Shown in pieces: positions 1 through 64,000 of a DNA stretch of 64,000 nt. The notes below the pieces were generated by a model. It worked only from the letters and a program-made list of their open reading frames with translations, was not told the DNA's origin and searched no databases. The DNA is from Tulasnella sp. 424. Its lineage: Eukaryota > Basidiomycota > Agaricomycetes > Cantharellales > Tulasnellaceae. Location of the stretch: the NCBI GenBank assembly GCA_019633425.1, contig WSUB01000024.1, forward strand, positions 248,001 to 312,000, written 5' to 3'. The translations under genes and the position numbers were made by a program. Every line of letters begins with the position of its first letter. Positions within the stretch are counted from its first letter, which is position 1.

Positions 1-894
1 GATGGCTCGAGACCGTTATCGGCTAAGAAGAAGCCGACGCTCATCAGAAACCTCGGTGGGACGAACTCTCCTAAAGGTTTGTTTTCTGCGTTCTGGCCTT
101 GCGTCGAATTATTCGCTGATTGAAATTCCATGACAGTCGTTGGCGACATGAAATGGAATCCAAAGACTTTGAAGTGGGAGGGCAACGATTCTATCTTGAA
201 GGAATTCGAGCTCTCTTCGTCGAGTCGGCCAGCTCTCATCACCCATCTCACCGGATCATCAGTGGGAGGTCTCACGTCCCCTCCAGGCACGTTCTCGTCG
301 CTCATGAGTGGCGCTCGTGTCGTAGGTGAAATGATGTTCGACCCCATCCGGATGTGTTGGATCTCAACCAAGGGCGAGGAGGAGGATCCCTTCGCGTCGA
401 TGGACGAAATGGGCGACGACGAGGACGATTGGGATGCGGATGGCAAAGGAGGGACGATCCGCGCCCTTGTGACAACGGCTGCCGGACCTGGCAGCACCAC
501 TGCAACGTCGTCTGTGAGGCGGGACAGCGGGCTCTCGAGTGAGGAAGGCAGCCCAGCTCGCTCTCATCGTGGCAGCCATGGTCGGTCAGCATCGGAAAGC
601 GACAACGAATCCATCACTGGAGGTGGTGGTCGAAGCTCATCCCTCGGCGGTCCCATGCTCACCATCAACGAGCATGAGGATGGAACATTCCCAGTTCCAA
701 GGGATCTTGTCACTGCCTGCGCCGTTGCGGAGGACCGGCATCGTTCCGAGATGCGTGGATGGCACGCTGCTACATCTACCACCGCGCGTCGCCGTGTTAG
801 CGTTCGAAACGCCCCTCCAGTCGCCCCAGAATCCGAAGAGCCGGATCGTTCCTACCTTTGGGACATTCGGGCACTCGCCACTCGAAATCTTTGA
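1..894 (+). CDS. BYR4: Byr4/Bfa1-type two-component GAP subunit, 3' part
   Basis: This is the C-terminal part of a Byr4 (fission yeast)/Bfa1 (budding yeast) type protein, which with Cdc16/Bub2 forms the GTPase-activating complex that restrains septation or mitotic exit at the spindle pole. The 5' end lies outside the window. Two exons are visible, 1-76 and 137-894, joined over a 60-nt GT-AG intron (77-136); the exon 1 frame reads ...KKKPTLIRNLGG. The exon 2 start VVGDMKWNPKTLKWEGND, the block GARVVGEMMFDPIRMCWI followed by an EEEDPF acidic stretch, and the late HRSEMRGW motif are signatures of the Byr4 C-terminal region as I know it. The middle is acidic and Ser-rich, as expected of a regulated scaffold. 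The stop is TGA at 892-894. Assignment is by motif recognition only. Confidence 0.82.
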
Positions 895-1230
895 ACTGCA
901 TTTTGAAGTAGCCGCTTCCCTTCGTTCACAATAAACTCCCTTTTACTCGGACTTTATTCCCTTATTTACATCGCTCTTTATTCTTGTTTCCCCTCAACCT
1001 AACCACACTCGTTTATCGCTATGCTCTCTACATCTGATCCCTCACTCTTTCTTCTTAACTCTGTACCTCGCGCTGTGTCGTTTACTGCTCGTTCCCGCTA
1101 CACTCTCCGTGTTATGACCTTCATGTATCTCCATGCCCTTAGCTCGTTTCCTTCGTTCTTCGGATGGTAATCAACTCTTTTAATTCTATAGACGATGGAA
1201 TCGTGCTGGCCGAGTGAGCTCTCGTTACAA
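895..1230. other. Convergent 3' region between BYR4 and F-box copy A
   Basis: AT-richer, pyrimidine-rich on the + strand, without gene-like ORFs. It holds the 3' UTRs of two converging genes. The last 90 or so bases belong to the block that is duplicated downstream of F-box copy B (near 3665-3750). Confidence 0.5.
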
Positions 1231-3087
1231 CTAAAACTCTCCACTCTCGAAGCGGAGGACACCTTGACCCAGGATAATCTTGATCTTTTGGAACAACGAA
1301 TGTTCCTGAGAGTCATAGCTGGAATTATCTACGAAGACTTTGCCTGTGTAAGGTAGCCGTAATGTCTGGAGTCTTGGCGCGGTTTGAACTTCGCTGGCTG
1401 CTCCATCTGGGCTACGTAGATTGTACCGAGGTTCGAGAAGCTTCAGAAGATCCTCTGCATCGACGGTTCCATCGAATACCTCGAATTCCCGGAGACCCGG
1501 AAACGGCCAACAATCCTTTTGTGCACCTCCGCCCCCGTTCGGGGCGTGGATTGGCGCGGACATCCATTCTAAGAAGGGCTTGATATCATGCACAGCCATG
1601 ACCCTCAGAGTCTCCACTTGGGGGAGGACCGCAAAATCCGAGGGAAATGATGGGCGGGGTCGACTGCGGAAGTGAACGGTGAGTTTGACGCTGTCCGGTA
1701 GGGATGGTAAGGCACTTTGGCAAAACCATGGGCCCCAAGGAACAGTGGCCGGGCCTTTGAACTTCAGATGTAGGGCGAACTGCTGGTCTTTGTCGTAGAC
1801 CGAAGCGACCTCGATATTTTCACCAATTCCGATCGTTACGACGACAAGCAGGTGTTGCAAGGCTCGTAAAGGGCCTTGGGCTCGACTCAAGAGCGTCCTT
1901 CCGGCCAACTGTAACCTCCGTACCACTTGCTCATCCATGATTGGGCCCAGATCAATAGTTATCTGCTTAGTGGGACATGCTTCCAGGTTTTCAATGATGT
2001 AGACGAGGACGTGTGAAGTAGACGACGCGAGATGAAGGACCTCCAACTCCGGAAGAGGGATAGGAACCGCTTGGCCAGCGGTGACCGTCGCATCCTCAAT
2101 AGCACAGCCCTTGATTTCTAGTGTAGAGAGTCGGGGACAACGTAGCAATATCTCAACGAGGTCGATTACAGGCGAGTCGAGGCCCATTTTTTTGATTTTC
2201 AGACAGCGTAGTCCTGCGAATATCGGTGACGTCCAACGAACGGGCAGTTCGAGAATCCAGATGTTTTCCAAAAGGGGTGCTTGAGAAGCGAAGAGGTCTA
2301 TCGGAAGTAGAACGGATTCTGATGGGGTAGTCGTGAAGAATAATAAGTGTGCTGTCCGTAGGGCAGGTGCTGGAGTGGTGGCCAAATAGTCAAAGCAATC
2401 CAGCGGAAGATCCAGATCAACGGCCCAACAGCGCGAGAGCGTCGGTACTGCAAGCTCCCTGAATGTTTCCCGATCAACCCCTTTCCAACCCATCCTACAG
2501 TGAACGGAAAGAGCGGCGTTTTGCGCTCTGGCGAGGTGTTGCTCGATGGTTGTGCGGGTGCCGGCAAAGTCGATGACCGACCACAAAGCCGGCGTTGCTT
2601 CGATCAACTTGTTCCATCCGGCGCACACCAGACGCATGTCACTGAGAGTGCGGTAGTAGTCTGATGGGAGGAGGTCTTGAACAACGCATGCGACGATCGC
2701 GATGAGGATCTCCTCAGGAGTTAGGTTGATTGTGGAACCACTGTTGTGGGCTATCCGTCTTTCCAGCGGAAGGTCTTCAATCTGACGACGTTGTTTGAGG
2801 CAGTCGAGATCAGTCGATAGAGACTCCACCAACACCGGAAATGCTGCCTGGAAAGTTTCCAATGTTTTGCGAAGGTAGTCTTCGTCGATACATCTTTTCT
2901 GGCAGATGTAGCTTGAGAGGCGTAATAATGTCAATTACGCCACCCAGGTGTAAGGAGCCAGGTTCGCTTACCACAAGGATTCATTTAGTCCGCACGGACC
3001 ACCACAAGGCTTCAGCAATTCGGTTAGGTACTGGTTTGCGTTCTGAAGAGACTCCCGATGGGCAGTAAGAGCGAAGGCTCCTTTCAT
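1231..3087 (-). CDS. F-box-like/LRR-like protein, tandem copy A
   Basis: I model two exons: 2972-3087 and 1231-2911, with a 60-nt intron (2912-2971, GTAAGC...CAAG) that leaves phase 2 and restores the frame, giving 598 residues. The start is at 3087 (MKGAF), upstream of the long ORF, because the same short first exon is conserved in copy B. The N-terminus is helical with a heptad-like stretch (LSTDLDCLKQRRQIEDLPLE). Residues after about 95 form an F-box-like motif (INLTPEEILIAIVACVV, then MRLVCAGWNKLIEATPALWSVI). The rest has irregular leucine-rich repeats, such as LLRCPRLSTLEIKGCAIEDA. This is the usual layout of the expanded Agaricomycete F-box families, thought to act as substrate receptors of SCF ubiquitin ligases; the substrate is unknown. 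Copy B is very similar along its whole length. Confidence 0.8.
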
Positions 3088-3752
3088 ATTGTTCCAACGA
3101 CAAGTCCGGCCGCCACGTTGATTGGTTTATGAGCAGTAGCTGTTTAGCGTCCGGCTTGTGAGGGAAATGGTTTGTCGCTCTGTGGGCGAAAGCTGTTTGG
3201 TGCAGGGTTGTTTGTCTAGTCAATGCAGGTTTAAGTACGGCGCAGGTCTTCCCTGGATTGGCCTGTGTCAGAATACAATACTCAGCGATGCGCCAATCGA
3301 CTAATTTATATCAGATAATTACCTGTCAGAATAAAATACTACGAGACAGAGAACGGGTCAGGACAGGTGCGAGAAGGCAAGGAAAGAAAGGGGCATAGCT
3401 CAGCGATGCGGCACTCGACTGAGGGATCCGTACACGCAGAGTTCTACGATATAAGAGGAAAGTACGAGTCCAGGCGGATGGAGAATCAGACCAACATAAT
3501 ATGCAAACAAACATTAAGAACGGACGAGTCGAGAGAGAAACAACAGTCGAGGGATTAAGCGCCGGTCTCGGCGCCGACAGCCTCAAGGTCCGCCTTGCCT
3601 CTTGCCTTATAGCGAAGGGCGTGCTAACGTGGTTCGAAGTGATGGTTCTGATGACCTTTCAGTAGCTCGCTTCCTTCGTTCTTCAGATGGTAATCAATTC
3701 TTTAATTCTATAGAAGATCGAACCGTGCGGGCGGAGTGAGCTCTCGTTACAG

Positions 3753-5800
3753 CTAGAACTCCCCACTCTCGAAGTGAAGGACACCTTGACCCAGGATAAT
3801 CTTGATCTTTTGGAACAACGAATGTTCATGGGAGTCATAGCTGGAATTATCTACGACAACTTTACCTGTGTAAGGTAGCCGTAATGTCTGGAGTTTTGGT
3901 GCAGTTTGAACTCCACTGGCGGCTCCATGTGGACTACGTAGATTGTACCGAGGTTCGAGAAGATTCAGAAGATCCATTGCATCGACGACGGTTCCGTCGG
4001 ATATGTATAATTCCCGGAGACCCGGAAACGGCCAACAATCCTTTTGTGCACCTCCGGCCCCGTTCGGAGCGTGGATTGGCATGGACATCCATTCTAAGAA
4101 GGACTTGATATCATGCACAACCATGACCCTCAGAGTCTCCACTTGAGGGAGGACCGCAAAATCCGAGGGAAATGATGGGCGGGGTCGACTGCGGAAGTGA
4201 ACGGAGAGCTTGACGCTGTCCGGTAGGGATGGTAAGGCACTTTGGCAAAACCATGGGCCCCAAGGAACAGAGGCCGGGCCTCTGAATTTCAGATCCAGGG
4301 CGAACTGCTGGTCTTTGTCGTAGTCCGAAATGACCCTGATCTTTTCACAACTCGCGATCGTTACAGCGACACTCAGGCGTTGCAAGGCCCGTAAAGGGCC
4401 TTTGGCTCTCATCAAGAGCGCCCTTCCAGCCGACTGTAACCTCCGTGCCAGTTGCTCATCCATGATTAAGTCCAGAGAAATGGTTATCTGTTTGGTCGGA
4501 CAAGCTTCCAGATTTTCAATGATGTAGACGAGGACGTCTGAAGTGGACGACGTGAGATGAAGAACCTCCAACTCCGGCAGCGGGATAGGAACCGCTTCGC
4601 CCGCGGCGACCGTCGCATCTTCGATGGCACAGCCCTTGATTTCTAGTGTGGAGAGCCGGGGACAACGTAGCAAGATCTCGACGAGGTCTGTTACAGGCGA
4701 GTTGCCGCTGATATCGCTGATTTGCAGACAGCGTAATCCTGTGAATATCGGTGAGGTCCAACGAACGGGCAGTTCGAGAATCCAGATGTTTTCCAAAAGG
4801 GGAGCTTGAGAAGCGAAGAGGTCGATCGGAAGTAGAATGGATTCTGACGGGGTAGTCGTGAAGAATGATAGGTGTGCTGTCCGCAGGGCAGGTGCTGGAG
4901 TGGTGGCCAAATCGTCAAAGAAATCCAACGGAAGATGCAGATCAACGGCCCAAGAGCGCGAGAGCGTCGGTACTGCAAGCTCCCTGAATGTTTCCCGATC
5001 AACCCCTTTCCGACGCATCCTGCAGTGAACGGAAAGAGCGGCGTTTTGCGCTCTGGCGAGGTGTTGCTCGATGGTTGTGCGGGTGCAACCGGCAAAGTCG
5101 ATGACTGACCACAAAGCCGGTGTTGCTTCGATCAACTTGTTCCATCCGGCACACACCAGGCGCATGTCACCGAGAGTGCGGTAGTAGTTTGATGGGAGAG
5201 GGTCTCGAACAACGCATGCGACGATTGTAATGAGGATCTCCTCAGGAATTAGGTTGATCGTGGTAACACCGTTGTGGGCTATCCGTCTTTCCAGCGGAAG
5301 GTCTTCAATCTGACGACGTTGTTTGAGGCAGTCGAGATCAGTCGATAGAGACTCCACCAACACCGGAAATGCCNNNNNNNNNNNNNNNNNNNNNNNNNNN
5401 NNNNNNNNNNNNNNNNNNNNNNNNNNNNNNNNNNNNNNNNNNNNNNNNNNNNNNNNNNNNNNNNNNNNNNNNGGAAGGTCTTCAATCTGACGACGTTGTT
5501 TGAGGCAGTCGAGATCAGTCGATAGAGACTCCACCAACACCGGAAATGCCGCCTGGAAAGTTTCCAACGTTTTGCGAAGATAGTCTTCATCGATGTATCT
5601 TTTCTGGCAGATATAGCTTGAAAGGAGACGGAGCGTAATAATGTCAATTATGCCATCCAGCTATAAGGAGCCAGGTTCGCTTACCACGGGGATTCATTTG
5701 ATCCGCATGGGCCACCACAAGGCTTCAGCAATTCCGTTAGATACTGGTTTGCTTTCCGAAGAGACTCCCGATGGGCAGCAAAGGTGAAGGCTCCTTTCAT
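3753..5800 (-). CDS. F-box-like/LRR-like protein, tandem copy B (contains N-gap)
   Basis: Paralogue of copy A with the same two-exon structure: 5685-5800 and 3753-5616, intron 5617-5684 (68 nt). Exon 2 is interrupted by 99 N. The 78 bases before the gap (5296-5373) recur after it (5473-5550), so as written the protein shows the AFPVLVESLSTDLDC region twice around 33 unknown residues. Removing the gap and one repeat deletes 177 nt (59 codons), keeps the frame and gives about 600 residues, matching copy A (598). I therefore treat the repeat and gap as an assembly artefact and the gene as intact. The F-box-like block (INLIPEEILITIVACVV) and the LRR-like region are retained. The function is inferred only from the family. 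Confidence 0.75.
5374..5472. other. Assembly gap (99 N) flanked by 78-nt identical sequence
   Basis: The bases are N at 5374-5472. Sequence 5296-5373 equals 5473-5550. This is the usual look of two contig ends that overlap but were scaffolded with a positive gap. Confidence 0.9.
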
Positions 5801-6253
5801 GTTGTTCCAAAGACAAGTCCAACCGCCAAGTCGATTGATTTACGAGCAGTGGCTGTTTTGCGTCCCGAGGGAAATGGATTGTCGCGAGCTGAATGGAAGT
5901 TGTTTGCAAGCCTTTGTTTGTCTGGATAGTGTCAAGCTTAAGTGCGCCCGCCAATGGAGCCCTCCGAGCAAAGTCCAACGAAAAGTTCCTCTTGAAGGCC
6001 TAGAGGCACTCCCTGCCACCTGCTTGCGGCGAGGGGCCGGTTCACGTTGCTAGAAATGATCGTTGTAATGACCTTTAAGCTTAGGAAATAGTATCTCCTC
6101 AAGAAACGATATGGGAAGAAAGACTAATGAAACAGAGCAATGAAAACGACAAAAGAAGACTAGATCACTCTTCATCAGTATCTGAAAGGAATTCTTTACT
6201 TTTACTGCAGCGGAGCCTTCAGTATTGATCAAGATGGATTGAGAACGCACTCA
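5801..6253. other. Spacer between F-box copy B and CTR9
   Basis: The left part (to about 5985) is duplicated 5' flank of the F-box gene. The rest is the presumed 3' UTR side of CTR9. No gene seen. Confidence 0.5.
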
Positions 6254-9200
6254 CTATTCCGTTTTCCGCCGTTTACGATTGTCCTGTTCCTCGTCGCCAT
6301 CTTCTTCATCCTGAACGACCCTCTTCTTGGTTCGGGACTGAAATCGGTCTTGCGTGAGTATGCATGGCATCATGGCATTGGTCATCTGATTGCACACACC
6401 TTCTTTTGCCGCGGCTTTTCTTCACCATCCGAAGGGTCCGCCGTCATTGGTTCGTCCCCATCTTCATCGAGATTCTTCTTTCGACGTGGACCACGGCGCT
6501 TCTTGGGTGGTGCGTCTTCCTCGCCACTCAAACCTTCCTCGACCTTGGCCTTCTTAGCTGTGGACTTGCGACGCGCTTTGCGGTCTTCATCGTCGTCGGA
6601 GTCCGCTCTGTATGATTCCATAAGTTGCCGAGTCAACTCGCGTCGTTCCAAGGTAGCTTGACGTCGGGCCTCCTCATCCTTTTGCTTTTTCTCGAGTTCA
6701 ACTTCCTATTGATGATTGCGCAATAGTAAGATTTTGCGGAGTACGCGCAGTGCCGGACCAACCTGGATTGCACGCAGACGCTCGGCTTCCTCTTCTCTAG
6801 CTTTCCTTGCTGCTTCCACTTGAGCCGCGTTTTCACGCTCATACTCGTATTGTCGAGAAAGATGATTTTCCGCTTTCCGCAGCAGGCTTTCGCCATATTT
6901 CCTCCGCTGATCAGCGAGGTCCTTGCTGTACGGGAGAGCCTTGCTTTCATCCGAGGCCAAGGAATTGAAGAGTCTGGACACACCGACGGCCGTATTAGTG
7001 TTTAGTTACCAAACGAGGGACTACACAGAGGTCCTCACTTTTGGGCATGCTTTGCATGTTCGATTGCCATTTCGAGATCTGACGAAGTGCGTTTTGACAA
7101 ATCCTCAACTGACACCATCATTTCCAAAGCTTTCTGTTCAATCATGGCTATATTGTATAGTATTGACTTGTCGTGAGGCTGCAGATGCAATGCCTGGACA
7201 TCTTACGAATTAGCATCAAGAAAACGAACGATCACGAGTCACTCACAGATTCGCCGTACTTGAGTGCCATCTTCATGGAAGAGAAGGATTTATCCTTGTT
7301 GGCTTTGGCGTACCATGATCGGCAAAGATATAAAAGTGTTGCAGAATTTGTACCATGATAGAAACGATGCGATGCAGTCTCATACTAGAGGGGTAGCCAA
7401 TTAGTACGCCTGAAGCAACGGACCAAGGGAAGTACTTGCACTCTCAATCGCTCGCTCGAAGTCGTCCCGAACGAAGTAGCAGTGGCCCATGTTGACGTAC
7501 ACACTCCCATCATTCAGCGACTCTTTGACCTTGGTCAGCGCAGCCAGGGCTTCTCGAGCGTTTGCTTTGGCCCTCGTGTCATTTATCGGCTTGCCGGGGC
7601 CCCAAGAGTCCAGGAGATCTTCCGCGACGATCATAGCGAGTCCTTGAGCAGCCACCGCACATGAAGGATCATGGGTAAGAGCGTTGCTGAAGCTCGTTGC
7701 CGCCCGTGTGAAGGTCTTCATGCGTTCTGCTTGAGCCTCGTCGGTCCGTTGCCGACCTTCTCGACCAGCATGGTGCATGAACCAACCATAGGCGCAAAGA
7801 TTGTAAACGTCGTTCGGATTTTGCTTAAGACTGGCAGAAGTGAAATCGGCGCCCTCTTTGTATCGACTGCAGTTGTAGAAGAACCACGTATAGAAGGCTC
7901 GGGTGTTAAAGTCGCGAGGGTCGGCCTCCAATGCTTGTTTGATCCATTGGTGGGCTTCATCGTGTCGGCTCAAACCAGTCAACATCCGTGCACGTGCGAT
8001 CTTGGCTAAACCCGCCGACATATTAGGAAGAACGCCACAGAAACCTCAACCAAGGACTCACCATCGATGTATTCAGGATGTTTCCCCAGCAACTTCTCAT
8101 ATGCTTCCCGGGCCTTGTTAGAGTCTCCTTGTTCCTCGTAAACACGAGCCAAGTTGTACATGATTGTCGATATCATGCTATCCGATTCGGCGGTGGCGGT
8201 TGCTGCACTGGTTATAGCGTCTTCATACAATGCTTGGGCCTGGGTGAGATCACCCTCCAGATGCGTCACGACGCCAAGATTGTTCAGGAGCCTTGGATCC
8301 ACTGGCTCCCCAGGATTTTGCGCTACTCGTATCCTAGACGCCTCGCGATAAGCCCTCGCGGCGCGGTCCAAGTTCTCGTTCTGCCAGAGAGCAGCAATGT
8401 CGACGTGAATATCTGGGTCATCTCCAAGGTAACGAAGCGCTTTGTTTTTGCTGGCGCCCACCACTCGGCCCAGTTTGTCGAAAATGTCCCGTGCCTTCTT
8501 TCGATCAGCTGCTGCGTCCGCACTGGAGTAACTCGGTCCCGGATTGGAGCAAATGGAAGCCAACATTATGTTGGCTTCAACGCAATCCCCCTTCTGGGCG
8601 AGCGCCGTGTCCAAGGAGTGAACAGCTGCAGGAATTTCATCTAAGACAGGAGCAGAAGTGAATATAGTGTCATCTTTCTTCGGTGGGTGGCTCCACGTAC
8701 CATGTAGTAGATGCATTTGCGCTTTACCAATCCAAGCCAGAACTTTTGTTGGCGCACTCTCCGTAGCGTAGGTGTAATGACGTAACGCAATCTTCGTTTT
8801 GCCGAGGTCCTGACAAGCGCGAGCGGCTCTAATATGCCCATCGGCAAGTACAGCCAGCGTATCGGAAAACTGGATTGCTCTTTCCGCTAGTTTTAGGGAC
8901 TTCGTGAGGGGTATGAGTTAATGCACTGTGAGAATAATGGGGATCGTACGCACGCGGTCAGAATGACCTTGCCGCTGAAGAACTTCAGCCACGGCACTTG
9001 CGGCAGCCGCTCCGACACTGGTCAAAGTTGCTGCCTTGAAGACCGACGTAAGAAGTTTGGAGCCTTGGACAAAGCTTTGCTGGCGGTCCTCCTGGGGAAC
9101 ATCATCACCGGCCTCTTTGCTGAAATTCATGTGATACAAGCCCAAGAGAAGGTTGGCTGCCGTATTTCCAGGATCCTATGAGTTTTAAACGACGAATATT

Positions 9201-10188
9201 GAATGTAGCTGCTCCAGCCCTTAGTTATATTCACGTACCACCTCAACGCTTCGCTCCCAGGCCATCCTAGCTCGTTCTTTATCTTCCAAAGCCCAGAAGC
9301 ACAAACCAATTCCAACCCGGGGGTCGGGTTTGCAGTCAGGCCGTAATTGGAGCACCATTTGGAACAACCGTAATGCTTCCCGGTACTGTCGCTGCGTATA
9401 CATAAATCTCGCCTAAAGATATTGTCGTAAATAATGTGAACACTCTGTCGGGCACAGCAGACCCACTTTACCCAAAAGCGCGACGATGTTGTGAGGGCTT
9501 TTTGAAAGCACACCGTCGAATGCTTGCAAAGTTTCGTTGCCTTGTCTTGATGCGAACGCTAAAGTGCCGCGAGTGAGGTACCCAAGGATTTCTGTCGAGC
9601 CTCCAATTCCACCGCCGGCCTTCGATGCAGCGTTAACATATCCCGTTGCCTCGGCTATGTATTCTGAACGTGTTTTCTTGGACGACAGTTTGTCTTGTTC
9701 TACAGTGCCAAAGGTTATAAAAGCGAAGACGGATTTGTGGTTATTCAGCACCCACGAACTTGGTCGTCTGGCAAGACGAACTTCGGTGCTTGTCGAGCGT
9801 AAGACAGTGATAGATTGGCCTGTAGATAGTACAACGGGGGAAGTTCCTGGTCTTTTCTTTCTTCCTTAAACTCTATGGATAGCAACAGTTTTAGGACCCA
9901 GACTCTTCGGACGTTTAAAGGCCACTCACTCTGGATGCTTTCCTCGGCTAAGGCACGAGCTTTGTCAAGATGACCCCGTCTCCAGTATTCTTGAGCTATA
10001 TGAGTACATTCCCTTGCACGAACATCCGATTCCTTGACGCATCCTCGAAGATACTCGAATTCCTCGTCTTCCAAGGGTAAGTTGTCCAAATCCACCTCAA
10101 TCTGCTCGCTGTTGCCGAGCATGAGCTCAAGCGTTCGCGAGGAAGATCCTTGAGGCGTAGGTGACCGAGAACCTTCATATCCGGCCAT
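6254..10188 (-). CDS. CTR9: Ctr9, TPR subunit of the Paf1 transcription elongation complex
   Basis: Ctr9 is the TPR scaffold of the Paf1 complex, which travels with RNA polymerase II and promotes H2B ubiquitylation and H3K4/K36 methylation. Thirteen exons keep the frame throughout: 9930-10188, 9756-9872, 9467-9699, 9239-9412, 8954-9175, 8701-8899, 8062-8640, 7440-8005, 7247-7384, 7039-7193, 6763-6973, 6400-6705, 6254-6337. They give 1080 residues, close to yeast Ctr9 (1077). Recognised blocks are VDLDNLPLEDEEFEYLR at the N-terminus, PDPRVGIGLCFWALEDKERA, many TPRs (for example YVNMGHCYFVRDDFERAI), and a C-terminal charged tail with a coiled coil and KR/DE-rich stretches. The start at 10188 (MAGYEG) is chosen over an upstream in-frame ATG at 10302. 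The intron at 7385-7439 has a GC donor. Function is from the family; exon joins are inferred. Confidence 0.93.
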
Positions 10189-10552
10189 TTTGTCGCGACG
10201 CAGAGGACAAGACGAGAGAGAATGCGAAAGGACGAAATCGCCGGTCCAGAAAGCAAGGTTGGTTGGAGAGCCAAACTTTGGCAAGCTTCCCACACTCTCC
10301 ACCGACCAGGAAGGCGTGCCTGTGGCACCGCTTTAATCGTCCCCAGAAGTCTCGCACTCCTATTCCCGTGTCATCTATCCGTTTCAAAGGTTATATGACT
10401 AGTAAAATTCGCTGGTACACAGCGGGAGCAGAGACGGCGTCAACCACGATCAAATACCCTCTGCAACGACAGCACGAGGAATAAGGTCATGTATCAGTCG
10501 ACACCAAATGTAACCTCATCATAGATGAAGAAAGAGATGGGTGAAACTGTAT
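10189..10552. promoter_or_regulatory. CTR9 upstream region
   Basis: 5' region of CTR9 between its start and the GNAT remnant. No TATA-like element or other site that I can support. Confidence 0.35.
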
Positions 10553-11160
10553 CTATGCGAGATTCTTCTCTAGGAGGGCAGCACAGCAGTACTCCTCCAG
10601 AACTCCGCAGGCTAGAGCATCCCTCAGAGGATATTTTCCCTATTTTTGGTACTGTTGGTATCCCATTCTTTGATACCTTCGTACACTCTCACCCAAGGTG
10701 GGAGTGTTCAAGGTAACATTGGCAGCTCCTAAGCCCGCAGCTGTTCGCTCCAGCTCCCGAATCGCGGCCTCCTCGATACTTTTCCATGCATACCGCGGGT
10801 AGATGAACAAGGATGCAATCTCTGCTCAATTTGCGGTCTTGGGCGGTGAAGCTCGTAGGTCAGCCAATGTTGGATGGGATGGGTCGAAGAGATTCAAGGC
10901 TATCATCCCAGTGGATTCGGTAACCCTCGTTGCCGTACGAAGATGGATAAACCAGATGGATCTGGTTCGACTTCAGATTTCTTCTATCCAGGTTGGAATG
11001 TGCTCCTCGCTCCAACTGCAAGCTACCCGCTGGTCCTTTAAACTTTGAAATCTGCTTCGGAAGGCTCCGGTTCGACGACCGATTGCCTCAAGTAGTGGGA
11101 AAGGGGTTTACTTCACCCCGCGGGGTCAGCAAGGCATTTGTCTCGTTGCTGATAACTACG
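10553..11160 (-). pseudogene. GNAT N-acetyltransferase pseudogene
   Basis: On the minus strand the pieces read as a decayed copy of the GNAT gene at 37.6 kb. In order they are: NALLTPRGE near 11130 (compare EALLTPQGE), PEPSEAD near 11075, LKDQRVACSW...IPTWIEEI near 11000-11040, IWFIHLRTATRV near 10940-10960, TGMIALNLFDPS near 10900, then LFIYPRY...EEAAIRELER near 10740-10800 and RRYQRMGYQQYQ near 10640. Reading this path meets at least three in-frame stops and frame changes, so it cannot make the full enzyme. The terminal codon matches the intact gene's (near 10553). The likely first exon is not found. It points away from the orphan membrane gene remnant that follows. Confidence 0.8.
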
Positions 11161-11710
11161 AACGTCACAGAGAAGTTGGACAAACCGAACGAACCAATCA
11201 TAACGCATAGCTTACATACCCCGCTGAAAGCTTTGAACGGTACGCCCGACCATCTGCGCACGACATCGCTGGGCATGGTATCGACGTTGGCAAGTTCCGA
11301 GTTGATCACGGACTTGAGCGACCCGACGTGAATAGAAAGGTATTAAAACCCATGCAATCGTCTCGGTACGATTCGATGAGTTTGACAACGAGTGGTCGTT
11401 CGAGGCGCCTTCGGGATTATTGTGATCGCTAAAACATTCAAAGGGTGCGCGAACAAACATCGCAGTTCACCTCAACGATGCGGAGTAATTTCAACCCCCG
11501 ACGGCTTACGGCTCCGAATTCCCCAATAGGAGTGTACATTTTGCACCTATTGGGTCATTTTCTTCGACCCTACCTAAGTATGCCGTTATTCGTCGGATGA
11601 TGGATGACGATAGCTCCCAAGCCTTCCCATGAGCATTTTAAGCGTCAACATCAGTCAGAGCTCTGTTTGCCCTCAATTCCTTCCTTGACACCGAATCAGG
11701 GGCGAGCAGG
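11161..11710. other. Spacer between divergent GNAT and orphan-family remnants
   Basis: No gene recognised. The inverted motif TGCACCTATTGGG/CCCCAATAGGAGTGTACA at about 11521-11552 gives a possible hairpin of unknown meaning. Confidence 0.3.
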
Positions 11711-12512
11711 ATGAAGCTCACCGTCACCATCGCCCAGCTCTCGCCTCTGATCGCTCCGGGTTACAAGCTCGTATTCAATGGAACGTATATCTAGTGAATA
11801 GACTTCATGTATTATGCTCCGCGGATCTGGGGACTTAACATTCAATACCGTTCTTCGATAAATTGAACGGAGTGAGCGACGGTTCCGCTCCATGGGCCGC
11901 ACAGCTGGACGGGGCGAGGCTTTCATTCAGGTCCAGCACTTCTCGACTGCATCCACAAAGTTGGTCCCATCGCTCCTTCCGACACCGAACATTTCCTACC
12001 AACCAGTGTCGATTGTCGATTCCGTCGTGATCGAGACGGATGTGTGTGACGACGTTAGGAGTGTGAACGACAGAATGCTCTTCGATCGTTTCCTAACCAA
12101 AACAAAGAGCAACCGGAGGACCGATAAATTTCTCCACTATACAAGGAAGTCGGGAGGTTGTCACGTACCGGGAGCGAGATTTCCTACATATTCAGTCGTA
12201 CGTGCGTATTTCCTTGCGAGAAGTACGATTTCTCTGAGCGTGAAATTCCCCCTCACCGCAGGTGACATGATTACGCTTCGTGGAGCGGTTGAAGGTACCA
12301 ACAGGCTTAACAGTCTCGATCGATGGGTCTGAGCCCAAGTCTTACACCCCACCAAGCCATACCTCGCCAGAAACGATCGTTGCTCTCGCTCACGCATCAA
12401 ATTTTGGCCCTGGGCGCCACACGGTGATAGTGAGGAGCGATTACTCAAGGATGGGAAAAGCTGGATCGAGATTGCTTCGACAGAGGCTTTGACAGACCTG
12501 AAGCGAGCGAGT
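11711..12512 (+). pseudogene. Orphan single-pass membrane protein family, decayed copy 1
   Basis: Starts with MKLTVTIAQLSPLIAPG, closely matching the first exon of the intact gene at 13335 (MKFNVTIAYPSPLIAAG). Further blocks in order: DGSAPWAAQLDG near 11880, VSIVDSVVIETD near 12010-12040 (compare ASILDNVVVEMD), SGGCHVPG near 12150, then DMITLRGAVEG near 12262 and VSIDGSEPKSYTPP near 12315 with ALAHASNFGPGRHT. The last two segments lie in different frames, and the DGK-like segment near 12450 shifts again. No stretch after position 12512 resembles the Ser-rich stalk and membrane segment. I read it as a pseudogene; unusual splicing could rescue one of the shifts but hardly all. Confidence 0.7.
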
Positions 12513-13334
12513 ACGTCCGATCCTTACACCATTCTGACCGAGTGCTAGCTGTGGTTCCTCGTTTGGTCTGCTCTAGTGATTCGTTTACTTTGACGCTTCC
12601 TCCTGGGTTGAAGTCGTCATCTGGAGATGAGCCGGTAAATCTGGCCGTGGACGCTGTCCCCTACAGCGTTGACATACCGCCCCCACCTCTCGAATGTGGC
12701 ACCTATGTTTGAGCTGCATAAAAAAAACCTTCGGACTTTTTGGCAAATGTTATCACTCCGCTTAAGTTCCCCTTTCGAAAAGCTGGATCGCCTGGCGAGC
12801 TAGGCAATCACCACAATGCAACTTGATTGTATCGCCGTGTCTGAACTTAGCTAGTTTGCGGTGAGAGGTGACGAGATAAAAATACTCTTTTTTCATTCCA
12901 TCAAGATGAGACAAGCACCTTCGAGGGAGTCCTCATCAGGCTAGTTAGACCCTCCAAGGCTTTTTGTACAACCGCAATGCCCCTTTGGACTCCGTCTCTA
13001 ATGGCATTGTCTTTGGCGTAGGGAGCCGACGCCACAATCAAGCGACGGGAAAGCTGACGTTGTTCTGTTTGATCGTCCAATCAGCGCCTGGGAACGGTTC
13101 CACGTGATACCCTCATTTAGTCTGCTTCTGAGACACACGTTATCAATGCACCCTGTGGGTGTAGCGATAAGTTCCCGAGCTCGCGTCATCTGAAATACTT
13201 AACCCCGTCCTATCGATTTGATTTCACATCAGAGGTTCCTCCCCTCCTCTGCCCTCTGTCTTCCCGCGCTAGCTGCTCGAGTGCTTTTCTCCCCCGTCGG
13301 CCGATTTTCTCCCACAAACGTTTACGAGTAAAAA
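12513..13334. other. Spacer upstream of the intact orphan membrane gene
   Basis: No gene recognised. It should hold the promoter of the 13335 gene. No convincing TATA element. Confidence 0.35.
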
Positions 13335-14583
13335 ATGAAATTCAACGTTACGATCGCATATCCATCGCCGCTTATCGCTGCAGGATCGCTTTTCTTCAAT
13401 GGCACTGCGGTTTGGTGAGAGACTCGATGGCTCTCTTTCGGAAGCTTCCGGAAACGCTCACCACATCCCTTTTACAGGCTTAGAGGCGAAGGGATACCGA
13501 CCAAGGTCCCATACACCGTGAACCTCGACTCTGTCGAGTACAATTTTGTTAATGGGCAGCTATTATCCGACGCACTCTTTTGGGATGACACCTCTGCGGA
13601 TAAAGAGCACAATGTCCTTATCCAACCAGCTTCCATTCTCGATAATGTTGTCGTCGAAATGGATTTGGGTGATCAGGCGGATGCTATCATGAGCTTGGAC
13701 GATAGTATGCTCTTCCAGGAGAAGGGTTTCACCACACAGGGTCAATGGACGATGAACGAATGTTTGGGCTCTGGGAGAGCAGCTGGAACTTGCCATGTTA
13801 GCGAGGGAACTGGAAGCGAGTTTTCCTACGAGTTTGAGGGTACGTCCGAGCCTTCGTCACTCCATCGACTGAACACGAGATTTATCCAAGCCGGGGGAAC
13901 CATCCTTAATAGGCGACGCCATCACCGTTTGGGGAGCTGTCGAAGGTGTCAACAGTCTCTACACGGTCTCTATCGACGGTCTGCAACCCACCTCTTACTC
14001 CCCACCCAACACCACTTCATCAAGACCCATAACCGTTCTGGCACATGCTTCGAACCTTGGGGCAGGATCCCATACCTTGACGCTCACGAGCCAACCTAAG
14101 GATGGGAAAAGTCGGGTTGAGATCGACTCTGTGCAGCTTTATGCTAAGACGACTTCTGGGTAAGTGCTGTCTCTCCTCTGCTCCCGATAAGGATGTTTCA
14201 TCATTAACCCTCCTCCTATTTCGGTTTATTCGTATAGATCATCCACCGTCCCCAGCGGTTCATCTTCAAGCACTCCTGTCGTCGGCGCTTCTGGTGGCCT
14301 ATCCAGAACCGCGAAGATTGCAATTATTGGCGGGGTTGTCTGTGGAGTTATCCTTCTCGGTGCACTCGTTGCGTTCATCCTCCTTATGCGCAAGAGAAAC
14401 GCTCGCGCCGCAGCCCAGAGCAAGAACCCATCAACCCTCGCTTCGGGCGTTCGTGTGGACATCAAAACTCGTACCAGGGATGACGACGAAGAGACTTTGG
14501 CCGGGTCCGTCAAGGATATGAAGAAGGATGGAATCGAGTTGAGTCCGCTTGAGAGTCAGACGAGATTGCCGTCAAGGTGGTGA
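13335..14583 (+). CDS. Orphan single-pass membrane protein, intact member
   Basis: Four exons (13335-13414, 13478-13839, 13913-14159, 14238-14583) give 344 residues in frame. The extracellular-looking half is rich in beta-prone segments in two repeats-like blocks: VPYTVNLDSVEYNFVNG to the CHVSEGTGSEF region, and DAITVWGAVEGVNSLYTVSI through GAGSHTLTLTS. The second resembles the carbohydrate-binding-like beta sandwich of many mushroom transmembrane proteins. A Ser/Thr stalk (about 231-250) precedes one membrane segment (about 257-280, IAIIGGVVCGVILLGALVAF) with a positive RKRNAR stop-transfer, and a charged cytosolic tail of about 64 residues. There is no clear N-terminal signal peptide, which is odd for this topology; the C-terminal segment might serve as the anchor, or an upstream exon is missed. 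Function unknown. Two decayed relatives lie in the window (11.7 and 40.2-40.8 kb). Confidence 0.75.
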
Positions 14584-16435
14584 ACATGGAGTTTAGCGGA
14601 GACCATGGACTTGAATTTGAAATGAAGCATGGAATGGAATGAAACGACAAATCATTTTGCAAAAACACGTCACTCCCCCTGTTCAATGACCTCGCGATGA
14701 TTTTTCACATGGTCCATGTTGGACGATTGTGTATAGCGGACCGTTCTTTTTTTACTGTACAGATTTGTACGGGACATGTTGTCCTTTTACGTGTAAGTGT
14801 ACCTGCCTGTGGCGTATACATGATTGTACCCCTTTGCGGAGTGTTCGGTCTGAGGTTGAAGCCGCGCATGCCTTGAATTCGTGCAGCTGCCACAGTGGGA
14901 CACAAACGCAGTCAAGTTGGGAAATCCCTCAGTCTAAAGCCTATGCGCCCCAGTTCGCATGCCCAGAAGCTACCTGAAGGCTGAGTCTCTGCTTTTCGCT
15001 TCTGCACCCTACTCATCCTCCCTTGCGCCGTCATCCAAACTGGTGGTTAATTTCCCAACCTTAATACCCTCCAGAAGCGATCTGTGACATTTCCCTTTTC
15101 CAAAAGAAAAATAAAAAGGAAAAGGGAAAAATAAAAATTCATTCTCATACTACAAGCACGCGGAATATCGTTTTCTCTGCCGCGACCCCGTCAAGACATG
15201 ATGAACATGCAGCCTGTGTCGATGCAGCGCGCGGAGATGACGAACGCCGCGCCTGGCCAGGTTCTAAGCAGCCCAACCTTATGCATTTATTACCTCCATC
15301 AAGACGGAAAGGTCAAAATCCAATTGCTGGTGTTGTCCGTTTACGTTCAAGTCTGACGAAATGAGGCACATCACAGCTTCGAACAGCACTCAGCCCGGTC
15401 GCGACGTCGGCGTCCCCGTTCGGATTCCCGCTGACTTCGGGGATCCATCGCAAACCTAGTTCCCATTAGCATGCGTTGGAGTCAAATTGATTTAGGAGTA
15501 GCGAAGCCCAGTTCCCTGGTCTAATGAACGTGTTACTCGGTCCGCTCTAGAAGCGAGCAAAATAATAGCACCTTTCAAATTCGGGTATCACCGTCGGAGA
15601 TGAGGCGCAGGTTGTGGGACCTGGACGACACCAGCCGTAACTTCGAACGGGTTTAGTGTTATGTACACTGATCGGTCGTAGGCAATTTAGACCCTCTTCC
15701 ATCCACTGTTCTAGTCGTAGTGCAGGAAGGAACGATGGAAGTCACCGGGAGAAGCATTCAGTGGTCGCTCAGCTGCTTTGCACCATGATACGCCCCTAGG
15801 TGTAATTCTAACGGGGTACTATGCGAGGGGATCATTTGCACGGGTCTCCGGCGACTTTCGTGCCGGTAATGGAGTGGGGTTTGGGGCGCCCTTTGTTGAA
15901 GCTTAAAAAGGAAGTCGACGGAAGCGGATTGTGCTACCCCCAAGGAGCAAGGCCGTAGTATTACGTAACGCACACTTTCCCTTAGAGTGTGCTTGCCTTA
16001 ACGAGAAGGAGAGGACTTGACAGACGCCTCCGGTTTATGCGACGGTGTTCTAGCTAATCAAGGTATACAATTCTGAAGTGAGTCCGAGCTTTTGCACTTT
16101 CAGGCGACTCTGGTTCTGATCGGTCATTTGTCTGGCAGCCGTGAGGAAGCCACCTAACCGCGCCTTGATCGCAAGGGGAACAGGTTGTGAGGCGGGGTTT
16201 TTAGATGTGACTGATGCTATATTGACGGAAAGGTTGTTGTTGTGGACGGAACAGAAGCGGGTGAAGCAATTGAGAGACACTGAGAGCTGCCGGGGAACCT
16301 CCAGCGATCAAAGCCATCCATGTTTTGGGGAAGGATCAAGCAGCCTACAGAGAGTCTAGATAGGTCACAGCCAGTTCGTCACAGCCCAGTGACACAATCC
16401 AACGCTCTACCCCCGATCTTGAGCACCAACCTACC
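14584..16435. other. Gene-free stretch between orphan membrane gene and ARP5
   Basis: I see no gene, RNA or repeat that I can support. Short A-rich tracts occur at about 15100-15140, including AAAGGGAAAAATAAAAA; they may belong to a 3' UTR. Confidence 0.4.
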
Positions 16436-19400
16436 TCAGATGACATAGTTGGGATTTCCACCCCACCATGTTCGTATTCTATCGGCCCCATACTCCTCAT
16501 AGTCTGCCTTCGAGATCATCCCCGTGGCAGGAGTTCCAAATTCTGGAGTTCTCGCGAATGCGGCCATGCCGTACCAAGCATCCAATTGTGGATTTTGGGC
16601 CAATTTGACCGAGATTTCGGTATCGGGAGGGAGTAACTGCCGGATAGTTGATAGAACTCGCGGCTGGAGGTTGGGGATTTGCGACGAGCCTCCTGTTAAA
16701 AACACATTCTGCGAACAGAAAAGAAGTCCCGATGTCAGGTTAATGTCGCTTTAGAAGGCTGTACTGATGGGCACCGACTTTGGCGAGCCTGACCCTATCC
16801 TGGACAGTGAACGAGCCGAGGATATTGTTGATTATCTCCCCCAGACCTGCACAATCGACGCCGGCCATACTTGGTGTGAACCAGGCCTCAGGAACCTTCC
16901 AGCGCTCGACATTCAAAGTCATCTGGTGTTTGGTCGTTGGATCCTGCATTGTCTCGGCATCGTATGCGGGACAAAATGCACGAATCAAAGCCGACTTGCG
17001 AGTTGAGATGGATGCCCAAGTGTTCGAGACCGAGAAATTGGGGTCATGAGCCAATAGCCGAGTCTCGATGGTTTTCAGCTGGTTCAGGTCCTCCTCCTCG
17101 GAGAGTCCATCACCTCCTCCCTGGGAGCAAAAAAGGCGTCGTAAGCCGAGACTGCGAGGTAAATGCGATAGCATACATACGATTTCCCGATAGATGTCGA
17201 AGTCGGCGTCGTCCATCCCGAAGTCATCATCTTCCACGTTTCAATTAGTTTCATGAAGGCTGTGAGTGACATGGGACCGGCGAGGACTCACCGTCGTCTC
17301 CTCGTTTCCTACGTTTACGTGCAGGCAATTGGTCGGTAGTTAGGGTAGCGATGTTCCTCATTCGGGCTTGGTTCGCAGCACTCTTCCGGTCACTGAGCTC
17401 CGCCTTCTTTTTTTCCCGCTCCCTCATCTTCGCCGCCAGCCTCTGAGAACGTCGAACGTGTATTTCGGATCAGCTACGACCCTCGCTCTTAGGAGCCGAC
17501 AAGCTCGGAGAACGACTTACCTCGTGGTCCGATCGGAGCTTTGCCGACCATGCTTCGAAATCGTTTTCTCGCTCCTGCTCTTCCAGTCGTGCCTCCTCTT
17601 CGGCCGCAGCCTTTTCTTTGGCCTTCTCCTCCTTCATGCGTACACGAGCTTCATAGAGACCCTTGTTAAGCTTTTGCCTGCGCTTTTCCTTGAGTCCTTC
17701 CTCGTCCAACTAATAGTCAAAACGATGAGCTTGCGAGAGATGACGAAGTGATGGTCAATTTTACCTCCTCGTCCGGAACATCAAGCAATGGGAATGTAGG
17801 TTCTTCCTAACCAGGAACATCCAAATATGTTGTCAGGGAAAGTCAAGGGTAGAACATCGGTGTGGGACTAACCGTAAGCTCGTCCTCTGGCGCATCCTTC
17901 TTCTTTGCCCTCTTCAGGTCAGCTTCCAGCTTCTTAATCAGATCGTCCAAAGCCTTCTCCGACTCGATATCGGCCTCTTCCAGTTGCTCCTAAAAGGGTA
18001 TGAGCAGGAAATTAATTAGCCAGGTCCGAGAGGTCTCACCGCAAATGCTTCTTCGCCTTCGTCATCCTTCGATTTTCTCAGGGCCAGGAGCTCCTCCAGG
18101 TAACGTTCCTTCTCTTGCAACTGACGAAGCCAGCGCCGAAGTTAGAGCCGACGTTCCGCCGCGAACTAAGGGTAAGTTATCTCTACCTTCTCGGCACGTC
18201 TTCGTGCAGCCTCCTCCTGTAATCGCCTCCCGCTCTCCTTCCGTTTCTCTGCCAACGCTGCAAGTTCCTCTTCGGTCTTGATTTTCTCAGCCTGCGCTGC
18301 CCCACGGGACAACCAAATTAGGATTAGTCCAGTTTGTCCTTCGAAGCAGCGTCGCAACCCGCTAGATGGGAACCACGGACCGACTGTGAAAATGGAAATT
18401 GGACGACCCTATTTGCTTGTGTCATACCATCGGGGTCGTTCAGTTGTCGAAGTGTCTCCTTGTAATCCAGTGAAAACTCTGAAAATGTCTGATACAGCCA
18501 CTAGCTCAAGGAAGCCCGATCAACCGTCAAAATTCAGGGTGCATCGAGTGAGAAAACTAGCTCACCGTCCCATTCTGGGGCAAGGCAAGTAGGTTGGTAG
18601 CGGGAAAAGTGGGGTACTTCAGTTGGAGTAGTTTGACGAGATACTGCGAAGCCTGCAAGCCGCCGAAAGGAAGTCTGCAATCGGAGTGTGCGTGGGTGAG
18701 TGGCGGAACCCCAATGGATGGCGTTCATCCAAAGCGTTGTTTTCGCTGAAGCCTGTCACAGGAAGACCTTACCTCCGTGTTTTGGAGTAAATGGGTACCC
18801 CACCCAGGACCGGTACGACGGACGTGCTAGCGGTGTTGAACGAAAGCACCAGACCATCGCGGCGGTCAGCCGGGACAGGCGCTAAGTTGTAGGCAAATGA
18901 CATAAGCGAATCGACCGCATATGTAACGCCGGGAACCGAGTAGAGTTCGAACATCATTTCGGAGACGACTGAGAAGGTTCGGACAATGAAAAGAAGGAAG
19001 CAAAACGCGCGGAAGCCTCGTGGTCAGCTATCCAAAGGGAGATAGAGGCTCAAGAAAACACCGACTTGAACGACTCTGAGATAGTGTGCAAAGCCTTTCG
19101 GTCATAATGATAGGGTGATCCACGGTGGATGTATCAATGCCGAGATGAAGGAAGGCGAAGTCTAGCGCGGCTTCCTACGGGGCGGAGGGTGTCAATTTCA
19201 TCCGTTCGAGACTGAATGAGCTGCCGTCAACTCATCCGATACTTTATGAGAACGACGCACCAAAGCTTCCGAGTTATTCAGGTGGTCCCCTTCCCAAGGG
19301 GATTTTGCAGCAGCGCGTGCTTGAGGTTCAACGTCTACAGAGTCTCCAAACAGGAGAACCTGTCGATTAGATCGTTTGTCTCGAAACTTTGCAACCAAGT

Positions 19401-19630
19401 TCGGCTGAACGTGTGGTCCGTTTTCCTGGGTTGCCCAACCATAGCGGAAGAATGTCGAGCCTAGGGCGTCAAGGCAGGGCAAATTCAGCCTCTTTTTTCC
19501 GCAGCTACTTTCCCGTGAACGGACCATTGTCAATCACAATTGGAGTGTTTGAGTTCCCATCGTAGTTCGCATTGAATACAACTGGGTCGCCTGCCACTGG
19601 AGGCTCCGGTAAGTTGTACACTTCGCTCAT
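16436..19630 (-). CDS. ARP5: Arp5, actin-related subunit of the INO80 chromatin remodeller
   Basis: Arp5 forms, with Ies6, the module that couples INO80 ATP hydrolysis to nucleosome sliding. Fifteen exons keep frame: 19525-19630, 19261-19460, 19066-19174, 18773-18968, 18566-18674, 18381-18476, 18187-18291, 18040-18120, 17873-17989, 17765-17806, 17521-17709, 17292-17442, 17181-17230, 16779-17120, 16436-16708; total 721 residues (yeast 755). Signatures: actin phosphate-1 loop IVIDNGSTFFRYGWA, DTSTVDHPIIMTE, YSKTRRLPFGGLQASQYL, a long charged coiled-coil insertion typical of Arp5 (EEELAALAEKRKESGRRL and following), DDFGMDDADFDIYREI, and the C-terminal actin fold FLTGGSSQIPNL, DAWYGMAAFA and WWGGNPNY. 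Exon 6 uses an acceptor that I chose by homology. Several donors are GTC-type (GTCCGT, GTCGGT). The start MSEVYNLPEPP fits the family. A 5' neighbour is divergent. Confidence 0.92.
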
Positions 19631-19948
19631 GGGACCCGGAAATGGTGAGGGAAGAAGCGCAACAAACAAGGATGATGCACCGCATCCCACGGTTCAACCT
19701 CCACCATTGGCTATCACCGGATTCGCAGGGACAACATTCTGGTTTCCATCACTCGTCTGAATCAACCATCAGCAGTCACAGCAACGAAACAGGAAATTTG
19801 AATTCTCCGAATACAATTAAACCGACCATCCTATCTTAGTCCTCTAACGAATCAGGCTCCAACTCGGACATTGCGTCTTCCATACATCATCTTGCTCCTT
19901 CGTCCTCATTCAACCAGAACGTCATATTAACTCACAGCGGTCCAATCG
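19631..19948. promoter_or_regulatory. Divergent intergenic region, ARP5 and the 19949 gene
   Basis: About 318 nt between two divergent starts, so probably a shared promoter region. No canonical TATA or CCAAT element that I would defend. Confidence 0.4.
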
Positions 19949-21116
19949 ATGTCCGAGTCTCGCTCCAACATTGAACTGCAATCCTCATGGCCCCCAAGCT
20001 CTGGCCCAGCAATTGAAACAAATGAACGGCAATCCGCGAACCAGCCCCGAGGCGAAGGCATCACTATGAAGGATGTCGGGAAGGCTAATATCGTAAGTTA
20101 ACCTAACGTCCCTATCGTTTGCCACTTGTCCTAGGTGGTCTGGTGCGCTGATCGTGGGTTCTGTTGATCTGGGCTTCTTATCCCCCTTTAGGCACCACAA
20201 AACTCCTTTTCCGTCCTCTCGCGGCATGGATGCTCGTGGGTGTCGGTTTACGATTTTGCCTTGCGCATTTCCGACTTCGAATCGAAAAACTACCTCACGT
20301 TGTTCTCCTTGGAACGGTCCGATCTCGCTCGAGATCTTCCAGGAAGCTCAGGTGCGAGGCAGCCTTATCGGCCTGACAATCGGGGTTTCGACTGGTGAGC
20401 AAACAACTTGCTCTTTCGAGCTTGATTCGTTTCATTCAACCTTCAAGCTTTGGTCCGCCTTCGAATACTTTCCCCGCTTTCCCCCAGCATAGGTCATCCG
20501 ACCTGCGCGAAAGGGGAGGGGCGGTAACATTGTCTGTGTGGAAGGGGTCTGGTCAGCCTCTGTATCTTCGGATCCTAACGTGCATCTCTCTTTCACCCTT
20601 AGCTGCATTTGGAAAGCGATATTGGAGACTAAGTGCTAATCGGGCCTTTCTCACTGCATTTCGTGAGTTGCTTTGCTCTTCTCCGCGAGTTCGCTTACAG
20701 GACCATTGATTGTGACCCTAATTCGTACTCGCCACCTCGGATCAACTTACCTTTGGACTGTCACGGCCCTCATTCCTATCTTCGGATGCTCACCTGCCAC
20801 TCTCCACCTTGGCTTCATGTTGGACTGGGGTATTTACCTTGCTGTTTTGGGTAAGCCCCTCTCGATTTATTCTCTCGATATCCGACGGCGCATTTTGACC
20901 CCAGTTGATTTTGACTTCATTCTTCTCATACCGACCGTTCTTATCGCGATGCCCGCCGAATATACTCACAGCTTAGTGACCGGAATGACCGCGGCCTACG
21001 GCTCGACGCGGTGGCTGCTCTCGCAGTACCTTGCCGAATTACGGCTCCGCAAATCCCTCAACGCTCCGATGACCTCCCCTTCTACTTCCTCGGACTTCCA
21101 AAAACGTGCACCTTGA
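19949..21116 (+). pseudogene. Unrecognised multi-exon gene with membrane-like segments, possibly decayed
   Basis: A clean start (MSESRSNIELQSSWPPSSGP) runs to a GTAAGT donor at about 20095. Beyond it, several acceptors and donors look usable (for example CCTTTAG near 20194, GTGAGC near 20396, TTACAG near 20700), but I could not join them into one convincing frame. Late segments are hydrophobic: LWTVTALIPIFGCSPATLHLGFML near 20750-20830, and after a probable intron at 20851-20905 FDFILLIPTVLIAMP. It ends in a charged tail (RLRKSLNAPM) with a stop at 21116. This may be a real polytopic membrane protein with short exons, or a remnant. I do not recognise the family. It is labelled pseudogene only because the frame is unresolved. 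Confidence 0.3.
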
Positions 21117-24100
21117 GAATCAAGACCTATCTCGAACGAAGCTTTCCCCACTCATTTTACTTTGAAAAGCGGTACAAATGTTTATGCAATCGACCGATCC
21201 CACTCCCATGTCCAAGGAGGCTTTCATCCGTAAGACCTGAGGATAACCCCCTTTCTTCCCCCTCGCCATCAGTTGGAGCAGGAGAGCACCCCTTCGATTT
21301 TCCAATGAGATTTTTTGATAGCGTTCGAATCCTGTTATGGGTGTGCGGAGGATAGGCTCCAAATTTCACGCACCGCTCATCAGCCTAAACTAAGGTTCGC
21401 TTGTTCCCCTGGCCGTCACACATGCACAGCGACGTCACGCAAAGCGTGATCATTCTTCCCACCTTACCACCGAAAAGAAAATTGATCACCGCAACGAACC
21501 TATTTTATTTTTCAGACTAGACTCTGTCTCACGGAGTCTCTAAACTTGACAAGCGATTGAGATCGTCACGTACTTCCCCGAAGAAATGACACTTGATCAT
21601 TTCGCTCATATCCGAGGATTATCCTCTTGCGACCCCCCTCCCAAAGCATGTGCCCGAGGAACAACTCGACCGGAAAGGCCTTCCGCAATGACAAAGAACG
21701 TTGCACAGCCGTCGTGGCAAAAAGTCTAGACAACCCCTCCTCCGAGGCCACGATGCTCAGGAACCATCCGTTCCTGGTTCTCAGTGCCAACCACCCACCC
21801 TCCTGTCATCGCATTGCATCGCTCTTCCCCATTACCCAAACTTGTGATCTTCTCGATCTGAAATCTCAATTCGAAAGTGGTGCTGTCCTTCATCTGGGCC
21901 GTCGGCAAAGAGACCTTTGCGTGCTTCTGAACTCCTCCACCCCCTCTTTAATGCGAAATTCAATTCCCTCCTATCAAATTTCTTCGCGTGAACAAGACAC
22001 ACAGCGAGGCGAGGCCTCTAACTGCGCATGTACGTACAAAGCTCGGCGGAACTGCTGTGTGGTTGCAATAATGAAAAAACGTATCCGTCACTCCCCGTGC
22101 GATAATCTCGGACACGATGAATTGGAAAACCGCGCTAAGAGCTTGCCTTGTCTTCGTTTCATGGGCGGGGTGTCGCCGCACCCGTCGTATGACTGCCATG
22201 ACGCCACGAGCCAGAGTCGGGGTATCGAACGCAACACGACGTACGTATTCAGCGAATAAAACCTTCATTCAATGGACGCCAGGCCGATCTTTTCTCCCGC
22301 GTTCGGCCATGAGGCGTGCTTCGTTTTGGCTGGGTCGCTGCAATTCATCAGTTGCCGTTCCCAGGCATCCCTTGGCCAATTCGATTCATAACTCGGGCAT
22401 CATATCGGGGTGCAGTCGAGATACAGGAGAAAAGAATGTTCGTTAACGTTGTCTTAGGAGGAAACCTCGTGACCGCCGCGCGCGGACAGCGTTGAGTTCG
22501 GGGAGGGAGAGAGAAAGAAGCCCAGACGCTCTTCAGTCCTCCCCCGCACACGCCGTCTCTCTCTCCTTTGAAATGTGACCAGCGTGAGGAAGGTTTTGGC
22601 TTCGTTCGCATCGGCTATTACAACGACGACTCGATATGAACTAAAGAAGGGGAAGGAAAGGAGATATCAAATTCGCAACGCCCAACAGGAGGGACGTCCA
22701 CCACGACTCTGTTTTTTCTCTGTCATGTGTCGTTAGCGTGAGGTGCGGGCAGCGTCAGACACAGCCTAAATCCAGCATCTAGTGCTTGCAGCTTCGATTG
22801 AACGAAGGTTCATGGTGAGCTGGTGGATGGATGCCGTGGAATGGAAAACCGCTCAATATGTCTATACTGGGGACCATTTCCTAAACCGAGCACCTTACCC
22901 AAACGAAACTCCATTCGGGTCAGCCCGAGCTTGCAAGTGTCAATGTCGAACTCGAGCTTCGCTGTTTACAGCGCGAGACGTTGAACTACGAACTGTGGAA
23001 TTGGGGTTGCCCGATAGAGTAGGTCCATTTTGGGGGGGACCACTTCCCCCCTCAGTTGGGAACGATCACGCGTTTCCCAAAAAGATTCGCCAATGACGAG
23101 TCGATCGAACTCTCTAAGCTCGATTTGGCTCGACTTCTGTCGCTCGTTAGATCGCGCTCGGCGTGCACCCTTCCTCGGCTGAGAGCTATGCCCGTTCGCA
23201 AAATAAAAAATCAAATAAATAACGTTGATGCACGTCCTGTTTTAGCGCAGAATGTGCTCAGGCCTCGGGCCTCGAACTTCGGAAACGAACGGATTGAGGA
23301 GCGGTGGCAAGAGTGAGATCTCATGTCCAAATCGAGTTTCTTGCGAAGGTGGATGAGTGGATCGAGCTCTGAAGGAGAGACTAAAGCGTTGGCTGTCCGC
23401 ATTGACAGGCCTGCTGACCAGCCTCTCTATCGCAGAAGAATGCTGGTATGGACAACACGGACGAGCGAAGAATGCCGATGATAAACTACTGTTGTCCAGG
23501 ACCATTTCGTTTTGACTGCAGGAGAGGTCACCGGCGATCTTCGCACGCTCTCGGCGGGTGCGAAGCTTTTATTGTCTTTGCTTTCTCAACGGAAGTGAGA
23601 GAGGAGGAACGTGAGGGAAATGCAGACCGGGAGGGTGATTTCTTCTCGAGCCTCTGCCTCTGTTCGGAAGCAACTCAAAGCGGACCGCGCGATGCTTTGA
23701 ACTTGCTATCGACCTTCGTTTGATTAGCCCTTTTCCCCAGTAAACAAACAAACCTTGCCCCGACATGAACGAAGTATACCCAAAAAGGTTCTGGTTGGGA
23801 AAGCAACAAGTACGGCAGTTTGATTCACAAGCTCCGCGGTTCCGGCTCACTTTGTGCTTCCAACCCACCCAGCATCGCGGAAGTAAGCCTAGAAAGGGCC
23901 GCTGGTCCAATAGATACGCAAATGTATGTTCAAGCGAACAAAGTGATCTGGGCCATATGGAGCGAGAGGTGACCATTGACTCTTGTGTGCTTCTCGCCGA
24001 GCCCTTTCGTTATCATCCCCCTACCCTCCTGATTCATGAAATGAGAATAACCTTGCCACTTCACAACGATGGAGTTCGTAAACATGTGAACGTCGCAGGG

Positions 24101-26747
24101 CTCGAAACAAGGTAGGGGTGAAGCGAGCGAAAACCTCGATTCCATTCTACTGGGGCTAGGCATCCCGTTGTGGAATAGATCGGGTCAGAGGAGAGCATGT
24201 GCGCCCCCAACTAAGAGTTGGTTCAGATTTCGCGGGATCGTTAAAAGACCGCAGACGCCTGTGGCCACTCTGAGGGGAAACCCAACGCATTGGGGGGGAA
24301 GAGAACGTACGTTTGATGGGGAGCCTCGACCCGGAGCAATAGGGAGTCTGTCCCGGGCTCAGCTGGTTGCCCCGACTTACGTTCCGTCACTCGCTCAGAT
24401 TACTTGGCCGAACATCGAGAAGTGGTTCTGCCCGTCAAACCTACGGGGTAAAGTCTGAACTTCGTTTTGATATCACGAGCGCTTCGAGCGGAGTGCGATC
24501 AAAAGCCCTCCAACCCCAAAAGCAAAAAGTAAAAAGAAAAAATGATTCTCAAGCGAGATTGATAGCCCCCAGCCTCATGACGCTGTCAACAATAAAGGTT
24601 CATGAGAGAAGACGGGCGGACAACCGGCGATTGATACGGAGCTTCCGTCATGGAGCCCTCGGGTGTTGTGTGGAATGCCCTATAGCTTGCTTTGCCAAGG
24701 GTCGCATGTAGACGAAGGAGAGGGAATTGCCGAGGAGCTTGTGTTATCCCTAATGCCTTTTTCATTATCGCCGGTGTGTCAAAGGATAGGCTAGCGTCAG
24801 GCGTGCCCGTTTGCGGGAATTGGCGCGATAAGTTAAACCCCACTTGGCGTGGAACAAGACAATCGTTTGGTTTTTGAGTCAAACCACACGATCGAAGGGG
24901 GCGCCTAACGTTCTGGGAACGAGGCCTGCCTGCCTGCCACCCCTTTCGCTTCATTATCGCCGGGCAGTGGAATACGAAAATGCACAAGACCAGGGGAAGG
25001 GGAAAGTACTGGCAAGTTCGAAGAGATCGATTGAAGGGGTAGTGTACGTATAAGGACGGTGTGGTGTTCGATTCTCCCGACCGAGGAGAGAGAGGAGCAA
25101 TACACTTTCATTTCAACCAAAGGGGAACGAACTGATGATGACATAAACCAAAGGCCGTAACCGAGAGACGCCCCCGTCTCTCTCCACCATACGAAGCTTC
25201 AAAGGAAAGACCCGAAGATGAAAAGCCAGCACTGCCAGAATCCGCAGCTTTTTGCTCTCATGCCCGATTTAGACGGAGTGTGAAAGTAGATGAGTAAAGG
25301 GAAAGGCCTGCGGTGTGTGTGTGGGGTATGGGGGTACCAAAACAACGCGTCCGGCATACTTTACTTTGCAAGTTGGGTGTGTACATAACCCCATACCTCA
25401 GATCCCACATGTCCAGATTCATCCCAGATCCGTTGTTCCGGGAACTTTCACCTACCCCGCGGTTTGCTCGGCCCACTCAGCCACAATTCCATCCACACGC
25501 GCAGCGAAAACGACGTCATCAAATCCCTCCCCCTTCCCCTTGACGATCAATTTAGACCCATCCAAAAGATTCGAGCAAGTCCACGGGTGTTCCGAAACCT
25601 TATGGCATTTCTCACCTCGACACGGAATAATAAATCTTCATTATTATATTTCGCTCGGCTATCGCCCATCCAGCCCTCTTTTGATGCACGGATAATGATG
25701 ATGTGTTAAACCGGAAACGGACACAACCAACGCGTGGATGGGGCCACCCTTTTAAAGCAACACGCATGCCACTAACAACCTACCGAATTCGTGTGGAGAT
25801 AATTAGGGGAAAGAGAGGAAGACGAAGAAACGAACCCGACACATCCAAGAGACGAGGGGTAGAGAGGGGTAGGGGGTGGGTGAGTTAGGGAATGGAGACC
25901 TCGGAAGCTGAGAGACAAAAAGAGAAGAAACGCGCAAGGAGGAAAAAAAAACCAGGGTGGGATCGTGCCGGAGCGCGGTAACTACCATCAACACCCACTT
26001 ACACGCGAACGATTAAATTCAAATCCCGAACCGCCGACAGGCGGAAGAGCGAACGGGAGACGGTGGAAGAACAAGTACGCGCGTGGACGCTTTCTTGGTA
26101 ACAAAGAGGCACAATCAAGTCCGTTTGATGGGAAAATCACTCCCATAAACGGCATAGAGTATATCGCTGGCGGGTTACTGACTACTAAAGTAAAAAAAAA
26201 ACTGACTGATCGAGGACGGGGTGGAAATAATAACATGCTAACTATGGAACCTGAATCAGGATCTTATGTAAACACAAAAAGCCAAAGGGAAAAACGCCCC
26301 CATCAACATAATGCATGGATATACAACTTATTTTTGTAAACAGGATTGGGCAATGTGATGAAAAAAAAATATACTACTACGATACGAATACGTATTGCGC
26401 CGAGAACTAGAGGAACGGGGTTGGGGTTACTATGCAAGGGAAGAAGAAAGACGAGAGAGGTGTTTGACGGGGAAATGAATGAACACAATAGCGAATAAGA
26501 TGCCAGAGGGATGAGTTTTCGAAGCCCGAGGGAAAAGGGGGGAAGGTCATTCATCGAAAGAAGGAAAAACGTGGAAGTAATGCACATGCTGATGGATCAA
26601 GAAATAATGGAACACGAAAGGGGGGAAGATGTGTGGGTGGGGTGAAACGAAAAAAAGCAAAGGAAAAAACGAAAGACATAAACCTAGGGACGCCACGGAG
26701 GAGAATCACTCCATGCCACAAGCCCGTCCCCTGGTTGGGACAAGCTA
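21117..26747. other. 5.6-kb region without recognisable genes, 3' of the cyclin gene
   Basis: I read both strands and found only short, overlapping, family-less ORFs. The sequence has many homopolymer and purine runs (for example AAAAAAAA near 25945 and 26192) and no terminal inverted repeats, target duplications or transposase motifs that I can see. It may hold the long 3' UTR of the cyclin gene, non-coding RNA, or decayed elements. Confidence 0.45.
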
Positions 26748-29700
26748 TTACATCGCTTGTTGTCCCTGCGCCAAATGCTGAGAGTGTTGGTACCCCCATC
26801 GGGTATCGTGTTGGTGCCCATACTGGCTACTCTGAGGAGTTAGAGCATAATGGTGATGATCCCCATACGATTGCACTGGAGTCGCAACCGCCGCAGCAGT
26901 CGGGGCGGAGTAGCCCGCTCCGTTCGGCGCAGCACCAAAGAACCCGTTGCTACCGTTCGTGGGCCACTGGTACCCTGGCGGACCCGCGTTGGCAAAGTTG
27001 CCTTGAGGCTGGTTGACGTAGGAAGGCGCCGGCGCTGCTGCCCCTTGGTTATTGGTATTGTTATTAGCGTAAGCCGAAGTTGAGTAATGTGACGAGGTGG
27101 AGTTATGAGAAGAAGGATGATAATGATTATTAGAAGTCTGAGCCGTTGTTGCGGGAGGAGGGATGGTGTGCTGGGTTTGAAGAGGCGGTAAACGGGGATG
27201 TCCTCCGACCGAAATACCGGTCGACGGAGCTTGCTGAGGAGTATGGTACGAGGGTTGTTGCTGAGCGCGTTGCATGCTGACTTGTCGCTGCTGTGGTTGC
27301 GAAACGTGTCGAGTCCCGTACGAGTCAAGGTCCATCCCCCCAACAAAGCTCCTGCCCCCAAATCCTAACCCAGTCGGGCTAGTCCTCGCGCTCCGAGATC
27401 CCAAATTAGCGTAACTCGCGCTCCTTCCCGCAGGTGCGATCGAATACGCAGCGCTATTCGCAGCTTGGTTCATTGGCACGTAAGGAGGCTGGATGTGCTG
27501 TACCGGGTAGTTGTTGACTTGAACGCGGGTGATGGTCTTGCCGCGATCTCGAGCGCCATAAGCGCGGTGCACGTCTTGAGCTGAAGCAGGGGGTGGGATC
27601 ACGACTGCTTGGGATTGGGCGGGCACTGGCTGCTGAGCTTGCTGACGATTGTCAAGCGCCACCGAGGGGGATGCGGCGAGAGTGTTGAACGTGAGGTACT
27701 GCAAAAGAAAATCCCCATCAGCATCGACGAAGAAAAGCGACTTTCAAACGCGATTCGCTCACCTGAGGTAGGCCTCTCGACATCCTCTCGTCCGCGTGAT
27801 ATGGCGCAATCAAATGCTCAACGACCGACTCGGCTCTCACATGCGACGGCAACATATCCTCATCCTCGCCCTGCTCTTCCTTAACATCCTCAAAGTCATC
27901 ATCCTCCTCATCCACCTCATCGATTTCCTCCTGCTTGACCATGACCATATCCTGCTGACCCCGACCTGCAGATGGCTCCAACGACATCCGATTCAACGCA
28001 GCTCTCAACTCTCCGCTCCCGTCAGCATATCCACCACCAATCGTAATCATCGACGACGGCGGCGGGAGTTCAGCAGCACCAGAGCTTGCACGAGAATCAT
28101 CCGAAGACGCGGTGGAGTTGGATTCGATCCCGAGCATCGGTTCGGAAGCTGAAGGGATCCGGTACGCCGTCGTCGTAGGCGGTGCGGTTTGATGCTGCGG
28201 CGGGGGCAGGTATGTAGCCGTCGAGGCGTACGAAGGCTCGAGGGCCGGTGGCCTCGGTTGCTGGTACTGCTGTAACTGCTGTTGTTGTTGAGCCACGTTC
28301 AAGGCATAATCCGCCAAAGCAGCGAAACTCCCGGAAAGAGGTCGTTTCGCTGGTGGAGGCTTCAAGTCCGGTGAAAACGACGCGTCGTTCAAAGTCCGCT
28401 TGGAGCCTGCGGTCGTTGGGCGTGTGGCCGTCGGGATGGGAGGAGGTTGGAGCTGGGTTGTGGTCTGTGGCTGGGGTTGAGGGAGGTGTTGTTGGGGGTG
28501 AGGTCGCGTTGGGGTTGTTGCGGCCGAGAACGGATTCGAAGTAGGTTGTTGCAGTGGCGGTAAGGTGAAGGTGAAAGGGAATGCGGATGCAGGAGCGGTG
28601 GATGGTATTGGCGAAGTACTCCGTGCGCGGGGTAATGCGTGGATGTGTGGTCGATGGTTTTGGGTTGCTTGGGTATTCAGCAGTGCAGCACCATTCCTTC
28701 CCCTCTCCGTCGACGACACCAACGTTGAAGTCGGTGTGTTGCCATACACCATTCTCCTCCAACCGTCGTACGCTCTCTCCTTTGCCCACATGAGTCCATT
28801 GAGCATCAATAGCCAGCCTTCGTACGCCTTCTGGTCGATGAAGAGCTGGTGTCCCAAGCCTCCAAGAAACTCGCGCTCCATGTTGTTAATGTCCGCTAAC
28901 GGGATTTTGGCGATTTGGGACCACGTCAAGTTCGTGTACGTGTTGCTAGAGAAGGGAGGGAACGGGACCCGAGAAGAACAATTAGCTTCTGAGAGCGGAA
29001 AATGACACTTTGGCCCAAAAGGCCCTCAGTACTCACTCATCAAGGAACTTGTTCGCTAACATCAACCCAACAACGGCCAAGCGCAATTCGCTTCCCGGTT
29101 GAGCTACAATACCAGGATTCTGGCGCTTTAACCGGAAAATGTAGCACAAGCTGAGGACGATGACGCCTTGCGAGACTTGGGTCGTCGTGAGCAACGAGTG
29201 CATAAAGTCGACGAACTGCTTCGTCGGGTAGAATTGCAAGCGCGCTGTAGTAGGGTTCGATTGCGGTGTTGGGAAGCTGGGCGAGTACGGATTCGAGGAA
29301 GGGGCGGAGGGAGAGGCGGATGATGAAGGGGGGTTTTCGGAGGACGGTGTCGCGGGCCGGGGGTCTGCGAACCAAATATAGCAAATCATCGCGCAGGTGT
29401 TGTGCGCTACAAAGTTGGCTATACGATTCGTTCGACCGGCTTCTGGGGTGTGGTTGGTTGGGACGACGTGCTGCTGCTGTCGACCGTGTACCATTCGAGG
29501 CTGCTGCTCGTGCACGCTCGCGTTTGCGGGAGTCGAGACGGCGGTCATCGTTGATGGCTTGGACAGTCCGTTGGCTTGCGAAGATGGTCCTGGTTGAGCG
29601 TATGACGAATAGGCGAAGGCGGATGTATGAGATGGACGGTCAGCTTGAATCATGGGCTGGACGGCGGGAAGGTGTTGTCGAGCGACTGAAGCTCCTGAGC

Positions 29701-30328
29701 TCTTGGTGCGTATTCTTTGTTGGGGGCGGTGGTCTGATGGTGGTGGAGAGAGAGAGAAAGAAAGAAATTGATGGATGGCGTCGTCGACGTGTTTGTATTT
29801 TCGCGAAATGAAGAGGGAGAGAGACAGAGAGAGAGGAAAAGAGGTTAGTTAGACTTTGGGACTTGGACTGTGGGGGTGCATCGCACACAGCAAAAAGCGG
29901 GCAGAGGAGCTGTCTCTCCCCGCTGTGCACTTACGAGAAGCGAAAGGCGAGGATTGCGGCACTATCGATGACAGAGGAGGTAACTGCTGCTGATGTTGAG
30001 GAGGGAGAGAGTGCTGAAAGGCTTGCATTGTCGGTGGGGGAGATGGATAAGCTTGCTGCTGCTGCAGGTGATGTCTTGGTTGCTGCTCCTGCTGAACGTA
30101 GGACATGGCGGTGAAGAGGCCTGCAGTGGAGTACCCGCTGCTACTGCTACTGCTGCTATCGTCTGGCGGGGTATAGTGCGAAGGTCCTGCTCGTCGTCTC
30201 GCCGCGGTTGAGGAGGTCGGGGGTGAAGAGGCAGGAGAGGATGAGGCGGAGTAGGAATGGCAGGTGTGGAAGATGGTGGTCGGGATTGAAAGAGTCGAGA
30301 GCCTTGAGGCAGCGTCAGCGAAAGCCAT
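26748..30328 (-). CDS. Pho80/Clg1-type cyclin with long low-complexity arms
   Basis: Four exons (29935-30328, 29037-29694, 27763-28945, 26748-27698) give 1061 residues. The cyclin box starts near residue 222 (RTNRIANFVAHNTCAMICYIWF), continues through FYPTKQFVDFMHSLLTTTQVS and LSLCYIFRLK, and reaches LANKFLDDNTYTNLTWSQIA and NNMEREFLGGLGHQLFI. These are hallmarks of Pho80/Pcl/Clg1-like cyclins, which partner Pho85-type kinases. The exon 2/exon 3 splice creates the diagnostic KFLDDNTYTN. The N-terminal 220 residues are Ser/Pro/Gln-rich. The C-terminal 650 are Gln-, Pro- and Asn-rich with an acidic EEEDDDFEDVKEE patch, suggesting disordered regulatory arms. The stop is TAA at 26748. The kinase partner and process (nutrient or developmental control) are inferred from the family. 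Flanks are unusually gene-poor. Confidence 0.88.
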
Positions 30329-31426
30329 ATGAACGGGCGGTGATTTGAAAAGTGTGATGATATTACGATTTCCTTGTCGGTTTTTGATGGTGGGGGAAAC
30401 GGAGAGGGGGAAGGGAGTAGAAGGAGGAAACGGGGGATATCGAGGGACACAGCCAAGGTAAAAAGCAAGAGAGGCGGCGTTAATTGGACCCAAGAAGTGG
30501 AATAGGTGTTGTAACCCTTGAGGCGCGATGTATTGGGCTCTGCTAGTAGGAGGAATTCCTGGGCGTTGTCGGGAGGGGCGGGACTTTTTTTTCTCCAAGG
30601 TCAGACCATGGATGAACGACAAGAGGTTGATCAACGCCAGTCAGGAGAGAGACACTGCTCGGGTATTATCATCCGCTTACTTGCGGGGTGACCACAACAA
30701 ACGCGCGTCACTATACTCCTCATGTGTACCTCCTCTTGCTCCCTGACCCAGGAATTTTCCATTGTCACAGGTCGTGGCCCTGTGCCGCAGTTGGACACAT
30801 CAAAAAGGTGACCATCGGCGTGTCGGGGATTGAATTTGTTCGAGGGAAAAAAGAAACAAAAAGGTAAAACAGGGAGGGGAGCAGGTGGGATGGGATTTCA
30901 AGAAATTTTGGGTTCCCGAGCGACCGAGACAAGAGTCAACTTTCAGGGTCGAGTAATTTATCGCAATAAAAGACGAGAGGCTCGAGAAATAAATAAAAAA
31001 AAGGGGCGCCCATTTGTCCTTCGCGAATAAAACGGGGTTGAGTTGATTTTAGCGTCGCACCGGTGCAATATTTACGATCCCAGGGGTCCTTCCCTTTCCC
31101 ATCTCACTTCAGCCTAAACCGGTCCCCTACAAGTAAATGGAAGGACCCCGGACACGTCACATGGGAAGCTCTCGCCCCAAACCTCCTTTTCACCGACTGG
31201 AAATTAGCACCTATTGCTGTGATTCCCTCTGCGAAGGAAGGTGAGTGGAGGTCCCCCCCCTTCGGCTCCTCACGTTCTCGTCCCGAGGTCTCTCTCTTGT
31301 CGCCAGGTGTCATGCCAGCATTCTTTTAGAACGCGCACGAGGGGCAACTCACCGGTAAGTAAAAAAAAAGGTAAACAATTCCCCTTCAGAGGCCCCAGTA
31401 CAACGGTCCTTGGGTCTTATCCACCA

Positions 31427-31450
31427 CACACACCACATACACACACACCA
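31427..31450. repeat. CA-rich simple repeat
   Basis: A short imperfect CACA tract (CACACACACCACATACACAC). Probably neutral low-complexity DNA. Confidence 0.7.
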
Positions 31451-31739
31451 CTAAGAAGTAACAGACAGGCGGAACTCTCTATCTGAATTCCACGTCAAGT
31501 TCTTATTTCACCCAATTCCGGCATCGCACACGGGCGATACGGAATCCACGCACGGGCGTCTGAGTCTGCTTGCGCACACCCCGTCAGACTTGAAGGGGTG
31601 TGTGCATGTGTTGCTCTGGGCTATACAGTCCGACCATGTGTGCTAGTTTGACTTTTGAAAACATCCTTTCTTCAACCTAGCGCATTTCAACCAGGTTCGT
31701 ACATGGTAACGTTCCATCATATGTTCCTCGCGGCCCTTC

Positions 31740-31753
31740 ACGCGCGCGCGCGC
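31740..31753. repeat. CG dinucleotide repeat
   Basis: An alternating CGCGCGCGCGCG tract, able in principle to adopt Z-DNA. No link to a gene is seen. Confidence 0.7.
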
Positions 31754-34700
31754 CCAGAAAGAGAAAAGCATGCCGAATTCGCATCCCGAAAGGATAAACC
31801 TAGCCCAACAAGATAGATGGATCATTTTGATTGGCCTCGCTGTCACCTGTCACCAGTACACCAATGTCTCGCCTTTCCGAAACCCGATGACAAACCGGCA
31901 GCTCCCCCCCCTCCCTTCCCGCATGCGGTACACATGAAGTACAGCCTTTGGCTCGCGGACCTACCTAATCGGGTAAAATGTATGGGGGAATGGGTACCCA
32001 ATCGCAAGTACCCATGACAAGGCGACGATCACTTCCACCCCTTACGAATTCCATTCTTCTCTCTCGCTTTTTTTCTCGTGCCTTCGATGCGGTAAAGCCC
32101 TCTCCCCCTCTCCCCCACACAGGATAAAGTAGCACTTGAGCTTCGGCAACACCCCTTGCAACCCAGGACGAGGCGCGGAAGACTGTATACATTATATGAT
32201 AAGTGACTGCGCGCACGCGATGTCGTTTCGAGAGTGAGGGAGAGACTTCCATTCCTAATCGACACTAGCGTGTAATTCCCGTATGAAAGTAGTTCCACCG
32301 AGGAAACCCAGCCCACCCAACCAACCCACTCACCGGGACGCGCGTAGCCATGCATGAACTGAACTGAAAAGCCTCCAATATACAAACAGATCAATGGATC
32401 AAACTTGGTCAGGCAAACTTCCCGAGTAGACAGCCACTCTGCCATACATATATCCATATGGTAAGGCGTGTGGATTTTTTTTGTCTCTTTTTTTGCGTTT
32501 GCGTTTTACATACGTGCCTTGTTGGGTGGTGATTCAGGTCAGCAAATAAACAAGCCTTTTGAATACGAACCTGAAAAGCCTCGCGTTCTTCCGCCGAGTC
32601 TCATCAAGAGGCGAGAACGCTCGCTGCCGACGGCGTGTGGCTTTCAAGTTTGATCAGGTCGTTCGTTCTCTCGTTGCCGCTTTCGGCCCGGTTCCCTGTT
32701 TGGGTAAGTGACTCCACCCCCGCTTAACTTCCGTCCTTTTTTTCTTCGTGTCAAACCCTCGTCACCATATACATCATCCCATCACGACGCTAGACGCACG
32801 CGGAAAGTAAACTAAGCGATCGTTCCAATCAATAATCCCCGTTATTACGCCCCCCCCTCCCAATCAATCAGAGCACCGTTTTGTTTTTCCGATCGATGAC
32901 GCCCTTTTTTTCTCGGTTCCAACCTCGTTCCGCACGACGCGCCACACAACAGCCATGATATCCTTGGTCCCTTTGCCGATAGCGCATCTCGTTACATTGT
33001 GCCTCTCTCGCTCCAAAAACGAGCTAGCTCATTTTTGTCTGAGGCAAGCGAACAAGACCTCCTTTTTTTTCATATGAAGGTAAAACGCCGCAAAAAAGCG
33101 GGGATTATATTCTTTGTCGTCCCATCAAAGACTCACCCCCTCGCCTACCGTGCCGCCTCCCCGTTCAATTGTATCTATCACACAAGGCGAGGCTAAGCCG
33201 TTTTGCAACGCTCACAAATCCCGGAATGATGATGCCCTTGCTAAACACACCGACCAAGTCGGAAGACTACAAATACAGTATATCCCAATATTCTTTTTTT
33301 CCTTCCACGATACTTTAAGCCTTTATAACAGCGGGACCCGATCACAAGGGGAGGGCACCTAATCAGGTCCCGCGAATGCAATGCAAACTTTGGGTGGGTT
33401 ACTTTGCTTAGTCAGATGCTTTTTCTTGAGCCCCAAGGGTGGGATCGTAAAAGCGGAGTGCAATTGAAGCGCCGCCACTTCGCAAGAGGTGCACATATCT
33501 CCTCCGGTGAACCGCGAACCCGCTTTCCGATCGCGCGCAGAAGTTCAGAAAAGCAAAAAAGGGGTGGGACAACGTAATCAAATAGCTTACCCCCAAAACA
33601 GTTACGCCGGGGGTCAGGATTATGGGCCGTTACATTTTAGGGTTGGAACGTCACGTATCCCCCTCTCCCCCGATCACGTCACACCTGTGTTGCGAATTCT
33701 TTGTTATTTTATATATTCTTTTTTTTCTGAGCCGCACTCGGGAAAGCTTCTTCCGAATTTAGACGCCTTGCGTCTACCCTGAGAACCGAGCTCCGCACCA
33801 CCCGTCATCTTACCCTCCCCCAATAATGAAAGCACGGTTAGAGTGACGAGAAGGGTAAGCGCCGAAGTCTCGCCATCCGCCTGTCTCCCCCTACTGCGGC
33901 GTTCTGTGCTCAAAACGCAAACTAGTTTACCAAACATCCTCTCGGCCGTTTTCATTCGGACTTTTTGTGGGTGTTCCGGTAGCTCGGAAGTTGAGATCGC
34001 GGCCAGCTTTGGTTTTGAAGGAGGGGGAGAAAGAGCTAACCCCCATTCGATCGATTCCGCGAAGCTATACGAGATCGTAACCTTCCAGCCCCAAGCGAAG
34101 GGGGAGAGGACAGAACAAGTGGCCGAGCGCTACATAAATTGGAAGTCGGACAATTGGGAACGGGGTTCCTCCCAAGCAGCTCCCCCACCGCCTGGTTCGC
34201 TTTTCTTTTCCCGAGAGATGCACGAAGAAGAACTCTCTTTCTTTTTGTGGTGTTTGATTCATACTGCTGGGACAACATGCTTGCCTTACCGTGGTCTTCC
34301 ACCCGCTCAGCCCGCACGCAATATATCACTAATTGTCCTCCCCTCCCTTCGGTTGCTCTATCACTTGTTCCCGACGCAGGGTGTCCCTGCTCGGCTCTTC
34401 TTTTTCACCACGCAGACACCCAAGACCGTCCATCGGGATCGGGGCAACTCAAAATTGTCAACCCTGGAGCCAGCTTGCTTTATGGACAGCTCCCGGCCTC
34501 GGCGTTGGTGGTTCTTTGTATTGAGAAGGCAAGAGAATGTCGGAGGCTTTTTCGGTCGACATCTGTCCCAATTCGGTCATACTTTTCTGTAACATGCTCC
34601 CTCCTCTCGTCCCCACATAACTTCGCAAGTCCCGAGCTCGACTTTTTTGACATGACCATCCCTGTTGCGGGGAGAGCTGGGTTGCAATCCCAAAACCTTA

Positions 34701-36289
34701 CTCACTTACGTGGAGCACTCGGCTTCCGCTTCTGGCTTCTCGTCGGTTCGCGTGAGCGCCCCCCGCCTCCGACTTGCTGAAATCAACGCCGAACTTTCGT
34801 CATCTCCGCTCCACGACGGATCAAACGCAAAAGTGACGAAGGTACCTCGCAACGAAAGACAAAAAGGAAATCAATCCCGTTAGCCTCCCATTCAGGACCC
34901 CATATTCCAGGGCTGTCATATGCATGGCGTAGTCTGATGTCTGTGTCCCGCGGCATTCTCGACAAGGAAGGGAAGAGGGAGAAAAATGATGCCGATCGTC
35001 AGCCGGAACTAGATAACAACGATGGGAAACTAAAGAATTCGCCAAGTCCCGATCAATCGGACACAGCGCGCGAAGACCAAAAGAAAAAGAATGGGAAAAT
35101 GATTCAGGGATTCCAAGGGTGAAGGAAAAGGAAGGTACCGACCCTCATTAAGATGATTTAGGAAAGGCCTCCGAAGCTCTTCGCGTGGCAAAAACCCATC
35201 CCAAAACGGGCAGGGGCGGTTATGTAACGCCACACCCGCGCGAGATTTCCGGCTTTCGGTGACCGGCCCCTGTGTTCTGTCCTTCTCGCCGCTCAGCCCC
35301 AAGAAAACACAAAGGCGGGACGATCATCCCTTCTTCTACACGTTTAAGGAATATGAAAGTCGCGCGCTATGCACATGTAAGTACATGATCGTGATCCGCC
35401 GCGAAGTTCTTTTTTCCCTCTTTTGTCTAGCTGTGACCACTCTAATCGATCTTGGTCGTGGGCTTCCAAGTATGGGTTCTCCAACCGAGCGACTTACACT
35501 CTCTTCGGGCTCAGAGGTCATCCCCTCACCCCCGGCTAACAACTGAGTGCGAACAATGGAAGGAAGTCATTCCCCGCCTTCGCTAATATCTGTATAGGAG
35601 GGATGGCTTTTGCTTTATGTAATCCTCATGCCTCATGGGCAGCAACGCCGACGGCGATTACCGAATTTGAACCACGAGCTTGTTCGGTCGGTTCTAAAGT
35701 GGAGTTTCAACCCCTCGGCGCGAGGATTATATTGGTAAACCAGGAAAGTGGAGTTTTTCGGTGTGAATGTTCAATATCGTGAGTAATGGACGCGTCAAGC
35801 CGAAGAACCATCAGCCGGGACCCTTCGTCGGAACACGCGTAGGTGCATGTCGAGGTCCGAAGCCGAAATAACACCCTTAAGTTTAGAAGGTCTAATATTA
35901 GGTATCTAAGGTGATATAATGATCCAATACCACTGATTACCGAATTTACACGCTTTGCGATTGCTCTGAGACAAAGGTCCGCGAATGGGCGAATAACAAA
36001 TGATGATAGGTGTCCAAGAGTGCGGGTTGCCCAGCTCCGTCGAGGCGTAGGTTCCCCGCGGAAGTTCTGCCATGTTTCCTCGGTCATTCGACCTGGCGAT
36101 GCTTCGCCTTCCTCGTTAGCCTGGCTAGCTATCGTACATGATGGCCTATGCAAAACCCCTCAGATGGCTTGAAGCTGCCTCTCTCGTACAGTGTATTTGT
36201 CCTTGATGTTCATGTTTGCCTTATCGGCGCGTCACAAGTTGACTTGACCGTCGGCGGACAACCCATTGGCATTCTCTCGTCACAGCCCA

Positions 36290-37290
36290 ATGTCGGCCCC
36301 ACCACTCCGGAAAGCGATACATGGCCGTGGCCAGGCAACCCTCGAAGCATTCGGTCGTGACGCCGTCTTCTCGGTCCTATCCTTCACCTACCCATTGAAA
36401 CTCATATCACCTAAAATAACCGCGGCGAACCCGGTTGCTATAGCCTACGTGCTGTCATACGGAGGAGGTTTGATATCCGGAGACCAAATTGACTTGAATG
36501 TGGAGACTCGGAAAGAGGCGACTCTCATCCTGCTGACTCAGGTGACAGGAAAAGAACACATTCCCTTGAACGTATATGATTCCTAACATGAGACACCCGA
36601 TAGGGCTCAACTAAAGTGTTTCCATCTCGCACAATTGATCGGATAAGGGCTAGCAACGTCTTTGCGCGACAACAGGAAGGAGTCAACGACTCATCGGATA
36701 CGACACGCCAAAGCCTGGCGGCTAACGTGGCGTCTGGCAGCAATCTGGTCTTGTTGCCTGACCCCGTCACATGCTTCGCCGGGTCGAACTACACGCAAGT
36801 CCAGACTTTTAGATTGGACAAAGGGGCGAGCCTGTGCGTTCTGGACTGGTACACGTCCGGTCGAATGTCACGAGGCGAGGAGTGGGTGTTTGAGCGGTAT
36901 CGGAGCGTGAACGAGATATGGGTCGACGGCAAGCGAGCCGCGAGGGATGTTATGTTGCTCGAGGAGCCTAATGGTCATTCCGTCCCACCATTGGGAGCGA
37001 GAACGTTAAAGGCCCGGATGGCGCCTTACTCGTGCTACGCGACCCTGTTCTTGGTGGGATCAGCTGTAGCACCGGTCTTGTCTTATGTCGAGCAGGAGTT
37101 GCGATCGGTTACTCAGTTCCAGGCGTCGAAGCCTGCAGAGTTAATTTGGTCGTTCAGTCCTCTGGAGCATGGGGGGATCGTTCGAGCGGCAGGCATGGAG
37201 ACGGAAACGGTGAAGTTTTGGTTGAAACGAGTTTTGGTGCCCATACAAAGTATTATTGGGTCGGAAGCTTTTGATAAAATCCTTGTTTGA
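36290..37290 (+). CDS. ureD: Urease accessory protein UreD
   Basis: UreD (UreH) is the scaffold that, with UreF and UreG, delivers nickel to apo-urease. Two exons, 36290-36541 and 36604-37290, joined over a 62-nt intron, give 312 residues, normal for fungal UreD. Signatures: GRGQATLEAFG near the start, FTYPLKLISP, the glycine-rich YGGGLISGDQIDLNVE, and the splice-created LLTQGSTKVF, followed by LPDPVTCFAGSNYTQVQTF and LDWYTSGRMSRGEEW. I start at 36290 (MSAPPLRKAIHGRG) rather than the in-frame ATG at 36266, because the shorter form fits the family N-terminus. The donor is GTGACA, which is weak. Its 3' 150 bp are copied twice downstream with the GNAT genes. Urease and UreF/UreG are not in this window. 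Confidence 0.9.
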
Positions 37291-37612
37291 GAGACGCGAT
37301 GTGGTCTGAGTATCTGTGTGGCGCGAGAAAGTTGGTTCCAGACAGGACTTTTCTTTCTACCATCTTGGAAAGCGTCCTCCTTATCCTGCGGACGATCCGC
37401 TGGGATGCACCCTTGGCCTTTAATCCGGGGTGTGAAAAAGTGCATGAGCGCTGGATAGAAGTTCATCCTATCTTGTTCACGCGGCATTGAATCCCGACGG
37501 TTGTCGCACAGCTCACCCAGCCGCAGATAAGCTTACGAAATCAAATGACTCGCAGTATTTTTGCATATTTCTCATCTTGCGATAACAACCACCTTTCATC
37601 ATAGGCTGTAGA

Positions 37613-38324
37613 ATGACCGAAAGTAAGCAGCAAGTTAACCTGCGAGGTCAGTAACTAGTTCGTTCTCTCTTTCGATTTCCATGGACTGTTAACCTGTTTT
37701 CTTGCTATGGTTGCAGTTACCAAAAATCAAGCCGAGGCCCTGTTGACCCCCCAGGGCGAAGGAAATACTTCTCCCGATATCCAGCTGAGGCCATGGATCG
37801 TAGATCCAGAGCCCTCCGAAGCGGACATCGAAGAACTGAAAAGGCAGCGTGTCGCTTGCGGCTGGCACCAGGAGCGCATTCCAGTATGGAGGGAAGAAAT
37901 CCAAAGTGGATTCAGATACATCTGGTTCATTCATCTTCGCACTCCAACGGGGCTCAGCGAAACGACCGGGATGATATCCCTGTGCCTCTACGAACCTTCG
38001 GATCTGACCATCGCCAACATGCGAGCTCCTCCACCTCAGGCTGGAGGGCGAGTGGAGATTGGAGGCCTATTTATTTACCCACGATATAGGCGACGAGGGA
38101 TTGGAGAAGCTGCGATTCGGGAGTTGGAGCGGAAGGCGGAAGAGCACGGGGCTGCCGTGATCACCATGAATACGATAGCCCTAGGCGAGAACGTCCGCAG
38201 ATATGAAAGGATGGGTTACCAGCAGTACAAGACGGAAAAGAAATACCTTCTCAAGGATGTCTTAGGTCTCGGCTTGACCGAAGATCACTGCTACGCGGCC
38301 TATTTAGAGAAGAAGATTGCTTAG
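37613..38324 (+). CDS. GNAT-family N-acetyltransferase, intact copy
   Basis: Two exons (37613-37646, 37717-38324) give 213 residues. The GNAT acetyl-CoA binding motif A is clear (RRRGIGEAAIRELER, near residues 136-150, of the R/Q-x-x-G-x-G/A type), preceded by a beta-strand GLFIYPRY and followed by AAVITMNTIALGENVRRYERMGY, the usual motif B region ending in the GNAT Y-x-x-x-G-Y pattern. This is a small single-domain acetyltransferase; the substrate cannot be told from sequence. The 34-nt first exon (MTESKQQVNLR) is shared in diverged form by the next copy. It lies in a tandem array downstream of UreD, but nothing links it to urease function. The intron donor is GTCAGT. Confidence 0.85.
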
Positions 38325-38920
38325 GTAGCGCGTTACTTGTCTGAATATTTAGTTGTCAAGAACCAATGGACGCACTTAGATAAAGTCGCTGGCCATTCTG
38401 GCTATTAACGTGCATTAGCAGCTTTAATCACTGGATAAGTTAGGCCCGTCGTTCAGTCAGCCGGAACATCGTATGGCAATTGTTAGAGGGACACGCAAGG
38501 AAATAGAAACGATGGATTCCGGTTGAAGCAAGTCTTAGGACCGCCATAAAGTATCTTTGGGCCAGAAGCGCCCGAGGACATCCTTATTCGAGCGAGCAAA
38601 AGTGAGAAGACCATTCATGTAGAGCGAGAAAGTCGGATCTAGAGTTATTTCGGTGCTTCCTGTCCTTTAAAGCATCATACTCATCCTCCGAAAGGTTAAT
38701 TATGGTGCTATCTTGGTGCTGTGCAGGCCACGAGAAGCAATCCCTTGAATCCCAAGCCGGGCGAAGCCCTTCCGTATTGCTCGGCATCGAATCCCGGCAA
38801 TGTCGTAGATCATCCAATCGCGGATAAGCTTACTGCATCGAATGACTTGCAGCTTTTTCACATATTTCCACTCTTACAACCAGAACCGCCTTTCAGCTTT
38901 TGAGTGTCCAAATTGTATAG
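38325..38920. repeat. Spacer with decayed ureD tail, between GNAT copies
   Basis: The segment at about 38420-38600 reads as the UreD C-terminus with changes: a match to LEHGGIVRAAG near 38464, then LKQVLGPP, an in-frame stop, and SIFGPEAPEDILI near 38560. It is followed by the flank that precedes the GNAT start. It has no coding potential of its own. Confidence 0.75.
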
Positions 38921-39660
38921 ATGGCCGAGAGTAAGCAGCAAGCTAACGTTGATCTGCAAGGTAAGCAAGTAGTTACTTCTCCCTTTCGGCTTCCACGATC
39001 TATTAAACTAGTTTACTGCTCTTGTTTCAGTTATCAAAAATGAAGCCGAGGCCTTCCTAACCCCCCAAGGCAAAGGAATTACCTCTCCCGATATCCAGCT
39101 GAGGCCATGGATCGTGGATCCAGAGTCCTCCGAAGCGGACATCGAAGAACTGAAAAGGCAGCGGGTCACTTCCGGCTGGCACTCGGAGCGTATTCCAGTA
39201 TGGAAGGAAGAAATCCAAAGTGGAGCCAGATACACCTGGTTCGTTCATCTTCGCACTCCAACGGGTCTCAGCGAACCGACGGGATGATATCCCTGTGCTT
39301 CTACGAGCCTTCAGATCTGACCATGGCGAACATGCGAGCCCCTCCACCTCAGGCTGGGGATCGAGTAGAAACTGGAAGCCTATTTATCTACCCAAAATAT
39401 AGGCGACGAGGGATTGGAGAAGCTGCGATTCGGGAGTTGGAGCGAAAGGCGGAAGAGCTTGGGGCTGCTGTGATCACCATGAATACGAAAGCGCTGGGTA
39501 AGAACCTGCGGAGGTTTGAGAGGATGGGTTACCAGCAGTATAAGACGGAAAAGAAATACCTTCTCAAGGTTATCTTAGATCAAGGCTTGACCGAAGAGTA
39601 CTGTTATACGGCTTTTTTTAGAGAGGAAGATTGCTTAGGTAGAGCGTTACTTCTCTGACT
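38921..39660 (+). pseudogene. GNAT-family N-acetyltransferase, frameshifted tandem copy
   Basis: Close copy of the 37613 gene with the same structure: exon 1 at 38921-38960 (MAESKQQANVDLQ), acceptor at 39030, exon 2 from 39031. Relative to the intact copy, one base is lost near 39280 (TGLSEPTG then TGA), and one T is gained in the T7 run at 39613-39619, which changes the end. The body between these is conserved in another frame (LFIYPKYRRRGIGEAAIREL), so the loss is recent. Sequencing error at one of the two sites cannot be excluded, but both would be needed to rescue the gene. Confidence 0.78.
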
Positions 39661-40196
39661 ACTTGGTTGTCAAGAAGGAAAGGACGCATTTAGAGAAATT
39701 TGCCGACCACCCTAAATGTGCATTAGCAGTTTAATCACTGGATAACTTAGTCTCGTCGTTCAGTCCGCCGGAACATCGTATGGCTATTGTCAGAAAGACA
39801 GGCAAGGAAACGGAAATGATAGGTTCTGGCTGAAGCAAGTATTCGGACCGCTATAAAGTACCTTTGGGCAAGAAGCGTCTGAGGACATTCTTATTCGAAC
39901 AATGAAAGGTGAGTAGACCATGATGCATGTAGGGCGAGAAAGTAAGTCGGATCTAGAATCCTTCGGCGCATCCTTTCCTTTAGAATAATCATACTCATCC
40001 TCTAAAGGTAACTTATGGTGTTATCCTGGTGGTGTGCTGGCCAATAGAAGTCATCCCTTAAATCATGGGCGGACGGCGCCTTCTCGGATTTGCTCGGCAC
40101 CGAAGGAGCTGTAAGATTCGGGCTCGAACCCATCGATCGAGACGGTATAAAGGATGTTGATGCTTTCCGCTGCTTTCCAGCCAGTAATCATATCGC

Positions 40197-40756
40197 CTAT
40201 GGCGCGGAGGAGTATTCAGAGAACTGCACCATTAGGCGGAATTCAAATACACACGTACCTTCAAACGTGTAGGTGACCACGCTCCCTGTACCGTGGCTGA
40301 CGTGACAATGAGTTGCTTTCCTTCCGGGGTAAAGGCATCTACAAGTCATGCATACGCCTTCCGTCCTGGTTAAGTATCGATTGAAAGGGTTGTCAATCCA
40401 CAGGTCACCATCCACTTTCGTTTGGATCACGACAGCATCCACTGTGGATATCAGCTGATACGAGGTTGTATGCTCCACGGCGGCAGGGACGATAGGCCCA
40501 GCTCCGTAGAAGTAGTCAAGGGGACTCGTCCTCTGAAGAAAAGTGCGTCCCCATCGAGTTTCACGGTCCAAGGTAGTGAGCCGTCGCTTACTCCCTTCAG
40601 CCTATCGACCGCAGAGCATTGCGATGTATGTCAACTTCGAGTCTTCTAGGAAAAATGGGGAATGAACGTCGGCTCACCGGATATTGGTGCCGTTAAAGGC
40701 AAGATCGCCCAAAGCGATCAGAGAGAAGGAGCGGCGAGGTGGACATAGAGCTTCAT
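40197..40756 (-). pseudogene. Orphan single-pass membrane protein family, decayed copy 2
   Basis: On the minus strand it starts at 40756 with MKLYVHLAAPSL, then loses the frame; LIALGDLAFNGT follows in another frame, as in the family's first exon. A GTGAGC donor near 40678 and acceptor near 40650 resemble the first intron. The next exon reads GVSDGSLPWTVKLDGDALFF, then shifts again to ISTVDAVVIQTK and CHVSHGTGSVVTYTFEG near 40280. The stalk and membrane exons are absent, so it is truncated as well as shifted. It shares the GVSDGS-PW-LDG block with copy 1 at 11.7 kb, so these two are the closer pair. Confidence 0.72.
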
Positions 40757-42147
40757 TTTTTGTCGCTTGGCTCAATGTCAAAGCTGGAATGGGAATTAAA
40801 TATTCTCCTTTTGCTGCCCAAAGTACTATGGGATCGGTTGGTGGCTCCCTCTCTTTCTCCCCGCTCCTAATCATCGTATCGTTGAAAAGGCATGCACACT
40901 TTGACAGGCTCGAGCTTGGTGATCGAAACAAATCAACTAGGTCTTATGGCCAGCTCCTTTCGTTAGGGTTGGGGGCAGGCTATTTACGTAACACCTTTCC
41001 ACTGTTTCGGCGGAGTTGAAAGAGATTCTCATCGTTGATGAGGGCTGCTGTGTTTCCCATTATTCGCAGACCCTTTCAATATCTTGGCAAACATAATAAT
41101 GCCGAGGGCGCCCCATGAAGGACCCCACACCTGAACTCCTCGACTTCTGACAAGATGGATCGTAAGAAGTTGTGTACCATGGTTGTTAATTCGGTCGGAT
41201 CTTCATCTAAGCAGACACCGGCGAGCTGCTCTACCTCCTGATCATATTTGAATGCTACATTTCCCAACATCGTTTGCGTTGGATTCTTAGGTATGTGACA
41301 TAACTTATGTTCCCGTAGCCTAACACCCTTCTCCTTCTTGTTTCGCTTTCTCTGGGTGCTTCCGTTCGTAAAATACGACAGCGACCAAGGCGCGGCTTTC
41401 AAATCAAGACTCTTGCCGAAACTTCTTTAATCCTATAGTTGATCCTTCCTTGTCTGATCCTAGCCATTGGGCCTGTGAAACAGTGTAAACCGGTCGTCCT
41501 AGATGGCTGGACGCACTGGAGGTGAGATGAGATCGATCGAGAGTGAACAAAAACCCAAGTTTCGTCAAGCAGCACTGAGTTCGGGAAGACCATAAGTACC
41601 CCTTAATGGCGGGCTCTCAAGCTTGGCAACTTCGGTGGCACGTCGGGCGTGTCTGCTCGGGTCCGAGGCAATGACATTCCCGAGACAATTCCCTCGAGCA
41701 ACAAGTTTTGTAGTCGACTGGAGGTAGTCTATCGTACCGTAACCTTTCGTGTGGTAGTACTTACTGGATCCGAGCAATGTCATTGGAGTTAAAGGTCGAT
41801 TGTTTGAACTTCGACTCCTGGAGATGGCTGAGCGGGGGCAATCAAATCTTTCTCCAGGGTACTAGTCTAGCAGTGCCTCAATACTCGCCTTCTTTCTCGC
41901 GTTCTAATCGGACTACTATTTTAGGTCATATTGGCAGCTCTTCAGTCGAAGAAAGCTCGGTCGAACAAAATCTCTGAGGCCTTTGGGAATCTTGGCACTG
42001 GCGATTTCAAACCGTGCCAATCGGAAGAAGGGAGTGCTTAACGTTCTTTATAAACAGGCACGGTATGTACTGCCACTCTCTTAATGATTCTTGAGTATAA
42101 ATTTCGGGCGGTTCTATCAGTATCTTCAAGAAATCCGTCATCAGACG
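40757..42147. other. Spacer upstream of the CBM1 gene
   Basis: No gene that I recognise. One minus-strand ORF near 41076-41402 has a plausible look (GNVAFKYDQEVEQLAG) but no family signal. Confidence 0.4.
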
Positions 42148-42539
42148 ATGGTTCGACTCTCCCCACTCGCATTCGCTACCACGGCCTCGCTTTTCCAGTA
42201 TGCCCAAGGGCAAGGCAGTCGTGAATACCAGCAGTGTGGAGGAATAGGCTACACAGGACCCACCGACTGTTCTGCAGGATGGATCTGCAATCCGTGGAGT
42301 AAGTCCACAGGTTGAGGGTGTCACATACCCTTCTTGCATCGTACTCGCCTAACGCTCGTCCTGCGACTTCCTTCGACAGATGACTGGTACTCGTAAGCAA
42401 CGTCCTTGTTACTCGCTGCGATCTCTTGGCTGACCTTGAGCGACCTTCCAGTCAATGCATCCCCAACCCAGGTATTCCGGTTACAACCACATCAAGTCCG
42501 ACAAGCTCGACAACCACGTCCATTAAGTGTAAATCATAA
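42148..42539 (+). CDS. Small secreted CBM1 (fungal cellulose-binding) protein
   Basis: A signal peptide (MVRLSPLAFATTASLFQYAQG, about residues 1-21) is followed at once by a family 1 carbohydrate-binding module: YQQCGGIGYTGPTDCSAGW, then NDWYSQC after splicing. The four cysteines and the tyrosine/tryptophan face of the module are present. Exons: 42148-42298, 42380-42392 (13 nt) and 42452-42539; the tail after the module is a Thr/Ser linker (VTTTSSPTSSTTTS) with a stop at 42537. With N-terminal placement one expects a catalytic domain after the linker, but I cannot find one in the next 4 kb. It is therefore a CBM1-only protein, a gene truncated after its linker, or one with a linker intron (a GTGTAAAT donor at 42525 is possible). 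Confidence 0.72.
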
Positions 42540-45500
42540 AGAAAGCTTGCTTCTGCTCCATTTTTACTGACGACCCGACACCTATCATGCCCGACAACAA
42601 CAGGTCGCGTATCTACCTATTCGGGCGTCTCCCTTTCCTTCGCTGTCACGTTATGCCCGACGCCTGCTACGGATTCGGTCACCAAGACAAGCTCTTCCCT
42701 CCGTTATTTGCCGTCGTAAATAGTGCACTGTGGCGTTTGGGACCGGCGTTGACAGCAGGGAGAAGAGGTATATAGGGGGAGAGGCGTTGGGCTGTTGCGC
42801 GTATTGTCAGTATCCCTTTCATTATGCCATTATGCAAAAGAGTCTCCTTTAGTGGCCAAGGTAGTTCGAAAATTATTGACGCTTTGAATCAGGTGATATT
42901 CATGCTCTGAGATACCTGCACAGTGCCGGTTTGCCACAGACCCGATCGCGTATGCGGGGATGAAAGAGAACGCTGTCTGAAATGGTTTCCCCTAGAATCC
43001 AAGTCACGATAAATTTCAAGATTTTAGAACTGTGGGGTACTGTTGCTCATAATCAGGAGAAGGCGCAGATGGATAATGTACTGTCTTTGCATCGCGAAGC
43101 TTCAAGCTCGAGTAGACCGGGCAAGACGATTCTTGAGGACCTACGATACTCCTTCGTAGACTGCACTGACAAAATCCTCCTCCAGGTACAATGGTCTATT
43201 TTCCGTCTTGTTATATCCTATACCCTGCGTGCAAGGAGCCTTGCCTTGATGCAACTAGTACACCGGGATACCCAATGCCGTGTCGAGCATCGATATCAAC
43301 CCCCAACCAGGAATTCGTGCCAAAATCACCAGGAAGACATGATGCCTTTCATTTCCAGACGTTAAAAAATGAAACCAATGTGCATCTCAGATATATTTGT
43401 CACACCTCGAATAAATGCGTCGAGCGAAATCGATCGCGGTATTCTGCCCAAAGTAGCTATCCGTGTCCTGCACCGCGGACCGGCGCAGGGCCGCTCTCCT
43501 TCAATCGCTCGGTCGTCTTCTTAATTTCCTAGGAGCGGAGACCGCGGAAACCCGAAAGGGGATCCTAACTGCTATAGGAGAAAGGGGAACGGGGGTGCCC
43601 TCCCAGATTTGCGAGTGGGTAGGACGGGATATTCTCCGGCTGCTCGTCGGGTTTAGCGACCTAGAGCGTACCGTGGTACAACAGGGTCGAGAACACCCTC
43701 CCCGCGCTACGTGAGGGATGTGTAGTACTCGAGGTGGCTCTTCGATAAATGTGTGCCATTTTAGCTGCGACCCTTCAGCCGGCTGGTGAGCTGCCTATCA
43801 GCAGCAATAAGACCATGCCACAAGTGGCAGGAGCTGCTGAGAATTTAATCCGATCGTTTCAATCTTCCGGGATGGCACGATCCCACCTGTCGGCACTTGC
43901 TGGTCGACGTTGACAGCAAACCGCTCCGGCATAAGCAAGAATCGGTGTTTGCCACACAGCCAGCAGACCGAGTGGGCATTAACTGGCCACAGAAAGGTTA
44001 CCGGAGCGCCTATGAGTTTTCCCTACTTCGTGCCAATGATCAGCCAGCAAGCGGGATTGCTTCTCGATACCGATCATGATCAGGCATGATTTCTTGTTTA
44101 GTCGAAAGCTGTGAAGATAGCCAATGCGGAGTGAAGTTTTTGTCCCTACGGCTTTGTTTTCGAATAAAGTTGAGTTCAATTCAGCATGGCGATTATCTAA
44201 ATGAGCCGTGCGCCAGAAGTGTGGGTTATGACGTAGACCTGGGAGGACCCCTCGACGTGGCTCGCGCCTTTGGCTAGTGCCCAGCATCATTCAATAAGCG
44301 AATCCCAATAAAAACGTCGCGCCTGGGTTTATACGTCGGGGCGAGGCCCTGGCATCAGAAAAGGGAGTTGGTTCCAACCTTCGAGCCTCTTGAATCGAAG
44401 GACGGAGCTTGTTTGAATGTGACGTGCGAGAAGGCGAGTACATCGACCTTCCTGATGCATCAAGCCTTCCAATCTCATCGTCCAAGTCTGAATTTCAATG
44501 TAATTGAAATGCGTCGCCTCGTCGCCTTGCTATGAGATGACGGGCGCGTCGGGCGCGGCTCGCCTTGACCGCGCCAGGACAGAAATAACCCAGGCTCCGA
44601 CAAAGGCATCACGAGAAGCCGAAAGGGCCATTATTTGCCAAGTTGGCCACAATCGTTTTCTGCGCAGCAAGCACCGGCTACTGTATCATTAGAGGCGTTT
44701 TAGCCGGGCAACCTTCGCCTGATGTGATGGATGGGTTCTAGCCAGGAAAGGAGGCCATTGCCAGGGGGGGAGAGAATGGTCACGCACGCCGTTCGGTAAC
44801 AATCACCGAGCTCGCAACAGGAGAGCAACAGGTCGCTTAACGAGTAGAAGTCCTTGAAGCCCGGTCGGCTGGAAGCGACGAGCAACCTGCTGCGTGCATA
44901 GGAGCGTATCACGATCCAGCCAGAAGACGGTCCACGAGGATCGATGCGTCAAACGTTGATACCGACCATCGGGCCCCGTCCACCTTGACGCCCCGCATAG
45001 GAATTGGAAACAGGATGATATCTCTGCCGATATCGCGCGGGCGGCGAGGTGGTCGTCATCAATAATGTCAGGTTTAACCCTTGGAAAGACGGTTAGCAGA
45101 CAAGACACGCGAGGGACGTCGGCCAGGGGGAGGAACTTCGGGTGGGAAAAACTCGGGTATCCCCCCGTGTGCCTCACAAAACCCTCCAATGCAATTGAAG
45201 CCTTTGAGACTCCTTTGAGACACAGCACCCAGAGCCACCTGTTGACCCTTGTGCAGCTGCGCACAATTGGAATTGTCGACTTGCACAATACGAGAACCAC
45301 GTCATCCAGAAAAAAAACAAATTCGATACCGTGGTTGACAGCTGATCGTCCATCCCTCCTGCAGCCTGCATGCAGTCTGCAAAGGGTCCTCAGAGACAGA
45401 AGCTCGAGATAAGTGGGACCTCATGTTACCAAGTTAAATAATAATTCTCCAAAAGCAGTATTATATTGACAGAAGCAAAAGAATATAAATGAATTCAGAA

Positions 45501-46346
45501 GAAGATCAGGGTGGAGATATGCGGGTGCAATAAAGTTACAGCGGTGGCTTGGGAGCGACGCACAAAAGCAAAAGGAGTTTCGGTGCCTGACAGATAGAGG
45601 AGCGCGAAAGTGAAGGACAGTAGAATGAAGTCATGTGGTCGTGAGGGAGTGCTGAAACCCACAGGGTGAAGTTTTTCCGACCGGGTGGAAACGTCTTGAA
45701 GGGATTATAGAGCGTTGAATGTGCGAGTCAAGTGGGGGGAGCGGTCGCGAAGCATGGTCAAATGTCGTGAAGCGGGTGGACCTAAGCTCCGGAGGGAGCG
45801 CGGGAGCCAACTTTGCAGTTGGTGGGGTGCCACTACATGACCAAGCCACGGAGCTGTCATAGGCCAACCCGAAGCACCGGTGTGAAATCGAAATAGCACA
45901 GACCCAGAAAAAGCAAAAAAAAAGGTGGTCAGCGCCGATCTGTGGGACTAGACATCGGTTTCCCTTGTTTCCGCTACAGGCCTTTAGCCAGAAAGGCACG
46001 GCGAACGAAGCAGGGAGGAAGGGGTGTGGCATGTGCATGTACTCACGTTCTGGGTTATAATGATACTTGAAAATTTGCCAAGCGACGAATATTCGATCGA
46101 TGTGCCAATGCATGCCGTGTTACGTTTTTCACATGGTTAGAGCAAAAGAGAAAAAGAGTGTTCCATGTCAATACAACAATTAGAATGCGGTTGGTTCATA
46201 TGCATGCCAGCGTAGAACGAAAGTAGAAATGGAGGGAGGAGGGTTTCGGTGTTAAGTTAGGGGACGATTAGGGAAAAGAATTCCAATGTCTTTTTTTTCC
46301 TTCTGCGGAGGTTGGGCGGTAGTGACGTCTTCCAGGCGCTGCATTA
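42540..46346. other. 3.8-kb region without recognisable genes
   Basis: Downstream of the CBM1 gene and at the 3' side of the G-alpha gene. I find no catalytic domain, no RNA gene and no mobile element. The part near 45420-46250 is likely 3' UTR or intergenic. Confidence 0.4.
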
Positions 46347-48316
46347 TTACAGCAGCGCCGCGTCCTTGAGCCCTTGCCGGAGAGCAACACTGCCAATCCG
46401 GATGAAAGGCGAAAAGGTGGGGTAAAAAGTTGAGTTGAGCATGCGGGAATCGCCGAATGCCAGAGAAGGGCAAGAAAGGGATTTGTGGTGGGAGAGAAAA
46501 GAAGTGGAGGGAAAGGGTACTCACTCTGTAAAAAAAAGTATGAGAACCGAAAGAGTTTTGGTCAGCAAAAGAATGCCATAACATGAACATCAACAACGTA
46601 CCTTCAACAGCGGCCATGACTACACGTAATAGGGCGGTATCCGTCGCATTGGTGAAGCTTCGAGAAATGAGAGACACGGGCAAGCGGTTAGCATTTTCTG
46701 GGCCGGGGGTACGGCATAGCAGAAACGGGCAGGGACGAGGCGTACTGTGTATAAATTTCCCGTTCCTTCTGTCGATTAGACTTGGCACTTAATTTGAGGA
46801 ACCGTCGCTTGAAGTAGGTCTTGCCCTCGTCGACGTCGCCGGTAGCGCCTTCATAATCCTGGGGGTGGGACGATACCCGTTAGTCAAGCGATGAAAGCAG
46901 TCAGCCGAACATGGCGTCATACCGGGAAGAAGTTCTTGATAGGCGAGGACTTGACCTTCCTTTCGAAGATATCAGTTTTATTAAGGAACAGGATCTACAG
47001 GGGGCAGAAGTGTTAGCCTGGATTCCGAAGGAGAGATAGCACAGCACGTACCAAGGACGTAGTCTTGAACCATTGGGAATGGCATATCGAATCCCAGATG
47101 GCCATGGCGTCCTGCATTTGATTCTACACATCCAAACAGAGATTCGTCGGCGTCGGCAAAAGGAAGGGCACGACACCCGGCACGCGAACTTACCGCATCC
47201 TTATCTTCTACAAGACACTGATCGTACCCGCTCAACGACACCAAAAACAGGATCACCGTTACGTCCTGGAAACAATGGATCCACTTCCTCCGTTCGCTCT
47301 TCTGACCGCCGACATCCAACATATGCAAATCATGCCCCTTCAACTTGAAAACGGTCTCCGTAATACCAGTCGTCCTCGCTCTCGACCGAATGATATCTTG
47401 CTCCGTCGGTCGGTAGTCGGATTTCCATAACCGTGGCAGGTCGGCGAAGTAGCTGAGAAATTCCGAGTTTGGTAAGTGAAAAAAAGCGGAAGCCACGACC
47501 ACCCTCCGCCACTGTCGGGAGCGGCGGGAGAATAAACAGGACTTACTAGGCCAAACTGTAAGGGATTGGAATATAGAGGAGTGTGGGGTCAATACAGTCA
47601 GCCACAACGATGTGGCGCAAGCAAAAACGAAGTTCCGCCGCGAGACGCACTTTTCAGGTAATGCAGCTTCGTTCCCTCTCACATAAGCCTTCTTGACTCC
47701 TGGATCCTCCCATAGCTTCGCGCAAGGTTCCAAGAATTGAGGCGGGAACGGGTCGCCGTCTTTCAGGTCGGTGAACGAGTCGAATAGTGGTAAATAATCC
47801 TGTAGAAGGAATGGGTCAGGACATTGAGCGCCGTTCGCGAACTTTGCGGATATTGGGGGGGATGAGAGGCATGAAAGGGATTTGCGCACCTTGTTCTCGT
47901 CGCTCACTTCAAAGTCGAATTCATGCATGGCGTCGAGCAAGGCTTTGAGCCCGAGAATGACGTTACTGAAAACCAGTTGCCTGTAACCCTCAATCTCCTG
48001 CGCGTTGAAGTAAACTTTGTGGATTAATCGCATTTGCTGCAGTGGTACGAGGTTAGCGGGTCAATGGATCTCCCTACCCTCCGCGCACCGGACCGCACCT
48101 TCAAGATGGTCGACTTTCCAGAGTCTCCGGAGCCTAACAGCAGTACTTTCACTTGCTTCGACATCTTATCTTTCGTCTGGAATGACAGTCTTTGAGCTCC
48201 CATCACGACCGGCACGGCAACCGAAACCCGGCGCGCACCTCCTTCATTTGCCTCTCGACCTCCTTGTTCTGCGCCGCCATTTGCGGGTCGACTGGTGTAG
48301 ACATACAACTCCCCAT
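46347..48316 (-). CDS. Heterotrimeric G-protein alpha subunit
   Basis: GTP-binding signal transducer at the plasma membrane, coupled to seven-helix receptors. Twelve exons: 48239-48316, 48099-48176, 47890-48036, 47651-47799, 47547-47555 (9 nt), 47194-47452, 47052-47123, 46923-46994, 46746-46858, 46602-46657, 46525 (1 nt), 46347-46389; total 358 residues. Signatures: N-myristoylation/palmitoylation start MGSCMS; P-loop GSGDSGKST (41-49; the usual form is GAGESGKST); switch I RARTTGITETVF with Arg178; DVGGQKSERRKW with Gln204; NKTD; and THFTNATDT created by splicing. Arg178 and Gln204 have exactly the positions of animal G-alpha-i1, which supports the model including the 9-nt exon. The C-terminus reads AVED, then VALRQGLKDAALL; the Asp codon is split over three exons. 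The tail lacks the Cys at -4, so it is not a pertussis-type G-alpha-i. Subgroup not assigned. Confidence 0.9.
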
Positions 48317-49652
48317 CTTGAGTAGCAGATAGACGTTAGAGGAACAGAATGGACAAGCGTAGAGTGAGTGTGGCTTGAGGGGGAGATTGGAAAAAGTTGC
48401 AATCTGGACGGTTCAAGTGCCCGGTCTAATGTGCAATTGATATCCCGCCTCACTAGAAAGGAAGTGACAAAGGTCAGCGACGCCGTCCTCGCACAGTCAT
48501 CGTGGAGAGTTCGAAGCGGTATCCGAAACATGTCTCAACTCACAACAAGAGGAAAAGGTTGGGATTTAGGTGGTGGATTCGGGCCGAACGGGGAAATTAG
48601 AAAGGCAGATAGATCTCCGCGTCCGAAAATGGGTTGAAAAGGCTTCAAGTATTCCAAGAAAATGCGTAAGAGAGAGTGAACTGGCCGGGTGTTGAGATGT
48701 CGGCTTGTAGCGAGAGGTGCGGAGAAAGGAGTAGTAGATGATGATGGGGTCGTGCTCAGTCGGTGCCGAGGTACAGCTTTGTTGTTGGAGCTTGGAAGAT
48801 TGGAGGGCCAGCGCTGTTGGATGAGACGACCAAACGAATACAAACGCCGCCGCTCTATCCCTAGATTGTGTACCACGGGCTTCGTTTCAAACGTTGTTTT
48901 CTTCTCACACTCTGAGGCTTCTCCCCCTATCCCCCAATTCAAAATAAAGAAGGATTTTCAGAGGCTTTTTGTTGGTGGAGATAGGCGGAAATCCGGTGCC
49001 ACTTCTAATCTGATTGGTTGATGCCTTAAAAGACCACCCAACCCAACCCAACCCTCTCCATCATCCCACAAACGAGCTAACGCATGTCTCTCTGCACTTT
49101 TTTTTTCTTTTCTTTTTTTCTTCTATTTCTGAGTCGCTCAGTTGCACACCCTCGTTGTCTTCCGCAGGTTGTCTCGGCATCGTGGAAGTTTTGCTTCAAC
49201 CCTTAACAACGCCGTTCGCATCAAGCAAAGTCGGTCACCGCCGGCAAAACGTCATTGGCTGAAGCTATTGCACCCGGATCCCCTCGCGCTGAAAAACTCT
49301 TCCAAGGCGCCCATCTGAGGTCTCCGCTCGCAACGGCAGGCAATGAAACCTATCAGAATTGAGCTTCCAACATCAACGGGCTTGATTTCGTGGGGATAAC
49401 GGGGATTACATTCAGAGAAGAACTTCGACTTCCAGGAATCAAGCTAACTCCTCTCAAGGGACGCGAACGTCACTTGATGCACTAGCGCACCTCTGGGTTC
49501 CAGTTGAATAGCGGGGAATAATGCCGTGATGACCCAACGACGCACGGTATTGGGAGAGCCGGCGGTGCATAGGGGGAGCTGAAACGTACAACCGAAATCG
49601 ATGATAAAATGCAGGTACTGATGTATACAAAACAAAGTAATAAATCCCAAGT
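48317..49652. other. Region between G-alpha 5' end and RPS3 3' end
   Basis: It contains the G-alpha promoter and probably 5' UTR introns. A pyrimidine tract (TTTTTTTTTCTTTTC and more) lies at about 49099-49125. No separate gene seen. Confidence 0.4.
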
Positions 49653-50720
49653 CTAGAACGTAGGTTGTGTTGGCTCCTCGGCATAGCCCTGCTCCTCGCC
49701 GCCATAAGCGTACTGCTGCTCCTCCACCTGCGACGGCACAATAACGGGCTCTGGAGCCTGGCCCTTCGGTTCCGAGATAGGTTCGGAGATGAACTTCTCG
49801 ACTGGTGGTTCGAAGATGGTAACGCTGTCCGGAAGAGGGTTCTTCGGTCCAAGGCGGCCCTCGGGATCGTGACCCTTCATGCTATGTCAGCCGAACCGAC
49901 GTCAGCGAAAATAGACTAAGCGTAAGGCAAAATGACGAGCACGCACATCTTGACCTTGATGCCGAGCACACCCTGTCGGAGGAGAACGTGCCGAACAGCA
50001 TAGTCGACGAACTCGTGAGCGGGTTGACCAGAGTGAATCATGAAACCGTCGGTGAACTTCATGGATTTGGCACGAGCAGCACGGAGCTTGCCAGACACAA
50101 CGACTTCGCAGCCCTTTGCGCCGGATTCCATGACGAAGCGGAGGACACCATAGCAAGCACTAGAAGTTGCCGAATCTCAGCCTCAGAATCCACCATCCCA
50201 TAAGGCTGGAGCAACCTACCGACGGACGGCAAGACCACCGAGCAGCTTGTATCTCAAGCTCTCGCATTGAGCGATAGCAGAAAGACCACGCTGCTGAACC
50301 TTCTCAGCGTACAATTCAAGGGAGTTTTCTGGGAACTTGAATCGCTTTTGAATAAGGGAAGTCAATTCACGGATCCGGCGTCCCTTCTCGCCGAGGACTT
50401 CTTGGGTATGGGTAGCCCGGATGATAATCTACCCAGAACAGAACATTCGGATTCGAGTCGTTAGCATAAACGCCTGCGAGTGATCCAGGAATTTGTCGTT
50501 CGCACCTCGGTACGGGCATGGGTTACTCGGACTTCACATCCAGAGTATCCTTCCTCAGCAAGCTCCCGAGTGAAGAACTCGCCCAACTCTGCGCGGAAAA
50601 CACCATCGGCTACGAACTATTGAAGTTGAATTGAACGATAATGTCAGGCTTCCGGTCGTGCTCTTCGCGCGGTAGGGAACCTGGATGCACCTTTCTCTTC
50701 TTGCTGATGCGGGCGGCCAT
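49653..50720 (-). CDS. RPS3: 40S ribosomal protein S3 (uS3)
   Basis: uS3 sits at the mRNA entry channel of the small ribosomal subunit. Five exons (50691-50720, 50506-50616, 50220-50428, 49947-50159, 49653-49881) give 263 residues. The first exon is only 10 codons ([10 protein letters not shown]) and joins to [19 protein letters not shown], as in other fungi. KH-domain and C-domain blocks follow: [57 protein letters not shown], then [20 protein letters not shown] created by splicing. The C-terminal tail is longer and more acidic/Gln-rich than in yeast (240 residues). It is divergent from LSM1. Confidence 0.95.
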
Positions 50721-51504
50721 TATTTCTGGAGTGATGGTCTCCGTCAGCACAAAGCAGTCCTAATTGCTTATAGGACTGAAAAACACATACTTTGATTTTC
50801 AAGGGAGAAGGGCTACTGGACGTTGAGATCGAGACTGGACTTACAACCTCAGATAGTGAGGAAATTGGCTACGTCCGTGCGTGGCGGAGTATCACATAAG
50901 CACAACCCCTGTCCTTGAAAATCTTGCTGCAATCTGAACCAGCCATCCCAGGCGGTCCCGCCCGTTTCGCTTCGCATTTCTGCTAAGGTGAGATCATCTT
51001 ATCCAACTAACGGTACTACTTTCCATCGACACATACATGACGAATCTTTTAACTATTTTCTGGTACCTCTTCGTTGACCGGGGAGTTCGCTCCCTTGGAT
51101 GACCTTACTATAACTCTGATTCAACCTGTTCTTTCACCATCCTCTCTCCGAACGAGATCATTGCTGACATGGCTTTGTTCTTTCAGGTATGATGTGGCTA
51201 TAATCGCTGTGGCGAGGGAATGTGAGGTTTGGAGGGCATTGGATGTATCGTACATATCAATTACAATAGACATTCAGTTCTCTGCCAGTGGGCTCTTTGA
51301 ACCTTTCGTCGGTGTATAGAACCTTGTATAACCCACATTGTGAGGCGGTTGTCTGATGGACTCGATGAGACGGTTGTTCCACCTCAAATTGTAATTGAGA
51401 CCATATCGAGATCGCCGCGGGCAGTCTCATCTCTAATCTTTTGTTCTTTCCAAGGCCCTCCCGCTCTCCCACCTCTTCAATCAAACCCCGACCTTCGAAC
51501 ACAA
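50721..51504. promoter_or_regulatory. Divergent promoter region of RPS3 and LSM1
   Basis: 784 nt between two divergent housekeeping genes. No TATA element that I would defend. A 5' UTR intron of RPS3 is possible (ribosomal genes often have one) but not shown. Confidence 0.4.
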
Positions 51505-52224
51505 ATGGACTCGCTAATACCATTCACGACATCCGGCTCACTCGTCGACAGTGTCGACAGTGAGTGAGATATAGCCCATCTGCGAAAAAGAGCAAAACCA
51601 AAACGCATTTCATTCGTTTGGGTGTGGCGCCCTCGCCCTTCCCTCTCTTCCCCTTCTTGTGCAGAGAAGATGCTCGTCGTTTTACGAGATGGAAGGAAAC
51701 TTATAGGCGTGCTTCGTAGTTACGATCAATATGGTATGAAGCAGGAGAACTTGCGAATTGGCGAGCAATCTAGGCTGATTGCAACCCCGGCTTCGTTCAA
51801 TTTATCCAGCAAACCTGGTCCTTGAAGATACCGTTGAACGAATATACCATGGCTCCGCATACGGCGATATCCAGCGAGGGATATTCATCATAAGAGGAGA
51901 GAACGTCGTTCTTCTCGGCGAAGTGGTTAGGCTGCAACACCTCCCGGGAAAGCTGGAGAGATGGAATTGCATGCTGACTCTCTTGCATAGGATCTTGACA
52001 AGGAAGATAACGTCCCTTTAACCCCTGTACCGCTGGAGCATGTCATTCCGCCACACCGACAGGACCAAGATCAGAAGAAGATACGAGACATTATAAAGGC
52101 CAAAGTCCTGTTGGAACAGAAAGGTCCGCCAGCTCTCTATCTCGGTTCCCCCAACCTTACTAACCCGAACTTGTTCCTCTTTACAGGCTTTTCCAAAGAA
52201 GGAGGAGAAGGAGACGGATACTAA
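51505..52224 (+). CDS. LSM1: Lsm1, cytoplasmic Lsm1-7 mRNA decay ring subunit
   Basis: Lsm1 defines the cytoplasmic Lsm1-7 ring that binds deadenylated mRNA with Pat1 and promotes decapping. Five exons (51505-51559, 51665-51733, 51810-51925, 51991-52123, 52187-52224) give 136 residues. Sm1 motif: [20 protein letters not shown]. Sm2 motif: [15 protein letters not shown], followed by the Lsm1-typical DLDKED. The start [18 protein letters not shown] is characteristic. The donors of exons 3 (GTTAGG) and 4 (GTCCGC) are weak, but the frame and family support them. The C-terminal helix region is short and Gly-rich at the end. Confidence 0.94.
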
Positions 52225-52689
52225 TCTGTGTCGCTGATCTTCTTATTTTCTTGAAACTCTGATATCTTGGATTTTACTCGCCGTCACAATGGAAAGAAGC
52301 CCTTTTGACGGTGACTCCAATGTCTCTTCTGGACAGAGCTTGCAACCCCAATCTACAAGTGCGAATGCCAGAAATAAACATTGAACCTCTATGTCACCAT
52401 CTATAAACGATATCCAACCTGCCGCCTTCAGCTTTCTGAGGCGAGCCAATACATACAAAGTAAATACGATGCCGGAGAGGATAATAAAAACCAACGAATG
52501 GACGGCGCCGTGACGAGAGATGGCGCCAATAAGTTATCGACATCATCTAGCTCCACTCCTAAACCTTTTGGTCAACATCGCTCATGGTCTCTAGTCGAGC
52601 GTCGATATTTCGTTTTGGGCGTCTGTCGAGACATTTTGAGATGCTGGGACGACAGCCAATCATTAGCAAGGACTCTCAATAGAACCGGA
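52225..52689. other. Convergent 3' region of LSM1 and aquaporin
   Basis: The 3' UTRs of two converging genes. A possible extra last exon of the aquaporin lies here (acceptor near 52636). Confidence 0.4.
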
Positions 52690-54155
52690 TCACCATACGT
52701 ACAATTTTGTTACAGGGGAATCATCTCCTGTGTAGATCAGGAGGTCGTAGAAGAATGCGCCGGTGAGAGCACCGACAAAGTCTCCAATCTATCGGGGAAC
52801 AGGCGGTCAGATCCCCTCTCACGAGTAGGCGGGTAAAGAACCTACTATTGGCGTCCAAAGCCAGTAATGACTAGTTGCAAGAGTTCATCAGCATTTGCTT
52901 CAGACTTTGAGTACCTTCCAGTAAAACTTACTTTCTGTACGTGAATACTAGTTGGAGAAGATAGGCCATACGTGTGAGCTCCGGTTTGGTAAGATGAAAG
53001 AGGGAGAAAGACGAATACTCACCATTGCGACCGTAGAAAATAGCTGTCATGAGTCGTGGACCAAAATCGCGGGCGGGGTTCATTGCAGCTCCCGTTTGAA
53101 GAGCAAAGCAAGCCGTTAAGGCCACAACCGCCACAAAGATGATCAAAGGAACCAAAGTAGAAGGTGGAGCCGCAGCGCTGCGCCTGTCTGTAACGGTGAG
53201 GACGACGAATAGGAGCATCGCCGTCACCATGAGCTTGAAAGGGGGGGGGGGGGTTAGCGCAGCTATCCTTGGACTGGTAAATGGAGCTGGCAAACCTCTG
53301 AAAAGAAGCACGTTGCTGGAGAAAAGCACAGCAGTCAGATCAGTTAAAGCAAGATCCGAGCAGGGACTGAGATATTCTCACCAGCATTCATGAAGTCAAG
53401 AGGGAATGTGACGAATAAAGAAGCCGTGCCGGGGGTAGTCCTGACTCCCAGACCACCCTCCTGGACACTGATTGCTTGGTTGTATATACCGTAAACAAGA
53501 AGAGATCCCGTGAAAGCACCTGCAGTCTGAGCTATCACATATTGGATGAAGTCGCTCAAGGGGAAGCCGCGGAAGAGAAGGTGAACGAGGGTGACCTTGT
53601 GGGCCGGAACATCAGTCAGCTCTCCATGGGGGAAAGATACCCCAAGTGTTACTCACAGCGGGATTGATATGACCTCCAGAGATACTAGCCGAGGACCAAA
53701 TTCCGAATGCGGCTCCAGCGCCCCAGCCCATACAAACGCTGAGGAATGACTGGGGTAAAACGTTTGACTTGTCAATTGATTGCAAAGATGAGGCCTGAAC
53801 GGTACGCACTCCTTTCTCCGCTCCAGCAATGGCGCGATTGGACCCGAGAGTGACTTGACAGTCAACAGCGGTTCCAAAAATTAGCAAGATCATCGTTCCC
53901 GTAAATTCGGCAAGTGGCCTCCGGAAACGACGCCTGCTCGCGAAACATGAGCCCTCATGAAAGACATGCTTTCTATCGGAACTTTTCGCACCTGAAGTCA
54001 TCTAAAGGCTTAGAAGCTTGGTCATGGGATACAACGTTCAAAGTGGCGTTGTTCGTGACCGTCGTGTTGGTGGCTTGTAGGTGAAGAACTGGAAGGCCCA
54101 ACGTGGATGCAGTTGGTGAGAGGTTGACGGGAGTGCGGTCAAGAGAGTCGTCCAT
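52690..54155 (-). CDS. Aquaglyceroporin (MIP family)
   Basis: Six-helix channel for water and small polyols. Nine exons: 53992-54155, 53810-53933, 53657-53749, 53382-53595, 53296-53315 (20 nt), 53023-53233, 52932-52947 (16 nt), 52846-52870, 52690-52788; total 321 residues. The first half-helix loop has SGGHINPAVT (built over the exon 3/4 splice), the second has GAAMNPARDFGPRL. The Asp after NPAR is typical of glycerol-conducting members. Helix 1 begins at LAEFTGTMILLIFGTA. The two tiny exons supply conserved links: ATCFFSE before helix 5, and VFTYRN before HYWLWTPI, matching the usual fungal Y-R-N-x-Y-W-L-W. The N-terminus of about 55 residues is cytosolic and Thr/Asn-rich. A continuous reading frame through intron 1 exists but adds an unlikely start. 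The C-terminal end is uncertain. Confidence 0.86.
53241..53253. repeat. G13 homopolymer in an aquaporin intron
   Basis: Thirteen consecutive G on the + strand, near the acceptor of the intron before exon 6 (a C tract on the coding strand). Length may be miscalled. Confidence 0.85.
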
Positions 54156-55232
54156 GGTACAACAAGTATCGATCTTCAGCTGGTTGGAAGCAGAAGTCAA
54201 TGGGGTATAGAGATATTGGGGGAAAGAGGAATGAAGACGAAGAGCGCTGCCCGAGTCTCCCTCTTTAAAATAGCCTATCCTCTCTCCAAATTTCAGGCCT
54301 GATGTGGACATCCCGCAGACATGGCCTCGTGTTTTCAGGGCTCCGAAGGCCAAATTACACGGTCATGATGGTAAAACTTCCAGGATAGGTGATCAATCAA
54401 CCGTTATCTGTGGGGAACGAGTGGCCATTGGTGGAAAGAAGTGAGAACGTGACCCATGACCAGGTCGAGATTCGTTCGCCCGTGGCTTGAAGAAACCTCC
54501 AGAAGCGGGGCGAGCTATCTCTCTACTTCATTCTGGCAAGGTGGGAGAATCAACAAGGCAGAAGGGGAATGGGTGCAGGGTAAACGGACTTCCATGGATG
54601 TTTGGAGTTTCGTGGTTAACAGCGCAGGTGGTCAGCGGACTCACCGATTCCCAACAGGGCAGGAGTGAAATGAAACGCATCCTGAGCTGAGCTTCAAGCT
54701 TTTCTCGAGGATCAGCACGTAACGCCCCTCTTGCGACGAGCTAGGACTCCGAGTTCGGGGCGGGGTTATGAGCGCGGTGCATTGTTGTTGTTGCAGACAA
54801 GGTCGACTCCAGGAGTTCACCCTGGTCGGACACGTTCCCTCAGCTTCACAGAGCTGCCTTCGAGGAGAAATTACAAGGGATTTTCATTCAGTCTGAAACC
54901 TTGCCAACTCTATCCTAGATGAGGTCAGCTGGTTGTTGGTCGTGACAGGAAGTGAAAGGCGTAGAACAGTGGGAGTTCGGCACACTGACAAACAAACACA
55001 AGCCACGGATTGCGGCGGAGACCAGCTCTTGTCCGTCATCCCGCAACGCTACCTCACGCTTTTCTCTCAACAACCTCAACACCCCACTGCGGGCCCGTAT
55101 CAACCCGACGCAGCAAGACTTCAACCTCAAGTACAGCATTGGCGCATCGGCTCACCCTCGTTTGAATCTTCGTATCACCGACCTTAACCGCCTTTTTTCT
55201 GATCGCTTCAAGGGGGCTCGACTCCTTTACCC
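54156..55232. promoter_or_regulatory. Divergent region between aquaporin and CHS7
   Basis: About 1.1 kb holding both promoters. ORFs inside (for example near 54952-55296) overlap the CHS7 start in another frame and show no family signal. Confidence 0.4.
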
Positions 55233-56672
55233 ATGGTCTCTTTCGGGTCTTTCCAATCAATATGCGAGACCGCAGCGCTCGTCATCTGCCCTCTAGTAGA
55301 GTCTTCGCAGGGGGTAGAGCCACAGTGCTATAGCAGGAATGTCGAGATCTCGAAAACACTGCTGTTCCAACCAGGTGAGCCTTCCGTCTCCATGGACTCC
55401 ACCCACAGAGAAAGGCGACCGCGATGACTTCCCCGCCGCCAACCACTACTACTGTGGATCCCGGCGCCTGGCTCTCAACGTCCCCTATCGTTTTTTATGG
55501 TCGATGCTGATCATATGTTCCCGACTTTGCACCCTTTACACTCACAGCAACCTCTTTCGTCCACATTGTGGCCATCTTCATGACTGCCATCATGATCTTC
55601 CACGTTCGGAGCAAGTACACCGCCGTCGGTGAGTCCAATTTGATGCGCTGGCAGGCGGCATTATACGCGGCATTGTCTGATGCACGGCATTGCGCGTTTT
55701 TACGCCACAGGCCGAAAGGAAATCGTCACGTTTTTCTACATGTATGCCCTCATCGAGTTACTGGCCATTTTCCTCGACTCCGGCATCATCCCGACTAATA
55801 GTAACGTCTATCCGGTGAGCAACCCGCAGCCCGGAAGGGTCTTATTTGGCAAAGGCGCTCATACCTCAGGAAATCTAGTGGTTCACGGCTGTGTATTGCG
55901 GCTTAGTGGCTGCGACCTACTGCTGCCTTCTCATCAACGGTTTCGTCGGCTTCCAGTTCGCTGAAGATGGAACCCCGTTGTCATTATGGGTGCGAGGGAC
56001 TGGCTTTTGTGATTGAGACCAACCACTGAACCCTAGCCTTTGTAGGGTCTGCGAGGAGCTTGTTTGGTCGTCTTCGGCATCACAATGTTCGTTGCGATTG
56101 CCACATTCAAGAACATCGCTGGCTTCAAGTATACGAAACCCCTCGGCCTCTGGATCATCTACATCATCTGGCCACTCATCTGCGTCATCTGCTATGTCGT
56201 CACACAACTCATCATCGTCATCCGCACCTTGGACGACCGGTGGCCCATTGGTGACATCTTGTTCGGTGTCGGTTTCTTCACCGTTGCCCAAATCGTTCTC
56301 TTCGCCTTCAGCGTTACCATCTGCAACGCCGTCAAGCATTACATCGATGGCTTGTTCTTCTTCACCCTCTGCATGTTGCTGAGCGTGATGATGGTTTACA
56401 AGTATTGGGATTCGATCACCAAGGAGGATTTGGAGTTCAGTGTTGGAAGCAAGGCTGCCGTTTGGGAAGTCAAGGATCCCTTATTGGCTTCGGCCGCTCC
56501 CACAACTGCCGGCGGATATGGTGGATTCAGGGGTATGGAACATGACGGATATGGTGACGACGATGCCTCAAACTACCAAGCTCCTGGCAGCTTGGTTGGT
56601 GGCGTCAGTGGCGGCCAATACTACAACCACGGAAGCCACGGATACCCGCCACAGGGTGGCTATACCAATTAA
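55233..56672 (+). CDS. CHS7: Chs7, chitin synthase export chaperone
   Basis: Chs7 is an ER membrane protein required for export of class IV chitin synthase (Chs3) from the ER. Five exons (55233-55374, 55548-55628, 55711-55814, 55879-55989, 56046-56672) give 354 residues. Signatures: [20 protein letters not shown] at the start, [24 protein letters not shown] created by splicing, [32 protein letters not shown], and [17 protein letters not shown] with [18 protein letters not shown]. About seven membrane segments are visible. The C-terminal tail (after about 290) is Gly/Tyr-rich and ends in a repetitive GGY region. The first intron is long for this window (173 nt) and carries an ATG-led open frame, so an alternative first exon is possible. 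It is divergent from the aquaporin gene. Confidence 0.93.
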
Positions 56673-57005
56673 CATTGTATCATGATTTCTTGTCGTTCGT
56701 TTCTCCTTGTCGCTCTCGCTTTTCTGCCGCTTACGCTTTCTTCAGTGACCCTATATATAGAGCGCATATTATTTCCTGCCATTTTGGACAGTTACATAAC
56801 TTTCCCTCCCAATCACATGTGTCGTGCTTTGATTTCGGACTTTCTTCAAGTGAAATGTAGCGCATGCTCACCGACCACCATGAAGCATACGCATACGTTG
56901 GCACGATACTCCATACAACAACTCAAAAGTGTACATAGATACTCTGAACAGCCAAGATAGCGACGGAGTGGGAAAGTGTTGATTTTTAACAGGTGATGAT
57001 GGGCT
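56673..57005. other. Convergent 3' region of CHS7 and the Stm1-like gene
   Basis: A TATATATAG stretch near 56752 lies in presumed 3' UTR. No gene. Confidence 0.4.
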
Positions 57006-58660
57006 TTAACCCAGGGAAGGGAAGGCCTTTTCGTCGTCGACGTTGACAGCCCGAGGACCGTCATTGCGACCTCCTCTGAAGCCACCACGTCCGCCGCGAC
57101 GATCGCCTCCTCGTCCGCGGAAATCTCCTCGTCCGCCGCGGAAACCATCTCCTCCACGGGAGTCTCCACGGAAGCCTCCACGATCGCCTCGACCACGACC
57201 ACGGCCGCCACGAGGGTTGGTGTCAGCGAACTGTCCGTCGATTGGGATCATGATCTTCTCCTTGACCTCCTTGGCCTTGGGAGCCCTCTGTGCCTTGGGC
57301 TATGAAGACGACGACCAAGTAACAGACGGATGTTCAGTGCGTGGATAAAGGACGCAGATCAACGAGCACTGACCTTTCCGACGTAGAAGTCGTCGACTTC
57401 TTCCTCCTCGCGAAGCAACTGCTGAGCACCAGCGAAGAGGTCCTCGCCAGCTCCCTCGTTTGCCTTGCGCGGCTGAGTCGAGCCGATGATGCCGGAGAGA
57501 CCGGTCTCAGCCCTCGTGGAGAGATATTCATCTAAGGTCATGGTCTTGTCCTCTTCGGGTTCGGCGGCAGCGGCCTTCTCGCCCTCGGGGGCGGCAGCAG
57601 CAGCCTCTCCTTCGGCGGCAGGAGCACCATCACCACCCCAAGAGGCAGCGGGAGCATCATCTCCCCAAGTGGCACCGCCCTCGGCCTTGGTCTCAGCCTG
57701 AGCATCCTTCTCAGCTGCAGACTCGGCAGCGAGCTCGTGGTTTCCGTCAGTTCCTCCCCAGCCTTGTGAGACCTGTTTGGAGGTGTCACTGATTTCGGAT
57801 ATTCGAGAGGGGTAGAGAGGTAAGATGGAAGATTGTTTTGGAGGGAAGGGGTAACGATGAGGCTAGGGTCGCAGACAGCAGCGTTGGGGAGAGGACCTAC
57901 ACGATTCCCGTCTTGCTATGCCTGTCATCCCTGAAACGGCCACCACCACGACCACCACGTCCTCGACCTTCGCCACGGTCGCCGCGCCCTGGGCCGCCAC
58001 GGCCGCCACGTCCACCACGATCTAGATAGGCAAAGTGACTTGGAATCAGTGCCCGGCCCAGTCACCTCGCCCCGTTGGCCAATCGGCCGGAATCCCTCCG
58101 CAGCACGAACGGCACAAACGGTATTCAAAGTTAAACGTACCATGCCGTCCTTCCGTCCTATCGAACCTCTGAGTAGGTAACGTACTCTCCTCCGCTGCGT
58201 TAGAGTCGGCGGTAGCTTGCGGCTTCGGTGGTCCTCCTCGGGCATAGTACCTTCCACTTCGTGATGCAGGGCCACCCCTTGACTGCTGTTGATTCCTCTT
58301 GGGCTCTTCCGGGTGTGCGGGTGAGACGGCGGTGGCCTTGCTCTTTGCCGTTGTGAGGCCACCCTTGGCGTTCTCATCATCGTCTATGCGTCATTCGAAT
58401 ATTCGCCCCCCAATGAGAAATTATATATGAAAACGAGCGGAGTTGTAGTCAGTATTGATATGCTACAGCGACAGCGAATCAAGGGGAATCGGGCGAGGCG
58501 ATGGGCAAGGACGGTGGGCATAGACCGAATTGGAATTATTACGGGGTTGTGGAATGGACCACCCGTCATCATCATCGTGAAACGCCTTATCTCGCCCACA
58601 TAGGAGGTTACATGACTCACCGTTTAAGAGGGCAAACTTGTTAAAACCGGCGACCGACAT
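57006..58660 (-). CDS. Stm1/SERBP1-family ribosome-associated protein
   Basis: Stm1/SERBP1 proteins clamp idle 80S ribosomes and bind mRNA/G-rich nucleic acid. Five exons (58621-58660, 58141-58383, 57901-58021, 57374-57788, 57006-57299) give 370 residues. The start MSVAGFNKFALLN matches the N-terminal Stm1 motif. RGG-rich stretches lie in exon 3 and exon 5 (GGRGRGRGDRGGFRGDSRGG). The core family motif HSKTGIVDTSKQVSQGWGG is created at the exon 3/4 splice, and the C-terminal part has the MTLDEYL motif of the HABP4/PAI-RBP1 domain and ends ...NVDDEKAFPSLG. An Ala/Glu-rich linker sits between them. It is the only family member in the window. Confidence 0.88.
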
Positions 58661-59089
58661 TTTATGTGGGTGCGGTCTGTTTAAACCTGGACGGGTTACT
58701 TGATGGCTTTGGGTAGGGGAGGATTTGGTTGGGCGATGTCACCGTTACGCGCGGAGTCGGAAAGGCTCGTGCTCAGTTGATTAGAAAACTGTCTACTCTT
58801 GACTCATATTTGCTTCACTGGCGCAAACACTCGCATGACCTCTCGAACCATGACGAGCAGATTGCGTTGCTCAAACGCTAACGCTAACGGGGAATGTTCG
58901 ATCGGCTCGATCAAGCCACGTTCATCAATCTCATTTGCCTAGTATGGCAGCAACCGCCCTTATCGTCGACGTAAATCAAGGCCACGTTCTCGGCTTTTGG
59001 AGAAGCAGCCCATATTATAAGATGGTATGACTATAGATACATGGTATACATCGCAGTCGTAAAATTCCGTGTCAATCGGGGAAGTACGT
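58661..59089. other. 5' region of the Stm1-like gene and 3' region of the coiled-coil gene
   Basis: No gene seen. It holds the promoter of the Stm1-like gene on its left side. Confidence 0.4.
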
Positions 59090-59747
59090 TTAGGCAGCGG
59101 ATGGTCCCGTGGCTGTTGTCGTAGATGTAGGTGCCGAGAACGTCGCAAGTCTCTCATCACGCCGCGCCTACGAGAAGACCATGTGGGATGAGTATCATTG
59201 CTTTGAAGGGTAAGTGCGATGGTTGGGAAAGCTTACCGCATTAACCTCCTGCTGCTGCTCCACTCTTTGAAGGTCGATCTTGCGCTCCGCAAGAGCAGCA
59301 TGAGCATCTTTTGCTTTGTTCTGCTTGACCTGAAATCGCACCGACCGTCAATCGGAGGCTAAAGACGGAGGTTAAAGGTGGAATCTCGCTCACTGTGATA
59401 TTCTTGGCAGTCGCTCGTTCGTTCTTAATCGCATCGTCGAGCCGGTGCTGAGCCTCTTTTAAGCGATCCTCAGCCTTGTGCTCGTATTTGGCGGCTTTCT
59501 CGTGGGTATGAATGGATTTGTCTACAGACTGAAGAGGGCAGGTTTGTCAGTGATGCCGAACCGTCAGGGTTGTAAACAGGATCGGTACCTTTTCGGTCTT
59601 CCTGACAGCTTTCTCGGCGTGTGCAAGTTCTTTCTGAGCGGTCTTAAGATTCTTCGAATCCATGGTCTCCTCTCGCTTCATCTGCTTCTCGAACTTTGCG
59701 AGGTCAGCAGCGGTGTGGTGCTTAACGGGTTGAGCAGTGGTAGACAT
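59090..59747 (-). CDS. Small coiled-coil protein, conserved fungal type
   Basis: Four exons (59589-59747, 59394-59528, 59237-59329, 59090-59167) give 154 residues. Almost the whole protein is a charged helix rich in Lys, Glu and Ala with heptad-like spacing (ADLAKFEKQMKREETM, KYEHKAEDRLKEAQHRLDD, ALAERKIDLQRVEQQQ), ending in a Ser/Thr tail (SAPTSTTTATG). No signal peptide and no membrane segment, so probably cytosolic. I recall similar small Lys/Ala-rich helical proteins in other basidiomycetes, without a known function. A TATA box precedes it, suggesting strong or regulated expression. Confidence 0.8.
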
Positions 59748-59834
59748 GTTAGTAATTTGGGATGTCGATCAGAGGGAGTAGATTCGGTGTTTTGTAGAGA
59801 AGATTTGACTGAGAAAGCATTGAGGACTTGGTGG

Positions 59835-59842
59835 TATATATA
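59835..59842 (-). promoter_or_regulatory. TATA box of the small coiled-coil gene
   Basis: TATATATA lies 88-95 nt upstream of the start codon at 59747, a common distance in fungi. It is the clearest TATA element that I see in front of a gene in this window. Confidence 0.6.
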
Positions 59843-60141
59843 GGTACGGTTGGCTGGGCGCCTGTGGGGCAGGTCGATGATGTCATGGCGTCATGGAGTC
59901 GACTGAGGGACTTATTCGAGAGGCACCACTCAAATGAACAATGATGTGGATCCTACCCAGTGGCTCAGAATCTCATGATGGGCAATCTCTCCACCTCGGG
60001 ACCGGTTGGAGCAAACGAGCGAGTAGAAGGCGGGATTCGGGCAGACGATGTTGGCATCATTCGATATATGTCAACCACAACTTAACCTATTTGGACTAAT
60101 TAATCCACCTTCGAAACGTTTTCGAACGTCACTGCGTCCGG
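59843..60141. other. Spacer between the coiled-coil gene and DHODH
   Basis: The 5' side of the coiled-coil gene and the 3' side of DHODH. No gene seen. Confidence 0.4.
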
Positions 60142-61385
60142 TCAAGGCTTCGAGCCGCCAGAAACGGAAGGCGCTTTGACGATGTCGGCAAAGATCGAAA
60201 TCCCTTTCCTGCCCAACGCCGTCGCGCAGCCAACAACGTCGGCTCCCGCTCGGAACATCCTGTCTGCAGCATCTGCAGAAGCGACGCCTCCAGCACCGAT
60301 GATCGCGAGAGAGCGGATTCCCTCGTCTTGGTGGGCATTGATGAGCTTGCGGAATGCATGGACATTTCTGACATGAAATATTCCCCAGGTCAGCAGGCAT
60401 TAAATCAGGTAACAATTCCATAACTCACCCAAGTGACAAAGGGTGCAGAGATTCCCCTGCTAGCCCTCCCCATATGGCTGGAAGAGCAAACCCGCCCGTC
60501 TCCGACGTCACTGTTTGGTCATTTTTAACGACCTGATCACTGAACATCAAACTCGAGCCCAAAGTGTTCGTGCACGTCAAGAAAGCGATGGGATTTCGTT
60601 TCTTTCCATCGACGTCCTGGGTGAATGAAGCGATAAAGTCGATCACCTCAACGAATTGCCGAGCGTACACGTAAGGCGGCAGCTTGATACCGACGGCCAG
60701 TGAGGGATCAGCTTTGAACACTTCGGCCACGGACTGAACGAGAGGTCGAAGAGAGGAAATGTCGTACGACGGAGGGGGGTGACCTTCGATATTGGGGCAG
60801 CTGGTATTAATCTCCACTGCAATACGGGGGGAGGCGGAGATAGGGTCATCGAACTCTGTTCGAAGTGCTTGAATAGCCGCTAGCATCTCCGGGAGCTCAT
60901 TGTGAGAGGAACCGCCGTCGAGCTCAGAGGGCTCTATTATCTCCTCTTCCCGCGAGGTGACATCCAGGCTATGAGTCGGAATCGTTTCCCCATCATGCGG
61001 TAAAGGGCTCGTAATGCTGATGATAACAGGTTTGTTTGAATCAGGGCGGTTTTGCAGGATGGTTCGGACCCAGTCGATGTACTGCGAAAGCGGATAGGGC
61101 GAGTATCCGTAACAGTTCAGAGACGACAAGGAGTCTGAAGCAAACACCACCTATGGGAATAAAAACCTCTTTGGTAAGGCATGAGGCGCAGAACTGACTT
61201 CGGGCGATACGTACTTGGTGAATTGTTGGATCGTCCGGGAAACCTTTGAGTGTCGCAGTTCGAGTAGTCACTGCTCCGGTATCTGGACACTCGTACAAGG
61301 CAGTGAGGTCATCCAAGTTCGATGCCCATGGGCACGCCGTGTTCGTTACTGGAGGTATGATTGTAAGTTCGCGAAATGCGGACAT
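60142..61385 (-). CDS. URA1: Class 1 dihydroorotate dehydrogenase (Ura1-like)
   Basis: Oxidises dihydroorotate to orotate in pyrimidine synthesis with FMN as cofactor. Three exons (61215-61385, 60429-61150, 60142-60367) give 372 residues. The class 1A-type active-site loop is INTSCPN at residues 171-177 with the catalytic Cys175, followed by IEGHPPPSYD. SLSSLNCYGYSPYPLSQYI, VGIKLPPYV, FLTCTNTLGSSL and the FMN-phosphate glycines (IIGAGGVASADAADRMFRAGAD) fit the family. There is no N-terminal mitochondrial targeting or membrane helix, so it is a soluble, probably cytosolic enzyme, unlike the quinone-dependent class 2 form that most fungi rely on. The active-site loop has the extra residues of the class-1-like fungal group, so the exact substrate is not certain. 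A broken copy of its 5' end lies at 63.8-64.0 kb. Confidence 0.84.
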
Positions 61386-61640
61386 GGTAGTAGTGACGTC
61401 GATGGGCGTGACAGAAAAAGCGATAACGTTCGGCCAGGGTCGGCTATAGTGGGTCACCAAAATAAGCCGTGGGAGTGTTTGAAAAACAACAACCATACCA
61501 CCAATTCCAACCCGCCAACCTCGTTTCCGCACACTGTGTGAAGCCAGATTTGGTGCGTGTAAAAGGATTGCGTTTCTAACCTTTATGCACTTGTAAACTG
61601 GGTTCTGGCTCCTTTCAGTCATACACCTACTGTTTGAAAG
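61386..61640. promoter_or_regulatory. Divergent promoter region of DHODH and the F-box gene
   Basis: 255 nt between two divergent starts. Part of it (about 61386-61560) is copied at the right end of the window. Confidence 0.45.
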
Positions 61641-63346
61641 ATGACGTCAAGTTCAGCAAACAGCCCTCCTCTATGGTTCCCGGAGGCAGAGAGGGCTCGG
61701 ATGGAGCAATCTATCGGGCGTATCGTTCGCAATGAACTTTCCATGCACGCATATTCCAGGTTTGAGTCTTCCTCAGTTTCTCGCAATATATGGCCATCTT
61801 ACGCCACGATTTGCAGAGGCCTGTCGATCGATGGTCCGAGGGGACAGATTGAGATTTTGGAGAAATTGTTGTCGGTAATCAATACCTGTCGGAACAGGCT
61901 GGTTCCCATAAACTGCTTACCCCAGGACATCATGGGCCACATTCTCTCTATCGTCCTCAAGCTGGAAAGCATCGAAGCTTGGAATGGCCCGTTGACTCGC
62001 CCGATGCTGTTGGCATTGTCGACCAGCGCGAACGGCTTCGCTTGGTCTCACGGAGCTGGAACTCGTTCATCGTCTCAACGCCAAGGTTTTGGAGCATCCT
62101 CGCACCCGGTTCGGTGTCGTCTAAGGGTGTGGAGCGGGCCCAGCAGCGGGAGCTCTCCTTAGTACATCGATTCGGATCCTTCGACATAGAAAGGGTGGAA
62201 CGTCTTGCGATGGTCCTCTCTCCATACCTCCCTCGGATACGGACCCTGCGATTAAGAGACCAGAAACTCGCCGGCGCATTTCTGAGAATCCCGCTCCCTA
62301 CTTTGCGTACGCTCGACATAGGCCCACGCGACAGCAATAACCCGTGGCCCGTTATAATCCAGGACCAATTTCCCCGCCTGCACACCTTACGCCTCATAGA
62401 CTGCCCTCCCATATCAAGCCGTACCCCCCTAGACACAATACGGATCATCCATCTTAACCAAGCACCCCACGGATTAGACGAAACTCTGGGTTTCTTACAG
62501 AGCTGTCCCAACCTCGAGGAACTCAAGATCTCGCCCTCGGTTCGCCCGCCATGGACCGTCAGCCAGACATCTACAACAGTTCAGCTACACGGCTTACAAC
62601 GACTAGAGATGCGCATCTTTGACCCTTCTACGCTACCCTGCCTTTTTCAGAAGACTCGGATCCCGAATATCAACCAGATTGTGATATGGTTCGTAAATAT
62701 CCGTCTCTCGATGAGTACCGCGGACGTAGGCACCGCTCTTCAAGAAAGCCTTGACACATTGCAACTTTCGGGTTCAGGCTCGCGTATCGTTCAGTTGCTC
62801 ATCTCCAGTAGTGCCGTTTCTTGCGTCACGGCGGACGGCCTCTCGGTTAAGGTTAAACTGGCTCACGAAAACGGCTGCAGAGAGCTGGCCAGGTATTTAT
62901 TGGGCCGCCTTGACCCGAAGATGCTTTGCGTGACCATACATCTTCAGGACCAAGGCGAGAGTAGCTGGGTGGATCAGATGCTTGGTCAAAGGAATGTGGT
63001 CGAGTTGCGAGCACGAGGGGGAACCCTCAACAGCACGAGAGCCCTGGTGGACTGCCTGGCATTGTTCGACAAGGAGACCGTAGCGGAAGAGGCGGAAGAG
63101 GGACCCGACAACTTGGAGTTACCGACGAACGTGACGTTACCGTGGCATTCACTGCAGACCCTCATCTCCGAGGCGGTCGAGGTTGACCTCCCGCAGCTCC
63201 TTCGAATGGCGACAACCAGGGTGAACAATCTTCAGGATGTGCCCTCGCAGCTCCAGCGGGTCACGTTGATTAACTGCGGTACTGGGAACTCGCCTAATCT
63301 CTCATCAATGTTCCGCGCTGTCGGCGTCGATCTCCAGCTGCGGTAG
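61641..63346 (+). CDS. F-box-like/LRR-like protein with a frame discontinuity
   Basis: Starts with MTSSSANSPPLWFPEAERAR, has a helical lead (QIEILEKLLSVINTCRNRLV) and an F-box-like motif (INCLPQDIMGHILSIVL). Then the frame changes near 61955-62030, and RERLRLVSRSWNSFIVSTPRFW, the second half of the motif, continues in the next frame to the stop at 63346. The remainder has irregular leucine-rich segments (LPRIRTLRLRDQKLAGAF). A 74-nt GT-AG intron (61955-62028, weak GTCCTC donor) would keep the frame but removes much of the motif; a one-base indel or sequencing error is equally possible. Distantly similar in layout to the two F-box genes at the left end, not a recent copy of them. Treat as a gene with an unresolved interruption. 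Confidence 0.62.
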
Positions 63347-63799
63347 GTTAGTTCATGTGATGTGCGGTAACTAGTTGCATTCGATAGACTTCTCTCTGTG
63401 GTAGCGATGAACTTTGCGGAAGCTTATTGGTAACCTTGTTGATTAATCGAATCTGGGCGCCATTGGTTTGGGACTTGCCAGGAAATAACGCGGGTTCACG
63501 CGCGTGCTGGATGTCCTTCGGTAATATCCAAAGGTCCCACTCAGGTTTTACCGCCAGACCCCCTCCATCGGACTTGCGCATTGCATCGGGATAATGCTTC
63601 GGACACATCGTTGATATTGACAAGAGGTGAGGACGCTCTATTAGTTGGATCGGCTACGGGCTACAAAAAGCCCCGCGAACGTTGGGGTTGCACTAGAACG
63701 ACAACCAGACCACAATCGTAGTCTCTCGGGTCAGACGTCAACCCTCCGATAACTTATTTATGCTGCATGTGGATCAGACCGGTTCCCTAGAGCCACAAC
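63347..63799. other. Spacer right of the third F-box gene
   Basis: No gene that I recognise. Confidence 0.4.
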
Positions 63800-64000
63800 G
63801 CGGCCTTCGTTATTGGAGGTGTAAGTTCGCGAAATGCGGACTGACGTCGATATTGAGAAAAAAAGGATAACGGTCGGCCAGGAGCGGGCTGCCCAAAACA
63901 AGCCGTGAGAATGTTGAGAAAGTGGCAACTTTTACGTACTGGACTCGAACCACGCCAACCTGCCAACCTCGCTTCCGTACCTTGTGTAAGTCAGATATTG
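63800..64000 (-). pseudogene. Duplicated fragment of the DHODH promoter and first exon
   Basis: Sequence from about 63800 to the window end matches 61330-61560: the first-exon bases GTCCGCATTTCGCGAACTTA recur, and the upstream GATAACG-TCGGCCAGG and CAACCTCG-TTCCG blocks recur in the same order. The start ATG is changed (GTCAG before TCCGC), and the reading ends after about 17 codons in TAG, so it cannot encode the enzyme. The copy may continue beyond the window. Confidence 0.78.

What the first reader, a model, noticed from the sequence alone, without database searches (positions are those of the whole stretch)
46525..46525. A one-nucleotide exon in the G-alpha gene
Exon 10 ends in phase 1 (GAA G) before a strong GTACGT donor at 46601. 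The last exon must start with T at 46389 to read VALRQGLKDAALL and a stop. The codon between needs one more base. Exactly such a base sits between a strong acceptor (T-run, TTACAG, ending at 46526) and a strong donor (GTGAGT, starting at 46524): a lone A. G+A+T gives Asp, the nearly invariant Asp that starts the last 14 residues of G-alpha proteins, and the tail then has exactly 14 residues. The only simpler path (donor GTTGTT at 46597) replaces Asp with Gly-Thr and makes the tail one residue too long. One-nucleotide exons are known but very rare.
Basis: partly seen in the sequence, partly recalled or inferred. Interest (0 to 1): 0.86.

Follow-up and report, generated by a model that had tools for sequence, protein, structure and literature searches.

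The report
One-base exon feeding two Gα tails
A G-protein gene of a fungus related to mushrooms seems really to contain an exon of a single base, and that base leads into two alternative endings of the protein, in the part that touches receptors.

Summary
The one-nucleotide exon (A, 46525, minus strand) holds up. The genome is Tulasnella sp. 425 or a near twin. The best database relative, P0001 (97% identical, on a 1,669-base contig, hence taken as spliced), reads ...VVMAAVE-D-IIITQNLRGLVM. Of all GT/GC-AG chains with one or two introns, exactly one gives VVMAAVEDIIITQN: exon 10, the lone A, then 46065.

It is encoded downstream by a 19-nt exon (46065-46047) and a last exon (45853-45833). Both tails start with T after GA, so the lone A serves both.

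Among 202 relatives held, 86 of 86 transcript-derived ones have that Asp, with one of two tail types (A: 14 residues; B: 13, once 12). Of 116 genome-annotated ones, none has Asp plus a normal tail, and 26 end exactly VEE, as expected if cag|A|GTRAG is misread.

Verdict: a real one-base exon, probably Agaricomycete-wide, shared by two alternative receptor-contact tails of one Gα gene. One-base exons and alternative Gα ends are each known; my searches did not list the combination. Open: RNA reads here, tail A use in Tulasnella, function of the switch.

The parts
46602..46657 (-). Exon 10 (56 nt), encodes ...FTNATDTALLRVVMAAVE plus the first base (G) of the Asp codon
   Evidence: conserved in relatives
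46526..46601 (-). Intron 10 (76 nt), GTACGT...CTTTTTTTTACAG
46525..46525 (-). One-nucleotide exon 11 (A), middle base of the Asp codon
   Evidence: only splice chain that gives the P0001 peptide; single AG-N-GT of the interval
46390..46524 (-). Intron 11 to tail A (135 nt), GTGAGT...GGCAG
46347..46389 (-). Exon 12A: last base of the Asp codon, tail A VALRQGLKDAALL and stop (43 nt coding)
   Evidence: matches the tail A pattern of 47 transcript-derived relatives; no Tulasnella transcript with it was seen
46047..46065 (-). Exon 12B (19 nt, TATCATTATAACCCAGAAC): last base of the Asp codon, first part of tail B (IIITQN)
   Evidence: P0001 tail located by tblastn and read in the sequence; splice chain unique
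45833..45853 (-). Exon 13B (21 nt coding): LRGLVM and stop, end of tail B
46658..48316 (-). Exons 1-9 of the G-alpha gene (48316-48239, 48176-48099, 48036-47890, 47799-47651, 47555-47547, 47452-47194, 47123-47052, 46994-46923, 46858-46746) with their introns
   Evidence: Pfam G-alpha 402.8 bits for the tail A product

Best explanation
A Galpha gene of the kind annotated in mushroom-forming fungi as 'heterotrimeric G protein alpha subunit 4' or 'GPA2-like' splices exon 10 (...GAAG) to a one-nucleotide exon A and then to one of two alternative 3' modules. Both modules start with T, so G+A+T always makes the conserved Asp. Module A (46389) gives D-VALRQGLKDAALL; module B (46065, then 45853) gives D-IIITQNLRGLVM. 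One base leaves no room for the 3' and 5' splice sites to be bound together, so the two introns must go one after the other; most likely intron 10 goes first and its removal hands exon 10 the donor GTGAGT, which then chooses the near (A) or the far (B) acceptor. The result is one Galpha body with two different C-terminal receptor-contact helices, so the choice should change which receptors the protein serves. Shown: the anatomy on DNA, and the tail B chain through the A, by a transcript-derived protein of a close relative. Inferred: use of tail A in this species, the order of splicing, regulation, and receptor selectivity.
For: Sequence anatomy. P0001 carries Asp and tail B, and only the chain through the A at 46525 gives VVMAAVEDIIITQN. 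86 of 86 transcript-derived relatives have Asp; in the search ranked by the whole protein, 50 of 50. 26 of 116 genome-annotated relatives end exactly VEE, the product of reading cag|AGTRA; one of them, P0002, has L009 as its DNA, which reads cag|A|GTGAG. Two tail classes with their own invariant positions, spread over the tree of the bodies: 22 changes against a shuffled mean of 22.4 with 84 rows. Bodies 93.5% identical (P0046, P0099) and, both transcript-derived, 91.6% identical (P0032, P0033) differ in tail class.
Against: No RNA read was seen, and P0001 comes from another strain or species (97%). No transcript-derived protein with VALRQGLKDAALL was listed. With 79 transcript-derived rows the tail classes are somewhat clustered (19 changes, shuffled mean 25.1, 6 of 1,000 as low). 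DNA with both modules was seen only in the window and in L009, a recent copy whose introns are about as similar as its exons and whose exon 12A runs past its stop. The queries contain the Asp, so those rows are not neutral on it. Regulation and receptor choice have no direct evidence.
Confidence: 0.88

Rival explanations
1. The one-base exon is real, but the gene makes only one tail in practice: tail B is the working end in Tulasnella and exon 12A is a relic, and elsewhere species have kept one or the other.
For: P0001 has tail B, and no Tulasnella transcript with tail A was listed. In L009 exon 12A runs past its stop while tail B stays open. Tail classes are slightly clustered among 79 transcript-derived rows.
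Against: Exon 12A of the window is intact and keeps the tail A pattern shared by 47 transcript-derived relatives. Tail classes change at least 7 times on supported branches, also between bodies 91-94% identical, which would need many independent losses.
Confidence: 0.1
2. No one-base exon: exon 10 is spliced from the donor at 46597 (GTTGTT) straight to 46389, giving Gly-Thr in place of Asp.
For: It is a simpler chain and keeps the frame. 9 of 116 genome annotations show Gly plus one extra residue before a tail.
Against: It cannot give the P0001 peptide. 0 of 86 transcript-derived relatives have Gly there.
Confidence: 0.02
3. A base is missing from the assembly, or the mRNA is edited, and there is one ordinary intron.
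For: A one-base frame problem is what such an error would look like.
Against: L009 has the same phase and the same A between splice signals. Both tail modules need the same extra base. Genome annotations of many species fail at the same point.
Confidence: 0.01

Closest known systems
One-nucleotide exon of CYP621A in Fusarium (PMC12940212; outline and part 1 of 3 of the text read)
   Same: Single base between AG and GT, phase 1 before and phase 2 after, needed to keep a conserved residue, missed by gene finders.
   Different: Different gene and phylum; base G inside a Gly codon; no alternative modules after it are described in the part read. The paper has read-level support, which is lacking here.
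One-nucleotide microexons of plant APC11 and VPS55 (PMC8831610; passages read)
   Same: Conserved one-base exons with GTRAGT donors, absent from annotations.
   Different: Plants; in the passages read the reported variation is presence or loss of the base, not a shared base before two alternative ends.
Vertebrate GNAO with mutually exclusive last exon pairs 7-8 (PMC5896119; passages read)
   Same: One Galpha gene with two alternative C-terminal ends that reach the receptor-contact region.
   Different: GNAO's exon pairs arose by local duplication and are whole exons; here 12 or 13 residues after the Asp are swapped, the tails are unlike each other, and a one-base exon precedes both.
Galpha12 C-terminal end (PDB 1zca, 7wz7)
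   Same: A tail B end (P0121) aligns to the last residues of these chains, DTIITQNIRDIMM against DTILQENLKDIML in 1zca.
   Different: Resemblance of a short end only; the body is a fungal Galpha, and common descent of the tail was not tested.

Membership tests
Single-nucleotide exon (as CYP621A, APC11, VPS55) | One base flanked by canonical acceptor and donor | tested here: met
   CAG|A|GTGAGT, the only AG-N-GT in the interval
Single-nucleotide exon (as CYP621A, APC11, VPS55) | Base required for frame and for a conserved residue | tested here: met
   Without it: VEVLLSGKG... or VEVSL-stop; with it the Asp
Single-nucleotide exon (as CYP621A, APC11, VPS55) | Present in transcripts | tested here: inconclusive
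   Met at protein level (P0001, unique splice chain); no nucleotide reads could be seen
Single-nucleotide exon (as CYP621A, APC11, VPS55) | Conserved in orthologous genes | tested here: inconclusive
   86 of 86 transcripts with Asp; 26 of 116 annotations ending VEE, one calibrated on DNA; DNA of other species not held
Galpha subunit | Full-length match to the G-alpha family | tested here: met
   Pfam PF00503, 402.8 bits (tail A product) and 405.5 bits (P0001), cut-off 48.8
Alternative C-terminal exons of a Galpha gene (as GNAO) | Two intact alternative end modules behind one gene body | tested here: met
   46389-46347 and 46065-46047 plus 45853-45833, both in frame after G+A
Alternative C-terminal exons of a Galpha gene (as GNAO) | Both ends expressed from the same gene | tested here: inconclusive
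   Only tail B for Tulasnella; both classes among close relatives
Alternative C-terminal exons of a Galpha gene (as GNAO) | Isoforms couple to receptors differently | not testable with these tools
   Only sequence resemblance of the ends to different Galpha classes
Alternative C-terminal exons of a Galpha gene (as GNAO) | Origin by exon duplication | not tested
   The two tails are unlike and too short to judge

The most novel reading that the evidence does not exclude
Since early in Agaricomycete history one Galpha gene has made two receptor-selective proteins by a tail switch whose hub is a one-base exon. The base works as an obligatory two-step (recursive) splice point that hands exon 10 a fresh donor, and this donor chooses between tail A (LRxNLxxAALI) and a Galpha12-like tail B (SxNIRxIML). 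The switch is regulated, re-aims the Galpha at other receptors during growth or fruiting, and is missing from most current annotations of this gene.
Probability: 0.5. Interest if true: 0.87.

Novelty: new variant of a known kind. Interest (0 to 1): 0.78.

Why it matters
One-base exons are known from a handful of genes. Here one sits in a central signalling gene, appears to be kept across a class of fungi, and stands at the fork of two alternative receptor-contact tails. This makes two questions testable in laboratory mushrooms: how a spliceosome handles a one-base exon, and whether fungi re-aim a Galpha by splicing. It also matters for data: 80 of the 116 genome-annotated relatives held here end in neither tail, among them a deposited Flammulina filiformis protein (P0085), so functional work built on such models uses a Galpha without its receptor-contact end.

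Tried and rejected
A whole-genome search with exon 10's end plus P0001's tail found only exon 10 of the window gene and of L009; the tail pieces are too short for it. They were found in the window by tblastn; an ungapped 14-residue scan in the same script found nothing, since the tail is split over two exons. In some searches P0086 (GSILSSNIRAALL) was labelled tail A by its last letters; it fits tail B, and repeats the count with the label mended (22 changes, shuffled mean 22.4, 484 of 1,000 as low). Exon 12B was one base off; the right place is 46065-46047. Conservation of the A in L009 was set aside as proof of selection, because introns and exons of the pair are about equally similar. The other Galpha loci (L010-L027) were fetched but their ends were not read for one-base exons. 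No structure was predicted: a helix would not tell the two tails apart in function.

Papers: PMC12940212 (outline, and part 1 of 3 of the text); PMC8831610, PMC5896119, PMC9030616 and PMC5034255 (passages from term finds); PMC10532568 (term find without a hit). Listings showed no one-base exon or alternative tail in a basidiomycete Galpha; they cover open-licence PMC papers only, and the lists were capped.

Full report
What was claimed and what is there. The sequence facts it gave are correct. I rebuilt the gene as 12 exons; all 11 introns start GT and end AG, and the product has 358 residues, ending VVMAAVE-D-VALRQGLKDAALL. This product and its closest relative both match Pfam G-alpha over nearly their whole length. 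In the 212-nt interval between exon 10 and exon 12A, AG-N-GT occurs once, at this base. AG-A-GTRAG occurs 7 times on both strands of the window, with a pyrimidine tract once (here), and in 0 of 5,000 shuffles of the interval.

Which organism. The paralog about 98 kb away on the same contig (L009) encodes, over 321 residues, exactly the protein P0002 of Tulasnella sp. 425 except for its last residue. The genome is that strain or a near twin.

Transcript-type evidence. The best of 6,991 hits is P0001: 97% identical, 353 residues, on a contig of 1,669 bases. A gene with 11 introns could not give such an open frame from genomic DNA of that length, so I take it as a spliced transcript; I take the source code 'lgn' to mean assembled public sequencing runs (recalled, not stated by the tool). 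P0001 ends VVMAAVEDIIITQNLRGLVM, which is not the expected tail. The window encodes this end downstream of exon 12A in two pieces: TATCATTATAACCCAGAAC at 46065-46047, between TTTTCAAG and GTGAGT, and CTCCGTGGCTTGGTCATGTAG at 45853-45833. I enumerated the chains of one or two introns with GT or GC donors and AG acceptors, introns of at least 40 nt. Exactly one gives VVMAAVEDIIITQN: donor 46601, exon A at 46525, donor 46524, next exon from 46065. For tail A four chains are possible, among them the Gly-Thr rival, so tail A alone would not have settled the case.

Relatives. Three searches, each with a capped list, gave 202 proteins. I called 86 transcript-derived (sources lgn, jgi or ena only, longest contig under 5 kb) and 116 genome-annotated; this division is mine. 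All 86 have Asp after the end of exon 10, with tails of 14 (53), 13 (32) or 12 (1) residues. Of the 116, none has Asp plus a normal tail. By the first residue after exon 10: 74 have Gly; 27 have Glu, 26 of them as the last residue (VEE); 5 have Val, 5 Ala, 2 Asp and then an odd sequence; 3 lack the motif. In one search, which is ranked by the whole protein, the figures are 50 of 50 with Asp against 0 of 70. The queries contain the Asp, so those lists are not neutral on it. VEE is what an annotator gets by splicing exon 10 to cag|AGTRA and stopping inside the donor. P0002 is a calibrated case: its DNA is L009, which reads cag|A|GTGAG. Val starts would follow from using the AG inside GTRAG as an acceptor, and Gly plus a perfect tail (19 of 116) from an aligner that places the lone base as a mismatch; both are inference. 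VEE models include Tulasnella, Clathrus, Punctularia, Ganoderma, Grifola, Agaricus, Coprinopsis, Flammulina and Pleurotus, which covers several orders of Agaricomycetes (recalled). 80 of the 116 end in neither tail.

Two tails. Seven of the 86 were left out of the tail and tree analysis, four because they are short and three because they are divergent or long-branched. Of the other 79, 47 have tail A, with Asp1, Leu4, Leu8 and Ala11 in all and Arg5 in 46; 32 have tail B, of which 31 are 13 long, with Asp1 and Arg9 in all. On trees of the bodies without the tails, 84 rows (transcript and genome) need 22 changes of class against a shuffled mean of 22.4 (after mending one label). The 79 transcript-derived rows need 19 against 25.1, with 6 of 1,000 shuffles as low and at least 7 changes forced by supported branches. 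So the classes are widely scattered but not quite at random in the second set. Bodies 93.5% identical (P0046, P0099) and 91.6% identical (P0032, P0033, both transcript-derived) differ in tail class. With both modules behind one exon 10 in the window, alternative splicing of one gene is the simplest reading. I saw DNA with both modules only in the window and in L009.

Paralog. L009 keeps the lone A, its signals and an open tail B (DIALTQTLRGKALLM), while its exon 12A runs past its stop. Introns (86-94%) and exons 1-10 (90-100%) of the pair are similarly alike, so this is a recent copy and weak evidence of selection. Exon 12B is among its least similar pieces (14 of 19).

How it probably works. 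One base cannot be bound at once by the factors of a 3' and a 5' splice site (general knowledge, inference here), so the introns should go one after the other. If intron 10 goes first, exon 10 gains the donor GTGAGT, which can choose 46389 or 46065. Leaving the A out gives VEVLLSGKG... with exon 12A or VEVSL-stop with exon 12B; keeping intron 11 gives VEE-stop. Each of these destroys the tail. The C-terminal tail of a Galpha is its receptor-contact helix (general knowledge). A tail B end (P0121) aligns best with a Galpha12 construct, to its last residue (1zca; DTIITQNIRDIMM against DTILQENLKDIML); of the 60 chains shown of 200, only 1zca and the mini-G12 chain 7wz7 reach that far. A tail A type end aligns best with Galphao (60 shown of 186). 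This suggests different receptor sets but does not show them.

Against what is known. One-base exons are published for plant APC11 and VPS55 (PMC8831610, passages) and for Fusarium CYP621A (PMC12940212), which that paper calls the first in a fungal gene. Alternative last exons of a Galpha gene are known in vertebrate GNAO (PMC5896119, passages). The listings showed no one-base exon or alternative tails in a basidiomycete Galpha; they cover open-licence papers only. I rate it a new variant of a known kind.

Noticed in passing
window 47555-47547 (-): Exon 5 of the same gene is only 9 nt (TTTGGCCTA). The annotated relatives P0003, P0004 and P0006 read ALPENYF or ALPENYY, as if this exon had been skipped or missed.
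   Followed up: partly
L009 (contig C157:193000-197500 of the window's genome): A second, recent copy of the gene about 98 kb away keeps the lone A and an open tail B, but its exon 12A has lost its stop and reads into a C-terminal extension.
   Followed up: partly
L009:3845-4501: A reverse-transcriptase domain (Pfam RVT_1, 65.8 bits) lies just downstream of the copy's tail B stop.
   Followed up: partly
L009:3465-3730 against window 46065-45833: The 19-nt tail B exon differs at 5 of 19 positions between two copies that are near 92% alike elsewhere, so the copies may be diverging in their receptor tail.
   Followed up: no
G000 contigs C396 (about 168-179 kb) and C405 (about 123-178 kb): Clusters of G-alpha-like matches in the window's genome, beyond the usual few fungal G-alpha genes; not read further.
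   Followed up: no
P0085 (Flammulina filiformis, 349 aa): A deposited mushroom G-alpha ends VEE, so it seems to lack its receptor-contact tail.
   Followed up: no
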